Positions 1 through 64,000 of a stretch of 64,000 nucleotides of DNA are shown in pieces; the stretch's first letter is position 1, and each line of letters opens with the position of its first letter. Location of the stretch: the NCBI RefSeq assembly GCF_003576315.1, contig NZ_QWFZ01000003.1:868001-932000 (forward strand), read 5' to 3'. Source of the DNA: Henriciella mobilis. GTDB taxonomy: Bacteria; Pseudomonadota; Alphaproteobacteria; Caulobacterales; Hyphomonadaceae. The notes beneath the pieces were generated by a model. The model ran no database searches and was not told the DNA's origin. It worked only from the letters and a program-made list of their open reading frames with translations. The translations under genes and the position numbers were made by a program.

Positions 1-2766
<2,766 letters not shown>

Positions 2767-2901
2767 CGTGGGCGTGACCTCTTCTTGCATCATCGGGTGG
2801 GACGCGCGTGGCCGCGCGGCGCTTCGTTGCCCGCGTCTTACTAGCGTATCGGGCGATGTGCAATCGCAGCATTGTGCGGCAATTGACCTGCGGGAACGGT
2901 T

Positions 2902-3477
2902 TTGACAGGCGGCCTGCTCATCGAGGCTGACGGGCTGGGTGCTGTTCGCGGCGAACGGATCCTGTTTTCGGGCCTGCATCTCAGCCTGCGCCCGGGTGAG
3001 GCGCTTGTGCTGCGCGGGCCGAACGGGTCGGGCAAGTCCACGCTATTGCGCATGCTCGCGGGGCTCAGCCAGCCCGCTACGGGCGAGGTGAAAAGCAGCG
3101 GTGCGCATCACTGGCTCGGTCATCGCGATGGCATCAAGCCGCATGAAACCCCGCGCCAGCATCTTACCCACTGGGCGCGTGTCTGGGGCAGTACGCTGTC
3201 TCCCGAAGGCATAGCGAAGAGCATGGGGCTCGAACGCCCTATGGATGTGCCGGGCCGGCTGCTCTCGGCGGGTCAGCGCCGGCGCACCGCGCTTGGCCGG
3301 CTGCTGCTGGTCGAGCGCCCGATCTGGCTGCTTGACGAACCGTTCAACGCCCTCGATGCGGAAGGGCGGGACCTGCTTGCCAGCCTGATCGCGGCGCAGC
3401 TCGAGCTGGGCGGCGGTGTCATCGCGGCCCTGCATGGCGACGTTCCATTCGGCGCGAGCCGGGAGGTGGTGCTGTGA
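2902..3477 (+). CDS. ccmA: Cytochrome c maturation ATP-binding protein CcmA
   Basis: CcmA is the ABC ATPase of the CcmABCD complex. It uses ATP to release holo-CcmE so that heme can be attached to apocytochromes c in the periplasm. The 191-residue protein has Walker [10 protein letters not shown] at residues 39-47, the signature LSAGQ at 121-125 and Walker B WLLDEP at 142-147. The length is near the family norm of about 200. No in-frame ATG exists near the 5' end, so the TTG at 2902 is the best start. The stop overlaps the GTG start of ccmB by 4 bp, which suggests translational coupling. It opens the ccmABCDG operon. Confidence 0.93.
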
Positions 3478-4136
3478 GATCGCCCGCCCCCATCCGCGCG
3501 GCCTTCGGGCAAGCCTTAGCCGAAGCCTGGGCTGGCGGCGCGGGCGCGCTGCTGCCGATCGGTTTCTTCGCCGGGGCGGCGATGCTCGTGCCATTTACCG
3601 TGGGATCTGAAGCCAACCAGCTCGCCGCCATCGGGACAGGCGTGCTCTGGGTTGCACTGGCGTTGGCTTCGCTGGTTTCCATGGAGCGGCTGTTCCAGGC
3701 CGACCTTGAAGACGGCACGCTGGAGCTCTGGGCGCAGGAGGCATGCCCGCTCTTTCTCATCGCGACGGCGAAGATATTTGCGCACTGGACCGTCTCTGGC
3801 CTGCCGCTGGTCCTGCTGACGCCGCTTATCGGCATCACCCTGCAGCTGCCGGCCGACCAGCTTCTGCCAGCCATGCTCGCCTATGGGCTGGGCGGACTGG
3901 CTTTCTTCTCCTGGGGCGGGGTGGCCGGTGCGCTGGCGGCCAGCGTCCCGCGCGGCGGATTGCTGATCGCGCTGCTCGCCTTGCCGCTCTTCGTGCCGAC
4001 CGCCATATTCGGCGCGCTCGCGGCCGAACCGGGGGCCGTCGGGCCGAACATATTGTTCCTCGCAGCCTCGACCCTGTTTGCCCTGGCGGTTGCGCCTTTC
4101 GCCGCATCTGCGGCGCTTCGCTTGGCCGTGGACTGA
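3474..4136 (+). CDS. ccmB: Heme exporter subunit CcmB
   Basis: CcmB is the polytopic inner-membrane partner of CcmA in cytochrome c maturation. The 220-residue sequence consists largely of hydrophobic segments (for example residues near 20-60 and 100-215), consistent with about six transmembrane helices, and has the usual family length. The GTG start at 3474 overlaps the ccmA stop in a GTGA arrangement. It is followed 21 bp later by ccmC. The assignment rests on hydrophobicity, length and operon position as well as sequence resemblance. Confidence 0.92.
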   Translation: MRSPAPIRAAFGQALAEAWAGGAGALLPIGFFAGAAMLVPFTVGSEANQLAAIGTGVLWVALALASLVSMERLFQADLEDGTLELWAQEACPLFLIATAKIFAHWTVSGLPLVLLTPLIGITLQLPADQLLPAMLAYGLGGLAFFSWGGVAGALAASVPRGGLLIALLALPLFVPTAIFGALAAEPGAVGPNILFLAASTLFALAVAPFAASAALRLAVD

Positions 4137-4157
4137 TCGCCTAGTATTGAGAGCGCC

Positions 4158-4889
4158 ATGATTTCGATCTTTGCCAATCCCCACCGGTTCATGAAGCTGT
4201 CGCGCTGGCTCGCGCCGGCCTGTCTTGTGGCCGGCATTCTGCTGATTGCCTGGAGCCTCTGGCAGGCGCTGTGGGTCGTGCCGCAGGACGATTACCAGGG
4301 CGGGGATATCATGCGCGCCATGTTCATCCATGTGCCATCCGCCTGGCTGGCCATGGGCAGTTATATGGGGCTCGCCGTGGCGAGCTTCGTCTGGTTCATC
4401 TGGCGCCACGAGCTGGCCGACATGGCCGCAAAATCCATCGCGCCGATCGGGGCGGGCTATACGGCGATGTGCCTGGCCACCGGCGCGATCTGGGGCAAGC
4501 CGACCTGGGGCACATGGTGGCTCTGGGACGATGCGCGGATGATGTCGGTGCTGCTGATGTTCTTTCTCTTCCTCGGCTATATGGCCCTGCGTGCCGCCAT
4601 GGACACGCGCCAGAAAGCTGCCCGCGCGGGCGCCATCCTTGCCATGGTCGGGGCGGTCAACGTGCCGCTGATCAAGTTTTCGGTCGATATCTGGGCCTCG
4701 ATCCACCAGAGTGCCAGCGTGATCCGGATGGACGGCCCGGCCATGCCGGCCATCTATCTCACGCCGCTGCTGATCGGTGCGCTCGGCCATCTCATCTTCT
4801 TTGCGGCCCTGACCCTGACGCTGATGCGCGCCGAAGTCTGGCAGCGGCGCGGCGATGTGATCATGGCCCGCAAGCTGGCAGGAGGCTGA
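4158..4889 (+). CDS. ccmC: Heme ligation protein CcmC
   Basis: CcmC binds heme at the periplasmic face through a tryptophan-rich loop and passes it to CcmE. The 243-residue protein shows the diagnostic WWD signature, WGTWWLWDDAR, about residues 116-126, set among six hydrophobic segments. The conserved histidines FIHVPSAW and SIHQSASV flank this loop, as expected for axial heme ligands. The start is an ATG at 4158. The next gene, ccmD, starts 6 bp after the stop. Within the operon it is the best-supported member because of the WWD motif. Confidence 0.96.
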   Translation: MISIFANPHRFMKLSRWLAPACLVAGILLIAWSLWQALWVVPQDDYQGGDIMRAMFIHVPSAWLAMGSYMGLAVASFVWFIWRHELADMAAKSIAPIGAGYTAMCLATGAIWGKPTWGTWWLWDDARMMSVLLMFFLFLGYMALRAAMDTRQKAARAGAILAMVGAVNVPLIKFSVDIWASIHQSASVIRMDGPAMPAIYLTPLLIGALGHLIFFAALTLTLMRAEVWQRRGDVIMARKLAGG

Positions 4890-4895
4890 CCGGTC

Positions 4896-5048
4896 ATGCT
4901 CCCTCAATTTGAAACCAATGCGGCCTTCATTTGGGCCATCGTGATCATCGGCATCACCGTGCCGGCGCTTCTGGGCATCTATGCCGGGCTGAAGGCGCGC
5001 ATGGCCAAGCGCCGGCTTGAGCGGCTGCAGGCGAGCGAGACGCGATGA
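4896..5048 (+). CDS. ccmD: Small heme exporter subunit CcmD
   Basis: This is a 50-residue protein with one transmembrane helix (about residues 11-31, FIWAIVIIGITVPALL) followed by a basic cytoplasmic tail (KARMAKRRLERL). That is the standard CcmD architecture. In the family it helps release holo-CcmE from the CcmABC complex. It sits between ccmC (6 bp gap) and ccmG, and its TGA overlaps the ccmG ATG by 4 bp (ATGA). It is too short to be found by length alone. The call rests on position, topology and charge pattern. Confidence 0.88.
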   Translation: MLPQFETNAAFIWAIVIIGITVPALLGIYAGLKARMAKRRLERLQASETR

Positions 5049-5566
5049 AGCGCTGGATGGCCATTCTGCCGCTCGCGGCGCTGCTCGGCTTTGGCGTGCT
5101 CGGCGCTGTGCAGCTGATGCGTCCGCCGGAGGAGAGCTTCACCGCCAAGACAGACCGGGTCGCCCCTGATCGCGTCTTTCCCCTGCTGGACGATGAAAAC
5201 CGGACGATCGGCTTTGCGCCGCCGCCCGGCGACAAGCCGGTCATGGTCAATCTGTTCGCCAGCTGGTGTGCGCCCTGCCGGGCAGAGCATGCCGACATCA
5301 CCCGGCTCGCCCGTGCGCATCCGGGACAGGTCTACGGCCTTGCCTACAAGGACGCGCCCGAAGCCACGCGCGAATTCCTCGCCGAGCTTGGTAACCCATT
5401 TGTCGAGATTGGGGTCGACCGGAGCGGGCAGGGCGGCCTTGATTTCGGCCTGACGGGCGTGCCGGAGACATTCGTGATCAGCCCTGAAGGCAAGATCATC
5501 CTGCACGTTCGCGGTGTGCTCGATGAACAACGCGCAGCGGAGGTCAGCGCGGCGCTGGCCGGCTGA
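5045..5566 (+). CDS. ccmG: Periplasmic thiol:disulfide oxidoreductase CcmG/DsbE
   Basis: CcmG is a membrane-anchored thioredoxin-like protein that reduces the CXXCH cysteines of apocytochrome c before heme attachment. The 173-residue sequence has an N-terminal signal anchor (residues 4-25), the redox motif WCAPC at 74-78 and the cis-proline loop TGVPETF around Pro140. All three are typical of DsbE. It is the last gene of the ccmABCDG run. The ccmE, ccmF and ccmH functions are not in this window and must lie elsewhere. The convergent MarR gene ends only 3 bp after its stop. Confidence 0.95.
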   Translation: MKRWMAILPLAALLGFGVLGAVQLMRPPEESFTAKTDRVAPDRVFPLLDDENRTIGFAPPPGDKPVMVNLFASWCAPCRAEHADITRLARAHPGQVYGLAYKDAPEATREFLAELGNPFVEIGVDRSGQGGLDFGLTGVPETFVISPEGKIILHVRGVLDEQRAAEVSAALAG

Positions 5567-5569
5567 CGC

Positions 5570-6205
5570 CTATTTCTTCTTCTTCTTCTTTTTCTTCTTC
5601 TTGTCGGTCTTCGACTTGTCCGCCTTGTCGGCCTTTGCCGCTTTCGCGGTCTTCGCCTTCTTGGGCTTGGCCTTGGACTTGTCAGCGTCCTCGCTCTCGG
5701 CGGCGGCCATGTCCTCGAGGACTTCAGCCTCTTCTTCCGGCCCGCCAATCGAGGCCAGGGATGCCAGGAAGCCGACGCGGCGATTGGCCCGGATCATGTC
5801 GAGGACCTGCTTGTCGGCAGCTTCGACCGCCGGCAGGGCAGCCTCGTAAGCCTTGCGCCCCTTGGCCAGCAGGGACACCGTCTTGGCCCGGCGGTCCTCC
5901 TTGGAGTCCGTCCGCTTGATATAGCCGGCGCGCTCCATCCGTCCGACCATGTCGGCGAGGGTCGAGCGGTCGATCCCCGTCTTGTCGACGAGGCGCGACT
6001 GGCTCTGTCCTTCTTCGCTGGCAAGCGCGGCGAGCACGGCGAACTGGCGAAGTGTCAGCCCCTGCTCTGCGAGGGCGCTCGAAGAAAGATTGACGGCAGA
6101 TTGCTGCGCACGGTGCAACAAGTGGCTCGGCGACGCCGACAGATCAAATGATGCCTCTGCTTGTTGCTCAGTCATCGCAACCTTATCCTCGTTTGTATTC
6201 GACAT
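5570..6205 (-). CDS. MarR-family transcriptional regulator with polylysine C-terminal tail
   Basis: Residues about 25-145 form a MarR winged-helix domain. The segment GLTLRQFAVLAAL leads into the recognition region LVDKTGIDRSTLADMVGRMERAGYIKR (about 72-98) and the wing DSKEDRRAK (100-108). After residue 165 the protein becomes a low-complexity acidic then Lys/Ala-rich tail that ends in ten consecutive lysines (202-211), encoded almost entirely by AAG codons. MarR proteins normally end near 150 residues, so the tail is an add-on. It is divergent from the Nudix gene, with an imperfect palindrome between them. The ligand and targets are unknown. Confidence 0.88.
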   Translation of the reverse strand: MSNTNEDKVAMTEQQAEASFDLSASPSHLLHRAQQSAVNLSSSALAEQGLTLRQFAVLAALASEEGQSQSRLVDKTGIDRSTLADMVGRMERAGYIKRTDSKEDRRAKTVSLLAKGRKAYEAALPAVEAADKQVLDMIRANRRVGFLASLASIGGPEEEAEVLEDMAAAESEDADKSKAKPKKAKTAKAAKADKADKSKTDKKKKKKKKKK

Positions 6206-6219
6206 AGTCTTCTAATCAC

Positions 6220-6234
6220 TTTCCCATGTGGAAA
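6220..6234. promoter_or_regulatory. Candidate operator: imperfect palindrome TTTCCCATGTGGAAA
   Basis: The 15-bp sequence reads TTTCC-catgt-GGAAA, a five-base inverted repeat around a five-base centre. It lies in the 84-bp divergent intergenic space between the MarR gene (start 6205) and the Nudix gene (start 6290). MarR dimers usually bind palindromes of this size that overlap their own promoters, so autoregulation is a reasonable inference. No binding evidence is available. Confidence 0.4.
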
Positions 6235-6289
6235 CAAACCGTGTGCGGATCAACACAATTCCCCAATAGAGCGAGACAATTACAGCATC

Positions 6290-6853
6290 ATGACAGACAG
6301 CATCGCGGAGAATTTCGAGCACCGTGTTCCCGAAGACGATGACCGCGAGCGGCGCATCTGCAATACGTGCGGCTTCATCGACTACCAGAATCCGCGCATT
6401 GTTGCGGGCTCGGTCGTCGTCCGTGACCGGAAGATCCTCCTTTGCCGCCGTGCGATCGAACCGCGAAAAGGCTACTGGACGCTGCCGGCCGGCTACATGG
6501 AACTGGGCGAGTCGATCGAGGAAGCGGCCATGCGCGAGGCGCGGGAGGAAGCGTGCGCCACGATAGAAATCGACCGGGTGCTCGGCATGTATACGGTGCA
6601 CCGCATCGGTCAGGTTCAGATCATGTTTCGCGCCGAGCTGGTCTCGGATATTCGTCCGGGACCGGAGAGTCTTGAGGTCGGCCTGTTCGACTGGAAGGAT
6701 ATTCCCTGGTCAGAGCTGGCTTTCCCGACAGTGGTCTGGGCGCTCACCCATTATGCCGAGAGCCGGGGTTCAGACAGCTTCGCGCCCTATGGCAATCCGG
6801 CAGGCACCGAAGCGATCACCCGTCAGCCGCCGGTTCCTCCTCGAGGTGTTTGA
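6290..6853 (+). CDS. Nudix hydrolase with N-terminal zinc-ribbon-like motif
   Basis: This 187-residue protein contains a full Nudix box from G68 to A90 (GYMELGESIEEAAMREAREE), which binds Mg2+ and cleaves nucleoside diphosphates linked to another moiety. An N-terminal CNTCG pair (C24, C27) followed by DYQNPR matches the short zinc-ribbon-like lead seen in NUDIX proteins related to NADH pyrophosphatase. The exact substrate cannot be told. The ATG at 6290 was chosen because the family sequence begins there; the frame stays open upstream to about 6161 without family resemblance. Its 3' end overlaps that of convergent yciB by 38 bp. Confidence 0.87.
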   Translation: MTDSIAENFEHRVPEDDDRERRICNTCGFIDYQNPRIVAGSVVVRDRKILLCRRAIEPRKGYWTLPAGYMELGESIEEAAMREAREEACATIEIDRVLGMYTVHRIGQVQIMFRAELVSDIRPGPESLEVGLFDWKDIPWSELAFPTVVWALTHYAESRGSDSFAPYGNPAGTEAITRQPPVPPRGV

Positions 6854-7538
6854 GCGTGTAGGGCACATTGGCCGCGCCGAAGATGAAGGTGATCACCATG
6901 TTGCCGAGCTTCCAGTTCGCCCAGATATCCTCGGCATCCTTGCTGCCGAAGGTCATGCCGAGAAACTCGTAGCTGCCTGCCGGTGCGATCAGCATCCCGG
7001 CGAATTTCAGCGGCTGTTCGAATCCGGGGGCGTAGGTACGCCACAGGAATTCGTTCCACACGGCCATTGCGATAAAGAACAGCCCCCAGCGGATGGCGAG
7101 CTGGTTCCAGGCATGGTCCGGCAAGGCGAAGACCGAGCGGAACATGACCCGCCAGACATTCTGGCCGACCGCCATGCTGCCGAAGATGATCGCGGCCAGG
7201 AACAGGTTCTGGATGGTCGGCTTGATATAGATGAATGACTTTTCCTGCAGGAGGATGCCGAGCAGGCCGAACCCGCCGACAATGCAGGACGTGATGACGA
7301 GGAAGGGCGGAATCGGCTGCTTGTGGCGCAGCTTGTTGACGATCACGCCAAGGGTCAGCGCGATCAGCGCGGCGGTCGCCCAGTAGAGCGCCGAGTCCTT
7401 GTTGATCCAGGCATTGTCGAGATCGATGATGCGCAGCGCATTATAGATCAGCACGAAGCCGATAACGGGGACGAGGTCGCCCCAGATCTGGTTCGCCTTG
7501 TCGGCGGCGGTGTCGATACCCGGTTTCTGGTCGGTCAT
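6816..7538 (-). CDS. yciB: Inner membrane septation protein YciB/IspA family
   Basis: This is a 240-residue polytopic membrane protein with five to six hydrophobic segments. Family-typical stretches include GFVLIYNALR near the N-terminus, QPIPPFLVITSCIVGGFGLLGI, and NEFLWRTYAP in the C-terminal third. YciB proteins are associated with envelope integrity and septation. This one is longer than the usual 180-odd residues, with an extra N-terminal segment and an extra loop. The ATG at 7538 (MTDQKPGID) gives the expected N-terminus. It shares a 38-bp tail-to-tail overlap with the Nudix gene and follows the flippase gene by 8 bp, so these two are probably co-transcribed. Confidence 0.85.
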   Translation of the reverse strand: MTDQKPGIDTAADKANQIWGDLVPVIGFVLIYNALRIIDLDNAWINKDSALYWATAALIALTLGVIVNKLRHKQPIPPFLVITSCIVGGFGLLGILLQEKSFIYIKPTIQNLFLAAIIFGSMAVGQNVWRVMFRSVFALPDHAWNQLAIRWGLFFIAMAVWNEFLWRTYAPGFEQPLKFAGMLIAPAGSYEFLGMTFGSKDAEDIWANWKLGNMVITFIFGAANVPYTLKHLEEEPAADG

Positions 7539-7546
7539 GTTCCTGC

Positions 7547-9001
7547 TTACGAAGCTTCGGCTGGTCTGGATGAGCTGAGCTTGTCTCGCATGAATGATCG
7601 CGCACCGCCAGCATCGAGCAGCCAGGCGGCTGCAATGTAGACTGCGCCCCCGGCGGCGGCCTTGCAGAAAAGCTCGGGCCAGCTGCCGAAGTGCGGGACA
7701 AGCGCGACCGCCGGCCACATGGCGATCGAGGCCAGAGCGACCTTCGCAAGTTCCAGGAAGGGCATGGGCAGGGCAATGTAACGACGCCCGCGCAGGGCGA
7801 TGATCAGGATGCCGAGCGCATAGCTGCCAACCGTTGCGACCACAGCACCGATCAGGCCGAGCATGGGGATAAGCACAAGGTTGGCCGCAATGTTGGCGCC
7901 CGCCGGCACGAGCATGAGCAGGGCCTGTTCGCCCGTCTTCTTCGCAAGCTGGAAGGCTTCGGTGTAATAATGGATCAGCAGGCCGTTCATCAGGCCCGCA
8001 AAGGCGATCCACGGGATGATACGGGTCGCCCCGTCGCGCACATCCTCACCGATCAGGGCTTCGGCCAGTGGCTCGGCGACAAGGGCAAGGCCGGTCGCGG
8101 CTGGAAGCCCGATGAGCAGCATCGTAGAGACCAGGCCGCGCGCCTGTTCACGGGCCGCCTCTTCGCCCTCTTCTTCCCAGGCCGCCATGACCAGCGGTGC
8201 CCCGGCCATCGCCGCCCAGGCGCACAGCAGCAGGATCGTCTTGTCGGCAACGCCATAGCCTGCCGCATAGGCGCCAACGGATGCCTCGCCCAGGAAAAGC
8301 GTGATCAGGAACCGGTCGGCGGCCGATAGCAGCAGGTCGAGCGACAGGGCCGCCGCCACAGGCAGCCCATAGGAAAGATAGGCCCGGCGTCGGGCGGCGT
8401 CCGCATGGCCCCCCTTCGCGGCGCGCGCGAGCCAGGGCACCTGGAAGATGTTCAGCAGGGCGGCCGCGCAGACCAGCCCGATGAAAGGGGCCGCGGCGCC
8501 GATATGGGTGAACCAGGCGATCATCGCGCCAATCGCGAACCCGCCGAGCAGCTTGAACGAAAAGATCGCCGCATACCGCCCGACTTCCTGGTTGGCGCGG
8601 TGGGCTTCCAGCGTCGCCTGCAGCAGCGTGCTGAGCGGCAGCAGCAGCGCCATCCAGGGCAGGATGCGCAAGTAGCGCGGCATGTGTGACAGGGCGAGCG
8701 TCAGCACGAGCATGAGTACGCCCGCCATCAGCAGCGAACGCAGTAGCAGGGAGCGCACCGTCGCATAATGGTCTGCAAGATCGCCGCGCGCCTTTGCCTG
8801 CGCCGTGAAGCGGTAGGCGGCGGCCTCGCCGGGCGCCAGCGTTACCGTGTGGATCAGCGCCAGCACGGTGAACATCAGCGCATAGCGTCCATACTCCTCC
8901 GCCCCCAGCAGGCGCGTGAAGACGTACACGCCCCCGAACGAGGCCATTGCGCTGGCAAGATTGGCTGGCAGGTAGCCGGCAAGATGGCGAAAGAGTTTCA
9001 T
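7547..9001 (-). CDS. Polysaccharide/lipid-linked oligosaccharide flippase (Wzx/MATE-like)
   Basis: The 484-residue protein is hydrophobic throughout, with about 12-14 transmembrane segments. It begins MKLFRHLAGYLPANLASAMASFGGVYVFTRLLGAEEYGRYAL, the classic start of the polysaccharide biosynthesis (Wzx-type) family. Such proteins flip lipid-linked glycans across the inner membrane. No glycosyltransferase cluster surrounds it, so the substrate cannot be inferred. It precedes yciB by 8 bp on the same strand and follows the EamA transporter by 39 bp. Confidence 0.85.
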   Translation of the reverse strand: MKLFRHLAGYLPANLASAMASFGGVYVFTRLLGAEEYGRYALMFTVLALIHTVTLAPGEAAAYRFTAQAKARGDLADHYATVRSLLLRSLLMAGVLMLVLTLALSHMPRYLRILPWMALLLPLSTLLQATLEAHRANQEVGRYAAIFSFKLLGGFAIGAMIAWFTHIGAAAPFIGLVCAAALLNIFQVPWLARAAKGGHADAARRRAYLSYGLPVAAALSLDLLLSAADRFLITLFLGEASVGAYAAGYGVADKTILLLCAWAAMAGAPLVMAAWEEEGEEAAREQARGLVSTMLLIGLPAATGLALVAEPLAEALIGEDVRDGATRIIPWIAFAGLMNGLLIHYYTEAFQLAKKTGEQALLMLVPAGANIAANLVLIPMLGLIGAVVATVGSYALGILIIALRGRRYIALPMPFLELAKVALASIAMWPAVALVPHFGSWPELFCKAAAGGAVYIAAAWLLDAGGARSFMRDKLSSSRPAEAS

Positions 9002-9040
9002 GGCTGGAGGCAGCCTTAGCAGCGAACTGCGAAAGGAGGA

Positions 9041-9901
9041 TTAAATATCCGTCTCAAGTAGCAAGAGTCCTGCCGCAAGGACGGTCGCCGCCGCGATCCG
9101 CCGCTTGCCGAACCCCTCCTTCAGGAAAACGGCGCCAAGGATCGCCCCGAAGACCACAGATGTTTCGCGGATCGCCGTGACCGTGGCGGCGCTTGTCATC
9201 GAGAAGGCAACCAGGGCCGAGCCATAGGAGACGATGCTCGCGACCCCGCCAATCATGCCGCCAACCAGCTGGGGCCGCAGGCGTTCTATGAGCTGTCCGC
9301 GGCGGGTCCAGACGGTCACCGCCGTTGTGCCGATCCAGTCGAGCAGGAACAGCCAGACGATGAAGGTGAACTTGTTCTCGGCCACGCGCACGCCATAGGC
9401 ATCGGTCACCGAGTAGAGTCCGATGCCCGCCGAGGTCAGCAGCGCCCAGACAAGCGCTGTCCGGTTCAGCTTGCGGGCCTTGGCGGTGGCGCGCTCGGGC
9501 AGGGCAAAGACGATGAGCGCGGCCGCGGCGAGCGACAGGCCGAGCCAGCCAAGTGCGCCCGGATACTCGCTGAGGACGATGACCGCGAAGATCGCCGTCA
9601 TCATCGGCCCAAGGCCGCGCATAACCGGGAAGACGAGGGACAGGTCCCCGCGGTGGAGCGCGCGGATCATGCAGAACTGGTAGATCAGATGCGCCCCGAT
9701 CGCCATCAGGATCGGTGGCCAGAGGCCGGGCTCGGGCAGCGGCACGAAGAACGCAAAGGGTAGCATCCCCAGTGCGGAGGTGAGCGACAGCACCATGCGG
9801 GCGCTGAGCACGTCGCCGCCCCGCTTCACGACGAAATTCGCCGTTGCCACGGTGACGGCCGAAAGCAGGCAAAGCAGGATGGGGGTGAAGGTCTCTGACA
9901 T
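9041..9901 (-). CDS. EamA/DMT-superfamily transporter
   Basis: This 286-residue membrane protein has about ten hydrophobic segments arranged as two EamA-like halves. Landmarks include an N-terminal PILLCLLSAVTVATANFVVKRGG and a glycine-rich C-terminal repeat, SVVFGAILGAVFLKEGFGKRR, of the type seen in drug/metabolite exporters. The substrate is unknown. It is the first gene of a likely leftward unit with the flippase and yciB. Upstream lies a 400-bp stretch without a gene. Confidence 0.85.
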   Translation of the reverse strand: MSETFTPILLCLLSAVTVATANFVVKRGGDVLSARMVLSLTSALGMLPFAFFVPLPEPGLWPPILMAIGAHLIYQFCMIRALHRGDLSLVFPVMRGLGPMMTAIFAVIVLSEYPGALGWLGLSLAAAALIVFALPERATAKARKLNRTALVWALLTSAGIGLYSVTDAYGVRVAENKFTFIVWLFLLDWIGTTAVTVWTRRGQLIERLRPQLVGGMIGGVASIVSYGSALVAFSMTSAATVTAIRETSVVFGAILGAVFLKEGFGKRRIAAATVLAAGLLLLETDI

Positions 9902-10302
9902 TGGCGGACATTCGCGTCTGCCACGCCGCAGCCAAAGTCAAGCTTTGAGGAAGGCGCGCACAAGGACCGCAAACGCCGTCTCGGCTCTCGTGTCCCGTCG
10001 ACCTAGTAACTAGGTGGGCACCGGTTAGGATAGGCCACGGCCAGTCCCAGAGCCAGTTCCCTTGACGGAACGTAAGGTCGGCGGACAGCTGGCTTCCTCG
10101 AGCGCCGCAGCCCTTGTGCAGCCCCCACAGATAGTGTGCGTGGAGGCTCTTGGGTAGGGGGTATCGCAATTGTCATCTGCGGGCCGGACCGGCTGTGCAG
10201 ATTACCATGCAGTCACAACAGGAACAGGGCTGCAGACAAGGGGTTTCGCGGTAGCCTCACGGCTGTTTGGCTGAGGCAGCAACCAACCGAAAGGAGACCC
10301 TA
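9902..10302. other. 401-bp intergenic stretch with no convincing protein gene
   Basis: This gap separates two divergently transcribed genes (EamA transporter and DUF4168 protein). No ORF with family resemblance lies here; the long minus-strand frame through it is an out-of-frame extension across the EamA gene. It contains a short perfect hairpin (ACCTAG-taa-CTAGGT, 10008-10022) and a clear ribosome binding site, AAGGAG, at 10291-10296 for the DUF4168 gene. The length leaves room for a small RNA, but I could not match any known family. Confidence 0.5.
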
Positions 10303-10701
10303 ATGGCTCTTACGACTCTCCGCGCCCGCACGACGGCCGCTATCGCGGCTGCGGCCCTGGCGACGGGTGGCGCCGCCTTTGCGCAGCAGGCCCAGTCACA
10401 GCAAGGCGCTCAGGCGCAAGCGCAGGCAACGGCTGAAATCGATCCCGTGACGGAAGCCGAGATCGACCAGTTTGTCGCCGCCAATGCGGAAGTTGCGACG
10501 ATCGCCCAGTCGGCGAACCAGCAACTCCAGCAGGCTGAGGACAAGGCCGCGGCCCAGAAGATCCAGGCCAATGCGCAGCAGAGCATGGTCGCCGCGATCC
10601 AGGAAAAGGGCCTGACCCCGACCCGGTTCACTCAGATCGTGCAGCTGGCGCGGGCGGACGAAGACCTCGCCAACAAGCTGCGCGCCAAGATGGAGGGCTA
10701 A
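10303..10701 (+). CDS. DUF4168-family secreted protein
   Basis: The 132-residue protein has a signal peptide (MALTTLRARTTAAIAAAALATGGAAFA, cleavage after about residue 27) and a Gln/Ala-rich linker. The rest is a helical domain, EIDQFVAANAEVATIAQ to LTPTRFTQIVQLARADEDLANKL, that matches DUF4168. The function of that domain is not known; members are exported. An AAGGAG site 7 bp upstream fixes the ATG at 10303 over a further-upstream alternative. A strong intrinsic terminator lies 48 bp after the stop, so the gene is probably monocistronic. Confidence 0.83.
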   Translation: MALTTLRARTTAAIAAAALATGGAAFAQQAQSQQGAQAQAQATAEIDPVTEAEIDQFVAANAEVATIAQSANQQLQQAEDKAAAQKIQANAQQSMVAAIQEKGLTPTRFTQIVQLARADEDLANKLRAKMEG

Positions 10702-10749
10702 GGCCCGCCCGACAGGGTGCAGACTTTGCATTCATCTCCCATCATCCTG

Positions 10750-10778
10750 CCCCGCCGGCGCGACCGGCGGGGTTTTTT
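10750..10778 (+). terminator. Rho-independent terminator after the DUF4168 gene
   Basis: A perfect 9-bp GC stem (CCCCGCCGG, 10750-10758, with CCGGCGGGG, 10764-10772), a five-base loop and six T residues (10773-10778) form a textbook intrinsic terminator on the plus strand. Confidence 0.92.
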
Positions 10779-10869
10779 GTCTTCTGGTCGTCAACTCGCC
10801 GCAATCGCTTGTAATGCTGCACGAAAGTCTCAATGCTCGCCGGCAGTCAGCTGGGGAAGGGAAACGGCC

Positions 10870-11403
10870 ATGCGATTTATCATACTCACGACGGCGATGG
10901 CGCTGATGGCAGCCTGCAGCCCGTCTGCACCCGCCAATGACGATCCGGCGGATGCGCCGGTGCCTCCGACTGAAAACCCCCAAGCTGAAGCAAGCCCTAC
11001 TCCGGATGCGGCCGAAGCCACAGCAGATGATCCCGTGACCGCGGCGGCTGATCCGCTTCCTGCCGGGCAGTATTGCTATTATCGCGATAGTGCCGATACC
11101 ACCGAGGCCATGGAGATTGAAGTCACTGAAGAGGGCGATGTTTCCGGAACCAATTACGGCAACATCCACCAGGAGGAAGCCGCCTATTACGCCAGCTTCT
11201 GGATCGAGCTGACGAATGGCGGGTTTGGCGAGGATGGGCTCTACGCGTTCGACTCCGTCACTGAGGTCGATGGCGATACTCAGGTGGGCACGATGACCTG
11301 GTCCATCACGCCTGATACGGCCGCGCCGGACGGTTTCATGGATAAACCGCTCCAGTCGGCCGACTGCGAAGGGCTGGAGGACAGGATTTTCCCGCCCATG
11401 TAA
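10870..11403 (+). CDS. Small acidic lipoprotein, function unknown
   Basis: The 177-residue product starts with a lipoprotein signal peptide ending in a lipobox (LMAAC, Cys16). A long Pro/Ala/Asp/Glu-rich linker of about 45 residues follows. The globular C-terminal half, from about residue 65 (LPAGQYCYYRD), is rich in aromatic and acidic residues and has two cysteines. I do not recognise the family. The gene is preceded by GGGGAAGGGAAACGGCC, which offers a purine-rich ribosome binding site for the ATG at 10870. It is likely envelope-anchored. The opposing RcnB-like gene ends 57 bp away. Confidence 0.72.
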   Translation: MRFIILTTAMALMAACSPSAPANDDPADAPVPPTENPQAEASPTPDAAEATADDPVTAAADPLPAGQYCYYRDSADTTEAMEIEVTEEGDVSGTNYGNIHQEEAAYYASFWIELTNGGFGEDGLYAFDSVTEVDGDTQVGTMTWSITPDTAAPDGFMDKPLQSADCEGLEDRIFPPM

Positions 11404-11408
11404 CGCAA

Positions 11409-11435
11409 GGCGCCCGAATGTGCAGTCCGGGCGCC
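11409..11435. terminator. Possible bidirectional terminator hairpin between convergent genes
   Basis: An 8-bp inverted repeat (GGCGCCCG at 11409-11416 and CGGGCGCC at 11428-11435) lies between the convergent lipoprotein and RcnB-like genes. It has no T-run on either strand, so its role as a terminator is only inferred from position. Confidence 0.4.
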
Positions 11436-11460
11436 AGCGTGTTCTGGTGCTGTGGAAGGT

Positions 11461-11859
11461 CTACTGGCGGTGGCCTGTCAGCAGCTCGGTGACAAGCTGG
11501 GTGGCCAGCTGGACCATCATGATGTCGCCATCCACCTCTGCATAGTAGTGGCCGCTCGGCGGTGGGTTGAGGCCATAGCGGCCATAGTCGCGGATCACCC
11601 GGTAATCATCATAATACCGGCCATCATAGCGGATCGCGTCGCGCCGGCCGTCCTCATAACCTTCATCATAGGCGCGCTGTTCGTCGCTGCGCTGGCGCCA
11701 CTGGTCATAGCCATCGGCCTTCCAGCCCGGTCCGCACCAGCCCTTCTTGGCATGGCCCGGCGGGCAGTGTGGCGGATCGGCAAAGGCCGGCGCACTGGCG
11801 GCAACGGCGAAAGCCGCAGCGACGGCGCCTGCGACAGACAAATTACGGATAGACGTCAT
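11461..11859 (-). CDS. RcnB-family periplasmic protein
   Basis: This 132-residue protein has a signal peptide (cleavage after ASAPAFA, about residue 27). The mature part is Tyr/Asp/Arg-rich, with DDYRVIRDYGRYGLNPPPSGHYYAEVDGDIMMVQLATQLV, the characteristic RcnB C-terminal pattern of a Leu-Pro-Pro-Pro turn followed by a hydrophobic strand. E. coli RcnB is a periplasmic factor in nickel/cobalt homeostasis, but most alphaproteobacterial members have no proven role. A His/Cys/Pro-rich start of the mature chain (DPPHCPPGHAKKGWCGPG) could bind metal; that is inference. Confidence 0.75.
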   Translation of the reverse strand: MTSIRNLSVAGAVAAAFAVAASAPAFADPPHCPPGHAKKGWCGPGWKADGYDQWRQRSDEQRAYDEGYEDGRRDAIRYDGRYYDDYRVIRDYGRYGLNPPPSGHYYAEVDGDIMMVQLATQLVTELLTGHRQ

Positions 11860-12055
11860 GGTCCTGTTTCCTTTCGTCCTGCATTCTGCATGGAAGGAAA
11901 ACGGACGCTCGTGGCGTCCGGTTCCGCCCCTGAGCCCGTTATCGTGCGTTCAGCGTCGAATTCCGCCCAGCCATAAGTAGATTCCTGTATGGTCAGGCGG
12001 GCCTCGGTCCTGGCAATCTGGTGCTCGTGAATTCAGGCCGAAGAGGAGGTTAGTC

Positions 12056-12301
12056 ATGTCGCACACGCCGCACGAACTGGTGGAAGAGTTTCCCGCTGCC
12101 GTTGAGCATATCCACACGCTCAAGCATTCGGACCCGCATTTTGCGCGCCTCGCCGAGCAGTATCACGAAGTAAACCGGCAGATTCACCGCATCGAAACCG
12201 ATGTGGAACCGGCAAGCGATACCTATCAGGCCGAGCTGCGCAAGAAGCGCCTTTACCTGAAGGACCAGATCGCCGCCATGCTGAACGAACGGACACACTG
12301 A
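12056..12301 (+). CDS. YdcH-family (DUF465) small protein
   Basis: The 81-residue protein is almost all helical and charged. It matches DUF465 from residue 5 to 78 (HELVEEFPAAVEHIHTLKHSDPHFARLAEQYHEVNRQIHRIE, then LRKKRLYLKDQIAAML). The family forms short coiled coils and has no known biochemical role. An AGAGGAGG ribosome binding site precedes the ATG. It stands alone between the RcnB-like gene and two VOC genes on the opposite strand. Confidence 0.9.
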   Translation: MSHTPHELVEEFPAAVEHIHTLKHSDPHFARLAEQYHEVNRQIHRIETDVEPASDTYQAELRKKRLYLKDQIAAMLNERTH

Positions 12302-12308
12302 GCCGGCA

Positions 12309-12674
12309 TCAGCTGTCGCAGTAGATTTGGAACGGGGCCCCGTCTGGGTCCCGGAACCCGAATTCGACCGTGCCCCATGGTTTTTCTTCCAAGGGCGCGG
12401 AAATGTCGATCTGGCGGGCCCAGGCCGCGTGCAGTCTTTCGAGTTCCTCGCGTGAGCTGGTCTCGATGCGGATATTCATCACCTGCGTAACCGAGAGCTG
12501 GCCAGGGGTGAATGTCTGCAGGTGCAGCTCGAGACCGTGGCCGCGAACGCCCGCATAATCGGCTTGTTCAGGCGGCTCGCTGTCGCAGAAGGCGAGCTTG
12601 AAGCCCAGCCCTTTCCAGAAGGCAATGCTCCTGGCCATGTCGGTTACGGGAAGGACGGGGCGCAGGGCAAGCAT
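12309..12674 (-). CDS. VOC-superfamily (glyoxalase/bleomycin-resistance-like) protein
   Basis: This 121-residue single-module VOC protein has the paired beta-alpha-beta-beta-beta pattern: LRPVLPVTDMARSIAFWKGLGFKL at the N-terminus and WGTVEFGFRDPDGAPFQIYCDS at the C-terminus. The terminal FRDPDG motif is typical of the bleomycin-resistance/dioxygenase branch. Substrate and metal cannot be assigned. The second VOC gene (12683-13153) lies 8 bp upstream on the same strand, so the two probably form an operon. Confidence 0.85.
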   Translation of the reverse strand: MLALRPVLPVTDMARSIAFWKGLGFKLAFCDSEPPEQADYAGVRGHGLELHLQTFTPGQLSVTQVMNIRIETSSREELERLHAAWARQIDISAPLEEKPWGTVEFGFRDPDGAPFQIYCDS

Positions 12675-12682
12675 GGGCAGAC

Positions 12683-13153
12683 CTATTTTGCAAACAGGCG
12701 CGCGATGTCGGCGAAGGCCTTGATCTCGATGGCATTGCCGGACGGGTCGAGGAAGAACATCGTCGCCTGCTCTCCGGGCTCGCCCTTGAACCGGATATAG
12801 GGCTCGATCAGGAAATCGACCTTTCCATCAAGCTTTTCAGCCAATGCCTGCCAGGACTGCATGTCCAGCACCAGACCGAAATGGCGAACGGGGACGCCCT
12901 TGCCGTCGACCTGATTGGTTTGCTCCCCGCTGCGCGATGGAGCGGGCTCAGGGCTGCCTGGGCCACTGGCCGCGCCGGGACAAAGCTCAGGCGCCAGGTG
13001 CGCGACGATCTGGTGGCCGTGAAAATCGAAATCGACCCACTCCTCCGAAGACCGCCCCTCCGGACAGCCGAGCAGCCCGCCATAGAAGGCCCGCGCGGCA
13101 GCAAGATCGTGGACGGGGAAAGCGAGATGGAAGGGGGCGATGGCCTGGCTCAT
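12683..13153 (-). CDS. VOC-family protein, dioxygenase-like
   Basis: The 156-residue protein begins [31 protein letters not shown] and ends with [15 protein letters not shown], the two signature segments of vicinal-oxygen-chelate enzymes. His9, the His of RHFGL and the Glu of AIEIK are candidate metal ligands, suggesting the site is intact. A non-conserved insertion lies in the middle ([19 protein letters not shown]). The reaction is unknown. It is the upstream gene of a VOC pair. Confidence 0.85.
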
Positions 13154-13320
13154 GCCGAAGGTGAAGCCCGCGCCCGAGCCCGCGTCAAGTCACCCCGCCT
13201 CCATGCCGACGGCCCCGCTGCGAAAATCCATCTTGCCGGCGGCCTCGCTACGCCCTATCTCCCAGCCGCCGCGGGCCGATGCGGGCGGCCGCATCCGCGC
13301 GGTGGGTTTTTTGACAAGCC

Positions 13321-13644
13321 ATGTCCGACAAGGCGTTTGACTGTGTGTCCTGCGGGGCGTGCTGCTTCAGCCGCAATCCGCGCTACCTTGCCCTCCTTCC
13401 CTGGGACGCCGCGCGCGCCCTGCCGCCCGAGAGCCTCTTTGCCGAGGACGGGCAGACCTATGTGAAGTTCGAGTGCGGCCACTGCGTCCATCTCGACCTT
13501 TCCAGCGGCAAGGCGGTTTGCGGTGTCTATAAAGACCGCCCCGAAGCCTGCCGCGCCTTCAGGGCGGGAAGCTTCGAGTGCCAGAAGGCGATCCGCGCAA
13601 ATGGCTTGCTGGGCGAAAAGGTCCGCCCGCCCGTAGCCGCCTGA
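13321..13644 (+). CDS. YkgJ-family cysteine-cluster protein
   Basis: This 107-residue protein has the YkgJ pattern of cysteines, CVSCGACC near the N-terminus, then CGHC, VCGVYKDRPEACRAF, and a final C. Eight conserved cysteines suggest that it binds zinc or an iron-sulfur cluster, but the role of the family is not established. The ATG at 13321 directly precedes the conserved FDCVSCG. It stands alone, divergent from the VOC pair and convergent with the SlyX-like gene. Confidence 0.86.
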   Translation: MSDKAFDCVSCGACCFSRNPRYLALLPWDAARALPPESLFAEDGQTYVKFECGHCVHLDLSSGKAVCGVYKDRPEACRAFRAGSFECQKAIRANGLLGEKVRPPVAA

Positions 13645-13702
13645 CCCCACGCTCGGAATTGGCGCTCCTGTCCTTTCTCCCGGGGGTGAAGGGGAGAGCG
13701 CC

Positions 13703-13924
13703 CTAATAGTGCGGGGGAGGCCGGTCGACGGGGGCGGCTGGGCCGGTGGACTGTTCAGCGTCCGCGACGCGCTCGGCGAGGCGTTCCACCTGCCGCTCCA
13801 GCCGCTCGATCAGCTTCCACTGCGCCGTGATCGCCGCGTTAAGGTCCTCAATCGTCTGGTCCTGATGAACCACGCGCATTTCAAGCTCGTCGAGGCGGGA
13901 GGCGGTGTCGGGTGTGTCTGACAT
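13703..13924 (-). CDS. slyX: SlyX-like coiled-coil protein
   Basis: The 73-residue product has a long amphipathic helix, SRLDELEMRVVHQDQTIEDLNAAITAQWKLIERLERQVERLAERV, and ends PVDRPPPHY. Both the coiled coil and the PPPHY terminus are the hallmarks of SlyX. The molecular function is unknown. The start is the ATG at 13924 (MSDTPDT); an upstream in-frame ATG at 14044 would add residues with no family match. Confidence 0.85.
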   Translation of the reverse strand: MSDTPDTASRLDELEMRVVHQDQTIEDLNAAITAQWKLIERLERQVERLAERVADAEQSTGPAAPVDRPPPHY

Positions 13925-13982
13925 GGCGAAGGGATTAGCGGCGGGTGTGAGGGGAGCGGAGCGGCGAGGTGAGATCACCTGC

Positions 13983-14255
13983 TTACGTCTTGCCGATGGG
14001 CTTTCCGTCAACCAGCAGCTTATGTGCAACTCGCGCATTTCCATCTACTTTACCCCGTCCTTGCGCGTGAGGAACATCAATTCGTGTATATAGGCTACTG
14101 TCGGCCTGAAGATGTTTGATAAGGTCGTCTTCGGACTTGAAGTAGATTTCATTCTCTGGAAGCCACGACTTAGAACCGCTGTGGCGATCACAGGCCACGA
14201 ACATTCCATTTGATTGTCGTTTCGGGCCGAAGCCATCTTTGTCGGTTAGGCGCAT
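13983..14255 (-). CDS. Hypothetical 90-residue protein in AT-rich patch
   Basis: I do not recognise this protein. It is polar, with a basic N-terminal half (MRLTDKDGFGPKRQSNGMFVACDRHSGSKSWLPENEIYF) and a C-terminal segment, GNARVAHKLLVDGKPIGK. No signal peptide or membrane segment is seen. It is the most 3' gene on the minus strand of an AT-richer patch that includes the HEPN-like gene and two inverted repeats upstream. Codon and base usage resemble those neighbours more than the core genome. An AGG before the ATG at 14255 gives a weak ribosome binding site. Confidence 0.55.
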   Translation of the reverse strand: MRLTDKDGFGPKRQSNGMFVACDRHSGSKSWLPENEIYFKSEDDLIKHLQADSSLYTRIDVPHAQGRGKVDGNARVAHKLLVDGKPIGKT

Positions 14256-14322
14256 ACATTACCTGAATTGGTAGAGTTCGCTGCTATTGAGCGACGGAGT
14301 TGATGAGTCCTGTTTGGGTGTC

Positions 14323-14393
14323 CGATCTGATTTTGCGGGTCAAGGGTGAAATCCTCCGGACGCGAAGCGCCCTTGACCCGCAAAATCAGATCG
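14323..14393. repeat. Perfect 24-bp inverted repeat (long hairpin)
   Basis: The arms 14323-14346 and 14370-14393 are exact reverse complements over 24 bases, separated by a 23-base loop (14347-14369) that itself contains TCCGGA and a small CGC-gaa-GCG hairpin. There is no T-run directly after either arm. It lies between the HEPN-like gene and the 90-residue hypothetical. I see no second copy in this window. It could be a dispersed palindromic repeat, a terminator-like structure or the remnant of a mobile element. Confidence 0.9.
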
Positions 14394-14408
14394 AAAGAAG
14401 CTGGCTGT

Positions 14409-14437
14409 GGCCCATTGGCAGAAACTGCCATTGGGCC
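14409..14437. repeat. Second inverted repeat, 12-bp arms with one mismatch
   Basis: Arms GGCCCATTGGCA (14409-14420) and TGCCATTGGGCC (14426-14437) pair with a single T-T mismatch around a five-base GAAAC loop. It sits 13 bp beyond the stop of the minus-strand HEPN-like gene, so it may end that transcript, though no T-run follows. Confidence 0.7.
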
Positions 14438-14450
14438 TGAATGTCCGAAG

Positions 14451-14969
14451 CTATTCTTCGGAAAACAAATCCCGGCCGCCAGCTGAAAGAAGGCATTGCG
14501 CCACTTCGAAACTTAAGCACCACAGCAGTTCGTAAAGCATACCGCAAATGCCATCATAATCTGCAACGACATCTTCGAACGGTCGATTTCCTAGTGAGTC
14601 AGAAAACTCAACTCCATGGTGCTCTAAATCCTTAGCAAGCTTATGAACCTGTTCGGCTGACACTTGATGATCGAATATGTGCGCGATGTCGTTTCGAAAG
14701 TCGTTCAGCAGATCCAGCGCCTTCTTCAATTGTGCCGGCATAAGAGCGTTGTCTGCCGCAAATTCCGTTTTCTTGGGAAAACTCCAACGCCAAACGCTGT
14801 TTTCGTCATGCTCAGATGTCAATATTAGCTCCACCAGCAGAGCCTCAACCACAAGATGGCCGCGTAAAACTGGACTGATGAGTAATTCTTCGTCATCGAA
14901 AGCAGAGCTGACAATGTCATCTAACGCAACTAGTCTGCTCGCTTTACGTACCATTATGGTCATCCGCAC
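14451..14969 (-). CDS. HEPN-like protein (predicted), accessory
   Basis: The protein is about 172 residues and mostly helical. The pattern LLISPVLRGHLVVEALLVELIL, then LLNDFRNDIAHIF (Arg92 and His97 in an R-x4-H spacing), resembles HEPN-type domains, many of which are RNases in toxin-antitoxin or phage-defence modules. No partner nucleotidyltransferase is adjacent. The start is uncertain: GTG at 14969, ATG at 14963 or ATG at 14954. The most 3' choice leaves more room for the divergent promoter shared with the DUF2971 gene. Base composition is clearly AT-richer than flanking DNA, suggesting transfer. The HEPN call is inference from motif only. Confidence 0.6.
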   Translation of the reverse strand: MRMTIMVRKASRLVALDDIVSSAFDDEELLISPVLRGHLVVEALLVELILTSEHDENSVWRWSFPKKTEFAADNALMPAQLKKALDLLNDFRNDIAHIFDHQVSAEQVHKLAKDLEHHGVEFSDSLGNRPFEDVVADYDGICGMLYELLWCLSFEVAQCLLSAGGRDLFSEE

Positions 14970-14998
14970 TGATCAAAAAAGAGAAACCGATAAATACT

Positions 14999-17904
<2,906 letters not shown>

Positions 17905-17908
17905 TCAG

Positions 17909-18751
17909 TTAGTCAGAATCTTCCGGACAGGTCGTCCAGTGCGATTGGAGAAGCGTGGTCCAGGCTGGTGCGCCCTCCATGGTTTCCACAAGGCGTAGGT
18001 TGAAGTCGTCATATCCAGGGTGATTGGGTCGCTGGAAATACGCCTGGACAACGTGTCCGGAGCGGGCATCGAGCCAGAGGTCGCCCTCCTCGATACCGTC
18101 GCCGGTCACTTTGAACATGTTCCACTTCGCCAGCCCGTCGTCTCCGAGTTGGGAGTTAGATAATTCGGCATTGTAGTCGCCGAGGATCTGAAATGGCGGG
18201 GCATCGTCGGCAGGCCAGGCCAATGCAAGGCCGAAGGTGAAGTCCTCCGTTCCCTGCATGCCTGCCGGCCCGAACAGCGCAAACTCTGCAAGGTCGAAGT
18301 CATACATGCGCCAGGGCGCGGGCGGCGCGGTCTCCGCCAGTTGCGGTTCCGTCCCGTCAGGGCTGCCGAAGCGGATCTCAATCATCCGCGTGTCGGGATC
18401 GAACGTCAAAAATGTCTGGGCGACCTGTTCGCCATTCCGGTCAAGCCGGCCGCCTGTCATGGTCAGCGCTTCGCCCGTCTCGGGATCAAAGCTCGCTGTT
18501 ACGAGTGCCGCATCCGTGCACGGCGCCTGCCGCTTCACAACGGCGAGCTCTGTGGGGCTGACAAGGTGGACGTAGATGTCCCTCGGATTGGTCAGGTCCT
18601 GATTGGAACGCACATAGTGCAGGGTTGTCCCCGGCTCCAGCGCCTGCGCTTCTGGCAGGATTTCCGGATCGCTATTCGTGCCTGCACAGGCGCAGAGCAA
18701 CGACAACAGGGGCGGCATTAGCCATGCGAAGCGGTGTTTCTGGAGCGTCAT
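17909..18751 (-). CDS. Lipoprotein of unknown function in the thiC operon
   Basis: The 280-residue product begins with a lipoprotein signal (MTLQKHRFAWLMPPLLSLLCACAG, with a slightly unusual LCAC lipobox, Cys22). The mature domain is acidic and predicted to be beta-rich, with segments such as LHYVRSNQDLTNPRDIYVHLV and GDLWLDARSGHVVQAYFQRPNHPGYDDF. It somewhat resembles lipoprotein/outer-membrane beta-barrel-shaped substrate carriers, but I cannot name the family. The ATG overlaps the DUF1801 stop (ATGA) and thiC follows after 16 bp, so it is in the riboswitch-controlled unit. A role in thiamin or precursor uptake is conceivable but unproven. Confidence 0.75.
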   Translation of the reverse strand: MTLQKHRFAWLMPPLLSLLCACAGTNSDPEILPEAQALEPGTTLHYVRSNQDLTNPRDIYVHLVSPTELAVVKRQAPCTDAALVTASFDPETGEALTMTGGRLDRNGEQVAQTFLTFDPDTRMIEIRFGSPDGTEPQLAETAPPAPWRMYDFDLAEFALFGPAGMQGTEDFTFGLALAWPADDAPPFQILGDYNAELSNSQLGDDGLAKWNMFKVTGDGIEEGDLWLDARSGHVVQAYFQRPNHPGYDDFNLRLVETMEGAPAWTTLLQSHWTTCPEDSD

Positions 18752-19170
18752 TTCTCATCCTTCCGGCTCTTGTAGGTGAGCGCCATGGCGATGCAGTGGC
18801 GGAGGGGCTCGAGCGGGAGCGGCGCGCCGAGGGGCAGGCGGATTTCGCGGTTGCCGATGAGGTCGAGCGTTTCGGAATAGTGCTCTCGCCAGTCGTCGAG
18901 CAGGCTTGTCTGACAATTGACGAAGAGGCCGACGACATCCGGGCGCTTGTCTGACCAGGCAAGGCGGATCGTCGTGCCGGCCTTGTTCAGGTAGGACGGC
19001 TCGCCCCATTTCAGTGTCTCGGTGATGGGGCCGGTTTCGGGCAGGGTTTCGGCGGTCTCGAAGACGAGGTCGCGGAGCTTCAGGAGCTGGATGCGCGCGG
19101 GCTTCGGATAGCCGTCATAGACCGCTTTCACGGCGGCCGGGATATTCGGAAGGGTGACGCTGGCGCCCAA
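18748..19170 (-). CDS. DUF1801-family protein, first gene behind TPP riboswitch
   Basis: The 140-residue protein has DUF1801 features: YPKPARIQLLKLRDLVFETAETLPETGPITETLKWGEPSY followed by TIRLAWSDKRPDVVGLFVNCQTSLLDDW. The family is small and soluble, with no firm function. The start is a TTG at 19170. It is chosen because a GGAG ribosome binding site (19180-19177) lies 6 bases upstream, immediately inside the 3' strand of the riboswitch P1 stem. It leads an apparent operon with the lipoprotein (ATGA overlap) and thiC. Confidence 0.82.
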   Translation of the reverse strand: MGASVTLPNIPAAVKAVYDGYPKPARIQLLKLRDLVFETAETLPETGPITETLKWGEPSYLNKAGTTIRLAWSDKRPDVVGLFVNCQTSLLDDWREHYSETLDLIGNREIRLPLGAPLPLEPLRHCIAMALTYKSRKDEK

Positions 19171-19177
19171 GTCTTGC

Positions 19178-19329
19178 TCCGTTCCTACGCCGGTTCATCC
19201 CGGATCAGGTTCAAAGGGTGCTCAGGCGGCCATCTTTGCGATGGGATCATTCCGGGCGGGAAACCGTTTCCCACTTTCCCTGAATGATCCTCGGCCCGAT
19301 CTCAGCGCTTGCCATGCGCGCCCCTCGGA
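19178..19329 (-). ncRNA. TPP (THI-element) riboswitch
   Basis: Read on the minus strand, the region holds the conserved TPP aptamer cores: GCGCUGAGAUC in the first half, and CCUUUGAACCUGAUC followed by GGCGUAGGAAC in the second half. These form the P2/P3 pyrimidine pocket and the P4/P5 pyrophosphate pocket. A long extra P3 arm lies between them. A UCCG/CGGA pairing closes P1. The GGAG that should serve as ribosome binding site for the TTG start at 19170 overlaps the 3' side of P1. Ligand-stabilised P1 would hide it, so translational repression is the likely mechanism. Confidence 0.93.
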
Positions 19330-19377
19330 TATGGTTGACCCTAACGGAAGTGGCAGGCGCTGCATAGGGGCAAGCGC

Positions 19378-20328
19378 TCAGCCGGCCTCGGCGAGGACGG
19401 CGTTGGCGCGCCGTCTTATGTCGGCAATGGTGGCGTCTGCCTGTTCTGCATCCGCCCTTGGGTCTTCTGGCAGGGTCTCATAGGCGTCGAGCTGGCTTAG
19501 CGCGGCCTTGGCCAGCTGCTCCGGAAGGTCATCCGGGGCGGGCGAGCCGTCAGGCAGGGGGCGGCCAGAATAGGCCTGCGCGAAGTCGGCGAGCTGCACA
19601 TAGTATTCCGCGACGCCTTCTGCGATCGGGCGGCCCGCGGCCTCACAGCGGTCACGCAGCAGGTTCAGCCGGTAGACATTCGGAAGGCTGGGAATGACGG
19701 CGCCTTGCTGGTCGACCTGCTGCGCCAGCTGGGCAATGAATTCGTACTGTGTCTCCACTTCTGCGGCCAGGAGATCGGACGAGGCATACGGACAGGCCGT
19801 CTCGTCCGGGCCGTCAAACCCGGTATCGTAAATACCCTCAAGCATCCGCTCGAACATGGTTTTCACGACAAATCCCTGGAGGATCTGTTTGGCGAGGTCG
19901 ATCTGCGACGCGCGGGCTTCGGCCTGCGCTTCGGCCCGCTTTTCCGGGGGCGTCCCCTTGGCGTAGGGCCAGCTCTCTGCAGCATCGTCTGCCATCCAGC
20001 GGCGTTCGACATCGCGAAGGGCGTCTGATGCGAAGACAGCCTGGCGCGCGACGCCGTCGCTGTCCGGTTCGAAATCGATGAGCAGCCAGGCCGCCATGGC
20101 AACGCGCAGCTGGACCTCGATATTGCCGGGACAGGCCGAATGGAGCGACTGGACGTCGGCGTTCAGTGCCTCGGGCGGGCCACTGTCTGCTGGCAAGGCG
20201 TCGATCCGGTCGAGCAGGGTTTTGACCTGCTGGAAGGCATCGTCTGGACAGGTCGTTTCAGCGGCCTGCGCCGCGGCGGCGAACGGCAGGCCTGCGAGTG
20301 CCAGGGCGATGGCGAGCGGTCTGATCAT
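19378..20328 (-). CDS. Hypothetical exported protein
   Basis: This 316-residue protein has a signal peptide (MIRPLAIALALAGLPFAAAAQAAE) and an acidic, helical, Ala/Gln-rich mature chain with four or five cysteines (TTCPDDAFQQ, SACPGNIEVQ, TACPYASSD, RDRCEAAG). GAGGGG before the ATG at 20328 supports that start over one further upstream. I do not recognise the family. The spacing of CPDDA, CP-N-VQ and ACPYA resembles the exported protein at 26239-27126, so the two may be distant paralogs. It lies just upstream of the riboswitch, whose promoter must be between 19330 and 19377 or earlier. Confidence 0.7.
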   Translation of the reverse strand: MIRPLAIALALAGLPFAAAAQAAETTCPDDAFQQVKTLLDRIDALPADSGPPEALNADVQSLHSACPGNIEVQLRVAMAAWLLIDFEPDSDGVARQAVFASDALRDVERRWMADDAAESWPYAKGTPPEKRAEAQAEARASQIDLAKQILQGFVVKTMFERMLEGIYDTGFDGPDETACPYASSDLLAAEVETQYEFIAQLAQQVDQQGAVIPSLPNVYRLNLLRDRCEAAGRPIAEGVAEYYVQLADFAQAYSGRPLPDGSPAPDDLPEQLAKAALSQLDAYETLPEDPRADAEQADATIADIRRRANAVLAEAG

Positions 20329-20410
20329 GGGCGTCCCCTCAATGCGTTTCAAAGAGGGTAGGGCGATGCCCGCATGGCCTCAAGCCGGGCGCTGCAAGGG
20401 GGCCGCCGGC

Positions 20411-21124
20411 TCAGGCATTGGCCTCGAACTGCGCCGTATCCACGGCAAACCAGACCGTATCGGCATGGGCGAGCAGCGTGCCGTCCGGGCGGTAGAGCGC
20501 GGTGCCGGCAAAGTGCTTGCGGCCCTTTCCGCCTGTGCGCCAGGCCTGGATGATCAGTGGCTCGCCAACAGGCGGGCGCTCGAGGATTTCGGCATTCATC
20601 TCACCCAACAGCGCGCGGTCGACATCCGGCAGGGAGAAGCCGCCCGGACAGTCGAGCGCGCTCCAGAGGATTTCCGGCCGCACCAGCCCGTCTTCGCCGC
20701 CAAAGGTCTCGTGCGGGATCCAGACCGTGGCGGCGGTTTCTCCGTCGTCGAGCTGCCCGCAGAAGATGCGCAGGCCCTCGCCCTCTGCCCGGTTGCGGCC
20801 GCAGACAAAGCAGACCGACTGCTCACCGGCGCCGAAAGGCCGGGGGTGTTCGCTGGCGTTTTTCGCTGCCTCGAAGGAGGGCGCCGGGCGCGGCGCAATG
20901 GACGGGGCTTCGGGCCGGGCCGTCATGATCACCGCGTCGCCATCATGCAGCGTGGTGACGCCGTCCTCGCGGCGCATCGCCAGCGGGCGATTGAGCGGAA
21001 TCGGTGCATTGATCCGGATCGTATGCGGGCCGTCGAGGTAAGCGGCGAGCAGGCCGGCCGAATAGCCGCCATTGCCGCTGCCGGGCGGGCCATTGAAAGC
21101 GGGCGGGATGGTAATGGTCGTCAT
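20411..21124 (-). CDS. Hotdog-fold thioesterase-like protein (predicted)
   Basis: The 237-residue protein begins TITIPPAFNGPPGSGNGGYSAGLLAAYLDGPHTIRINAPIPLNRPL, which resembles acyl-CoA thioesterase-like double-hotdog proteins that bind the acyl chain in the N-terminal half. The middle holds SVCFVCGRNRAEGEGL, a CxxC segment of a type seen in hotdog proteins of this sort. The C-terminal half (LWSALDCPGGFSL to GTALYRPDGTLLAHADTVWF) looks like a second hotdog strand set. Substrate unknown. The start overlaps the racemase stop by 4 bp (ATGA), so the two are co-translated. Confidence 0.65.
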   Translation of the reverse strand: MTTITIPPAFNGPPGSGNGGYSAGLLAAYLDGPHTIRINAPIPLNRPLAMRREDGVTTLHDGDAVIMTARPEAPSIAPRPAPSFEAAKNASEHPRPFGAGEQSVCFVCGRNRAEGEGLRIFCGQLDDGETAATVWIPHETFGGEDGLVRPEILWSALDCPGGFSLPDVDRALLGEMNAEILERPPVGEPLIIQAWRTGGKGRKHFAGTALYRPDGTLLAHADTVWFAVDTAQFEANA

Positions 21125-21813
21125 GCGAGGCCGTCTCCAATCCAGTCGTTTATGGCATCGGCGTGAATATGGGTCGTCGAGAAGACCGGCACATCGCAGT
21201 CGCCGTCTTCGAGGATCATGCACAGCTCCGTGCAGCCGAGGATCACGCCATCGACATCGTAGCGCGCGACGAGGGCCTGCATCTCCTTGCGCGAGCTGTC
21301 CTTCACCACGCCATTCACGAGTTCGTCGAAGATGATCCGGCCAATGATGTCGCGGTCGGTCTGGCTGGGCACGACCGGGTCGCCGTCATAGCGCTGGAGC
21401 AGGGCCGGGCGGAAAAAGTCGCCGCTCATCACCCAGGGCGTGCCAAGCAGCAGCGGGCGGGCGACGCCCTTCGCCTGCATCGCCTCGGTGAGGCTGTCGA
21501 GCATGTGGATCACCGGCAGGCCGGTCTCTTTCGCGACGGCCTCGGCCGCGACATGGGTGGTGCCGGAGGTGATGGCGATGGCTTTCGCGCCGGCGGCTTT
21601 CAGCGCGTTCGCTCCTTTGACGACCTCCGACCTGAAGGCGTCCCAGGCTTCGTCATGATAGTGGCCGATCATCACGCCATAATCGAGCATGAAGAAGATG
21701 CAGCGCGCTGAGTGCTGGCCGCCGAAGCGGGCGCGCGCATGCGCGTTCAAGAGATCGAAATAGATCTTCGTAGCTTCGGGGCTCACCCCGCCGATCAGGC
21801 CGACAAGAGACAT
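21121..21813 (-). CDS. Aspartate/glutamate racemase family protein
   Basis: The 230-residue protein matches the Asp/Glu racemase superfamily, with VGLIGGVSPEAT at the N-terminus and the second active-site motif VILGCTELCMIL (Cys194). The first catalytic cysteine, normally in a CNTxH motif, is replaced: the sequence here is TSGTTH, with Ser83 in that place. E. coli YgeA also lacks the first Cys (it uses Thr) and is specific for L-amino acids, so activity is possible but specificity may be altered. It is the upstream member of a two-gene unit with the thioesterase-like gene. Confidence 0.85.
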   Translation of the reverse strand: MSLVGLIGGVSPEATKIYFDLLNAHARARFGGQHSARCIFFMLDYGVMIGHYHDEAWDAFRSEVVKGANALKAAGAKAIAITSGTTHVAAEAVAKETGLPVIHMLDSLTEAMQAKGVARPLLLGTPWVMSGDFFRPALLQRYDGDPVVPSQTDRDIIGRIIFDELVNGVVKDSSRKEMQALVARYDVDGVILGCTELCMILEDGDCDVPVFSTTHIHADAINDWIGDGLA

Positions 21814-21880
21814 CAGGCCCCTTTAGGCCGTCAGGGGCGGCTTGGAAAGCGGGGGTGGTCCAACGGCCGCAGCCCCCGGC

Positions 21881-22390
21881 TCAGCTCACCGGGATCAGCC
21901 ATTTATGCTTCATGCTCTCAAGGCTTTCGGCAATGTCATTGTCCTGGACGCGGACTGTGTCGGCGTGACCGAAACCCTTCTCATAGTCGAGGACGGAAAT
22001 TACCGTCGGCATCACGCGGAAGAAAGCCGCGCCGCTCAGTTCCGGCAGCTCCATGGCCGGAATCTGCGGAAAGCGCCGGACCATCAGGCGTGCAATCTCA
22101 TAAGTCTCTTCATCGCTGGTCACCTCGCGCGCCTGTCCGGCCAGCGACAGGCCGCGAATGTGGGACCAGTCCTTGTAGGGCGGTGTCATGCTGATCGAGA
22201 CCCGCGGGTCGCGCCGCATGTTCCTCGCCTTCTGGCTGTCGGTACCGACGCCGAAGAAGATTTCGAGGCCATCATGGACGAAGGACACCGTGGTGTTCTG
22301 GGGAAAGCCGTCCTCGCGCAAGGTCGCAATGGCGAGGTCCTGGCAGGCCTCCATGATATCGACGGCCTTGGTTCGCAGTGTGTCCTTCAT
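21881..22390 (-). CDS. Pyridoxamine 5'-phosphate oxidase-like flavin-binding protein
   Basis: This 169-residue protein looks like a split-barrel FMN-binding (PNPOx-like) protein: LAIATLREDGFPQNTTVSFVHDGLEIFFGVGTDSQKARNMRRDPRVSISM is the standard first half. The C-terminal half (FFRVMPTVISVLDYEKGFGHADTV) is also typical. Members are often general stress or F420/FMN/heme-binding proteins of unclear reaction. The ATG at 22390 gives the normal N-terminus; longer upstream frames have no match. It is divergent from the LURP-one-like gene. Confidence 0.8.
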   Translation of the reverse strand: MKDTLRTKAVDIMEACQDLAIATLREDGFPQNTTVSFVHDGLEIFFGVGTDSQKARNMRRDPRVSISMTPPYKDWSHIRGLSLAGQAREVTSDEETYEIARLMVRRFPQIPAMELPELSGAAFFRVMPTVISVLDYEKGFGHADTVRVQDNDIAESLESMKHKWLIPVS

Positions 22391-22568
22391 GTGCGGGCTC
22401 CCATGCTGACAATAGCGCCCATTTTTCAGGGATCGCGCCGCCGGTCCTTGATCCCCGTCAAACGCCGCCGGTCTGTCAGGCTTAACGGAAACCCGCCTTC
22501 CATTAACCTTCTGTCGACCTCGATGCGCGAGCTTGCCCGCACTTGCGAAGCAGATCTGGAGACAACCC

Positions 22569-23372
22569 ATGGCCATAGCGACCGCAGAAAACGCCAGCTC
22601 GAAGAGCCAGGCGAAGACGAAATGGCGCCGATTCAAGGTCGATCTCTGGCTGACCGACATGAACCTCACCGAGCTGGGCATCATGAAGCATACCCAGCAT
22701 GAGGCCGCGTCCGACCAGTTCAGCCATGACATGGAAATCATCGGCCAGGTTCGCGATGGCGGCGAGCGGACGGGCGTGCTCGCCTATCGCAAGGAAGCCT
22801 GGAAGCAAGAGGGCGGCCTGAAGCGCCGGCTGGTCATCAAGCAGTTCACTGATTCGATGAACTGGAAGGCATCGATGGAGCTGATGATGGGCCGCTCGAT
22901 GCAGCTCTCCATGGGCGCGCGCGGGCTGCCGGTCTGTGCCTACACGATCAACCTTGCGCGGCACGACCAGCTCGTCCAGCTTGAGCGGTCAGCCCTGAAG
23001 TGGCCTTTCCTGCCGGAGTATTTTTCCTTCTTCCTGGAGACGCGCGACGGCCCGAAATTCTACAGCCTGCGGCGCAAGGTCTTCGCGATCGGGGCCGATT
23101 ATGTGCTGTATGACTGGCAGGGCCGGAAGATCGGCGTGCTGGATCACCGGGTCATCAATCTCGGCGGCTCATGGAAGGTTAAGATCCGGGATTCGGAAAC
23201 CTACGGCCCGCTCGAAACCGTGATCCAGCTGTTCTGCACCATGCTGCGCTACAATCACGATGTGCGCAAACACGTGAAGCGTCAGGTGGGCGATATCCGC
23301 AATGGCAAGACGGCGCGCGCACTCGACCATCACGAGGCCAATCTCTACCACAATCCGCGCAAGTATCGCTGA
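22569..23372 (+). CDS. Hypothetical protein with LURP-one/Tubby-like segment (weak)
   Basis: The 267-residue soluble protein is not firmly recognised. Residues 164-206 (FYSLRRKVFAIGADYVLYDWQGRKIGVLDHRVINLGGSWKV) follow the strand pattern of LURP-one/Tubby-like domains (YxjI-type), which are membrane- or lipid-associated scaffolds. The N-terminal 60 residues contain KWRRFKVDLWLTDMNLTELGIMKHTQHEAASDQF, with no match that I know. A GGAG sits upstream of the ATG at 22569. The stop directly abuts that of the convergent AsnC-like gene, with no spare base between them. Confidence 0.6.
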   Translation: MAIATAENASSKSQAKTKWRRFKVDLWLTDMNLTELGIMKHTQHEAASDQFSHDMEIIGQVRDGGERTGVLAYRKEAWKQEGGLKRRLVIKQFTDSMNWKASMELMMGRSMQLSMGARGLPVCAYTINLARHDQLVQLERSALKWPFLPEYFSFFLETRDGPKFYSLRRKVFAIGADYVLYDWQGRKIGVLDHRVINLGGSWKVKIRDSETYGPLETVIQLFCTMLRYNHDVRKHVKRQVGDIRNGKTARALDHHEANLYHNPRKYR

Positions 23373-24041
23373 TCAGGCGGGGCCTTGATCCTCCGACAAC
23401 ATCGTCGAAATCTGCATCGTATGCGTGTTGAGGACGCCTTCGGTGCGCTGCACGACATCGCGGACATAGGTCATGAAGTCATCCGACTTGCGGTACATGA
23501 CGAGGACCAGCATGTCGAAGGATCCGGACCCGTGCACGATCCATATATCCCGGAGCAGGATCGGCAGGTCCTGCGTCTCCGATCTTTCCAGCGACCAGAG
23601 CAGTGACTGCTTGCGGATATTGTCGGCAATCACTTCCTGCGACGGCTTGGGGCCAACCTTTCCGCCCTCGACCCAGCGATTGTACTGAACGTTCAGTTCC
23701 GCCAGGCTGATCGATACCGCGATCATGCCGGATTCGGGCAGGTTGATATTCTTGTGATCGCCGTTCGGGACGATCACTTCCTTGAACGCGCCCGCCGAGA
23801 TCATCCGTCCGACCGCCTTGGCGGCGTTGCGCTTGCGGGACTCCGGCAGGCTGGCCTGTGCATCGCCGCGCGGATGATCGATGTAGCGCGCCAGCCGCAG
23901 TCTTGAGGAATGCGCAATGGCGAGTTCGGCGGAATCGACGAATTCGGACCGTTCAGGCCGCCTCGGCATGATAGCGGCCAGTGCCGTCAGCAGGCGGTTG
24001 AACGCCTCACCCTTGCGCGTCGGCGCCTTGTCGTCCGTCAT
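23373..24041 (-). CDS. Lrp/AsnC RAM-domain-like protein lacking an evident HTH
   Basis: The C-terminal 90 residues (DIWIVHGSGSFDMLVLVMYRKSDDFMTYVRDVVQRTEGVLNTHTMQIST) follow the Lrp/AsnC effector-binding (RAM) fold, including the GxxDxLxxV and GVxxTxT elements. The N-terminal 130 residues are different: they resemble no HTH I can place, though SRKRNAAKAVGRMISAGAFKEVIV may be a divergent wing. It could be a regulator whose DNA-binding part has drifted. The ATG at 24041, after a GGGGA, is preferred to the ATG at 24056. Confidence 0.6.
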   Translation of the reverse strand: MTDDKAPTRKGEAFNRLLTALAAIMPRRPERSEFVDSAELAIAHSSRLRLARYIDHPRGDAQASLPESRKRNAAKAVGRMISAGAFKEVIVPNGDHKNINLPESGMIAVSISLAELNVQYNRWVEGGKVGPKPSQEVIADNIRKQSLLWSLERSETQDLPILLRDIWIVHGSGSFDMLVLVMYRKSDDFMTYVRDVVQRTEGVLNTHTMQISTMLSEDQGPA

Positions 24042-24278
24042 GCGTGATGTCCCCATCCCTTTGCTACATTTGTACCATCGGGCTTATTACGTTTGACGGC
24101 GACACTCAATCGCTATGTGTGCTGTATCCGGGCCAATCTGCCTTTAAACGCGGCATTTGCGTCTTCATGTCCCTCGTTAGACCAGAATTGGTGCGCGAGA
24201 AGACGTTTCAGACGCTGGCTGCCGTGACAATTATCCGTGGCGTGACGCGTGGGCTGTCCCGCCGGGCCAAGTGTCTGC

Positions 24279-25031
24279 TCAGCCGCCCTGCAGGTTGTGG
24301 GCTGTGAAGTCGAGGAAGGCGTCCCAGGACTGCTGGTCGGCATGCTCGCGGTAGCGGTCGGAGCCGAACACCGTCCAGGCATGCGGTGCGCCGGAATAGA
24401 TCTGCACCTCATACGTCACACCAGCCGCTTCCATTGCGTCGGCCGCCTGCGCGGCGAGCGCGTTCGGGATGCCCGCATCGGCCCCGCCATGCATGACCAG
24501 TATGGGTGCATCCGTCTTCGAATAGTCGGCGCCTTCGGGCGCATCGAGGCTGCCATGGAAGGTCGCATAGCCGGCAATGCCTTCGCCTTCGCCGGAGCGG
24601 GCAAGTTCCAGCGTCGCCCCGCCGCCGAAGCAATAGCCCATGACAATGGCCTCGTTCTCGCCAGACACTTCGCGGGCCTTGGCGATGCCGCCCAGGATGC
24701 GGGCGCGCATCATGTCGCGATCACCATAAAGCTGGCCGACCAGTTCCTTGCGCGCTTCGGTCGTGTCCGGGCGGTTGCCGGCGCCGTAGAGATCGACGGC
24801 GAAGGCATCGTAGCCTTCATCGGCGAGCATTTCGGCGCGGGTCTTTTCGTAATCATCGAGGCCGCCCCAGTCATGGATGATGATGACAAGCCCCTTCGCC
24901 TCGCGGGTCGCCTCGGCGAGATAGCCTTCATAGGTCATGCCATCGACATCATAGGTGACGGCCTCGCCGGCCTGCGCTGAGAGGGCGAGCGCGGCGGCGG
25001 CGGTAAGCGTGGTGAAAAGCGTACGGCGCAT
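24279..25031 (-). CDS. Exported dienelactone hydrolase family protein
   Basis: This 250-residue alpha/beta-hydrolase has a signal peptide (MRRTLFTTLTAAAALALSAQAGEA). The catalytic triad residues of the dienelactone hydrolase family are visible: nucleophile Cys134 in GYCFGGG, Asp185 in MHGGADAGIP and His217 in SGAPHAWT. Such enzymes cleave lactone or ester substrates. The periplasmic location is shared with many DLH-like exoproteins. It is flanked by a 220-bp gap upstream of which no gene is seen, then the AsnC-like gene. The natural substrate is unknown. Confidence 0.9.
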   Translation of the reverse strand: MRRTLFTTLTAAAALALSAQAGEAVTYDVDGMTYEGYLAEATREAKGLVIIIHDWGGLDDYEKTRAEMLADEGYDAFAVDLYGAGNRPDTTEARKELVGQLYGDRDMMRARILGGIAKAREVSGENEAIVMGYCFGGGATLELARSGEGEGIAGYATFHGSLDAPEGADYSKTDAPILVMHGGADAGIPNALAAQAADAMEAAGVTYEVQIYSGAPHAWTVFGSDRYREHADQQSWDAFLDFTAHNLQGG

Positions 25032-25112
25032 GGTGGTTTCCTTCCCTGATGGTGCTGTTCCGGGCGTCCTGAAGGTTAACCTAGCGCGCTGGCACGGCGT
25101 TCCAAATCACGA

Positions 25113-25664
25113 TCATGAAACATCGACCGCCCGCCATTCCCCCGGCTTCAGTCCGTCCAGCGTCCAGTCGCCGATCGAACAGCGGATGAGGCGCAGCGTC
25201 GGATGCCCGATGGCTGCGGTCATGCGGCGGACCTGGCGGTTCTTGCCCTCGCTGATACTGATCTCCAGCCAGCAATCGGGCACCGACTTGCGATAGCGGA
25301 TCGGCGGGTCGCGCTCCCATAGGCCGGGCGGCTCATCGATAAGCGCCACGCGGGCGGGACGGGTGTGTCCGTCCTTGAGGTCGAGACCGGTGCGGAAGGC
25401 CTGTAGCGCGGCTTCGTCGGGAAGGCCCTCGACCTGCGCCCAGTAGGTCTTTTCCATCTTGTGCTTCGGCTCGGCGATCCGGGCCTGCAGCTTGCCGTCG
25501 TCGGTCAGCAGGAGGAGGCCCTCACTGTCCCGGTCGAGACGCCCGGCCGGATAGACGCCGGGCACGTCGATATAGGCTGACAGGGTCGGGCGGGTGGAGC
25601 CCGCCGTGCCCTTGTCGGTAAACTGCGAAAGCACGCCATAGGGCTTGTTGAAGGCGATCAGCAT
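25113..25664 (-). CDS. rluE: RluE-type 23S rRNA pseudouridine synthase
   Basis: The 183-residue protein is a compact RsuA/RluB-branch pseudouridine synthase without an S4 domain. The catalytic Asp44 lies in AGRLDRDSEGLLLLTDDG. The KxxGVLSQF start, the EKTYWAQVEG and the SEGKNRQVRRMTAAIGHPTLRL segments are all family-typical, and the length and lack of S4 match RluE, which modifies U2457 of 23S rRNA. RluA-like rivals have different motif II. It starts at an ATG at 25664. The locus is unlinked to ribosomal genes. Confidence 0.88.
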   Translation of the reverse strand: MLIAFNKPYGVLSQFTDKGTAGSTRPTLSAYIDVPGVYPAGRLDRDSEGLLLLTDDGKLQARIAEPKHKMEKTYWAQVEGLPDEAALQAFRTGLDLKDGHTRPARVALIDEPPGLWERDPPIRYRKSVPDCWLEISISEGKNRQVRRMTAAIGHPTLRLIRCSIGDWTLDGLKPGEWRAVDVS

Positions 25665-25736
25665 GGGCCGGGTGTGCCTCGGGGCCGCCGAAGCATCAAG
25701 CGTCTTTGCCGTACGCCCTCACCGGCGCACACAAGA

Positions 25737-25759
25737 AAGCCCGCCTTTCTGGCGGGCTT
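25737..25759 (-). terminator. Intrinsic terminator downstream of the EF-hand gene
   Basis: The 9-bp perfect stem AAGCCCGCC/GGCGGGCTT (25737-25745 with 25751-25759) has a five-base loop. Read on the minus strand it is followed by TTTCTTG, so it ends the EF-hand transcript that stops at 25788. Confidence 0.8.
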
Positions 25760-25787
25760 CCGGTTGCTTTGCAGCAATCAGCTCATC

Positions 25788-26147
25788 CTACGACATGTCA
25801 AAGGTCGCGAGGTATTCGCTGAGTTCGATATCGCCATCGGAGTCGGCATCATAGTCAGAGAACTGCTTGGTGCTGTCCTTGGAGCCGTTCTGCCAGTCGC
25901 TCCACTCGGCTTTCGAAATCACACCGTCATTCTCGTCATCAATGGCGAGGAAGACCTGGCTGGCCTTCAGGGCCGTGACCTCGGAATTCATCTGCGCCTT
26001 CGTCCAGTCCTTCTGGGAGACGTCCATATGGTCGCCCTTCATGTCCATCTCGGCATGGTCATCCTTCTTGTCCATGTGATGGTCGGCAAGGGCCGGCGCG
26101 GCGGCGAATGCGGTCGTTGCGGCAAGTGCGGTCATGATACGTTTCAT
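25788..26147 (-). CDS. Exported EF-hand calcium-binding protein
   Basis: This 119-residue protein has a signal peptide (cleavage after ALA, about residue 22), a His/Asp/Met-rich linker (DHHMDKKDDHAEMDMKGDHMD) that could bind divalent metal, and two EF-hand loops: DDENDGVISKAE and DADSDGDIELSE. Both have acidic residues at positions 1, 3, 5 and 12, so both should bind Ca2+. The periplasmic role is unknown. It ends just before a clear terminator, which makes it monocistronic. Confidence 0.87.
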   Translation of the reverse strand: MKRIMTALAATTAFAAAPALADHHMDKKDDHAEMDMKGDHMDVSQKDWTKAQMNSEVTALKASQVFLAIDDENDGVISKAEWSDWQNGSKDSTKQFSDYDADSDGDIELSEYLATFDMS

Positions 26148-26238
26148 GGCTTTCCTTTCCTGTTGTCTGCTTACCCAAACAACGGGAAGGACGCCGGGCC
26201 GTTCCGAGAAATCTCAGGTCCGTCTGGACCTGAAGGTG

Positions 26239-27126
26239 CTATTCGCCCGCCGGGTCACCGCTGAGGAAATCCACCTTCATGTCGGCGCGGATCGAGCCCA
26301 TTGCGATATGAAGCCCCTCCCATTCGCTGCCCCCTGACGGCAGTTTGGAGAACTCGTCGGTATAGTCGAAGGCGGCCTGGGCATAGGCGCGTGCGCGGAC
26401 CTCATCACCGGCCTCGCGGGCCGAACGCGCGGCCCGCTCATTCACACGGCCGAGCGCGGCGACAATGTTGGTCGTCTTGTGCGGGCAGGCGCCCTTGAGC
26501 GCCTCCAGCCGCGTCGTCACGAAATCGGCGGCTTCGTAGGGCGAGGTCCAGGCAAAGCCGTCAATCTCAAACTGGACGCTCGAATTATAGGCCGTCACAT
26601 AGGGGCAGGCCTCAAGCGTTTCCGTTTCGAAGATCGGGTGTACATGTCCGGCTGCCGCCAGCTTGGCGAGGTCCGGGAAGACTTCCCTCTTCAGGGCCCC
26701 GAAAGCCTGTCCGTAGGGATAGACCGTTTGCGCCGTCCCGTCCGGCAGGGTGACCGTTTCCGCCGACGAGCTCCCAATATGGGCTTCGGCGGCGATCGCC
26801 GTATCATAGGCTTTTGACAGCAACATGAGCTGGTTTTCGGCTTCGGGAACGGACTTGCTGACCATGCCGTAGAAGAGGCTCGCATAGGACTGGACCGCGC
26901 TGTTTTCGGGGCAGGCTGCAGAAGCGTTCTCCGCAATGTTGAACAATTGCTGGACGTCCGTCAGCTGCCCGGCGAGGACGGCCATCTGGACATTGAACAT
27001 CTGCTGCACGGCATCATCCGGGCAGGCCGGCGGCGTGGCCGCGTCTGCTGTTGTCTCGTCCGCGTGAGCGACGGGCTGCACCAGCCCGCCAAGCGCCGCC
27101 AGCGCAGCAATGATTCCGATCCGCAT
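26239..27126 (-). CDS. Hypothetical exported protein, possible paralog of 19378-20328
   Basis: The 295-residue protein has a signal peptide (MRIGIIAALAALGGLVQPVAHADE) and a helical, acidic mature part with cysteines in CPDDAVQQ, AACPENSAVQS, ACPYVTAYNSS and GACPHKTTN. This order is like that of the exported protein at 19378-20328 (CPDDAFQQ, ACPGNIEVQ, ACPYASSD). I do not recognise the family. The shared pattern suggests two members of an alphaproteobacterial lineage-specific secreted family. It is monocistronic, preceded by a GAGG. Confidence 0.65.
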   Translation of the reverse strand: MRIGIIAALAALGGLVQPVAHADETTADAATPPACPDDAVQQMFNVQMAVLAGQLTDVQQLFNIAENASAACPENSAVQSYASLFYGMVSKSVPEAENQLMLLSKAYDTAIAAEAHIGSSSAETVTLPDGTAQTVYPYGQAFGALKREVFPDLAKLAAAGHVHPIFETETLEACPYVTAYNSSVQFEIDGFAWTSPYEAADFVTTRLEALKGACPHKTTNIVAALGRVNERAARSAREAGDEVRARAYAQAAFDYTDEFSKLPSGGSEWEGLHIAMGSIRADMKVDFLSGDPAGE

Positions 27127-27189
27127 AGAATGCGTCCTCCACCTGAATCCGGCGAGTTTAGTCAGCCGCCAGGCCGACGCGCAAGCCGG

Positions 27190-27711
27190 TCAGGCCTCGA
27201 ACTGGCGGTTGATTGCCCGCGCCCGCGCTTTCACCGACGCGGCAGGATCGGTCAGCGCAGCCTCAAGCGCCGCGCGCGCTTCTGGCATGGCATTCTCCCT
27301 CTGGCGCGCCACCTGGCAGGTCGCATCGAGCGCCCAGGCGCGCAGGAATGGCCGTTGATGGCTGCGCAGGGGCCGCAGCCAGGCGATGAGCGTGGTCGCA
27401 TAGTTGGGCGGGATGTCGAGAAACCGGATGGACTGGCAGACATGCAGCTGCGCGCCCCAGGCCGTGACCGCGACAAGGGTCTCGATCAACTTGCCGGTCT
27501 GCGCCGGTGAGAGTGTCTTTCCCTGCTCAAGGTGATGCTTGATGAGCCAGGTTGCGGCCGCCGAGACATTGTCCGTTGCGTCCGCGGCCAGCACGATCAG
27601 TGTGTCGGCATAGTCGTCTCGATGGCCAAACTGCGTACTGACGCGCTCCAGCGCGCTCGCGGCGAGCGGCTGGCCGGTGTCGATCGCCTCCCTGATCGGC
27701 CCTCTTAACAT
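27190..27711 (-). CDS. Hypothetical HEAT-like helical protein
   Basis: The 173-residue protein is predicted to be all helical. The repeats ADTLIVLAADATDNVSAAATWLIKHHL, ALEAALTDPAASVKARARAINRQ and RAWALDATCQVARQ look like HEAT-type helix pairs that mediate protein binding. I do not recognise a specific family. The ATG at 27711 after GAGG is favoured over a longer upstream frame. It is divergent from the MAPEG gene, with about 150 bp between them. Confidence 0.65.
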   Translation of the reverse strand: MLRGPIREAIDTGQPLAASALERVSTQFGHRDDYADTLIVLAADATDNVSAAATWLIKHHLEQGKTLSPAQTGKLIETLVAVTAWGAQLHVCQSIRFLDIPPNYATTLIAWLRPLRSHQRPFLRAWALDATCQVARQRENAMPEARAALEAALTDPAASVKARARAINRQFEA

Positions 27712-27860
27712 CGTGCCTCGTTTCCCGGATTCTGATGTCCGTCCTTGGTGGAAAGTAGATAGGCCGCGCCGCGCGAAGTCCACCCTGGCGCTTGTGATTT
27801 GAATTGACGGCGCGCTGCGAAGCCGGTGAAGCTCTACGGCAATAAAGGGAGGACTGATCC

Positions 27861-28253
27861 ATGACCGCGATTGAAGCCGCCGTACTCTACACGGCGCTCT
27901 GCCTGCTCCTGATGCTGGCGCTGAAAATGAATGTCGGGCGCGTGCGCGCGAAAGAGAAAGTGATGTTCGGCGATGGCGGCAAGGAGCCTGTCCAGCGCGC
28001 CCAGCGTGTGCAGGGTAATGCCGTCGAAGACGTGCCGGTGACGCTCGTTGGGCTTGTCGGGCTTGCCCTGCTCAGCGCACCGGTCTGGCTGGTGCATGCG
28101 CTCGGCGCAACGCTATTCCTCGCGCGGGTGCTGCATGCCGTCGGCCTTGGCGGCTCGTCCGGCGGATCGCCCGGGCGTATGTGGGGCACGCTCCTGTCGC
28201 TCGTCGTGATGCTCGCGACCGTTATCGCCTGCCTGTGGTATGTGGTGGTCTAG
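27861..28253 (+). CDS. MAPEG-family membrane protein
   Basis: This 130-residue protein has four hydrophobic helices and the MAPEG (membrane-associated proteins in eicosanoid and glutathione metabolism) segment, RVQGNAVEDVPVTLVGLVGLALL, with the conserved N-x-x-E-D-x-P motif. The first loop, GRVRAKEKVMFGDGG, also fits. Bacterial members may be glutathione transferases or peroxidases. GGAGGACTGATCC lies just upstream of the ATG as a good ribosome binding site. Its stop is directly followed by the convergent ArsC-like gene. Confidence 0.85.
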   Translation: MTAIEAAVLYTALCLLLMLALKMNVGRVRAKEKVMFGDGGKEPVQRAQRVQGNAVEDVPVTLVGLVGLALLSAPVWLVHALGATLFLARVLHAVGLGGSSGGSPGRMWGTLLSLVVMLATVIACLWYVVV

Positions 28254-28254
28254 C

Positions 28255-28599
28255 TCAGAAGACCGCCTGCACATCCTTGGTCCAGCCGACATGAACATCG
28301 GCGCCTGTCTCGATGACGGGGCGCTTGATCAGTGTCGGATTGGCGATCAGCAGCTTTTCGGCCTTGCCCTGTTCGACGGCGGCCTTCTCGGCCTCCGACA
28401 GGCCCCGCCAGGTCGTCGAGCGTTTGTTGACCAGCGCGTCCGGGCCGACGGCCTTCAGCCATTGCGGGACCTTCGAGGCGAGGTCGGTATCGGCGCGGAT
28501 ATCGACCATCGCCACATCATGGCCGGCCTTGTCGAGTTCGCTCATCGCCTTCTTGCAGGTGTCGCAGTTCTTCAGGCCGTAAAGCGTCAGGTTTGCCAT
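28255..28599 (-). CDS. ArsC/Spx-family reductase-like protein
   Basis: The 114-residue thioredoxin-fold protein has the motif KNCDTCKKA (Cys12, Cys15) near the N-terminus and KRPVIETGADVHVGW at the end, matching the ArsC/Spx/YffB family. YffB-like members bind glutathione; arsenate reductase activity is not assured, because the family includes both. No arsenic resistance genes are adjacent. The ATG at 28599 gives the typical start MANLTLYGLKNC. Confidence 0.85.
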   Translation of the reverse strand: MANLTLYGLKNCDTCKKAMSELDKAGHDVAMVDIRADTDLASKVPQWLKAVGPDALVNKRSTTWRGLSEAEKAAVEQGKAEKLLIANPTLIKRPVIETGADVHVGWTKDVQAVF

Positions 28600-28762
28600 T
28601 GCGCGCTCCTCATCTCGTGTTCCGGATATCTGACGGGGCATATCGGGTCATTTGCCGGTCTTGCCAAGCGTCAGCGCGGAACGCGTCGGCGCCTTGCGGG
28701 TTAACCATGGCAAGGAAGCCGGCCGCTCAAGGCAGCCGGCCAGACCAAGGGAACATCACGCC

Positions 28763-28975
28763 ATGGGCAAATTTCTGTACGGACTTATCGTCCTTTTCGC
28801 TTCCGTCTTTCTCGTCTTGCTGATCTTCTTCCGGATCACCGAAGGCTCCTTTGCCGAAGCCGGGGCCCGCATGGACCGGATCATGGGTGTAGCGGCCGAG
28901 GAGACCAGCCAGGCTGCCGAGGAGATGGCTCGTGAGACCGACGAGGCCATCCGCGACCTGAACGATGGCGACTAG
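28763..28975 (+). CDS. Small single-pass membrane protein
   Basis: This 70-residue protein has one transmembrane helix (about residues 5-24, LYGLIVLFASVFLVLLIFFR) followed by an acidic, helical cytoplasmic or periplasmic tail, FAEAGARMDRIMGVAAEETSQAAEEMARETDEAIRDLNDGD. I do not recognise it. The ATG at 28763 is preceded by AAGGGAAC. The last 4 bp overlap the convergent XRE regulator gene. A membrane-stress or scaffold role cannot be excluded. Confidence 0.6.
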   Translation: MGKFLYGLIVLFASVFLVLLIFFRITEGSFAEAGARMDRIMGVAAEETSQAAEEMARETDEAIRDLNDGD

Positions 28976-29184
28976 TCTCTCAGGCTGAACAGGTCCTCGA
29001 CCCGGCAGCCGAGGGCGCGCGCCAGTTTGAGGGCGAGCACGGTTGTCGGGACAAAGACGCCATTTTCGATCGTGTTGATCGTCTTGCGGCTGACTGAAAC
29101 CTTTGCGGCAAGATCTGCCTGGGTGAGGCCGGCGGCCTGACGGTAATCCTTCAGCGACGTGGCAAGGTCTGGATGGTCAGGCAC
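28972..29184 (-). CDS. Small XRE-family helix-turn-helix regulator
   Basis: The 70-residue protein is a bare HTH domain: LKDYRQAAGLTQADLAAKVSVSRKTINTIENGVFVPTTVLALKLARALG, with a short C-terminal VEDLFSLRD. This is the small YozG-like XRE type that often pairs with a membrane protein of the same operon. The GTG at 29184 is chosen because GGAGG precedes it and the product gains no extra family residues upstream. It overlaps the stop of the upstream membrane-protein gene by 8 bp, suggesting coupled translation. Confidence 0.85.
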   Translation of the reverse strand: MPDHPDLATSLKDYRQAAGLTQADLAAKVSVSRKTINTIENGVFVPTTVLALKLARALGCRVEDLFSLRD

Positions 29185-29611
29185 CCTTTCCCTCCAGCCA
29201 GGCAAAAGTGAACATCGGCGTCACGATGCCTGCGGTCAGCAGGACGGTCACTGTGTCCTTCGCGTTGAGTTCTGTCATCCGCGAGAGGAGAAAGAACGTC
29301 ACCGTCAGCAGGATCAGTACGCTGTATGCAATCGAGAAGGACGTCTTGCGGTTCTGCTCGACAAGTTCGTCCTCAAGCGCGGCTTTCGACGCAGGATCGA
29401 GCTTGGAGCGGGCAAAGGAGAACGTAAAAAACAAGAGCCCGGCGACCCAGACCAGACCGGCCGCCGCGCCAAGCAGCGCCATCCAGCCATGACCGTCTGC
29501 GGCATAGGCTTCCGCAACCTCAAGATCGGCCAGCGTCCAGATGGCAAAAGACAGCCCCAGCAGGATGAGCAGCCAGCGCCGGCGGACCGAGAGTTTTTCC
29601 GTGTTTGTCAT
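29177..29611 (-). CDS. Four-helix membrane protein paired with XRE regulator
   Basis: This 144-residue protein has four hydrophobic segments (around residues 14-30, 40-62, 92-110 and 118-138 of the long frame), arranged as two hairpins with a charged loop, FARSKLDPASKAALEDELVEQNRKTS, in between. It lies upstream of and overlaps the XRE gene by 8 bp. Membrane/XRE pairs of this type are widespread and the membrane partner may sense an envelope signal; that is inference. The ATG at 29611, with GAGG upstream, is favoured over a further ATG at 29617. Confidence 0.7.
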   Translation of the reverse strand: MTNTEKLSVRRRWLLILLGLSFAIWTLADLEVAEAYAADGHGWMALLGAAAGLVWVAGLLFFTFSFARSKLDPASKAALEDELVEQNRKTSFSIAYSVLILLTVTFFLLSRMTELNAKDTVTVLLTAGIVTPMFTFAWLEGKGA

Positions 29612-29685
29612 GAGCATGCCTCTGTGTAACCTTCGCGTTACACAATGGGCGCTTCTGAAAGTAACGTCAAGGTTACATTCTGCAA

Positions 29686-29922
29686 TTAGTTTTCATCGAC
29701 ATAGACCTCGCCATTGAGGTCATCGAGCTTGGTCTGGAGATGCGCGCGGACATCCTCGACCGCCTGGTTGTAGACGGTGGGGCCAAGCGTCTTGAGCATC
29801 CGGTCGAGGATTTCACCTGCCCGGAAATCGCTGAGGGTTTCGTCGAATTCTGTCGAGAACAGCGTCTGCAGATGGCCGATCAGCGCGTCGCGGCGTTCGT
29901 CACTGAGCTGGATCTGCTTCAT
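29686..29922 (-). CDS. DUF2164-family protein
   Basis: The 78-residue protein is mostly helical and matches DUF2164: QIQLSDERRDALIGHLQTLFSTEFDETLSDFRAGEILDRML followed by LGPTVYNQAVEDVRAHLQTKLDDLNGEVY. The function of this small conserved proteobacterial family is unknown. The start codon ATG overlaps the stop of the upstream phosphodiester glycosidase gene in an ATGA arrangement, so both are in one transcript. Confidence 0.88.
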   Translation of the reverse strand: MKQIQLSDERRDALIGHLQTLFSTEFDETLSDFRAGEILDRMLKTLGPTVYNQAVEDVRAHLQTKLDDLNGEVYVDEN

Positions 29923-30677
29923 TCCACCACCCCGACAATCGGACCCATATCGAGCCCGGGCTCGTTTCGTCCGATCATCGGAGCATAGAGGCGCGAGACC
30001 TGCCCGTCGAGGAAGAGGGCGTTCGGCGCATCCAGCCTGTCGCGGAACAGGCTCGCAAATTCGTGGAAGGTGACCGCGCCGTCCGAAATCGCGAAATACA
30101 CCGTCTCGCCATCCTCGCTCACGCCGACGCCATTGCGCCGCTTGCGGGATGTGCCGTCGGCATTGATCGAGGGGTGGATATCGCCGTCGATGACCAGCAT
30201 CGGGCCGGACTGGGTCGCATAGTCGGGGTCGATTCCTGCCGCGAGATAGGCCTCCGATACGCTGACGCCCGCCTTGCCCTCATCGATCCAGAACACGCCG
30301 TTCGGCTTCATGTGGAAATTGCCGGGCCCGTCATTCGTATTGACCGTGGCGGTGTCGCCGGAGCCGGTACGCAGGTATCCGACCGGGCGGCGGTCATCAT
30401 GATACATGCCGCCATTCATCGCGAAGACGAGCGTGCCGCCATCGGCTTCGACGGCCTCGGCCAGGGCGTCGAACTGCAGGTAGGGCACGCCGTCATCGCC
30501 GGTATAGAAAAGGCGGATATCCTCGCGCGCCGCGTCAAAACTGCACACGACATAGGGGTTCGATCTGTAGGTCAGCTCGCGGCAATGGTCGCCGGCCTCA
30601 TTGCGGACCGGCAGGTCACAAGCCGACAGGCCCGCCGCCAGCAAACCGGCGCCAACCGCTCCCAGCCAGCCTGTCAT
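29919..30677 (-). CDS. Phosphodiester glycosidase (NAGPA-like) family lipoprotein
   Basis: The 252-residue protein has a lipoprotein signal (MTGWLGAVGAGLLAAGLSACD, lipobox LSAC) and a phosphodiester glycosidase domain: VFAMNGGMYHDDRRPVGYL, NFHMKPNGVFWIDEGKAGVS, ATQSGPMLVIDGDIHP and RNGVGVSEDGETVYFAISD. Such enzymes cleave N-acetylglucosamine phosphodiester or related bonds in envelope polymers. The ATG at 30677 is chosen; a TTG at 30689 is possible. It overlaps the DUF2164 gene by 4 bp. Confidence 0.87.
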   Translation of the reverse strand: MTGWLGAVGAGLLAAGLSACDLPVRNEAGDHCRELTYRSNPYVVCSFDAAREDIRLFYTGDDGVPYLQFDALAEAVEADGGTLVFAMNGGMYHDDRRPVGYLRTGSGDTATVNTNDGPGNFHMKPNGVFWIDEGKAGVSVSEAYLAAGIDPDYATQSGPMLVIDGDIHPSINADGTSRKRRNGVGVSEDGETVYFAISDGAVTFHEFASLFRDRLDAPNALFLDGQVSRLYAPMIGRNEPGLDMGPIVGVVE

Positions 30678-30811
30678 CGGTTTGCGCAAATCTGCCGCCT
30701 TTCCTGAGGGATCAACGCCCTCGAAACGATTCCGATCCCTCTGAAATGGAAGGGTTCGCCTGATCGATCAACTGCCCGGAAACTGTGGCATTCCCGAGGC
30801 TTCGGCTGCGA

Positions 30812-32692
30812 TCAGGCCGAGGCCTCGGCTTCATAGGCCTCATTGGCTTCGAGCCATGCCTGCTCGGCCGCATTGAGCGCGTCCGCGAGCCTGTCGCGTT
30901 CACTGCCGAGCGACTGCGCTTCAGCCGGATCGCGGTCATACAGCGTCGGATCGGCGAGCTTCTTGTCCAGTGCCGCGAGCTTGCCCTGCAGGGTGTCCAT
31001 CTCGCGCTCTGCGGCTGAAATCCGCTTGCGGATGTCGGCTGTGGCGCGGCGGATCTCGGTTTCCGAGCGTTTTGGCGCTGGAGGCGGCGGCGGAAGCAGG
31101 GCCGGCGCGCCACCGCCCTCGCGGGACTTGTCGGCTGCCAGCACCAGCGCACGATAGTCCGACAGGTCGCCATCATAGGGCGCCGCCCGCCCCTGATTGA
31201 CCAGCCACAACCGCTCAGCGGTTGCCTCGGCCAGATAGACATCGTGGGTAATCAGCAGCACTGCGCCCTGATACTCGTTCAGCGCGAGGATCAGCGCCTC
31301 GCGCGAGTCGATATCGAGGTGGCTCGTCGGCTCGTCGAGGATCAGGATATGCGGGGTCTTCAACGCCGTCAGGCCGAGCAGCAGGCGGACCTTCTCCCCG
31401 CCCGACAGCTTCTCGACCTTTGTTTCCGCCTTGTCGCGGTTGAAGCCGATCTGGGCGACAATGGAGCGCAGCTGGCCCTCGGTTGCGTTCGGGCGCATGC
31501 GCCGGACATGATCGATGGCGTTCTGGCCGGCCGACAGCTCATCGAGCTGGTCCTGGCTGAAATAGCCGATTTCCACCTTGGGCGCGGCCACGCGGTTGCC
31601 GTCCAGCAGCTTTAGCCGGCCGGCAATCGCCTTCACCAGCGTCGACTTGCCCTGGCCGTTGGCCCCGACAATCGCGATCCGGTCGTCATTGTCGACGCGC
31701 AGGTTCACGCCGCGCAGCACCGGCTGTCCGGGCGTGTAACCAAGATCGGCATCGTCCAGCACGAAGAGCGGCGAAGCCAGCTTCTCAGGGTCCGGGAAGT
31801 TGAAGGGATGGGTGCGTTCCTCAAGCGGGATGACGATATCCTGCATCCGCTCCAGCATCTTGATGCGCGACTGGGCCTGCGTCGCCTTCGAGGCCTTGGC
31901 GCGGAAGCGGTCGACAAAGCTTTGCAGATGAGCGCGCTGCTTGTCCTGCTTGGCCTTCTGGGCCTGCGCCAGGGCGAGCTGCTCGGCGCGTTTCTTCTGC
32001 CAGCTGTCATAATTGCCGGCATGGACGGTCAGCTTCAGGTGCTCCAGCGCGAGGATATGCGTGACCGCATTGTTGAGCAGTTCCCGGTCGTGGCTGACCA
32101 GCAGCACGGTATGCGGATAGCGCTTCAGATAGCTTTCCAGCCAGGCGGCGCCTTCCAGGTCGAGATAGTTGGTCGGCTCGTCGAGCAGCAGCAGGTCCGG
32201 CTCGGCAAAGAGCACGCCGGCGAGGGCCGCGCGCATCCGCCAGCCCCCGGAAAATTCCCTGCAGGCGCGGCCAAGGTCGGCCTGCGAAAAGCCGAGGCCG
32301 GTGAGGATCGAAGCGGCCCGCGCTTCGCCCGACCAGGCGTCGGTGGCCGTCAGGCGCTCATGCACTTCGGCAAGCTTCATCGGATCGGTTTCGGTCTCGG
32401 CAGCCTGCATCAGGGCGTGGCGTTCGGTGTCGGCCTGAAGCGTCTCGTCAAGCAGGGTGCGGTCCGAGGCCTCGACTTCCTGTGCCACCCAGCCGAGCTT
32501 GGCGGCCTTGCCGATCCGGATGGCGGCGTCGGCATCCTCGTCGGCCTCGCGGATGAGGCGCAGCAGGGTCGATTTGCCGGTCCCGTTGCGCCCGATCAGG
32601 CCCACCTTCCAGCCAGCCGCCAGCGTTGCCGAGGCGCCATCGAGCAGCATCCGGCCCTGGATCCGGTAGGTGAGGTTGTCGATCGTAAGCAT
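30812..32692 (-). CDS. ABC-F family ATPase (YheS/Uup-like)
   Basis: The 626-residue soluble protein has two ABC domains: Walker A GRNGTGKST in the first and GANGQGKST in the second, signatures FSGGWRMRAALA and LSGGEKVRLLLG, and Walker B LLLDEPTNYLDLEG and LILDEPTSHLDIDS. Between the domains lies the charged ABC-F linker (AQAQKAKQDKQRAHLQSF). A C-terminal coiled coil follows the second domain. Family members act on the ribosomal E-site. Lack of a membrane domain excludes a transporter. Length matches YheS-type proteins. Confidence 0.93.
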   Translation of the reverse strand: MLTIDNLTYRIQGRMLLDGASATLAAGWKVGLIGRNGTGKSTLLRLIREADEDADAAIRIGKAAKLGWVAQEVEASDRTLLDETLQADTERHALMQAAETETDPMKLAEVHERLTATDAWSGEARAASILTGLGFSQADLGRACREFSGGWRMRAALAGVLFAEPDLLLLDEPTNYLDLEGAAWLESYLKRYPHTVLLVSHDRELLNNAVTHILALEHLKLTVHAGNYDSWQKKRAEQLALAQAQKAKQDKQRAHLQSFVDRFRAKASKATQAQSRIKMLERMQDIVIPLEERTHPFNFPDPEKLASPLFVLDDADLGYTPGQPVLRGVNLRVDNDDRIAIVGANGQGKSTLVKAIAGRLKLLDGNRVAAPKVEIGYFSQDQLDELSAGQNAIDHVRRMRPNATEGQLRSIVAQIGFNRDKAETKVEKLSGGEKVRLLLGLTALKTPHILILDEPTSHLDIDSREALILALNEYQGAVLLITHDVYLAEATAERLWLVNQGRAAPYDGDLSDYRALVLAADKSREGGGAPALLPPPPPAPKRSETEIRRATADIRKRISAAEREMDTLQGKLAALDKKLADPTLYDRDPAEAQSLGSERDRLADALNAAEQAWLEANEAYEAEASA

Positions 32693-32783
32693 GATGGGGC
32701 CTGCTAAGGCTTCAGCGGGGCGGCTTCAAGAGCGAAGGCGAGTGACGGATTGAGGCCGAAGGGCGCTCCCCCGGTAAACGGCC

Positions 32784-33659
32784 CTACTTCTTCTTCGTCA
32801 GCTTCCGCATCAGGCCTTCCTGCGCGGTCGAGGCGACCAGCTTGCCGTCGCGGGTGTAGATGGAGCCGCGATTGAAGCTGCGGCCATTGCCCGCCTTCGG
32901 GCTGTCCATCGTGTAGAGCAGCCACTGGTCGGCCCGGATGGGGGCGTGAAACCAGATCGCGTGGTCTAGGCTCGCCGTCATCAGCTTCGGGTTCAGCCAG
33001 TGCAGGCCGTGCGGGCGGAGGCTGGAGCCGAGCAGGTTCATGTCGCTGACATAGGCGATCAGGCAGTGGTGCATCGGCGCGCTGATATCGACCTCGCGCA
33101 TCGTGCGCAGCCAGACATGGTTCACATCCGATTTCGGCTTCGGGTCGAACGGGTTGATCGCCGATATTTCCTTCATCTCGAAAGGCTGCGGGCGCGTCCA
33201 GTGGGCCAGCTGGTCGGCGGGAATCTTGTCCTTGAACGCTTCGGCCAGTTCAGCCCGGGATTTCAGTTCTTCCGGCTGTTTCACCTCGGGCATCTTGTGC
33301 TGGTGGTCCCAGCCATCCTCGTGGACATGGAAGGAGGCGGACATGTTGAGGATCTGCTGGCCGTGCTGAATGGCGACGACGCGCCGGGTGGTGAAACTGC
33401 CGCCATCGCGCGAGCGGTCGACCTCATAGATGATGGGAATCTTCGGGTCGCCCGGGCGAATGAAATAGGCGTGCAGGGAATGGCAGAGCCGGTCATCCTT
33501 CACGGTCCGGTAGGCCGACGCCAGCGCCTGGGCGATCACCTGCCCGCCGAAGACACGTTCGCGGCCAACCTCATGCTCGGGCGTGAAGCCGCGGAACAGG
33601 TCGACTTCCAGCCGCTCGACTTCGAGAAGGGCTAACAATTCGGAAACAGCGTCAGTCAT
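32784..33659 (-). CDS. tesB: Acyl-CoA thioesterase II TesB
   Basis: TesB hydrolyses acyl-CoA to free fatty acid and CoA. The 291-residue double-hotdog protein has characteristic segments: FRGFTPEHEVGRERVFGGQVIAQALASAYRTV, CHSLHAYFIRPGDPKIPIIYEVDRSRDGGSFTTRRV, and ASLDHAIWFHAPIRADQWLLYTMDSPKAGNGRSFNRGSIYTRDGKLVAS. The conserved Asp of LDHAIWFH and the Gln/Thr of GGSFTTRR are candidate catalytic positions. The start is ATG 33659. It is divergent from the acyl-CoA synthetase; together they cover activation and release of acyl chains. Confidence 0.95.
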   Translation of the reverse strand: MTDAVSELLALLEVERLEVDLFRGFTPEHEVGRERVFGGQVIAQALASAYRTVKDDRLCHSLHAYFIRPGDPKIPIIYEVDRSRDGGSFTTRRVVAIQHGQQILNMSASFHVHEDGWDHQHKMPEVKQPEELKSRAELAEAFKDKIPADQLAHWTRPQPFEMKEISAINPFDPKPKSDVNHVWLRTMREVDISAPMHHCLIAYVSDMNLLGSSLRPHGLHWLNPKLMTASLDHAIWFHAPIRADQWLLYTMDSPKAGNGRSFNRGSIYTRDGKLVASTAQEGLMRKLTKKK

Positions 33660-33783
33660 ATTCAATAGGCTTTCCCATCAGATCTTAACCACGCGCGCTT
33701 AGCATCCCGGGCTGCACGTGGAAACCGGCATGCGGGGCCAGAAGCAGGCAAAAGCCCATCCCCGCACCGCGCCGGAAACTGGA

Positions 33784-35580
33784 ATGATGGTGATGGAAAT
33801 GTTTGACGCTGTGAAGCGGGAATGGACCGCGATCAACGTATTGCTGCGCGCGAAGAAGTGGCTCGACCCGGTCACGAACGAGTCCGCCGACCTCCTGGCA
33901 GACGATCTGGAAGCAGCGGTCGACCGCCATCAGGCCCGTGTCGCCTTCCGCTTCGAGGATCGCCAGATGAGTTATGGCGAGCTGGATGCAATGGCCAACC
34001 GCGTCGCCCATTGGGCCCTGTCGGAAGGTCTTGCGGCAGGCGACTGCGCCGCCATCTTCATGGAGAACCGTCCGGAATATGTCGCCGCCTGGTTCGGCCT
34101 CACCAAGATCGGCGTCATCCCCGCCCTGATCAATTCCAACCTGTCGGGCGAGGGCCTGGCGCACTGCATCAACATTGCCGGCGCGAAGACAGTGATTACC
34201 GGCGAGGAGCAGGACGCGCAGGTCGAGAGTGCCAAACCCTTCCTGACCGGGGCGCCGTCTGTCTGGTCGCTTGGCGGCTCGGCGGGCGAGGACCTTGCGG
34301 CCGATCTGGATCACCACAGCAGCGACCGGCCATCGCGTGAGCTGCGCGCGCATCTGACCAATCGCGACATCTGCTTCTATCTCTACACCTCCGGCACGAC
34401 GGGCCTGCCCAAGGCTGCGAAGATGTCCCATGCACGGGTGCGCTCGATGATGCGGACCTTCATTTCGCCCTGCAATACGACGGCGAAGGACAAGGTCTAT
34501 GTCACCCTGCCGCTCTACCATGCCACGGGCGGGCTGTGTGGGGTCGGCATCGCGCTTTATACTGGCGCCGAAGTCATCCTGCGGCGCAAATTCTCGGCCA
34601 GCCATTTCTGGGAAGACTGCGTGCGCCATGGCGTGACGACCTTCGTCTATATCGGCGAGCTCTGCCGCTATCTGATCAACCAGCCGGAAAGCGCAATGGA
34701 GCGCGCGCACAAGGTGCGCTGCGGCTTCGGCAATGGCCTGCGCATGGACATCTGGGAAGATTTCCGCACCCGGTTCGGCGTCGGCAAGATGATCGAGTTC
34801 TACGGCTCGACCGAGAGCAATGTGAAGCTCATGAACTTCGATGGCACGCCGGGCGCCTGCGGGCGGATCCCGCCTTATGCCGCCAAGCATTTCGATCACA
34901 TCGCCTTCGTGCGCTACGATGTCGAGACCGGACAACCCCTGCGCGGCGAGGATGGCCTCTGCCAGCGCGCCGCGATCGGTGAGCCGGGCGAAGCCATCGG
35001 CCGGATCGGTGAGGATGCCCGCACGCGCATCGAGGGCTACAATGACCCGAAGGACACCGAAGCCAAGGTGCTGCGCGATGTCTTTGAAAAGGGCGACATG
35101 TGGTTCCGCACCGGCGACCTGATGCGCCAGGGCGCGCATGGCTATGTCTATTTTGTCGACCGGCTGGGCGACACGTTCCGCTGGAAGGGCGAGAATGTCT
35201 CGACCAATGAAGTCGCCGAAGCGCTGTCGCAGGTGCCGGGTGTCGAGACGGCGAATGTCTATGGCGTCACCGTGCCGGGCACCGAAGGCAAGGCCGGCAT
35301 GGCCTCGGTCACGGTCAGCGGCTATCTCGACTATAAGGACCTGTTCGACCGTCTGTCCGCGCGCCTGCCGAAATATGCCGTTCCGGTCTTCATCCGCGAG
35401 CAGCAGCAGGCCGAGACGACGGGCACGTTCAAATACCGCAAGGTGGACCTCGCCAAACAGGGCTTCGACCCGGAAGCCGTCGAGGATCCAGTCTGGTACC
35501 ACGATCCCGAGACCGGCGAATATGTCCGCCTGACGCCTGAGGAATTCCGCAAGATCGGAAATGGCGGCGTGCGGTTCTAG
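33784..35580 (+). CDS. Long-chain/very-long-chain acyl-CoA synthetase (FATP-like)
   Basis: This protein of about 600 residues is an AMP-dependent synthetase with FATP features: CFYLYTSGTTGLPKAAKMSHARV (P-loop-like AMP motif), FYGSTESN, and GDMWFRTGDLMRQGAHGYVYFVDRLGDTFRWKGENVST. These use ATP to make fatty acyl-CoA through an acyl-adenylate. A hydrophobic TM anchor is not obvious. The start is unsure: the track of in-frame ATGs at 33784, 33787, 33793 and 33799 precedes the conserved FDAVKREWTAINVLLRAKKW. It is divergent from tesB. Confidence 0.9.
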   Translation: MMVMEMFDAVKREWTAINVLLRAKKWLDPVTNESADLLADDLEAAVDRHQARVAFRFEDRQMSYGELDAMANRVAHWALSEGLAAGDCAAIFMENRPEYVAAWFGLTKIGVIPALINSNLSGEGLAHCINIAGAKTVITGEEQDAQVESAKPFLTGAPSVWSLGGSAGEDLAADLDHHSSDRPSRELRAHLTNRDICFYLYTSGTTGLPKAAKMSHARVRSMMRTFISPCNTTAKDKVYVTLPLYHATGGLCGVGIALYTGAEVILRRKFSASHFWEDCVRHGVTTFVYIGELCRYLINQPESAMERAHKVRCGFGNGLRMDIWEDFRTRFGVGKMIEFYGSTESNVKLMNFDGTPGACGRIPPYAAKHFDHIAFVRYDVETGQPLRGEDGLCQRAAIGEPGEAIGRIGEDARTRIEGYNDPKDTEAKVLRDVFEKGDMWFRTGDLMRQGAHGYVYFVDRLGDTFRWKGENVSTNEVAEALSQVPGVETANVYGVTVPGTEGKAGMASVTVSGYLDYKDLFDRLSARLPKYAVPVFIREQQQAETTGTFKYRKVDLAKQGFDPEAVEDPVWYHDPETGEYVRLTPEEFRKIGNGGVRF

Positions 35581-35604
35581 GACTTGGTAGCGTAACCTGC
35601 AGAC

Positions 35605-35633
35605 AAAAAAAGCCGGACGGTTGCCCGTCCGGC
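35605..35633 (-). terminator. Terminator of the ffh-chorismate mutase-rpsP operon
   Basis: A perfect 9-bp stem (GCCGGACGG 35612-35620 with CCGTCCGGC 35625-35633) with a four-base loop is preceded on the plus strand by seven A residues (35605-35611). Read on the minus strand this is a U-run after the stem, so the transcript of rpsP ends here, 29 bp beyond its stop. Confidence 0.92.
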
Positions 35634-35661
35634 CTTCAGTGTCTCTCGAAAGGAAAGGGCC

Positions 35662-36138
35662 TTACTCGGCCTTTTCCTCTTCAGCTTCGGCTTCAGCCTC
35701 TGCTTCGGCAGGGGCTTCTTCTTCAGCCGGTGCGTTCTTGGCTTCCTCGGCAGCTTTCTTGGCTTCTTCCTCAGCTTCCTTGCGGGCAGCTTCCTTGTCA
35801 GCCTTTTCCTGCACGCGCTCTTTCGCCTTCGTGCCCGGCTCACCCTTTTGCGGGTTGTTGCCATGCTCCCAGGCGACGACCGGCTTGCCGTCGACTTCGA
35901 TGGCGCTCAGGAAGCGCGCGACGCGGTCAGTCGGCTTGGCGCCTTTCTTGACCCATTCGGCGGCCTTTTCGCCGTCGATCTGGACGCGGTTTTCCGAGTC
36001 CTTGGGCAGGCGCGGATCATAGGTGCCGATCTTCTCGATGTAGCGGCCATCGCGCGGGGCGCGCGAGTCAGCGACGACAACGCGGTAGAAGGGGCGTTTC
36101 TTGGACCCGCCGCGGGCGAGCCGGATTTTGAGAGCCAT
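35662..36138 (-). CDS. rpsP: 30S ribosomal protein S16 with long acidic C-terminal extension
   Basis: S16 is an assembly protein of the 30S body. The first 80 residues ([42 protein letters not shown], then [17 protein letters not shown]) are canonical. The protein is 158 residues, about twice the usual, because the C-terminus from about 100 is a long charged helix and ends in an Ala/Glu-rich run. Alphaproteobacterial S16 proteins often have such tails, but this one is extreme. A terminator follows, so rimM-trmD-rplS do not continue the operon as in many relatives. The ATG at 36138 starts the gene. Confidence 0.97.
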
Positions 36139-36274
36139 GGTGTATCTCCTTAAGTGTCTTATGGCGTCTTCGTGAGTGTCTTGCTCGTGGCTGATCGCTG
36201 GCTGGCGCCAGCGGCCACTGCGCCTGCGCCTTGCTTGTGGAGGGCAAGGTCGGGGGCGTGTTCTTGTGGGAGGC

Positions 36275-36565
36275 TCATTCCTGGCCCTCCCGGATTTTCT
36301 CGTGGTGGCGAATGACTTCGGCCACGATGAAATTGAGGAATTTTTCGGCGAAAGCCGGGTCCAGCCCGCTTTCCACCGAGAGCTGGCGCAGCCGCTCGAT
36401 CTGGCGCGCCTCGCGGGCCTTGTCGGCCGGCGGCAGGTCATGCTCGGCCTTCAGCACGCCGACCTGCTGGGTCAGCTTGAAGCGCTCGGCCAGCGTATGC
36501 AGCAGGATCGCATCCATATTGTCGATGCTGGCGCGCAGGCGCTCGAGTTCGGGGAGGGCTGTCAC
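36275..36565 (-). CDS. AroQ-type chorismate mutase
   Basis: The 96-residue all-helical protein is a monofunctional AroQ chorismate mutase: [57 protein letters not shown], ending [19 protein letters not shown]. The catalytic Arg of LERLRASID, the Lys of GVLKAEH and the Arg/Gln positions of the final helix are present. It makes prephenate for Phe/Tyr synthesis. Position between ffh (ATGA overlap, 36562-36565) and rpsP is a conserved alphaproteobacterial oddity. Confidence 0.92.
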
Positions 36566-38037
36566 TTCTTCTTCCCTCCGCCCATGCCGGGGGGAAGTCC
36601 GCTGCCGCCGAGGCCGGGGAGCTGGCCGCCGCCCATGCCGCCGGGCAGCGCTGCGCCCTGACCCATTTTCGCAATGTCGGCCTGTGACACGCCCGCGCCG
36701 CCAAGCGCGTTCATCATGCCCTTCATGCCGCCCTTGCCGATCTTCTTCATCATGTCCGCCATCTGGCGGTGCATCTTCAGGAGCTTGTTGACGTCCTGCA
36801 CGCTGACGCCGGCGCCGGCGGCGATGCGCTTGCGGCGGGACGCGTTAAGCAGGGCCGGCTTGGCGCGTTCCTTCTTCGTCATGGAGGAGATGATCGCCTC
36901 CTGACGCTTGATCATGTTGTCATCCATATTGGCCGACGCCATGGCCTGCTTGGCCTTCTTGGCACCCGGCAGGAGCCCCATGATGCCGCCAAGGCCGCCC
37001 ATTTTCTGCATCTGTCGAAGCTGGTCGGCAAGGTCGTTCAGGTCGAACTCGCCCTTGCGCATCTTCTTCGCCATGCGCTCGGCTTTTTCCTGGTCGAACT
37101 GGTCGCCGGCCTTCTCCACGAGGGAGACGATGTCGCCCTGTCCGAGGATGCGGCCGGCCAGCCGCTTCGCATCGAAGGCATCGAGCCCGTCGAGCTTCTC
37201 GCCGGTGCCGAGGAACTTGATCGGCAGGCCGGTCACTGCGCGCATGGAGAGGGCCGCGCCGCCGCGCGAATCGCCATCCATCCGGGTCAGCACAAGGCCG
37301 GTCAGCGGCAGGCGTTCATGGAAGCGCCTGGCCGTCTCGACCGCGTCCTGGCCGGTCAGCGCGTCAGCAACGAGCAGGGTTTCCTTCGGCTCGGCGATCT
37401 TTGCGATCTCCGAGGCCTCGGCCATCATCTGTTCGTCGATGCTCGTGCGGCCGGCGGTATCGAGGAAGAGGACATCATAGCCGCCGAGCTTGGCCGCCTG
37501 CAGCGCGCGGCGCGTGATCTCGGCCGGCATCTGGCCTTCGACGATGGGCAGCGACTTGACGTTCTCGCCCGCCTGGTCCGCTAGGATGGCGAGCTGCTCC
37601 ATCGCGGCCGGACGGCGCACGTCGAGCGAGGCGAGGAGGACCTTCTTCTTGTCGCGATCGGCCAGTCTCTTGGCGATCTTGCCGGTGGTGGTGGTCTTAC
37701 CCGAGCCCTGCAGGCCGGCCATCATGATCACCGATGGCGGATTGTCGACGCGCAGGCGCGTTTCCGCATCCGGTCCGCCGAGCATGTCGACCAGGCCGTC
37801 ATGCACAATCTTGATGACCTGCTGGCCGGGCTTCACCGAACGGATGACTTCCTCGCCAACCGCGCGTTCCTTGACCTTGGAAATGAAGTCCTTGACGACC
37901 GGCAGCGCGACATCGGCTTCCAGCAGCGCCACGCGGATTTCGCGCAGCGCAGCCGTGACGTCCTTCTCCGACAGGGCGCCGCGCCCGGTCAGTCCGTCAA
38001 ATATGCCGCCTAGGCGGTCTGTCAGCGCGTCGAACAT
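36562..38037 (-). CDS. ffh: Signal recognition particle protein Ffh
   Basis: Ffh binds signal sequences of membrane proteins and SRP RNA and docks with FtsY. The 491-residue protein shows the N domain, the GTPase G domain (Walker A GLQGSGKTTT, G4-like TRMDGDSRGGAAL, DTAGRTSID) and the Met-rich M domain (RQMQKMGGLGGIMGLLPGAKKA, RRKRIAAGAGVSVQDVNKLL). The C-terminal glycine/methionine-rich tail ([26 protein letters not shown]) is normal for the group. It is first in the ffh-chorismate mutase-rpsP operon. Confidence 0.97.
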   Translation of the reverse strand: MFDALTDRLGGIFDGLTGRGALSEKDVTAALREIRVALLEADVALPVVKDFISKVKERAVGEEVIRSVKPGQQVIKIVHDGLVDMLGGPDAETRLRVDNPPSVIMMAGLQGSGKTTTTGKIAKRLADRDKKKVLLASLDVRRPAAMEQLAILADQAGENVKSLPIVEGQMPAEITRRALQAAKLGGYDVLFLDTAGRTSIDEQMMAEASEIAKIAEPKETLLVADALTGQDAVETARRFHERLPLTGLVLTRMDGDSRGGAALSMRAVTGLPIKFLGTGEKLDGLDAFDAKRLAGRILGQGDIVSLVEKAGDQFDQEKAERMAKKMRKGEFDLNDLADQLRQMQKMGGLGGIMGLLPGAKKAKQAMASANMDDNMIKRQEAIISSMTKKERAKPALLNASRRKRIAAGAGVSVQDVNKLLKMHRQMADMMKKIGKGGMKGMMNALGGAGVSQADIAKMGQGAALPGGMGGGQLPGLGGSGLPPGMGGGKKK

Positions 38038-38228
38038 CGCGTCACTCCATGCTTGCCTGCAATTGCCTTACAGGTAAGCGCTCATACCGTTCGCGCAAAG
38101 CGTCGCGACCTCGCTGAGCGAAACGTCGCCGAGCAGGGACTTCGCCAGGTTCATGGCCCTGGAAAAGTGCGCTTGTACCTTTTGCGCGTGATTTAAGATG
38201 CGCCCTAAAGCACGATAGCCGCTTGAAA

Positions 38229-38828
38229 TCAAGCGCCCGGCGCGGCTTCGAGCTCGCCGATCTCGCCGCCCATCCGCATCAACGTCGCGCGAATCTCATC
38301 GGCGATCAGGGAATAGACGACGACGTCGGCCCAGCTGCCATCAGCCATGCGCGAATAGGCGCGCAGGACGCCTTCGCGCACCATGCCCCAGCGGTCCATG
38401 ACGGCGATGGCCTGTTCGCTGCGCATCGACATCATCCATTCGACGCGCCGCGCGCGCCATTCGAGCGCCCGTTTCAGCATCAGATAGTTGATATGCGCCG
38501 ACATGCCGATGCCCCGGTAGCGCGGATCGATCCATGTGTAGCCGATCCGTACGCGGCGGTTCAGCCGGTTGGGATAGAGATAGGCCGCTATGCCGATAAA
38601 GGCGCCGGTTTCGCGCACGATCACGGCAAGGGCCTGGCCGGTTCCCAATTCGCCCATCCGCATGGTGTAGTCGAAATAGGCTTCGGGAGAATTGCCCTCT
38701 GGTATGAGCGGCATCAGCTTCCAGATATCGTCGGCCACCCCGCATTCGAGCAGCGCGGGCCGGTGCTTTGCACCGAGCGCTTCCAGCCTGATGAGGCTGG
38801 TTTCCAGTCCGGGGGCGCCGAGTTCCAT
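38229..38828 (-). CDS. GNAT-family acetyltransferase (RimJ/RimL-like)
   Basis: The 199-residue protein resembles RimJ/RimL-type N-acetyltransferases that acetylate protein N-termini or small amines with acetyl-CoA. Typical segments: LIRLEALGAKHRPALLE, AVIVRETGAFIGIAAYLYPN, GYTWIDPRYRGIGMSAHINYLMLKRALEW, and RWGMVREGVLRAYSRMADGSWADVVVYSLI. The RGIG acetyl-CoA loop is intact. Acceptor unknown. The ATG at 38828 is favoured over upstream in-frame codons because family similarity begins there. A small palindrome, CGCTTGA-aa-TCAAGCG, overlaps the 3' end. Confidence 0.87.
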   Translation of the reverse strand: MELGAPGLETSLIRLEALGAKHRPALLECGVADDIWKLMPLIPEGNSPEAYFDYTMRMGELGTGQALAVIVRETGAFIGIAAYLYPNRLNRRVRIGYTWIDPRYRGIGMSAHINYLMLKRALEWRARRVEWMMSMRSEQAIAVMDRWGMVREGVLRAYSRMADGSWADVVVYSLIADEIRATLMRMGGEIGELEAAPGA

Positions 38829-38951
38829 TTCGCTCGCATTGTGGCTCAGCCGCCATCGCCTTGCAACACGCGGCCGGGCCATTCCTTAACTATAATTTAC
38901 CGGCGGGAGCCGACCCTGCGGTGCGCCCCGGCCAGTCTCGATTCGAGCCGG

Positions 38952-39482
38952 TCAGGCCGCGGCGGTCTCCGCTTGCAGGACGCACGCCACGGCGTTGATG
39001 ACGGACGCAATACGCAGGCTGGCCTGGATCTGTTCCGATGTCATGCCAGCCTTGCGCAGCTCGGCTTCATGCGCGTCGAGGCACATGCCGCAGCCATTCA
39101 CGGCGGACACGGCCATCGAGAACAGTTCGAAATTCGCCTTGGAGATGCCCGGCGCCCCGATGACGTTCATCCGCAGGCGGGCGGGCAGTGTCTTGTAGGT
39201 GTCGTTCGAGACCAGGTGGACCGAGCGGTAATAGACATTGTTCATCGCCATGATGGCGGCGGCGGCCTTGGCAGCCTTGGCCGCCTCCGGGCTCAGCTTG
39301 CCTTCGGCCTCGGCGGCGATGTTCTTCACGATGTCCGGCGAACCGACCGCATAGGCGCAGGCGAGCATGCAGCCATATTTCTGCTCATCGTCGAGGATCG
39401 TCTCATTGGAGAGCGAACCGATATTGAGCTTCAGGTCCTTGGCATAGTCGGGCAGGGCCGACTTCAGTGTGTCGATCGTCAT
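38952..39482 (-). CDS. ahpD: Alkyl hydroperoxide reductase subunit D (AhpD)
   Basis: AhpD is the adaptor that returns electrons to AhpC. The 176-residue protein contains the proton-relay motif with Cys131, Cys134 and His138 (NGCGMCLDAHE) and an upstream Glu119 (FELFSMAV). These correspond to the M. tuberculosis AhpD residues E118, C130, C133 and H137. Length is normal. It lies immediately downstream of ahpC (135-bp gap, same strand) and is transcribed away from oxyR. A CxxC partner reductase (dihydrolipoamide succinyltransferase in M. tuberculosis) is not in this window. Confidence 0.95.
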   Translation of the reverse strand: MTIDTLKSALPDYAKDLKLNIGSLSNETILDDEQKYGCMLACAYAVGSPDIVKNIAAEAEGKLSPEAAKAAKAAAAIMAMNNVYYRSVHLVSNDTYKTLPARLRMNVIGAPGISKANFELFSMAVSAVNGCGMCLDAHEAELRKAGMTSEQIQASLRIASVINAVACVLQAETAAA

Positions 39483-39616
39483 AAAAAGACTTCCAGAATG
39501 TCTGATAAGTTGCAGGTCGAGAAAAATGCGCCGCCCTTGAGCAGGTCAGAGGCGGCGCCAGTTGTCTGTCATGATGATGGAGGCGGCAGGTAGGCTGCCG
39601 CGTTTAGACAGAAACC

Positions 39617-40180
39617 TTATTCAGCCGCGATGTTCAGAACGTCGCCACCGATGGCGCGGTTGCACGGGCACAGCTCGTCGGTTTGCAGGGCGTCGAGGAC
39701 GCGCAGCGTGTCCTGCGGGTTGCGGCCGACATTCAGATTGTTGACGTAGACGTGCTGGATGACGCCATGCGGGTCGACCAGGTAGGTCGCGCGATAGGCG
39801 ACGCCTTCTTCCTGGTTGCGCACGCCGAGGCCGTCGACCAGCGAGCCGGTCGTGTCGGCGAATTGCCAGATTGGCAGTTCGTGCAGGTCCTGGTGGTCGC
39901 GGCGCCAGGCAAGCTTGACGAACTCATTGTCGGTCGAGCCGCCGAGGACAACGCAATCGCGGTCTTCGAACTCACCGGCGAGGCGGCCGAATTCGGCGAT
40001 CTCGGTCGGGCAGACGAAGGTGAAGTCCTTCGGGTAGAAGAAGATGACCTTCCACTTGCCCTCGAAGCTGTCCTGCGTGATCTCTTCGAATGCGCTCTCG
40101 CCGTTCTGCTCGTGCTGCATGAATTTCGGCTTCACGCCGACGACTTTGAATTCCGGGATCTTTTCGCCAATTCCAAGCAT
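39617..40180 (-). CDS. ahpC: Alkyl hydroperoxide reductase / 2-Cys peroxiredoxin AhpC
   Basis: AhpC destroys peroxides. The 187-residue protein has the peroxidatic Cys57 in FVCPTE and resolving cysteines at 171 and 173 (ELCPCNRA). This is the AhpD-dependent, M. tuberculosis-type layout with two C-terminal cysteines rather than the enterobacterial AhpC/AhpF type. The ATG at 40180, with AAAGGACCTCCC upstream, is favoured over an upstream frame. It precedes ahpD. It is divergent from oxyR, with a 127-bp shared promoter region. Confidence 0.96.
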   Translation of the reverse strand: MLGIGEKIPEFKVVGVKPKFMQHEQNGESAFEEITQDSFEGKWKVIFFYPKDFTFVCPTEIAEFGRLAGEFEDRDCVVLGGSTDNEFVKLAWRRDHQDLHELPIWQFADTTGSLVDGLGVRNQEEGVAYRATYLVDPHGVIQHVYVNNLNVGRNPQDTLRVLDALQTDELCPCNRAIGGDVLNIAAE

Positions 40181-40294
40181 GGGAGGTCCTTTCACTGTGA
40201 ACTATTATGCATATTTGCAGCGCTGACCGCTGTCGTGATGCGGCAATGGCATGCTGCGCTGCAAGAAATCCAATTGATAAATAAAATTCCTACA

Positions 40295-40309
40295 ATAGAT
40301 TAGGTCTAT
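40295..40309 (+). promoter_or_regulatory. OxyR-like half-site ATAG-N7-CTAT overlapping the oxyR start codon
   Basis: The sequence ATAG-attaggt-CTAT (40295-40309) matches one half of the E. coli OxyR consensus (ATAG-N7-CTAT twice). CTAT runs through the first two bases of the oxyR ATG (40308). A second, degraded half lies just upstream (near 40280-40287). Binding here would repress oxyR and could activate ahpC to the left. It fits autorepression, known in OxyR families, but no experiment is shown here. Confidence 0.6.
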
Positions 40310-41228
40310 GCATTTACCGACCCTCCGACAGCTCCAGTTCCTGTGCGCCCTGGCCGATGAGAAGTCCTTCTCGCGGGCTGCCGATGTGTGCAATGTGACG
40401 CAGCCGACCCTGTCTTCCGCGATCAAGGAAGTCGAGGCGATCCTCGGCGTCCAGCTGGTCGAACGCGAAGCGCGCGGGGCCTCGCTGACCCGCGCCGGAG
40501 AGGCCGCTGTCGAGCGCGCCCGGGCGATCCTGTCCAGCGCCGCAGACCTTGTCGCGGCCGCCCATCAGGCCGGTGAACCTCTGACCGGGCATTTCCATCT
40601 CGGCGCCATTCCGACGCTCGCCCCCTATCTCCTGCCGCGCACGCTCGCCTCGCTGCGGGCCAGTCATCCCGAGCTGAAACTCTACCTGCGCGAAGACCAG
40701 ACCGACCGGCTGCTGGAGGGCCTCCGAAACCGCACGCTGGACGCCGCCCTGATCGCGCTGCCCTGGCCGGCGAGCGGGATCGAGACCGAAGTCCTGGGCG
40801 ATGACGAGTTCCTGTTCGTCGGGCCGAAGGATCACAAGCTGTCGAAGGCAAACAGCCTCCAGCCGGACGACCTGAATGGCGAGGACGTGCTGCTGCTGGA
40901 AGACGGCCACTGCCTGCGCGACCATGCGGTGTCGGTCTGTTCCCTGTCGCCATCGAGCGCGAGTTCCGATGTCGGGGCGACCTCGCTGGCGACGCTTGTG
41001 CAGATGGTGGCCGGCGGGCTGGGCGTCTCGCTGCTGCCGCGTATTGCCGCCGATGCTGGCGTGACGGCGGGCACGGATGTCACTTTGCGCACCTTCGACA
41101 AGCCGGTCATCGGCCGCCAGATCGGGATTGCCTGGCGCGCCGGATCCCCGCGTGAAGCCGAGGCCCGCATGATCGGCGAGAGTGTGCGCGAGGCACTGTC
41201 GACACGAAAGGATGCAGCGACGCCTTAA
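40308..41228 (+). CDS. oxyR: Hydrogen-peroxide-sensing LysR-type regulator OxyR
   Basis: OxyR activates peroxide defence when its two cysteines form a disulfide. The 306-residue protein has an N-terminal LysR HTH (LPTLRQLQFLCALADEKSFSRAADVCNVTQPTLSSAIKEVE) and the OxyR redox motif LLLEDGHCLRDHAVSVC (Cys202, Cys211; E. coli C199 and C208). It is divergent from the ahpC-ahpD pair, the usual regulator/target layout. The start codon ATG at 40308 lies inside a candidate OxyR half-site, so it may be leader-poor. Its last 4 bp overlap the convergent symporter gene. Confidence 0.96.
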   Translation: MHLPTLRQLQFLCALADEKSFSRAADVCNVTQPTLSSAIKEVEAILGVQLVEREARGASLTRAGEAAVERARAILSSAADLVAAAHQAGEPLTGHFHLGAIPTLAPYLLPRTLASLRASHPELKLYLREDQTDRLLEGLRNRTLDAALIALPWPASGIETEVLGDDEFLFVGPKDHKLSKANSLQPDDLNGEDVLLLEDGHCLRDHAVSVCSLSPSSASSDVGATSLATLVQMVAGGLGVSLLPRIAADAGVTAGTDVTLRTFDKPVIGRQIGIAWRAGSPREAEARMIGESVREALSTRKDAATP

Positions 41229-42601
41229 GCGTCGTGCGTCACCGTGCGGTCGATTTCCGCCGTAACATTGTCCTCGGCCCGGAAGATGTCCTCATCCAGG
41301 TCGCCCTCCCATTTTGCCACCAGCGTCGAGACGGCGAGGTCGCCGGTGATGTTGGTCACCGTGCGCATCATGTCGAGCAGCCGGTCAAAGGCGAAAAGCG
41401 GGGCGAGGATAACGAACATCTGCTCGGGCGTGGCACCGACAACCCCCAGCGTCGTCGTGGCAAGGAACAGGCTGACCGACGGGATACCGGCCGTCCCGAT
41501 GGAGACCAGCGTCGCCATGACGGCGACGGTGAAATACATGCCGATCGACACGTCGATGCCAAGCGCCTGCGCGGCGAAAAGCGCGATGAGCCCCTGATAG
41601 AGCGCGGTCCCGTCCATGTTGATGGTCGAGCCGAGCGGCAGCACCGATGAGGCGACCGACTTGCCGACGCCGAGGTTCTTCTCCGCGACGCTGAGCGTCA
41701 CGGGCAGCGTCGCGCTGGAGGACGAGGTCGAGAAGGCAACGAGCTGCGCATCGGTAATGCCGCGATAGAAGGGGATGAGCGGCAGGCGGCCGACCACCTT
41801 GATCAGGAAGCCATGCGTCAGCAGCATGTGCAACGCGCAGGCGAGGTAGAGCGCGACCGTCATCAGTGCCAGCGAAGAGACGACGCTGAAGCCCTGGTCG
41901 GCCATCACCCAGGCCATCAGGGCGGCGACCCCAAATGGCGCGGTTTCCATGACGATCAGCGTGAGTTTGAGGATCGCCTCGGAGCCGGCATCGAAGACTT
42001 TCGCCATCGGCTTGCCCGCCTCGCCGGCGAGCAGGATGCCGATGCCGAACATGATGGCGAAGAAGATGATCGGCAGCACGTCGCCATTCGTCATCGAGGC
42101 GACGATATTGGTCGGCACGATGGAGAGGATGGTGCGCATGATCGACTCGTAAACGCCGACCTGTTCGAGCGCGCCGCCACTTTCCAGGCGCGCCTGCGTC
42201 TCGGCGATCTGCTCCGGGGTCACCGATGAGAGGTCATAGCCGTTGCCCGGCTGGAAGATGGTGCCCATGATCAGGCCAAGCGTGACCGCGACCAGCGTCG
42301 TCATCATGTAGATGCCGATGGTCCGCCCGCCGAGACGGCCGAGCTTGCGCGGATCACCAAGGGCGAGCACGCCAGAGACCAGGGTCAGGAAGATCAGCGG
42401 CACGACCAGCATGCGGATCAGGTTGAGGAAGAGATCGCCGAGCGGCTTGAAGATGTTTGCAATCTCCTGCGAGCGGGCAATGCCGTCATCATGGCCGAGC
42501 GACGATATCATCCCGTAGCGGACCGCCGTGCCGATCGCGAGGCCTATCGCAAGGCCAATCATTACGCGCTTCCAGAGATCAATCCTGAACCAGGCCTTCA
42601 T
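41225..42601 (-). CDS. Dicarboxylate/amino acid:cation symporter (DAACS family)
   Basis: This 458-residue polytopic protein has the hallmark re-entrant loops of the DctA/GltP family: SSSSATLPVTLSV and a NMDGTALYQGLIALFAAQALG segment, both substrate/Na+-binding. About eight membrane helices are seen. The substrate may be glutamate, aspartate or a C4-dicarboxylate; these motifs do not tell which. The C-terminal tail is acidic. It is convergent with oxyR by 4 bp. Confidence 0.94.
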   Translation of the reverse strand: MKAWFRIDLWKRVMIGLAIGLAIGTAVRYGMISSLGHDDGIARSQEIANIFKPLGDLFLNLIRMLVVPLIFLTLVSGVLALGDPRKLGRLGGRTIGIYMMTTLVAVTLGLIMGTIFQPGNGYDLSSVTPEQIAETQARLESGGALEQVGVYESIMRTILSIVPTNIVASMTNGDVLPIIFFAIMFGIGILLAGEAGKPMAKVFDAGSEAILKLTLIVMETAPFGVAALMAWVMADQGFSVVSSLALMTVALYLACALHMLLTHGFLIKVVGRLPLIPFYRGITDAQLVAFSTSSSSATLPVTLSVAEKNLGVGKSVASSVLPLGSTINMDGTALYQGLIALFAAQALGIDVSIGMYFTVAVMATLVSIGTAGIPSVSLFLATTTLGVVGATPEQMFVILAPLFAFDRLLDMMRTVTNITGDLAVSTLVAKWEGDLDEDIFRAEDNVTAEIDRTVTHDA

Positions 42602-42733
42602 CCCGAACCCCTTTCAAACCACCAGATTGGGGCGCAGCCTAGACGGCGCCGCGCTGAAATCAAATCGGCTTGTGCGGATTGACGGCGGTTTGCCGTTTCA
42701 CACGCTGGCGGAACCGTTTACAAGCAGGCGCAC

Positions 42734-44530
42734 ATGGACTGGATCGACCGACTTTCGACGGGCTGGAAAGCCTGGGTGCTGCTCTTCGCGCTGACCATCA
42801 CGGCGGCCGCGCCGGGGGTTTTCAACCTGCCGGCGCTGGACCGGGATGAGAGCCGTTTTGCGCAGGCCTCCAAGCAGTATCTCGAGACCGGCGACTACAT
42901 CACGATCCGCTACCAGGACGAATACCGCAACAAGAAGCCGGCCGGTATTCACTGGCTGCAGGCCGGTTCGACCGCAGCGTTCGGCGAGGGTGAACACCTG
43001 GACGTCTGGACCTATCGCGTGCCGAGCTGGATCGGCGCGGGGCTGGCAACGCTCATGGTGTTCTGGGTCGGCATCGCCGCGATCGGGCGACGGGGCGCAT
43101 TTATCGGCGCCGCCCTTTTCGGCTCCAGCCTGCTGCTGACCTCTGAAGCGCATATCTCCAAGACAGACGGCGTCCTCGTCTTCCTGATCACTGCTGCCAT
43201 GGGCTGCCTGCTCCGGCTCTACCTGCGCAAGGACAATGACAGGAAGCTCGCCATCGCCTTCTGGGTGATCCATGGCGCCGGCTTCCTGATCAAGGGGCCG
43301 GTGATCTCGCTGGTGGCCGGCATGGCGCTGCTGGTGCTGTGGCTCTGGGACCGGCGTGACCATGACTGGATGAAAAGCCTGGCCTGGTGGCCGGGGCCGC
43401 TGATCAGCGTGCTCATGGTGCTGCCCTGGTTCATCATGATCCAGATCGCTACGCAGGGCACCTATGTCGAAGGGGCGGTCGGCAAGGATTTGCGCGACAA
43501 GCTGGTGACCGCGTCCGAAGGCCATGGCGGCCTGCCGGGCTATCACCTGATGCACCTACCGGCCTGGTTCTTCCCCGGCATCATCCTGGTCCTCCCGGCC
43601 ATCCTGCTCACCTGGCGCTACCTGCGCCACCGCACGCTGGAATCGCTCGGCGATGTCGACCGCGATGCGCTGAAATTCCTGGTCGCCTGGTCGCTGACGA
43701 CCTGGATCTTCTTCGAGCTGCTGCTGACAAAGCTCAGCCATTACATCCTGCCCGCCTATCCGGCCTTTGCGCTGCTTTGCGGCTGGGCGGCGGTGAAGCT
43801 GATGGAGGGCAACCGCGCCCCGGTCGCGCGCTGGGTCTCGACGGCTTTCTTCGTGATTGGCGGGGCCGCGCTTATCGCCTTTACCTCGCCCTGGGCGATC
43901 GAGGCCCTGCAGGCCGACAAGGCGGGTGACTTCAAGACCGTGGGGGCCGACGCGGTCCTCGCGCAATGGTCCGGCTCGACCGATTATCCGCTCTTCCTGT
44001 GGTGGATGGGGCTCGGCGCGACCGGTCTTGCCGCCGTCGCCATGCTGGGCCGGCGCATCAGCTGGGCCGTGGCGGGCGGCGTTGCAGCGGCGATTCTGCT
44101 CGGCTGGCAGGCGCGGATCTATGTTCTGCCGACGCAGACCTGGGTGCAGGCGACCGAGACCGCGAAGCTCGCCCTGGCTGACGTCTGCGGCATCCCGCGC
44201 ACCGATTGCGGCGACACCAAAGGGCCCGACCGCGTCCTCGCGCTTGGCTTTGCAGAGCCGTCCTACGTCCTCACCCTCGGCACGCAGAACCTCCACCCGC
44301 CGGAAACCCCGCTCGAACTGCCGGAGGATGAGGCGGCCTATCCGGTGGTCTACCTCGTCAATCTGGAGAACCGGACTGCGCAGGAAGACTTCCCCAAGGT
44401 GGAAGCCTCCGCCGCGCGCCTTGGCCGGTGCGAGACGCGGTCTCAGCCTTTCTATAGTTTAAACTATTCCAATAATGACCCGTCAGCTTTTATTGCTGTA
44501 CGCTACGAGGCCGATTGCCCGGCCGATTGA
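42734..44530 (+). CDS. GT39-family glycosyltransferase (ArnT/PMT-like)
   Basis: The 598-residue membrane protein has 12 or more hydrophobic helices. The ArnT-type N-terminal catalytic loop is intact: PALDRDESRFAQASKQYLETGDYITIRYQDEYRNKKPAGIHWLQA, with the conserved Asp-Glu near Arg. ArnT attaches aminoarabinose to lipid A; relatives mannosylate proteins or add other sugars, so the donor is uncertain. No arn pathway genes are nearby. The last 30 codons are AT-richer and contain a 14-bp perfect palindrome. The ATG at 42734 is near an upstream GCGCAC. Confidence 0.87.
   Translation: MDWIDRLSTGWKAWVLLFALTITAAAPGVFNLPALDRDESRFAQASKQYLETGDYITIRYQDEYRNKKPAGIHWLQAGSTAAFGEGEHLDVWTYRVPSWIGAGLATLMVFWVGIAAIGRRGAFIGAALFGSSLLLTSEAHISKTDGVLVFLITAAMGCLLRLYLRKDNDRKLAIAFWVIHGAGFLIKGPVISLVAGMALLVLWLWDRRDHDWMKSLAWWPGPLISVLMVLPWFIMIQIATQGTYVEGAVGKDLRDKLVTASEGHGGLPGYHLMHLPAWFFPGIILVLPAILLTWRYLRHRTLESLGDVDRDALKFLVAWSLTTWIFFELLLTKLSHYILPAYPAFALLCGWAAVKLMEGNRAPVARWVSTAFFVIGGAALIAFTSPWAIEALQADKAGDFKTVGADAVLAQWSGSTDYPLFLWWMGLGATGLAAVAMLGRRISWAVAGGVAAAILLGWQARIYVLPTQTWVQATETAKLALADVCGIPRTDCGDTKGPDRVLALGFAEPSYVLTLGTQNLHPPETPLELPEDEAAYPVVYLVNLENRTAQEDFPKVEASAARLGRCETRSQPFYSLNYSNNDPSAFIAVRYEADCPAD
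44454..44467. repeat. 14-bp perfect palindrome within the GT39 gene
   Basis: ATAGTTTAAACTAT is its own reverse complement. It lies in the AT-rich end of the GT39 coding sequence (residues encoded: YSLNYSNND). A similar GTTTAAAC core occurs in the AT-rich gap near 55111. No protein known to me binds it; function is unknown. Confidence 0.85.
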
Positions 44531-44591
44531 CGGGAACCGTGCGCGCGGCACGGCGTTTCCAGCTGGGTGAACCGATCTGGAGGAGGAAATC

Positions 44592-45029
44592 ATGGATCAA
44601 TCCCGACGCCGCCTTCTGGCCCTTGCCGGAACGACCGCCCTCGCCGCCCCGCTGGGCGGTTGCGGCACGCTGCTTTACCCTGAACGCCGCGGCCAGACGG
44701 GCGGACGGCTCGACACCGCCGTGGTCATCCTCGATGGGCTTGGCCTCCTGCTCTTCCTGGTGCCGGGCCTGATCGCCTTTGCGGTCGACTTCGGCTCCGG
44801 CGCGATCTACCTGCCGGGCGGCTCGCGCGCCGATGCGGGCGACGATCTCACCACCTACCGCTTCGCTGGCGACCTGACCGAGGAAAAGTTCGACCGCGCC
44901 TATGAGCGCCAGTATGGCGAGAAGCGCGACTGGCGCTTCGAGGATGCCCAGCGCATCGAGGTCTCCGATGTCGAAGAGATGCACCGCAAGCTCGCAGCGA
45001 TCCGCAGCTCCGGCACGGTACGGCTGTAG
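44592..45029 (+). CDS. Small lipoprotein, YceK/YidQ-like
   Basis: This 145-residue protein has a lipoprotein signal with a twin-arginine-like start (MDQSRRRLLALAGTTALAAPLGGC, lipobox LGGC at about Cys24). The next stretch (GTLLYPERRGQTGGRLDTAVVILDGLGLLLFLVPGLIAFAVDFGSGAIYLP) is a hydrophobic pattern recalling YceK/YidQ lipoproteins, then an acidic helix. I cannot name a function. AGGAGGAAATC sits 5 bases before the ATG, a strong ribosome binding site. It follows the GT39 gene by 61 bp on the same strand and may be co-transcribed with it. Confidence 0.75.
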   Translation: MDQSRRRLLALAGTTALAAPLGGCGTLLYPERRGQTGGRLDTAVVILDGLGLLLFLVPGLIAFAVDFGSGAIYLPGGSRADAGDDLTTYRFAGDLTEEKFDRAYERQYGEKRDWRFEDAQRIEVSDVEEMHRKLAAIRSSGTVRL

Positions 45030-45038
45030 CGCCAGCGC

Positions 45039-46034
45039 CTATTCTGGCAGCGTCATCCGCGCCGTCACCATTTCGGTGATGTCGAGATCGGGATGCGCGA
45101 CCAGCAGCGTGCCATCCAGCGCATCATCGTCGATGAAGCGGACAATATCGGCCTTCACCTCATCGGGATTGTTGGCGAGATAGATGTAGATGTCGGTCTT
45201 GAATGAGGCGAGGCGTTCCTTGCCGAGCAGGACAAAGCGTTCGCCTGATTGCCGGTAGGCCTCGGTCATGTCCTCGCTATCGGCCTCTAGCTTCAGCTCG
45301 GCGAGTTCCTGTTCCTCGGGCGACATGATCAGCCGCCTCTGCTCGAGATTGGCAAGCCGCATGTCGAGGTCCCGGCGCTCGCCCGCGAGCCTGTTTTCAT
45401 CCGCGCGCAGGCGCTCGCCCAGGTCGGCTTCGCGCGCGGCCTGGTTGCCGCTGAAATAATAGACATCCTTGGCGTGCACATAGCGGATGACCGGCGGGCG
45501 GTCCGGACCGTTGGGGACGTCCGCGCCCGGGCCGGACTTCATCATCTCCCCGATCGGCGCCGAGATGTCATAGGCCGGATTGAGGACAAGGAAGGACGGC
45601 CCGTCATCGTCGATGGGATCGACCAGGATCTCGCCGATCCCGTTCGCTTTCGCAAAGTCACGCATGAAGGGGCGGGCATCGGCGCGAAAACCTGACTTGG
45701 CCGTGCGGGCGAGCTGGTCGACCTCCTCATTGGCGCGGACATTCAGGTCGACGAGCCGGTCCTGCAGCTCGGCAAGTCTCTGCTGTTGCAGCAGCAGGGT
45801 TTCTTCCGGCCAGACCGCGCCGTCCTGCGCGATCCGGGCCTGCTGAGCACCGATCTCGGCGGACTTCGCCTCGATCTCGCCGCGCCAGTGGTCGAGCCGC
45901 TCCTGATGGAAGTCGTCCAGCTGGTAGCCATAGACGGACATGGCCGCCTCGTCGTCAAAGGTTACGGTGACGGTCTGCGCGGCGGCCGGCAGCGCGATCG
46001 CGGCAAGCGCCGTAGCGATGGCAAGTCTCATCAT
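45039..46034 (-). CDS. Exported protein with two tandem Skp/OmpH-like domains
   Basis: The 331-residue product has a signal peptide (MMRLAIATALAAIALPAAAQ). Two similar halves follow. The first (residues 22-160) has a coiled coil (QERLDHWRGEIEAKSAEIGAQQARI and LLQQQRLAELQDRLVDL) that ends in LVLNPAYDIS. The second (about 183-325) has another coiled coil (ADLGERLRADENRLAGERRDLDMRLANLEQRR) and ends in LLVAHPDLDIT. Both endings mirror the Skp/OmpH terminus, so the protein looks like a duplicated periplasmic chaperone. Single-domain Skp is about 160 residues. GGAGG precedes the double ATG. Confidence 0.72.
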   Translation of the reverse strand: MMRLAIATALAAIALPAAAQTVTVTFDDEAAMSVYGYQLDDFHQERLDHWRGEIEAKSAEIGAQQARIAQDGAVWPEETLLLQQQRLAELQDRLVDLNVRANEEVDQLARTAKSGFRADARPFMRDFAKANGIGEILVDPIDDDGPSFLVLNPAYDISAPIGEMMKSGPGADVPNGPDRPPVIRYVHAKDVYYFSGNQAAREADLGERLRADENRLAGERRDLDMRLANLEQRRLIMSPEEQELAELKLEADSEDMTEAYRQSGERFVLLGKERLASFKTDIYIYLANNPDEVKADIVRFIDDDALDGTLLVAHPDLDITEMVTARMTLPE

Positions 46035-46095
46035 GCGTCCTCCCACTGGAACAGGGGTGGAGCGTTACACGTGAGAGGCGAAATGGGAAGCGCCT

Positions 46096-46452
46096 TTACC
46101 CCCGCGGGTTGGCATAGCCTTTCACGCGCTCTTCGTCGCTGAGGCTCGCCCACCAGTCGGCATAGGAGGACTCAGACGGCGCCTTCATCGTCTCGTCGGG
46201 GGCGCCATCATCCCACCAGACCGGGCCGCGCTCGCCGAGGGCTTCCTTGGCCGCGTTGACCGCGCGCCGGGCGCGTTTCAGCTGCGCCTCATTGTGCTGG
46301 ACTTCCTTCACCTTGCGCCGCGCCGCCATGAGCTTCGCCGTCAGCGCCTTGCGGCCCTCGGGCGTCAGGCGCGGATCGGAACAGCGCCACAGCTTGCCGG
46401 ATGCCACGAAATAGCGGCCATCGGGGGTGTGGGGATAGTCTTTCAGGGCCAT
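46096..46452 (-). CDS. Hypothetical basic protein with Trp-rich C-terminus
   Basis: This 118-residue protein starts MALKDYPHTPDGRYFVASGKLWRCSDPRLTPEGRKALTAKLMAARRKVKEV, then AQLKRARRAVNAAKEALGERGPVWWDDGAPD, and ends DWWASLSDEERVKGYANPRG. It is rich in Arg/Lys with a Trp cluster. Similar short proteins occur widely in alphaproteobacteria with no assigned function; I have no firm family. No signal or membrane segment. It lies between gyrB and the Skp-like gene on the same strand. Confidence 0.65.
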   Translation of the reverse strand: MALKDYPHTPDGRYFVASGKLWRCSDPRLTPEGRKALTAKLMAARRKVKEVQHNEAQLKRARRAVNAAKEALGERGPVWWDDGAPDETMKAPSESSYADWWASLSDEERVKGYANPRG

Positions 46453-46523
46453 GGCGCCGGGATGTGGCGCGGGACGGCGGGCAGGTCAAGCATATGACTC
46501 CCCTCTCGAGCGAGAGCGGAGCG

Positions 46524-48977
<2,454 letters not shown>

Positions 48978-49153
48978 TCACAATTCTTTGAAATTGTAGA
49001 GGATTCGGGGCCAAAAGGGAAATCCTGGGCACCCTTGAAAAACCCTTAAAAACAGGGTCGTACAGGGGCGTGTGCAACTGTTTGCAGGGGCCGGTCCGCA
49101 AAGTCCCGAAAATCGGCGGAATCCGGGCGTTCCGGGCCGTCGCCAGCAGGGCC

Positions 49154-49918
49154 TCAATCCTCGAAAACGGGGGCTCTTTTCTGGGCGAAAGCGGCGGCGG
49201 CTTCGGCAAATTCGGGCGACTGGAGCTGGGCTGCGAAGATCTCGCCCTCGGCGCGCATCTGGTCGGCAATTTCGGCGGTCCGGGAGTTGATCAGTGCCTT
49301 CGACTTGAGGATGGCCGTCGGTGCGGAGGCGGCGATTTTCTGCGCCGTTGCCATGGCGGCACCGAGCAGTTCCTCATCGCGCTGGACACGCGAGACGAGG
49401 CCGCAGGCCAGCGCTTCGTCTGCCGTCAGGATGCGGCCGGCCAGCAGCACTTCATTGGCCATGGAGCGGCCGACAATGCGCGGCAGCAGCAGCGACGAAC
49501 CGGCTTCCGGCACCAGGCCAAGCTGGGTGAAGGGGGCGCGGAAATTCGCCGACTGGGCGGCGAAGGAAATGTCACAATGCAGCAGCATGGTCAGGCCGAC
49601 GCCGATGGCCGGGCCATTCACGGCCGCGATGATCGGCTTGTAGGCATCGCGGATCGCATTCAGGAAGCGCGTCACCGGCGGTGTCCCGGTTTCGCGCTCT
49701 TCGATGGAGGCAAAGTCGGAGAGGTCGTTGCCGGCCGTGAACATGTCGCCTTCGCCAGTGATGACGATGGCGCGGACGGCTTTGTTCGTGTTCGCATCGA
49801 CAATTGCGTCCGCCATCTTGCCATACATCGCCTGGGTCAGCGCATTCTTGCGCTCGGGCCGGGCGATGGTGATGGTCAGGATGCGGTCGGAAAGGTCGAG
49901 CTTGATATGATCGGTCAT
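49154..49918 (-). CDS. Enoyl-CoA hydratase/isomerase family protein
   Basis: The 254-residue crotonase-fold protein has ITIARPERKNALTQAMYGKMADAI, FTAGNDLSDFAS, VNGPAIGVGLTMLLHCDISFAAQSANFRAPFTQLGLVPEAGSSLLLPRIVG and a C-terminal AEAAAAFAQKRAPVF. The two glycine-rich oxyanion-hole segments are seen. One of the usual catalytic Glu positions appears as EAGSS (Glu present); the partner Glu position is less clear, so hydratase vs isomerase/other crotonase cannot be set. The ATG at 49918 is preceded by GAGGACACCGCC. Confidence 0.87.
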   Translation of the reverse strand: MTDHIKLDLSDRILTITIARPERKNALTQAMYGKMADAIVDANTNKAVRAIVITGEGDMFTAGNDLSDFASIEERETGTPPVTRFLNAIRDAYKPIIAAVNGPAIGVGLTMLLHCDISFAAQSANFRAPFTQLGLVPEAGSSLLLPRIVGRSMANEVLLAGRILTADEALACGLVSRVQRDEELLGAAMATAQKIAASAPTAILKSKALINSRTAEIADQMRAEGEIFAAQLQSPEFAEAAAAFAQKRAPVFED

Positions 49919-50053
49919 GGCGGTGTCCTCGGTCAGGTCTTGGCGCTTATTGAGCAGGATGCACCGCGCCGGGCAAGCCATGCCCCTGCGGCGGCGGGGC
50001 ATTAGGGAATTTCACGGATAGCGCGCGTGCGCCGGGCGGTGTTGATGGCGCTT

Positions 50054-51409
50054 ATGAGACATGACTGGATCCCATTCGCCTGCGCCGCCGTGCCGCGCTA
50101 TACGAGCTACCCGACCGCGGTGCAGTTCCATACCGGCATTGCCGAACCTGCTGCGAGCGACTGGGCGGCCAGTGTCGATCATGACGATCCGATTTCGATC
50201 TATGTCCACGTGCCCTTCTGTGAGCGGCTGTGCTGGTATTGCGGCTGCCATACCAGCGTGCCGAACGGCTATGGCCGGATCGAGCGCTATCTCGATTACC
50301 TGCACAAGGAAATCGAGCTGTGGGCCAGCCGCCTCGGGCCGCATGGCGGGGTCAGGCACCTGCACTTCGGCGGCGGCTCGCCCAATGCCCTGTCGGCGGA
50401 GGATTTCGTCGAGGTCTCCGAACATATCTGCGAAGCTTTCGGTCTCCTGCCGGAGGCCGAATTTGCCGTCGAGCTGGACCCGCGCTCACTGACGCCCGAG
50501 CGCATCGCGGCCATGGCCGTGAGCGGTGTGACACGGGCCAGTCTCGGCGTGCAGACCCTGGCGCCAAACGTGCAGCAGGCGATCAACCGGGTGCAGTCGC
50601 GCGAGATGATCGCATTCGCGGTCGAGGACCTGCGCGAGGCCGGCATCCCGGCGATCAATATGGACCTGATGTATGGCCTGCCGCACCAGAGCGTCGACGA
50701 CGTCATCGATGCGGCCTGCTTTGCGGCGGCCACCGGCGCCGACCGGGTCGCAGTGTTCGGCTATGCGCATGTGCCGTGGTTCGCCAAGCACCAGCGTGCG
50801 ATCGATTCCGCCGCGCTGCCGGGCGTGAATGAGCGGTTCGACCAGGCTGACGCCGTCACCGAAACCCTGACATCGGCCGGCTATGCTGCCATTGGCCTCG
50901 ACCATTTCGCGCGGCCCGGCGACGAGATGGCACGCGCGGCCTCCGAGGGCCGCCTCCGGCGCAACTTTCAGGGCTATACGACCGATCCGTGCGAGACGCT
51001 GATCGGCCTCGGCCAGTCGTCGATCTCGGCCTTCCGGCAGGGTTTCGTGCAGAACACGAAGGACCGCAGGGCTTGGGAAGACGCTGTACGCGAAGGCCGG
51101 CTGGCCAGCGAAAAGGGCCTCAAGCTGGGTACCCAGGACCGCCTGCGCGGCCGCGCCATCGAGGCGCTGATGTGCAACCTCTCCGTCGACACGGCGGCTG
51201 TCTGCCGGGAATTCGGTCTTGCCGAGGACAGCCTCGATTGCGCGCTGGAACGGGCCCAGCCGCTTGAAGTGGCGGGCCTCTGCACGATTGACGGGCGCCG
51301 TCTCACCGTGCCGGAAGAGGCGCGCACCCTGCTGCGCACCGTGGCGCGCTGCTTCGACGAATATGTGCCCCGCGCCAATGCCGAGCCGCGCCACGCCAAG
51401 GCAGTCTGA
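50054..51409 (+). CDS. hemN: Oxygen-independent coproporphyrinogen III oxidase HemN
   Basis: HemN is a radical-SAM enzyme that oxidatively decarboxylates coproporphyrinogen III under low oxygen for heme synthesis. The 451-residue protein has the cluster motif PFCERLCWYCGCHT (Cys56, Cys60, Cys63) and characteristic segments VPRYTSYPTAVQF, HLHFGGGSPN and NMDLMYGLPHQS. The ATG at 50054 matches the usual N-terminus; ATG 50045 and GTG 50027 are alternatives. No FNR box was found in the upstream 135 bp. It is convergent with the P450 gene. Confidence 0.94.
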   Translation: MRHDWIPFACAAVPRYTSYPTAVQFHTGIAEPAASDWAASVDHDDPISIYVHVPFCERLCWYCGCHTSVPNGYGRIERYLDYLHKEIELWASRLGPHGGVRHLHFGGGSPNALSAEDFVEVSEHICEAFGLLPEAEFAVELDPRSLTPERIAAMAVSGVTRASLGVQTLAPNVQQAINRVQSREMIAFAVEDLREAGIPAINMDLMYGLPHQSVDDVIDAACFAAATGADRVAVFGYAHVPWFAKHQRAIDSAALPGVNERFDQADAVTETLTSAGYAAIGLDHFARPGDEMARAASEGRLRRNFQGYTTDPCETLIGLGQSSISAFRQGFVQNTKDRRAWEDAVREGRLASEKGLKLGTQDRLRGRAIEALMCNLSVDTAAVCREFGLAEDSLDCALERAQPLEVAGLCTIDGRRLTVPEEARTLLRTVARCFDEYVPRANAEPRHAKAV

Positions 51410-51421
51410 CCCGGCTTGCGT

Positions 51422-52660
51422 CTAGGCGCCGGTCTCGACCTCAAGCGTTTCCAGGCCCCGGAAGAAGGGCAGGGTGCGCCAGACAAGCGGCGCATCGGCC
51501 AGCTTCATGTCCGGATAGCGCTCGAACAGTTTCACATAGACATGCCGCGCCTCGATCCGGGCCAGCGGCGCACCGATGCAGATGTGCGGCCCACCGCCAA
51601 AGGCGACGTGCGAGGGCCGTTTGACCGTGATGTCGAACCGGTCCGGCTGATCGAACGTGCCGGCATCGCGATTGGCCGAGGCGAGTGAGCAGAACACCGT
51701 CTGGCGCGCCTTGACCGGGCAGCCGCCAATCTCCCGCTCATCCGGCGAAATCCGCGAGGTTGCAGAGACGGGTGCCTCATAGCGCAGCACTTCCTCGACG
51801 GCCTGGCCGGCCAGGCCCGGATCGGCCTTCAGGGCTTCAAGCTGGTCGGGATGGGTCAGGAACAGCCAGACGCCATTGCCGATCAGGTCTGTCGTCGTGA
51901 GGTTGCCGCCGACCAGCAGGGCTTCCAGGTTCCGCCGGAGTTCCTCATCGCTGATATCGGCCTCGCCGGAGGCCTGCAGGGCGACCATGTCGCTGACGAG
52001 ATCGTCCTGCGGCTCGGCCCGCCGCGCTGCGATAAGATCGTCAAAATAGGCGTTGATGGCGTCTGCCGATCGGACGAGATGGGCGGTCTCTTCCTCGGTC
52101 CGCACCGGGTTGAGCGACAGGATCACCCCTTCCGACCAGTCGCGGAACTCCGCCAGCCTGTTTTCATCGACGCCAAGGATGCGGGCGATGACCAGGACGG
52201 GGATCGGCACGGCGATGTCGTTCATCAGGTCGAAGCGGCCGCTTTCCGGCGCCGCCTCGATGATCTCGTCAATGATCGCCTCGATCTCGGGCTTCATCTT
52301 CTGGATGCGTGCATAGAAGGCTTTCGCCAGCGGCAGGCGGATGCGGGCATGATCGGGATCGTCGAGGAAGAGGATGGAGGGCTGCTCCATCTCGCCGCTC
52401 TCCTCATCGACCAGCCGGCGCGAGAGCGAGCCCTCCTCAGCCTTGCTGGGAAGGCGCACATAGCTGCGGTCATTCACTGTGGCGCGGATGTCTTCATAGC
52501 GGGTCAGGAACCACGTCTTCGCCATTTCGTCGCGCATCACGGGGCAATGTTCGCGCAGCTGCTTCAGCGGCGTGTGCGGGTCGCTCCGCGCATCCGGATC
52601 GAAGGCTGATACCTGGAAAATGCTCTGGGGTATGTCTTTTGGGTTCGTACCGTCGGCCAT
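51422..52660 (-). CDS. Cytochrome P450
   Basis: The 412-residue soluble protein is a bacterial class I P450. The heme ligand loop VAFGGGPHICIGAPLARIEARH has Cys361. The ExxR-bearing segment QAVEEVLRYEAPVSATSRIS is intact, and the I-helix region LEALLVGGNLTTTDLIGNGVW shows a variant of the A/G-G-x-x-T core (GGNLTT). Substrate unknown. No ferredoxin or ferredoxin reductase is adjacent, so its redox partner must be elsewhere. AAGGGAGGAAAAAC before the ATG at 52660 is a strong ribosome binding site. Confidence 0.95.
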   Translation of the reverse strand: MADGTNPKDIPQSIFQVSAFDPDARSDPHTPLKQLREHCPVMRDEMAKTWFLTRYEDIRATVNDRSYVRLPSKAEEGSLSRRLVDEESGEMEQPSILFLDDPDHARIRLPLAKAFYARIQKMKPEIEAIIDEIIEAAPESGRFDLMNDIAVPIPVLVIARILGVDENRLAEFRDWSEGVILSLNPVRTEEETAHLVRSADAINAYFDDLIAARRAEPQDDLVSDMVALQASGEADISDEELRRNLEALLVGGNLTTTDLIGNGVWLFLTHPDQLEALKADPGLAGQAVEEVLRYEAPVSATSRISPDEREIGGCPVKARQTVFCSLASANRDAGTFDQPDRFDITVKRPSHVAFGGGPHICIGAPLARIEARHVYVKLFERYPDMKLADAPLVWRTLPFFRGLETLEVETGA

Positions 52661-52789
52661 GTTTTTCCTCCCTTTATTCTGTTTTGAGGCATCATAGCGC
52701 CAAATCGCCCGCATGGCTTGGTTTGCGCGGCGTCACCGGTACCGGGAATTGAATTGACTTCCTGCCGGGAACGTCAGACTCCTTGATGC

Positions 52790-53209
52790 ATGGAGAGCAT
52801 GAACAGGCTCATTGGCCGCTACAGGGGACAGATCAAGGAGCGCGCACGCCTGTCGCGTTACATCCTTGTGCTTGCCATCATGGCGACCCTGACCTGTTTC
52901 GTCGTCTTCGTCTCGACCCTGTCGGGCAAGTACCCGCTGCCGATGGGGGCGGACCTGTTGTCCGACAATCCCGAGCGCCTGCTGGGCGCCACGAATTTCT
53001 TCATGATGACGGCTGTCGGCGCGGCGCTGAACATGTGGCGCTTCCGCCAGATGCGCATCAAGCTGATGATCGCCGAAGCCTTCATCCGCGAAAATGACAA
53101 TGACACGGCCATGAAGCTGCTGCTGGAGCCTGTCTTCGGCGACCAGGTCTGGCAGGATAACCAGAACAAGGCGCCGAAAGGCCGCATCCGCGTGAGGATC
53201 CCGCGATGA
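52790..53209 (+). CDS. Two-helix membrane protein of a membrane/TPR operon
   Basis: The 139-residue protein has two hydrophobic segments (about residues 24-46 and 67-83) and a basic C-terminal tail (KGRIRVRIPR). I do not recognise it. Its stop overlaps the start of the next gene by 4 bp (ATGA, 53206-53209), and both proteins are membrane-associated, so they probably act together. The ATG at 52790 has an in-frame ATG at 52799 as alternative. The P450 gene lies divergent upstream. Confidence 0.6.
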   Translation: MESMNRLIGRYRGQIKERARLSRYILVLAIMATLTCFVVFVSTLSGKYPLPMGADLLSDNPERLLGATNFFMMTAVGAALNMWRFRQMRIKLMIAEAFIRENDNDTAMKLLLEPVFGDQVWQDNQNKAPKGRIRVRIPR

Positions 53210-54579
53210 GTGAAACAACCGACGAGCAGCGCATCACTTCAGCCGACCTGCTGGCCGAACTGCGAGAGGAGCAGCAGAGCTTCCGGTTCCTGATGACCGC
53301 CCTGGCGGCGATTATCGGCATGGCTGCCGTCATCGTGGCTGGCAGCGTGATCTATTTCTACATGGAGCTGTCCGGGCTGAAGTCGCAATATGCCGAGCAG
53401 ACCCGGCTCAACGAGATGAATCTGCGCATCGTCGCCGGCGAGGCCGGGCGCCAGCGCGAGTCCACGCAAGCCGCCATTGTCGCCATCCGCGAAGAGAATG
53501 AAGCGGCCCGCCGGCAGGCCGAACTCGCCCGGGAAATCCAGCGGGCCGACTCGGTCAAGCAGGCCGCCGGCTACAAGGAAAACGCGATCGAGCTCGCGCA
53601 GAAGCACTTTCTCGGCATCCCGCTCAATGAGGTGACCTCGCAGGTGATCGCGGTTGTGCTCCGCGCCGACGGGACCGATGGCGAGCTATTGTCGTCCGCC
53701 GACCGGCTGATGTTGCATGCGGCGCTGGAGGATTGGGGCGACCAGAACAGCGAGGCGGTGCGCACCGCGCTCAACACGCTTTACCAGGACGGTGAAAGCC
53801 TGGCTGACCAGGCACGCGGCGCGGCTGGTCTTGCGGCGCTGGAATATCGCTCTGCCAGCGACAATTCGCTCGGCTGGAACCGGGGCTGCTCGACGGTCGT
53901 CGACTATGTGAACCAGGCCTCTGCGCGCGGCCTCGAAGCACCAATGCTGTTGCTCTGGAAAGGCCAGTGCCTGCGCAAGCGCGGCGATGCGCTGACGGCT
54001 TACCAGGCCTTCAGCAAGGCGGCGACCATGCTGGAAGGCGGCGATTTCGAGGAGACGCTGTTGCACGCCCAGCTCGCCCATCACGGCGTCGGCACGACGC
54101 TGGTTGCCCTTGTCGCCAGCGAGGAACTCCCGCCCGGTGAGGACTCCGAGACGGCGCTGCAGGAAGCCCTGTCGGAGCTGCGCGAAGCCGCCCGAATCCG
54201 CGGCGAGCGCGGCGCGACCTCGGTCGGTGTGGCCTACACGGAAGAGAATATCGGATTCATCCATATCCTCGACCGGGACTGGCAGGCCGCGCTTGAGCAC
54301 ACCAAGCGCATCGACGACATTCTCCCGCTCGCGTGGAACCTGACCGTTCGCCACATCGCAGCAATGGAGAATGAAAAGGCGCTGAAGAGCGCCGGGGCAT
54401 CGCGCGACGAGATCCGGAAAATGCAGACGATCCAGAACGATACCCGCCTCGTGCTCGGCCTGATGGAATGCAACCAGATCGACCGGCCTGAGCTGAAGCG
54501 CCTCTTGCCGCCGCGCTACAGCAGCACGGTCGACGACCTCTCGCGCCACTGCGACGCCGACGCCGGCGGGTCGCTATGA
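53206..54579 (+). CDS. Membrane-anchored coiled-coil/TPR-like protein
   Basis: This 457-residue protein has a hydrophobic helix at about residues 28-54 (FLMTALAAIIGMAAVIVAGSVIYFYMEL). A coiled-coil-like charged region follows (SQYAEQTRLNEMNLRIVAGEAGRQRESTQAAIVAIREENEAARRQAELAREIQRAD). Later segments such as GDALTAYQAFSKAATMLEGGDF and DRDWQAALEHTKRIDDILPLAW look like TPR helices. I do not know the family. Pairing with the upstream two-helix protein (4-bp overlap) suggests a protein complex at the membrane. Confidence 0.65.
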   Translation: MSETTDEQRITSADLLAELREEQQSFRFLMTALAAIIGMAAVIVAGSVIYFYMELSGLKSQYAEQTRLNEMNLRIVAGEAGRQRESTQAAIVAIREENEAARRQAELAREIQRADSVKQAAGYKENAIELAQKHFLGIPLNEVTSQVIAVVLRADGTDGELLSSADRLMLHAALEDWGDQNSEAVRTALNTLYQDGESLADQARGAAGLAALEYRSASDNSLGWNRGCSTVVDYVNQASARGLEAPMLLLWKGQCLRKRGDALTAYQAFSKAATMLEGGDFEETLLHAQLAHHGVGTTLVALVASEELPPGEDSETALQEALSELREAARIRGERGATSVGVAYTEENIGFIHILDRDWQAALEHTKRIDDILPLAWNLTVRHIAAMENEKALKSAGASRDEIRKMQTIQNDTRLVLGLMECNQIDRPELKRLLPPRYSSTVDDLSRHCDADAGGSL

Positions 54580-55224
54580 TGCACTGGAGGTGCTACTCGA
54601 AATCCAACAGCGGGCATTCGGAGGAGCCGATCATTCTGGATGGCAAATTGTCAGCTTCTGAGACGAAGCTTTACGTGAAATTCGTTGGCTGACTTAATGT
54701 CCAATAGTCAGGAATTCTGCTCGGCTTTGCCGCCTGGGGTCACCGTAAAATTAGGAGGCTGACTAGGCGGTTCCGGCGCGTTTTGTATGTACTCAGCAAG
54801 AACTTCGAAGATAGGATTTTTGGATGAAGCCCATGAATTCACTAATTCTTCGACCCGTTCTGGCCCAACCTCTTTTGAGGTTTCATAAAGCTGCCAGCTG
54901 AGCTGCGTGACACTTCTGATCATCAGCTTCTGAAAATCCATCTGATTATCCATCACGGTGTTCCTCGGACGGCCGAACGTCATTATCCCGAGAGCAATCA
55001 AAACAGTCTAACATTTTTACGCTGCTAAATTGAGCCGCCCTTGTGCGTGGCAATTACGTTACTATGCGGCCTGCCTATAAGTCGGAAGCGAGTCTTCTTG
55101 GTAGGCTGTTGTTTAAACAGTCGAGCTCTATAACCGCCTCCATTTGTGGGGAGAAGAGAGTTTATTGAACTCAGCGCAGCCCCAAGTTTCTCATGGCATT
55201 GAGTGCCAAACAAAAAATGGTACT
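54580..55224. other. AT-rich gap between membrane/TPR operon and recF
   Basis: This 645-bp interval is visibly AT-richer than the flanks. It holds one weak minus-strand ORF (54708-54953), a GTTTAAAC core near 55111 and a spurious 62-codon frame at 55025-55213. Nothing in it is a recognised gene. The composition suggests inserted DNA or an old remnant. Confidence 0.6.
54708..54953 (-). CDS. Hypothetical 81-residue protein (uncertain)
   Basis: The product MDNQMDFQKLMIRSVTQLSWQLYETSKEVGPERVEELVNSWASSKNPIFEVLAEYIQNAPEPP ends in a proline-rich tail (SQPPNFTVTPGGKAEQNS). The helical part looks real, but I have no family. The ATG at 54953 has an upstream ATG in frame at 55001 with more residues and no obvious ribosome binding site. 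AT-rich base composition could mean foreign origin. Treat as a possible gene. Confidence 0.4.
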   Translation of the reverse strand: MDNQMDFQKLMIRSVTQLSWQLYETSKEVGPERVEELVNSWASSKNPIFEVLAEYIQNAPEPPSQPPNFTVTPGGKAEQNS

Positions 55225-56334
55225 TTAAACCTTCACTGCTTTACCATCTTGGACCTCAAAACGCTGTGCGCGGTCCCAGAAGGCCTCGAAGAGGAAGGCT
55301 TCCGTGCCCGTCAGCCAGGCCTGGCCGCCCAGTGCGCAAAGCTCGTCGAACAGGGCCGCGCGGCGGTCGGCATCGAGGTGGGCAGCGGCCTCGTCCAGCA
55401 GCAGGATGGGCGAGGGCCCCTCGCCGTCTTTCGCTAGCGCTGCAGCAGAAGCGAGGATGAGCCCGATGAGCAGCGCTTTCTGCTGGCCGGTCGAGGCATC
55501 GCCCGCAGGCATGCCGGTGGGGCGGTGGATGACAGAAAGATCGGTACGGTGCGGGCCGGAAAGCGTCCGTCCGGCGGCCATGTCGCGGCGGCGCCCGGTG
55601 CGCAGAGCCTCGGTCAGGGTTTCGAAGATGCTCTTGAAGTCCTCGCCCGCCATGGCAGCCTGCTCGGCTTCGCCATCGAGGGAAAGATCGCCCTTCGGAA
55701 AGAAGCCTTCGGGCCGGGCATCGACGGCAGCTTGCAGCGCTTCCAGGACATGGGCGCGGTTCACCGCAATCTCGGCGCCCGCTTCGGCCATCCGCGTCTC
55801 GATGGCATCGGCCCAGGCCGGGTCGACATGGCCGCGCTCGAGCAGCGCATTTCGCTCGCGCATCGCGCGTTCGTATCGCGCTGCCGCCGTGCCGTGCGAA
55901 GGGATATGCGCCATGACCTGCCGGTCGAAAAAGCGCCGCCGGTCTGACGCCCCGCCCCGGAATACCCCGTCCATGGCGGGCGTCAGCCAGACGATGCGGA
56001 TCAGTTCGGCAAGGTCGGAGGCCTGGCTCGGTGCGCCATCGATCCGCACGACGCGCTTGGAGCTGGTGCCGTCGGTTTCGAGGCCGACGCCGATCCGGCG
56101 GTCATCGACGGTTGCCGAGATGGTCCAGGCGCCGCCGGCATCGTGGCGGGCAAGATCGGCGAGGGTTGCGCTTCGAAGCCCGCGTCCGGGGCCGAGCTGG
56201 GAGACCGCTTCGAGCAGGTTCGTCTTGCCCGCGCCATTCGGGCCGAACAGGCAGACATGCCGCCCATCGAGATCGAGCGACAGCGTCTCGTAGTTGCGGA
56301 AATCCTTGAGGCGCAGGCGGGTAAGGGCGGTCAT
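55225..56334 (-). CDS. recF: DNA replication and repair protein RecF
   Basis: RecF is an SMC-like ATPase that helps RecOR load RecA at gaps. The 369-residue protein has Walker A LFGPNGAGKTNLLEAVSQLGPG, the signature region DASTGQQKALLIGLILA, and Walker B ILLLDEAAAHLDADRRA. The N-terminal start ALTRLRLKDFRNYETLSLDL is canonical. It lies 9 bp downstream of dnaN on the same strand and is the last gene of the dnaN-recF unit. Length is normal. Confidence 0.97.
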   Translation of the reverse strand: MTALTRLRLKDFRNYETLSLDLDGRHVCLFGPNGAGKTNLLEAVSQLGPGRGLRSATLADLARHDAGGAWTISATVDDRRIGVGLETDGTSSKRVVRIDGAPSQASDLAELIRIVWLTPAMDGVFRGGASDRRRFFDRQVMAHIPSHGTAAARYERAMRERNALLERGHVDPAWADAIETRMAEAGAEIAVNRAHVLEALQAAVDARPEGFFPKGDLSLDGEAEQAAMAGEDFKSIFETLTEALRTGRRRDMAAGRTLSGPHRTDLSVIHRPTGMPAGDASTGQQKALLIGLILASAAALAKDGEGPSPILLLDEAAAHLDADRRAALFDELCALGGQAWLTGTEAFLFEAFWDRAQRFEVQDGKAVKV

Positions 56335-56343
56335 CGCCCCCGC

Positions 56344-57462
56344 TTACACCCGAAGCGGCATGAGCACATAACGGCAGGCCGCATCGCCCGGATCGAGGAT
56401 CAGCGCCGGGGAGGCTGGATCATTGAGCAGGAATTCTGCGTCCTCGGCTTCGATCTGGGCGGTCACGTCGAGCAGGTATTTCGCGTTGAAGCCGATCTCC
56501 ATCGGCTCTTCACTATACTCGCACTCGATCTCCTCGTGGCCCTGTCCGGTCTCGGCGGAGTTCACCGCGAGGATGACCTTGCCCGGTTCGATCGACAGCT
56601 TCACCGAGCGCGAGCGTTCGGCCGAAACGGTCGAGACGCGGTCGACGGCGGCTTCGAAGGACTTGTTGTCGATGACAAGGCGCTTGTCATTGCCCTTAGG
56701 AATGACGCGCGCATAGTCCGGGAAGGAGCCGTCGATGAGCTTGGAGGTCAGGACGGCGCGGCCCGCGCGGAAGACGATCTTGGTGTCCGAAACGGCGATC
56801 GAGACGTCGCCGTCGACCTGGTCGATCAGGCGGCGCACCTCTCCGATCGCCTTGCGCGGGACGATGACGCCTTCAATGCCCTCGGCGCCTTTCGGGGCCG
56901 GGGCATCAGCGAGGGCCAGGCGGTGGCCGTCAGTCGCGACCGTGCGCAGGACCTTTTTCCCGTCGCTATCGGCGGCGTGGAAATAGACGCCGTTTAGATA
57001 GTAGCGGGTTTCTTCGGTCGAGATGGCAAAGCGCGTCTTGTCGATCAGACGGCGCAGGTCGCCCGCATCGAGGTCGAACTTGATGGCGCTGTCATCGCCG
57101 GTCATGGTCTGGAAATCGGTTGCCGGCAGGGTCGGCAGAGCGAATTGCGAGCGGCCCGAGCGGATGGAAAGACGGCGGTTCTCCGGGTTCAGCTCCAGTT
57201 CGACATCGGCGCCAGCTGGCAGCTTGCGAACCACATCGAAGAGCGTTCCGGCCGGCGCGGTGATTGCGCCCTCGCTGGACACCTGGGCATCGGCGCTGTC
57301 TACCGCCTCAATGTCGAGGTCGGTCGCCACGAAGGTGACTTCCGGCCCTTTCGCCTCGATCAGCACGTTGGACAGGATCGGAATCGTATTGCGCCGCTCC
57401 ACCACGTTCTGCACGTGAGACAGTGCGTTCAGGAGGTCGCTTCTCTCGATCGTCAACTTCAT
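56344..57462 (-). CDS. dnaN: DNA polymerase III sliding clamp DnaN
   Basis: DnaN is the beta clamp that tethers Pol III to DNA. The 372-residue protein has the three-domain clamp pattern: MKLTIERSDLLNALSHVQNVVERRNTIPILSNVLIEAKG at the N-terminus and the C-terminal DPASPALILDPGDAACRYVLMPLRV, matching the hydrophobic cleft and the final VLMPLR signature. A TTG directly before the ATG at 57462 is not preferred. It sits between dnaA (177 bp) and recF (9 bp), with probable co-transcription with recF. Confidence 0.97.
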   Translation of the reverse strand: MKLTIERSDLLNALSHVQNVVERRNTIPILSNVLIEAKGPEVTFVATDLDIEAVDSADAQVSSEGAITAPAGTLFDVVRKLPAGADVELELNPENRRLSIRSGRSQFALPTLPATDFQTMTGDDSAIKFDLDAGDLRRLIDKTRFAISTEETRYYLNGVYFHAADSDGKKVLRTVATDGHRLALADAPAPKGAEGIEGVIVPRKAIGEVRRLIDQVDGDVSIAVSDTKIVFRAGRAVLTSKLIDGSFPDYARVIPKGNDKRLVIDNKSFEAAVDRVSTVSAERSRSVKLSIEPGKVILAVNSAETGQGHEEIECEYSEEPMEIGFNAKYLLDVTAQIEAEDAEFLLNDPASPALILDPGDAACRYVLMPLRV

Positions 57463-57638
57463 CAATCAGCCCATATGCCGAGGCGGTCTTCCGGTCGCCG
57501 CCTTGTCCTCGTTGCCTGTAACCGTTCCGCCGAATGCGAATCGGCCCGCTCCTCGAAAGAAGCGGGCCGGATACCCTTGTCAAAATTGGCCAAATTGCAA
57601 GCCCCCGTCAGCCGGTTGAGGGCCGGATTCTGGGGAAA

Positions 57639-59105
57639 TCAGCAGTTGCCTTCAGCCTGTATCTCGAAGACCATCTCCCGGACGCGCTCGACATCGCGGA
57701 TCATGTCCGGATCGTCCTGCATCTCTTCCTTCACCTTGCGCCATGCGTGCAGCACGGTCGTGTGGTCCTTCTTGTTGAAGGCCCGGGCGATCTGGGGATA
57801 CGACTTGTCGGTCATTTCCCGGCAGAGATACATGGCGATCTGGCGTGGATAGCAGATCGAGCGGGACTTGTTGGCGCTTTCGATCTCGGTCTTGCTGAGC
57901 CCGAAAACACGCATCGCTGCCCGCTTGATATTGTCGAGCGACGGGGCCTGATACTCGCCCTGCTGGCGGCGGAGCACCGTGACCAGCATGTCCGTGTCCG
58001 GCTCAACCTCGCCATAGCCGGTTTCCGTCTGCAGCGTCCAAAGGACACCGCACAGCTCCCGGCCGGGGCCGCGAACGGTCGACACGATGCGGTCGATCAT
58101 TTCCTCGGTCAGCTCGAAGTTCGGCTGGTCCTCGCGGATCATCGCAGCGTGAAGACGCACGATCTCGCGGCGCATTTCCTGGTCCGGGAGGCCGACCTCA
58201 CTGGAAGCTGCGCCCATGATCTCGCCGCGCATGCGCTGGGAAAAACCCTTCAGGTCACCTGGTGCCTCATCAGCTGTCAGGACGACGCGTCCGCCCTCCT
58301 TGGTAACAGACCGGATGGTCGCGAAGAAGGCATCGTCCGTCTTGGCCTTGCCGGCGATCCACTGAAGGTCGTCGATCAGCAGCAGGTCATTGTTACGGAC
58401 CCACTTCTTCAGGTCGCGCGTGTCGCGGGCCATGGCGCCATCGACATAGGCGGTGACGAATTCTTCCGCGGTCATGTAGGTCACGCGGCGTCCATCATCG
58501 AGATGCAGGACGGCGTTCTCGATGGCGCGCAGGATATGGGTCTTGCCCGTGCCCTGCCGGCCATAGATCAGAGACACATCCGCCCCGCGCTTTCCGCCGA
58601 CAATCTCCATGGCGAGGCCGACGGCCCGCTTGTTGGTGTCACCGGTAACAAGGTTGGCGAATGTCATGCCCGGCACGCCCTCGGAACGCTCCGTACCGGC
58701 GGTCTCTTCCGCATTGACTGTCTGCCGCTTTTCGACCGACCAGGGATTGTCGACGAGATCGCGTGTACTGGCCGGAATATCCTTCCAGCAAGCGATCTGC
58801 AGCGCCCGGCCCTTCGGATCCGACTTGCGCCAGATGCGTTTGAGCAGCGGACGATGATTGCTGTTGATACGGTCAAAAGCGAGCTGGTCTCGTGCAGCAA
58901 TCAGGACAACGTCATCGACTTCCGCAACAAAGCGCAGATCCGCGATCCACTTGTCGAAGTCCTCGGCAGGAATCCGAACGCGGGTATCGTTCAAAACCGT
59001 ATCCCAGATCTCCTTGCCGCGATGAACATCCTTGCCGTCTTTGCCGGTCTGTCCATCTTCGTGTCCGTTCTTGCCCCATCTGCCAGATTCTTCATGGCGC
59101 CCCAT
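57639..59105 (-). CDS. dnaA: Chromosomal replication initiator DnaA (divergent)
   Basis: DnaA opens the origin. The 488-residue protein has domain I (WDTVLNDTRVRIPAEDFDKWIADLRF), Walker A GRQGTGKT at 182-189, Walker B LLLIDDLQWI at 241-250 and a C-terminal domain IV (CYPRQIAMYLCREMTDKSYPQIARAFNKKDHTTVLHA). Two features are odd. The box VII arginine finger (SR-G in E. coli R285) aligns with Glu295 in RMRGEIMGAA. In domain IV the GGRDHTTV signature is NKKDHTTV (444-451). It starts at ATG 59105 after AGGGG, with an unusual charged lead of about 30 residues. It is upstream of dnaN. Confidence 0.93.
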   Translation of the reverse strand: MGRHEESGRWGKNGHEDGQTGKDGKDVHRGKEIWDTVLNDTRVRIPAEDFDKWIADLRFVAEVDDVVLIAARDQLAFDRINSNHRPLLKRIWRKSDPKGRALQIACWKDIPASTRDLVDNPWSVEKRQTVNAEETAGTERSEGVPGMTFANLVTGDTNKRAVGLAMEIVGGKRGADVSLIYGRQGTGKTHILRAIENAVLHLDDGRRVTYMTAEEFVTAYVDGAMARDTRDLKKWVRNNDLLLIDDLQWIAGKAKTDDAFFATIRSVTKEGGRVVLTADEAPGDLKGFSQRMRGEIMGAASSEVGLPDQEMRREIVRLHAAMIREDQPNFELTEEMIDRIVSTVRGPGRELCGVLWTLQTETGYGEVEPDTDMLVTVLRRQQGEYQAPSLDNIKRAAMRVFGLSKTEIESANKSRSICYPRQIAMYLCREMTDKSYPQIARAFNKKDHTTVLHAWRKVKEEMQDDPDMIRDVERVREMVFEIQAEGNC

Positions 59106-59498
59106 AGGAACTTCCCCTTTCCTGTGTTTTTCTGTTCCATCTCCTGTTGCCGATCAGAACACGCGAACCCTGTTCGGATCCTTCGGGATCCGTCACCAAA
59201 ATACTCGGTACAGGGACTTTTTTCCGTCGCGGGTTAACTAAACCACACGGCTTCAGAGCCTGTCCAGCTGACTTTTTTCCAAATTAGGTGAGAAACCATC
59301 TTGAAACTCTTGTGACGGCCGAAAACCGCAAAAGATTCAAAGAAGAAAAAAATACACAAGGCTGCTCATTTTAATGCAAACGCATCGTACCCATTATTTG
59401 TACGCATTATGTTCTGTCAACTTTTTGGCCTCTAAAAGCCTGTGAAAATCAGCCTTTTTGTTATCAGGTTTGCATCCTTGTCACGTTTGTTTCAGGCA
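59106..59498. other. AT-rich intergenic region upstream of dnaA
   Basis: The space between dnaA and rpsT is AT-rich by the standards of this genome and has no gene. It includes A/T runs (59330-59350, 59435-59470), a GATTC CcrM-type site and a short CGTAC...GTACG inverted repeat. A promoter for dnaA is expected here, and in some alphaproteobacteria an origin lies near dnaA. I found no canonical TTATCCACA DnaA boxes, so an origin call is not supported. Confidence 0.55.
59334..59338. promoter_or_regulatory. GATTC CcrM methylation-type site in dnaA upstream region
   Basis: GATTC matches GANTC, the target of CcrM methylase in Caulobacter-type alphaproteobacteria. In Caulobacter, methylation state of such sites in the dnaA promoter affects dnaA expression. 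One site alone is weak evidence since GANTC occurs by chance. Confidence 0.45.
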
Positions 59499-59532
59499 GC
59501 AAAAGACCTGCATGGCGAGCCATGCAGGTCTT
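59499..59532 (-). terminator. Terminator of rpsT
   Basis: A 13-bp perfect stem (AAGACCTGCATGG 59503-59515 with CCATGCAGGTCTT 59520-59532) with a four-base loop lies downstream of rpsT. On the minus strand it is followed by a short T tract (TTTTGC). A second hairpin (GAACACGC/GCGTGTTC, 59551-59571) overlaps the rpsT stop. Together they should end rpsT transcription before dnaA. Confidence 0.78.
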
Positions 59533-59569
59533 GCATTTTTGCAGTTTTGTGAACACGCCTGAAGCGTGT

Positions 59570-59833
59570 TCAGCCCATCGCTTTCACACGTGCGGAAAGG
59601 CGGGAAATCTTGCGGGCCGAAGTGTTCTTGTGAATGACACCCTTGCCGGCAGCGCGCATGATTTCCGGCTGGGCTTCCTTCAGCGCTTCGGCTGCGGCCT
59701 TCTGGTCACCAGAAGCGATCGCTTCCTCGACCTTGCGGATATAGGTACGCATGCGCGAGCGGCGCGCAGTGTTCACTTCGGTACGGCGCGCGATCTTGCG
59801 CACCATCTTCTTGGCTGAGCGGGTATTCGCCAT
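59570..59833 (-). CDS. rpsT: 30S ribosomal protein S20
   Basis: S20 binds 16S rRNA early in 30S assembly. The 87-residue basic protein ([86 protein letters not shown]) is a full-length match. It is encoded just upstream of dnaA on the same strand, a gene order common in alphaproteobacteria. The hairpins at its 3' end separate its transcript from dnaA. Confidence 0.98.
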
Positions 59834-59941
59834 CAATAACTCCTGAGTGTCCGGTCGGACGCAAGCGGCGGACATACCCAAAGGCCTCAGTGCAGTCAAC
59901 CGGAACAAGCGGCCATGTCTGCATAAAGCGCGGTGAGGCGC

Positions 59942-60718
59942 CTAGCGGTTGTTGAAGTGCGGCTCGCGCTTCTCCACGAAGGCTTCCATGCCTTCCTTCT
60001 GGTCTTCGGTCGCGAACAGGGAATGGAAGAGACGCCGTTCGAACATCACACCCTGGCTGAGCGTGGTTTCATAAGCGGTATTCACCATTTCCTTGGTCAT
60101 CATCGCAGCAGCGCGCGGCATCGACGCAATCTTGCGTGCAACGGTGCGGGCTTCCTCCAGCAGGTCGTCTGTCGGGACGACGCGGGAGACAAGGCCGCAG
60201 CGCTCGGCTTCAGCGGCGTCCATCATCCGGCCGGTGAGGCACATTTCCATCGCCTTGGACTTGCCGGCAAAGCGGGTAAGGCGCTGGGTGCCGCCTGCGC
60301 CGGGTGAAACGCCGATCGTGATTTCCGGCTGGCCGAACTTGGCATTCTCGGCGGCCAGGATGAAGTCGCACATCATGGCCAGTTCGCAGCCGCCGCCCAG
60401 CGCATAGCCGGACACAGCCGCGATGACCGGCTTGCGCATGCGTGAGGCGCGCTCCCAGTTTCGCGTGATGAAGTCTTTATAGTATGCGTCGAGATAGGAC
60501 TGCTCGCGCATTTCCTTGATGTCTGCGCCTGCCGCGAACGCTTTCTTGGACCCGGTTATCACAATGCATCCGATCGAGGCATCGGCGTCGAAGCGATCAA
60601 GTGCCTCGGTCAGTTCATCCATCAGCTGATTGTTGAAAGCGTTGAGCGCGTCTGGCCGATTGAGGGTGACGATCGCGATGGCTTCGTCGACTTCGGTCAG
60701 AAGTGTTTCATATGCCAT
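59942..60718 (-). CDS. Enoyl-CoA hydratase (crotonase)
   Basis: The 258-residue protein is a classical enoyl-CoA hydratase of beta-oxidation: [82 protein letters not shown], and the C-terminal [15 protein letters not shown]. Both catalytic glutamates are present: GGGCELAMM and FGQPEITIG. It is near fatty-acid and CoA genes elsewhere in the window but not in their operons. Together with rpsT it flanks a 108-bp gap. The ATG at 60718 gives the canonical MAYETLL start. Confidence 0.93.
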
Positions 60719-60821
60719 GATGGGTTCCGTCTTGTGTCCTGCTTGCTTTTTGCGGTCTCCGCCGCAAGTCTCGCGTGGCATACGGGAATATGCGTCCGGC
60801 GTCGATAGGGAGTGACCAGTC

Positions 60822-62753
60822 ATGAAATTCACCAGCAAACTGACCGTAATCGCGGGGGCATGTGCAGCGCTCGCCCTGTCGGGGTGTGTTTATGTGCAGG
60901 CATCATCCAGCGACCGCGCCGATGAAGAGCGCGTCCAGGCCGCGCCGCCCATTATTGCCGAGGCTCCAGCGCTCGACACGGCGACGGGGCCGGGAGACCG
61001 GATGCCTTCCGGACGCGATCTTGGCGTCCGTTCAGCTGTCGTTGCACCGAATGCGGCTGCCGCGACCGCCCATCCGCTGGCCACCCAGACGGCGCTCGAC
61101 ACAATGAAGGCGGGCGGCAATGCTGTTGATGCGGCCATCGCCGCAAATGCCATGCTGGGCCTTGTCGAGCCGACAGGAAACGGCATTGGCGGTGATCTGT
61201 TCGCCATCGTCTGGGATCCGAAGACCCAGCAGCTCTACGGCTATAATGGCTCCGGCCGCTCAGCCATGGGCGCGACCCTGGAAGACATGCAGGCCAAGGC
61301 CGACGAATTCATGGACGGCGAGGAAATCCCGCCATACGGGGCGGCCTCCGTCACCGTACCGGGCACGGTCGATGGCTGGTACGCCCTGCATGAGCGCTTC
61401 GGTAAGCGCCTAATGAACGAGAACCTCGAACCGGCGATCCGCTATGCCCGCGAAGGTGCGCCGATCCCGGAAGTCATCGCCTTCTATTGGAGCTATGGTC
61501 CGAAACGGTATGCGCCGGCATATGAAAGCGGCATGCTGGAAGAGTATGACAATGCGAAAGAGACCTATTTTTCGCCGACCCCGGTCGAGGGCTCGCTTTT
61601 CCGCAATCCAGACCTCGCCGACACGCTGGAGCGCATCGCCTATAAGGGACGCGACGAATTCTACACCGGCGAGACGGCCCACATCATGGCCGACTATTTC
61701 GAGCGGATCGGCGGCTACCTCACCTATGAAGACTTCGCGAACCATGAAGGCGAATGGGTCGAGCCGCTTTGCGTCTCTTATAGAGACGAGGTGAAACTCT
61801 GCGAGCTGCCGCCGAACACGCAGGGCGTTGCCGCGCTCCAGATGCTGCAGATGCTTGAGCGGTTTGACCTACGCAGCATGGGCTTCGGCTCGGCCGACAG
61901 CCTGGTCGCGCAGATCGAGGCCAAGCGCCTTGCCTTCGCTGACCGGGCCAAGAGTTATGCCGACCCGGAATTCGCGGGGATTGATCCGAGTGTCTTCATT
62001 CGTGAAGGCTACAACGCTGAACGTGCCGGCCTGATCGATATCAAAAAGCCGATGGCTAGCGTTGACGCCGGGATGGACTTTGCCGCGGATGCCAAGCTTG
62101 AAGACGGTGACACGACCTATCTGACCGTCACCGACAGCGACGGCATGATGGTGTCGCTGATCCAGTCAAATTATCGCGGGATGGGTTCCGGCCTTGTGGC
62201 AGACACGCTGGGGTTCATGTTCCAGGATCGCGGCCAGCTTTTCAGCCTCGATCCAGACCACCCGAACGTTTTCGAGCCCGGCAAGCGGCCTTTCCATACG
62301 ATCATTCCGGCCTTCGCCTTCAAGAAAGACATGCCCGGCTGCCAGGTCCGCGCCGTCGCGCCGGAGCTGGCCTGCCCCTATGAGCCGTGGATGAGCTTCG
62401 GCCTGATGGGCGGGGGCATGCAGCCGCAGGGCCATGTCCAGATCATCCTCAACCTCGTCGATTTCGACATGGGTCTGCAGGAAGCCGGTGATGCGGCCCG
62501 TTGGGAACATAGGGGCGGTTGCGAGCCGACGGATGATTACACCGGCGATTCCTGCGAAAGCGACATGGGTGTTGTCCACCTCGAAAGCGGTATTCCGGAA
62601 GCCACCCGCGCCGAGCTGGAGCGCCGCGGCTATACGGTCGAATGCTGCGAGGCCAATGGCGGGGGCTACCAGGCCATCGCTCGCGACTTTGACAGTGGGG
62701 CCTGGATCGCAGCGACTGAAATGCGCAAGGATGGCAATGCCGACGGCTACTGA
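60822..62753 (+). CDS. ggt: Gamma-glutamyltransferase-family lipoprotein
   Basis: The 643-residue protein has a lipoprotein signal ([22 protein letters not shown], lipobox LSGC at Cys22). The rest is a gamma-glutamyltranspeptidase: [59 protein letters not shown] and [21 protein letters not shown], in which the Thr after Asp (about residue 430) is the predicted autoprocessing nucleophile. The usual TTH is TTY. Ntn-hydrolase processing gives the two subunits. It would release glutamate from glutathione or gamma-glutamyl peptides at the outer membrane. Confidence 0.9.
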
Positions 62754-62759
62754 GCCGGG

Positions 62760-64000
62760 TCAGCCGCCGCGACCGAAGAGCCGGCTGATCTTGTGAACGA
62801 TCCGGGGCAGAAGCTTGTCCCGGGTCGGTTTGCGCACTTCGCCGCCTGAAAGCGACTGCACGATTTCCTGAAGCGCCATAAGGTCGGCGCGCATATTACG
62901 CAACTGGTCGCTGGTCGTGTCCTGCGAGTTGAGCGTTTCGAGCGCATTGCGGGCTGTGCGCAGGGCATGAACTGCGCGGTTCGCGCCAAGTATGCGTTTC
63001 TCGTCACTTTTGATCGTATCGATCAAAGCGACGGCATTGCGAGCTATCGATACCGCCTGCGCAGGCTCGTCAAGCAAAGGGACAAGTCGGTCGACGAGGC
63101 GGGGATTCATCGCCTTGTTCTGCCCTGGAGCCTGGCGTTCAGCCAAGCCGCGATCCTCGGCCATCGTACGTGGTACCCACTGGATCAGCCCGGACGGCTC
63201 AGGATCAGAAAAGGGGAAATAGTGATCTATGCGGCTTCCCAACTCATCCTTGGCTTTCAGCATGGAGAAGCCGATCAGTCTCCAGACACGCCGTATGTAG
63301 TCGTCCGGGAGCGCCTCGAGCTGTGCGTGAAATGTGATGAAAAACTCTTCGTCGTCTGAGAGCCCTTCAAATGCACGCGGCGTACCACACCAGTCCAGGA
63401 AGGCCTCAGCCAGCTCCAGTTCCCGCAATTCCGTCTCGGCTTCCTCACGGTTCTTGAACCGGTATGCTGACAGTATGCGCTCGATGCCGAGGTCCTGGAC
63501 ATGCTGACGTATCTTCAGGCGCCGATTGATCCAGCCATATTCGAGCTTGAGCTCCGGGGCCATCTGAAGGGCGGCCTCGATATATTCCTGTTCTTCGAGG
63601 CTTGTTTCCTCTGGCAGAACCGCTGCCGAAACGCGATCGAATGCGGCATAGCGCGACGGATCGCTCGCTTTTAACTCGCGCATTGCGGCGAGGCGGCGAT
63701 TGCCGTTCACAACCACACCGTCATAACGGATCAGGAGCGGCGCAGTTTGCTGGGCATGCCGCTCGAATTCCTCGAAAATTGGTCCGGCTGGGTCTTTCGC
63801 TTTCGCGATCAGGAGCTCGTGCAGCATGGACTGGACCTGCTGTGTCTCTGCCTGCTCCTGCACATCTTCCCAACTCAGGCCGGTATTGCCGGACATAGCG
63901 ACCAGCTCCGACAGGATTCGGCCATTGTCGACACGATAGACCAGGGCGTCGGGTGTCACGCTAATGATGGGAAGTTCGAGGTAACCACCTTCGGATGGGA
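62760..64000 (-). CDS. ParB-like nuclease-domain protein (5' end outside window)
   Basis: The frame stays open to the window edge (SEGGYLELPIISVTPDALVYRVDNGRI), so the gene continues upstream and the GTG at 63959 is probably internal. An N-terminal ParB-like motif is visible (LIRYDGVVVNGNRRLAAMRELK), as is a helical part with RRLKIRQHVQDLGIERIL, and an extended C-terminal region of 200 residues with a basic end (KLLPRIVHKISRLFGRG). It is not a canonical chromosomal ParB: HTH and C-terminal dimer motifs are not obvious. Its position 3.7 kb from dnaA is notable. The stop lies 4 bp from that of ggt. Confidence 0.68.
   Translation of the reverse strand, partial: PSEGGYLELPIISVTPDALVYRVDNGRILSELVAMSGNTGLSWEDVQEQAETQQVQSMLHELLIAKAKDPAGPIFEEFERHAQQTAPLLIRYDGVVVNGNRRLAAMRELKASDPSRYAAFDRVSAAVLPEETSLEEQEYIEAALQMAPELKLEYGWINRRLKIRQHVQDLGIERILSAYRFKNREEAETELRELELAEAFLDWCGTPRAFEGLSDDEEFFITFHAQLEALPDDYIRRVWRLIGFSMLKAKDELGSRIDHYFPFSDPEPSGLIQWVPRTMAEDRGLAERQAPGQNKAMNPRLVDRLVPLLDEPAQAVSIARNAVALIDTIKSDEKRILGANRAVHALRTARNALETLNSQDTTSDQLRNMRADLMALQEIVQSLSGGEVRKPTRDKLLPRIVHKISRLFGRGG

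Follow-up and report, generated by a model that had tools for sequence, protein, structure and literature searches.

The window analysed here, a 64-kb stretch of the Henriciella mobilis genome, contains one intact dnaA gene. The gene, its neighbours and the motifs of its product lie at the following positions.

57639..59105, minus strand: dnaA, the only full-length dnaA found in the genome (open reading frame 59105..57639, 488 aa)
56344..57465, minus strand: dnaN (sliding clamp), downstream neighbour of dnaA, named from its translation
55225..56334, minus strand: recF, downstream neighbour of dnaA, named from its translation
59570..59908, minus strand: rpsT (ribosomal protein S20), upstream neighbour of dnaA, named from its translation; the listed start is probably too early
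58539..58562, minus strand: Walker A GRQGTGKT, residues 182-189, intact (Lys188 in 37 of 37 family DnaAs)
58368..58385, minus strand: Walker B LLLIDD, residues 241-246, intact (Asp245 and Asp246 in 37 of 37 family DnaAs)
58206..58235, minus strand: box VII helix RMRGEIMGAA, residues 291-300, from re-reading of the sequence and alignment to solved DnaAs
58221..58223, minus strand: Glu295 codon (GAG) in the place of the arginine finger, which is R264 in B. subtilis, R251 in T. maritima and R285 in E. coli, from the codon and the alignment
58059..58061, minus strand: sensor II Arg349 in the motif GRELCG, intact (37 of 37 family DnaAs)
57867..57869, minus strand: Lys413 of the DNA-binding domain (Arg in 88 of 90 other alphaproteobacterial DnaAs read)
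57744..57767, minus strand: DnaA signature DHTTVLHA of the DNA-binding domain, intact on re-reading of the sequence

The product scored over the gathering threshold for all three Pfam domains, DnaA_N, Bac_DnaA and Bac_DnaA_C, with 90.7 bits for PF08299. Model positions 1-436 of 437 of TIGR00362 were aligned with an E value of 4.6e-96, and the score of 322.6 bits stayed under the cut-off of 343.9. This cut-off was missed by four of 143 genomes of the class, namely that of the present stretch (G000) and G032, G109 and G198, and the finger arginine is absent in all four. G000 consists of 39 contigs and is 99.99% complete, and a search of it found no second full DnaA, a gap between contigs being possible. 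Five further PF00308 matches in G000 lie in frames of 200-285 aa and cover part of the AAA+ model; we take them for IstB-like helper ATPases. Two 181-aa frames with equal scores match the DnaA C-terminal domain only (G000:C13:391116-391310 and G000:C36:250868-251062). In one relative (G010), about 20 frames of 301-303 aa, spread over many contigs, match the AAA+ model in part and are probably copies of IS21-type helper genes. When viral contigs were scanned for further DnaA rows, one locus was obtained, matching residues 401-480.

Re-reading of positions 58206-58235 on the minus strand confirmed that residue 295 is Glu, encoded by GAG, within RMRGEIMGAA. The earlier note had placed this residue at the arginine finger equal to E. 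coli R285, and phmmer alignments to five solved chains (three DnaA proteins) bore this out: the box VII stretch ran without a gap in all five, and counting along the alignments placed E295 opposite residue 264 in 8btg and residue 251 in 2z4r, the finger residues R264 and R251 of B. subtilis and T. maritima, respectively. The box VII arginine finger, which we used as a membership feature, is thus absent from this DnaA. E. coli residue numbers other than those taken from papers were counted along the E. coli sequence. An AlphaFold model built from a four-row alignment (pLDDT 50.3, pTM 0.28) was too poor for placing E295.

R264 and R251 are described as arginine fingers in the literature. B. subtilis DnaA R264A is reported to be incapable of origin strand separation and T. 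maritima DnaA R251A to be virtually inactive in unwinding, and E. coli with DnaA(R285A) survives only if its origin is re-engineered (PMC6727663). A review calls the arginine finger highly conserved among AAA+ proteins. Further sources on DnaA, HdaA and origins are PMC3836487, PMC2877005, PMC4468827, PMC10721633 and PMC10316083.

The remaining motifs of the ATP site and of the DNA-binding domain are retained, as listed above. Arg349 aligns with the RELEG arginine that corresponds to R357 of C. crescentus and R334 of E. coli. Outside the ATP site, the near-universal Arg at position 413 is replaced by Lys throughout the genus; by count, we take this position to be E. coli R399, the arginine of which presumably contacts the DnaA box.

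Alignment with relatives, as proposed in the earlier note, revealed that Glu295 is lineage-wide. It is present in 29 of 29 genus genomes read, encoded by GAG in 21 and by GAA in 8, while identity of DnaA to the query goes down to 51% within the genus. We then surveyed the order, where 61 genomes yielded 62 aligned DnaAs. The finger column (column 285) holds E in 34 of these, R in 8, H in 7, V in 5, Y in 3, D in 2, and Q, I and L in one each. In the query's family, the other genera have E in five cases and D, Q and V in one each, next to the invariant Glu of its own genus. Family f2 has H in 6/6 (first survey), f3 has V 4, I 1 and D 1, f4 has Y 3, H 1, L 1 and R 1, and f5 has R in 6/6. A class-wide search covered 143 genomes, three of them in the order; from the remaining 140 we read 90 DnaAs, namely the top 30 by score, most of those with the lowest scores and a few from the middle. 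Arginine occupies the finger column in 88 of these 90 and Leu in two. Arginine is thus absent in 54 of 61 genomes of the order (extra DnaA of G007 excluded) versus 2 of the 90 read elsewhere in the class, and the loss is far wider than the earlier note stated. The two DnaAs with Leu come from 0.9-Mb genomes of one family, f54 (G198 and G109; L162, L163), and probably represent a second, separate loss. One member of the query's genus, G007, has a second full DnaA with the arginine (contig C13, L238), the only such copy among the 61 genomes. It was rejected as a genuine paralogue since the genes of its contig are planctomycete-like, and we judged it to be contamination.

The earlier note had compared box VII with a "Caulobacter-type" sequence, RIRSRLAWGL, and this comparator turned out not to fit the Caulobacter group. 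A C. crescentus dnaA primer from PMC3193534 was used as a pattern on 390 genomes of family f2 and matched 17 of them at two mismatches or fewer, four exactly. Seven matching genomes were fetched and six DnaAs were readable, L231 being dropped because its frame after the match was 33 aa. Box VII is HLRSHLSAGL in all six, both arginine positions being occupied by His; sequences resembling SRLGWGL are those of other alphaproteobacteria. Among the f2 DnaAs of the first survey, all six carry Arg at 281 and His at 285. The sensor II arginine is residue 357 in five of the six C. crescentus-group DnaAs, matching the C. crescentus number in PMC3193534. Judging from these close relatives, C. crescentus DnaA itself would lack the finger. 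Since the DnaAs of the Caulobacter group are without the arginine too, the Henriciella residue appears as one step of an order-wide change and not as an oddity of one DnaA. In C. crescentus, DnaA(R357A) is reported to over-initiate (PMC3193534), and R145 of HdaA to be needed for the essential function of HdaA. Taken together, these two results indicate that the ATP state matters in a group whose DnaA would have no finger.

The evolution of the position was sketched with a quick DnaA tree of 69 rows, from which seven near-copies of the genus and the G007 contaminant were excluded; given its long branches and an outgroup that is not one clade, it is to be read as a sketch only. Families f1-f4 were grouped (SH-aLRT 98), and two changes between Arg and non-Arg were needed, which would fit one old loss of the finger and one regain in G047. 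Within the genus, G298, A299 and A300 are invariant in 29/29 DnaAs, at positions where the class has mostly W, G and L. Together with Glu throughout the genus, this points to a rebuilt motif and not to erosion or decay. The position of the other box VII arginine (R281) holds R in 14 of 29 genus members, E in 14 and Q in one, so that 15 of 29 have neither box VII arginine.

In a further step, we looked for HdaA, the inhibitor of DnaA that acts in RIDA (DnaA inactivation by Hda/HdaA). The cut-off of TIGR03420 (Hda), 194.8 bits, was reached in 0 of 61 order genomes and in 1 of 14 control genomes, and the G000 protein scored 102.9. HdaA was thus identified by Hda matches under the cut-off combined with length, a clamp-like N-terminus and AAA+ motifs. 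In this way it was read in 57 of 61 genomes, 51 of them plus 6 by eye (G023, G042, G048 and G056 were not included). The HdaA-like gene of G000 (L079) lies at G000:C33:413914-414549, and its product has the clamp-like N-terminus RQLALDF, of the QLxLxF type, and the box VII sequence DLASRL. Loss of HdaA as the cause of finger loss was therefore rejected, an HdaA-like gene being present. The box VII Arg of HdaA is found in 57/57. Its Walker A Lys is replaced by I, L or V in 28/28 genus members and is also replaced in 4/8 proteins from the other genera of the family, while it is kept in 21/21 of families f2-f5. Given the retained HdaA arginine and the C. crescentus R145 and R357A data, HdaA very likely still switches DnaA off by way of ATP hydrolysis on DnaA. 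The genus would present a reciprocal pair that splits one AAA+ interface, its DnaA having kept the ATP site and lost the finger and its HdaA having kept the finger and lost the ATP site. It is possible, and we suggest it tentatively, that the only canonical finger-on-ATP contact left is the one by which HdaA switches DnaA off, with self-assembly of DnaA at the origin being independent of a contact that is regarded as essential in other bacteria.

A candidate replication origin was found 371 kb from dnaA. Along 400 kb of contig C23, GC skew is lowest in the 5-kb step with hemE, and the gap between ppsR (named from its translation) and hemE, at G000:C23:554144-554499 (L249:4144-4499), combines this skew minimum with a TTAA-N7-TTAA site and TCCAC boxes and resembles Cori. 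The gap downstream of hemE was set aside because it contains a gene, which leaves the ppsR-hemE gap as the better candidate. Boxes with a TCCAC core stand at fixed places in this gap. We compared 30 origin regions, the best 30 of 60 hemE matches, which represent 28 of 29 genus genomes as well as G036 and G032. The motif TCCAC[AG], counted on both strands, occurs at 3.93 per 400 bp in these regions versus 0.27 for the reversed motif and 0.33 for letter shuffles. A CtrA-like TTAA-N7-TTAA site is present in 23/30 regions, compared to 2/30 for the reversed pattern. The three bases leading the TCCAC core are loose (GTG, CAA and AAT in G000), and this looseness goes with the Lys413 that replaces the class-wide Arg. 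Based on the conserved cores beside hemE, DnaA is predicted to bind these boxes.

The consensus box TTATCCACA was found neither in the candidate origin of G000 nor in the 64-kb window. The whole G000 genome (3.97 Mb) contains it 4 times, always on contigs other than that of the origin, versus 19 times for the reversed control, and summed over 29 genus genomes it occurs 272 times versus 484 reversed. Six of the 30 origin regions, all from relatives, have one TTATCCACA each. We thus rejected the idea that strong consensus boxes compensate for the finger, the box being rare in the genome and absent from the G000 origin. Some finger-bearing f5 genomes are low in TTATCCACA too, indicating that its depletion is not tied to the finger.

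From the residue, its conservation, the single gene copy, the retained motifs, the HdaA pattern and the conserved origin boxes, all read from sequence, we infer that DnaA assembles without a finger, and we propose what replaces it. In our preferred reading, which we hold to be probable, a marine Henriciella-like hyphomonad has this protein as its sole working DnaA, the ATP of which is sensed in cis and by HdaA, and assembly proceeds without contact between a finger and the ATP of the neighbour. The loss of the AAA+ arginine finger would date back to an ancestor shared by several families of the order, and Glu would then have become fixed at its position in the genus. DnaA would bind ATP and read it in cis through Walker A, Walker B and sensor II, and HdaA, being the one of the two proteins whose box VII arginine is conserved, would switch DnaA off in trans; the functions of HdaA and of the origin are putative here. 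What may drive assembly at the Cori-like origin, in place of the arginine-to-neighbour-ATP contact, is a combination of weak, spaced boxes with domain I contacts and bending of the DNA, and the rebuilt box VII surface [GSA]E[ILM]xGAA may contribute to it. A precedent for finger-free assembly is the E. coli origin oriC-allADP combined with DnaA(R285A).

Several points speak against this reading: changing the finger is lethal or inactivates DnaA in three distant bacteria with their native origins (E. coli, B. subtilis and T. maritima), another basic residue could have replaced the finger, and HdaA is identified by matches under the Hda cut-off together with length and motifs. A relocated finger, which we consider unlikely, would have a lineage-specific basic residue contact the ATP of the neighbour. 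Its best candidate would be R265, by count presumably residue 255 of E. coli, Glu295 then forming a pair with R265 or with a further basic residue; otherwise box VII R291/R293 or K/R at 290/297 could act, depending on the half of the genus. Indeed, residue 265 is Arg in 37/37 family DnaAs and Asn in 83/90 DnaAs of the class, and other family-specific basic positions exist, such as 193, 313, 345 and 380. Box VII has R291 and R293 in one half of the genus and mostly K/R at 290 and 297 in the other, and since these basic residues differ between the halves, a different residue could serve each of them. However, families f2-f4 are without Arg285 and yet have Arg265 in only 1/18. Moreover, none of the positions 288 to 301 carries a basic residue throughout the 29 genus DnaAs, so that box VII contains no shared shifted finger, and an interface position of the candidate residues is hypothetical. 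If the finger had instead become dispensable, with CtrA, proteolysis and HdaA carrying the timing, it could have drifted freely to H, V, Y, L and E. The spread of residues in this column over the families of the order (H, V, I, Y, L, D, Q or E) and the frequent CtrA-like sites in the origin regions are in line with this idea, but Glu in every genus member despite identities down to 51% is unlike drift, and we regard such dispensability as improbable.

The remaining explanations carry very little weight. That another DnaA or initiator does the work, with this DnaA being a specialised copy, would be in agreement with the arginine-bearing second DnaA of G007, but that copy sits among planctomycete-like genes and none was found in the 39 contigs of G000. 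The earlier note had offered "another DnaA does the job" as an option, and we now consider it highly improbable. Its other option, a change in oligomer sensing, is the more convincing of the two, and such sensing may work differently here. Sequencing error, pseudogene or misalignment could be suspected from the TIGR00362 score under the cut-off. These were refuted and are given practically no credence: Glu in all 29 genus genomes by two codons is neither an error nor the mark of a decayed copy, the alignment to five solved chains is gapless, and the other motifs are intact.

A literature search, mainly of open-access texts, found no statement that Caulobacter or its order lacks the finger, and novelty is unproven. 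Judged by sequence, an order with a leading cell-cycle model among its members has for the most part dispensed with a finger that E. coli, B. subtilis and T. maritima require to open their origins. This raises the question of whether the ATP-finger contact is needed to build the orisome or only for site recognition and initiation timing. A natural case makes the question testable through simple substitutions in Caulobacter, and it warns that the E. coli filament model should not be carried over to Caulobacter.

Compared to the bacterial DnaAs of E. coli, B. subtilis and T. maritima, the Henriciella protein has the same domains I, III and IV, Walker A and B, sensor II Arg and DHTTV signature, and its gene lies in the same dnaA-dnaN-recF order. 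In contrast, it has Glu for the finger, followed by G, A and A where the class has mostly W, G and L, as well as Lys at the R399 equivalent and a score under the cut-off of the curated family. There is also a likeness to C. crescentus. In both, the origin appears to be hemE-linked and has weak DnaA sites and CtrA sites, those of Henriciella being predicted. The box VII Arg of HdaA is present in both, and the DnaA finger would be absent in both, with His in the six group members. Henriciella differs in having Glu and not His in DnaA, an HdaA without the Walker A Lys throughout the genus, and Lys in place of the conserved Arg 413. As described in the C. crescentus literature, Cori has only moderate and very weak DnaA sites, and higher affinity can reduce replication.

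A further functional parallel is engineered. In E. coli oriC-allADP (Grimwade et al. 2018, via PMC6727663), low-affinity sites that bind ATP- and ADP-DnaA equally suppress the lethality of DnaA(R285A), and unwinding without filaments, through domain I contacts and possibly bending, has been proposed for this origin. Initiation without a finger, weak sites and domain I contacts would be common to both systems, as far as can be predicted for Henriciella. However, the E. coli origin was engineered, its ATP-preferring low-affinity sites having been made to accept both forms, and the cells over-initiate, whereas the Henriciella case is natural, HdaA is retained and DnaA itself is changed.
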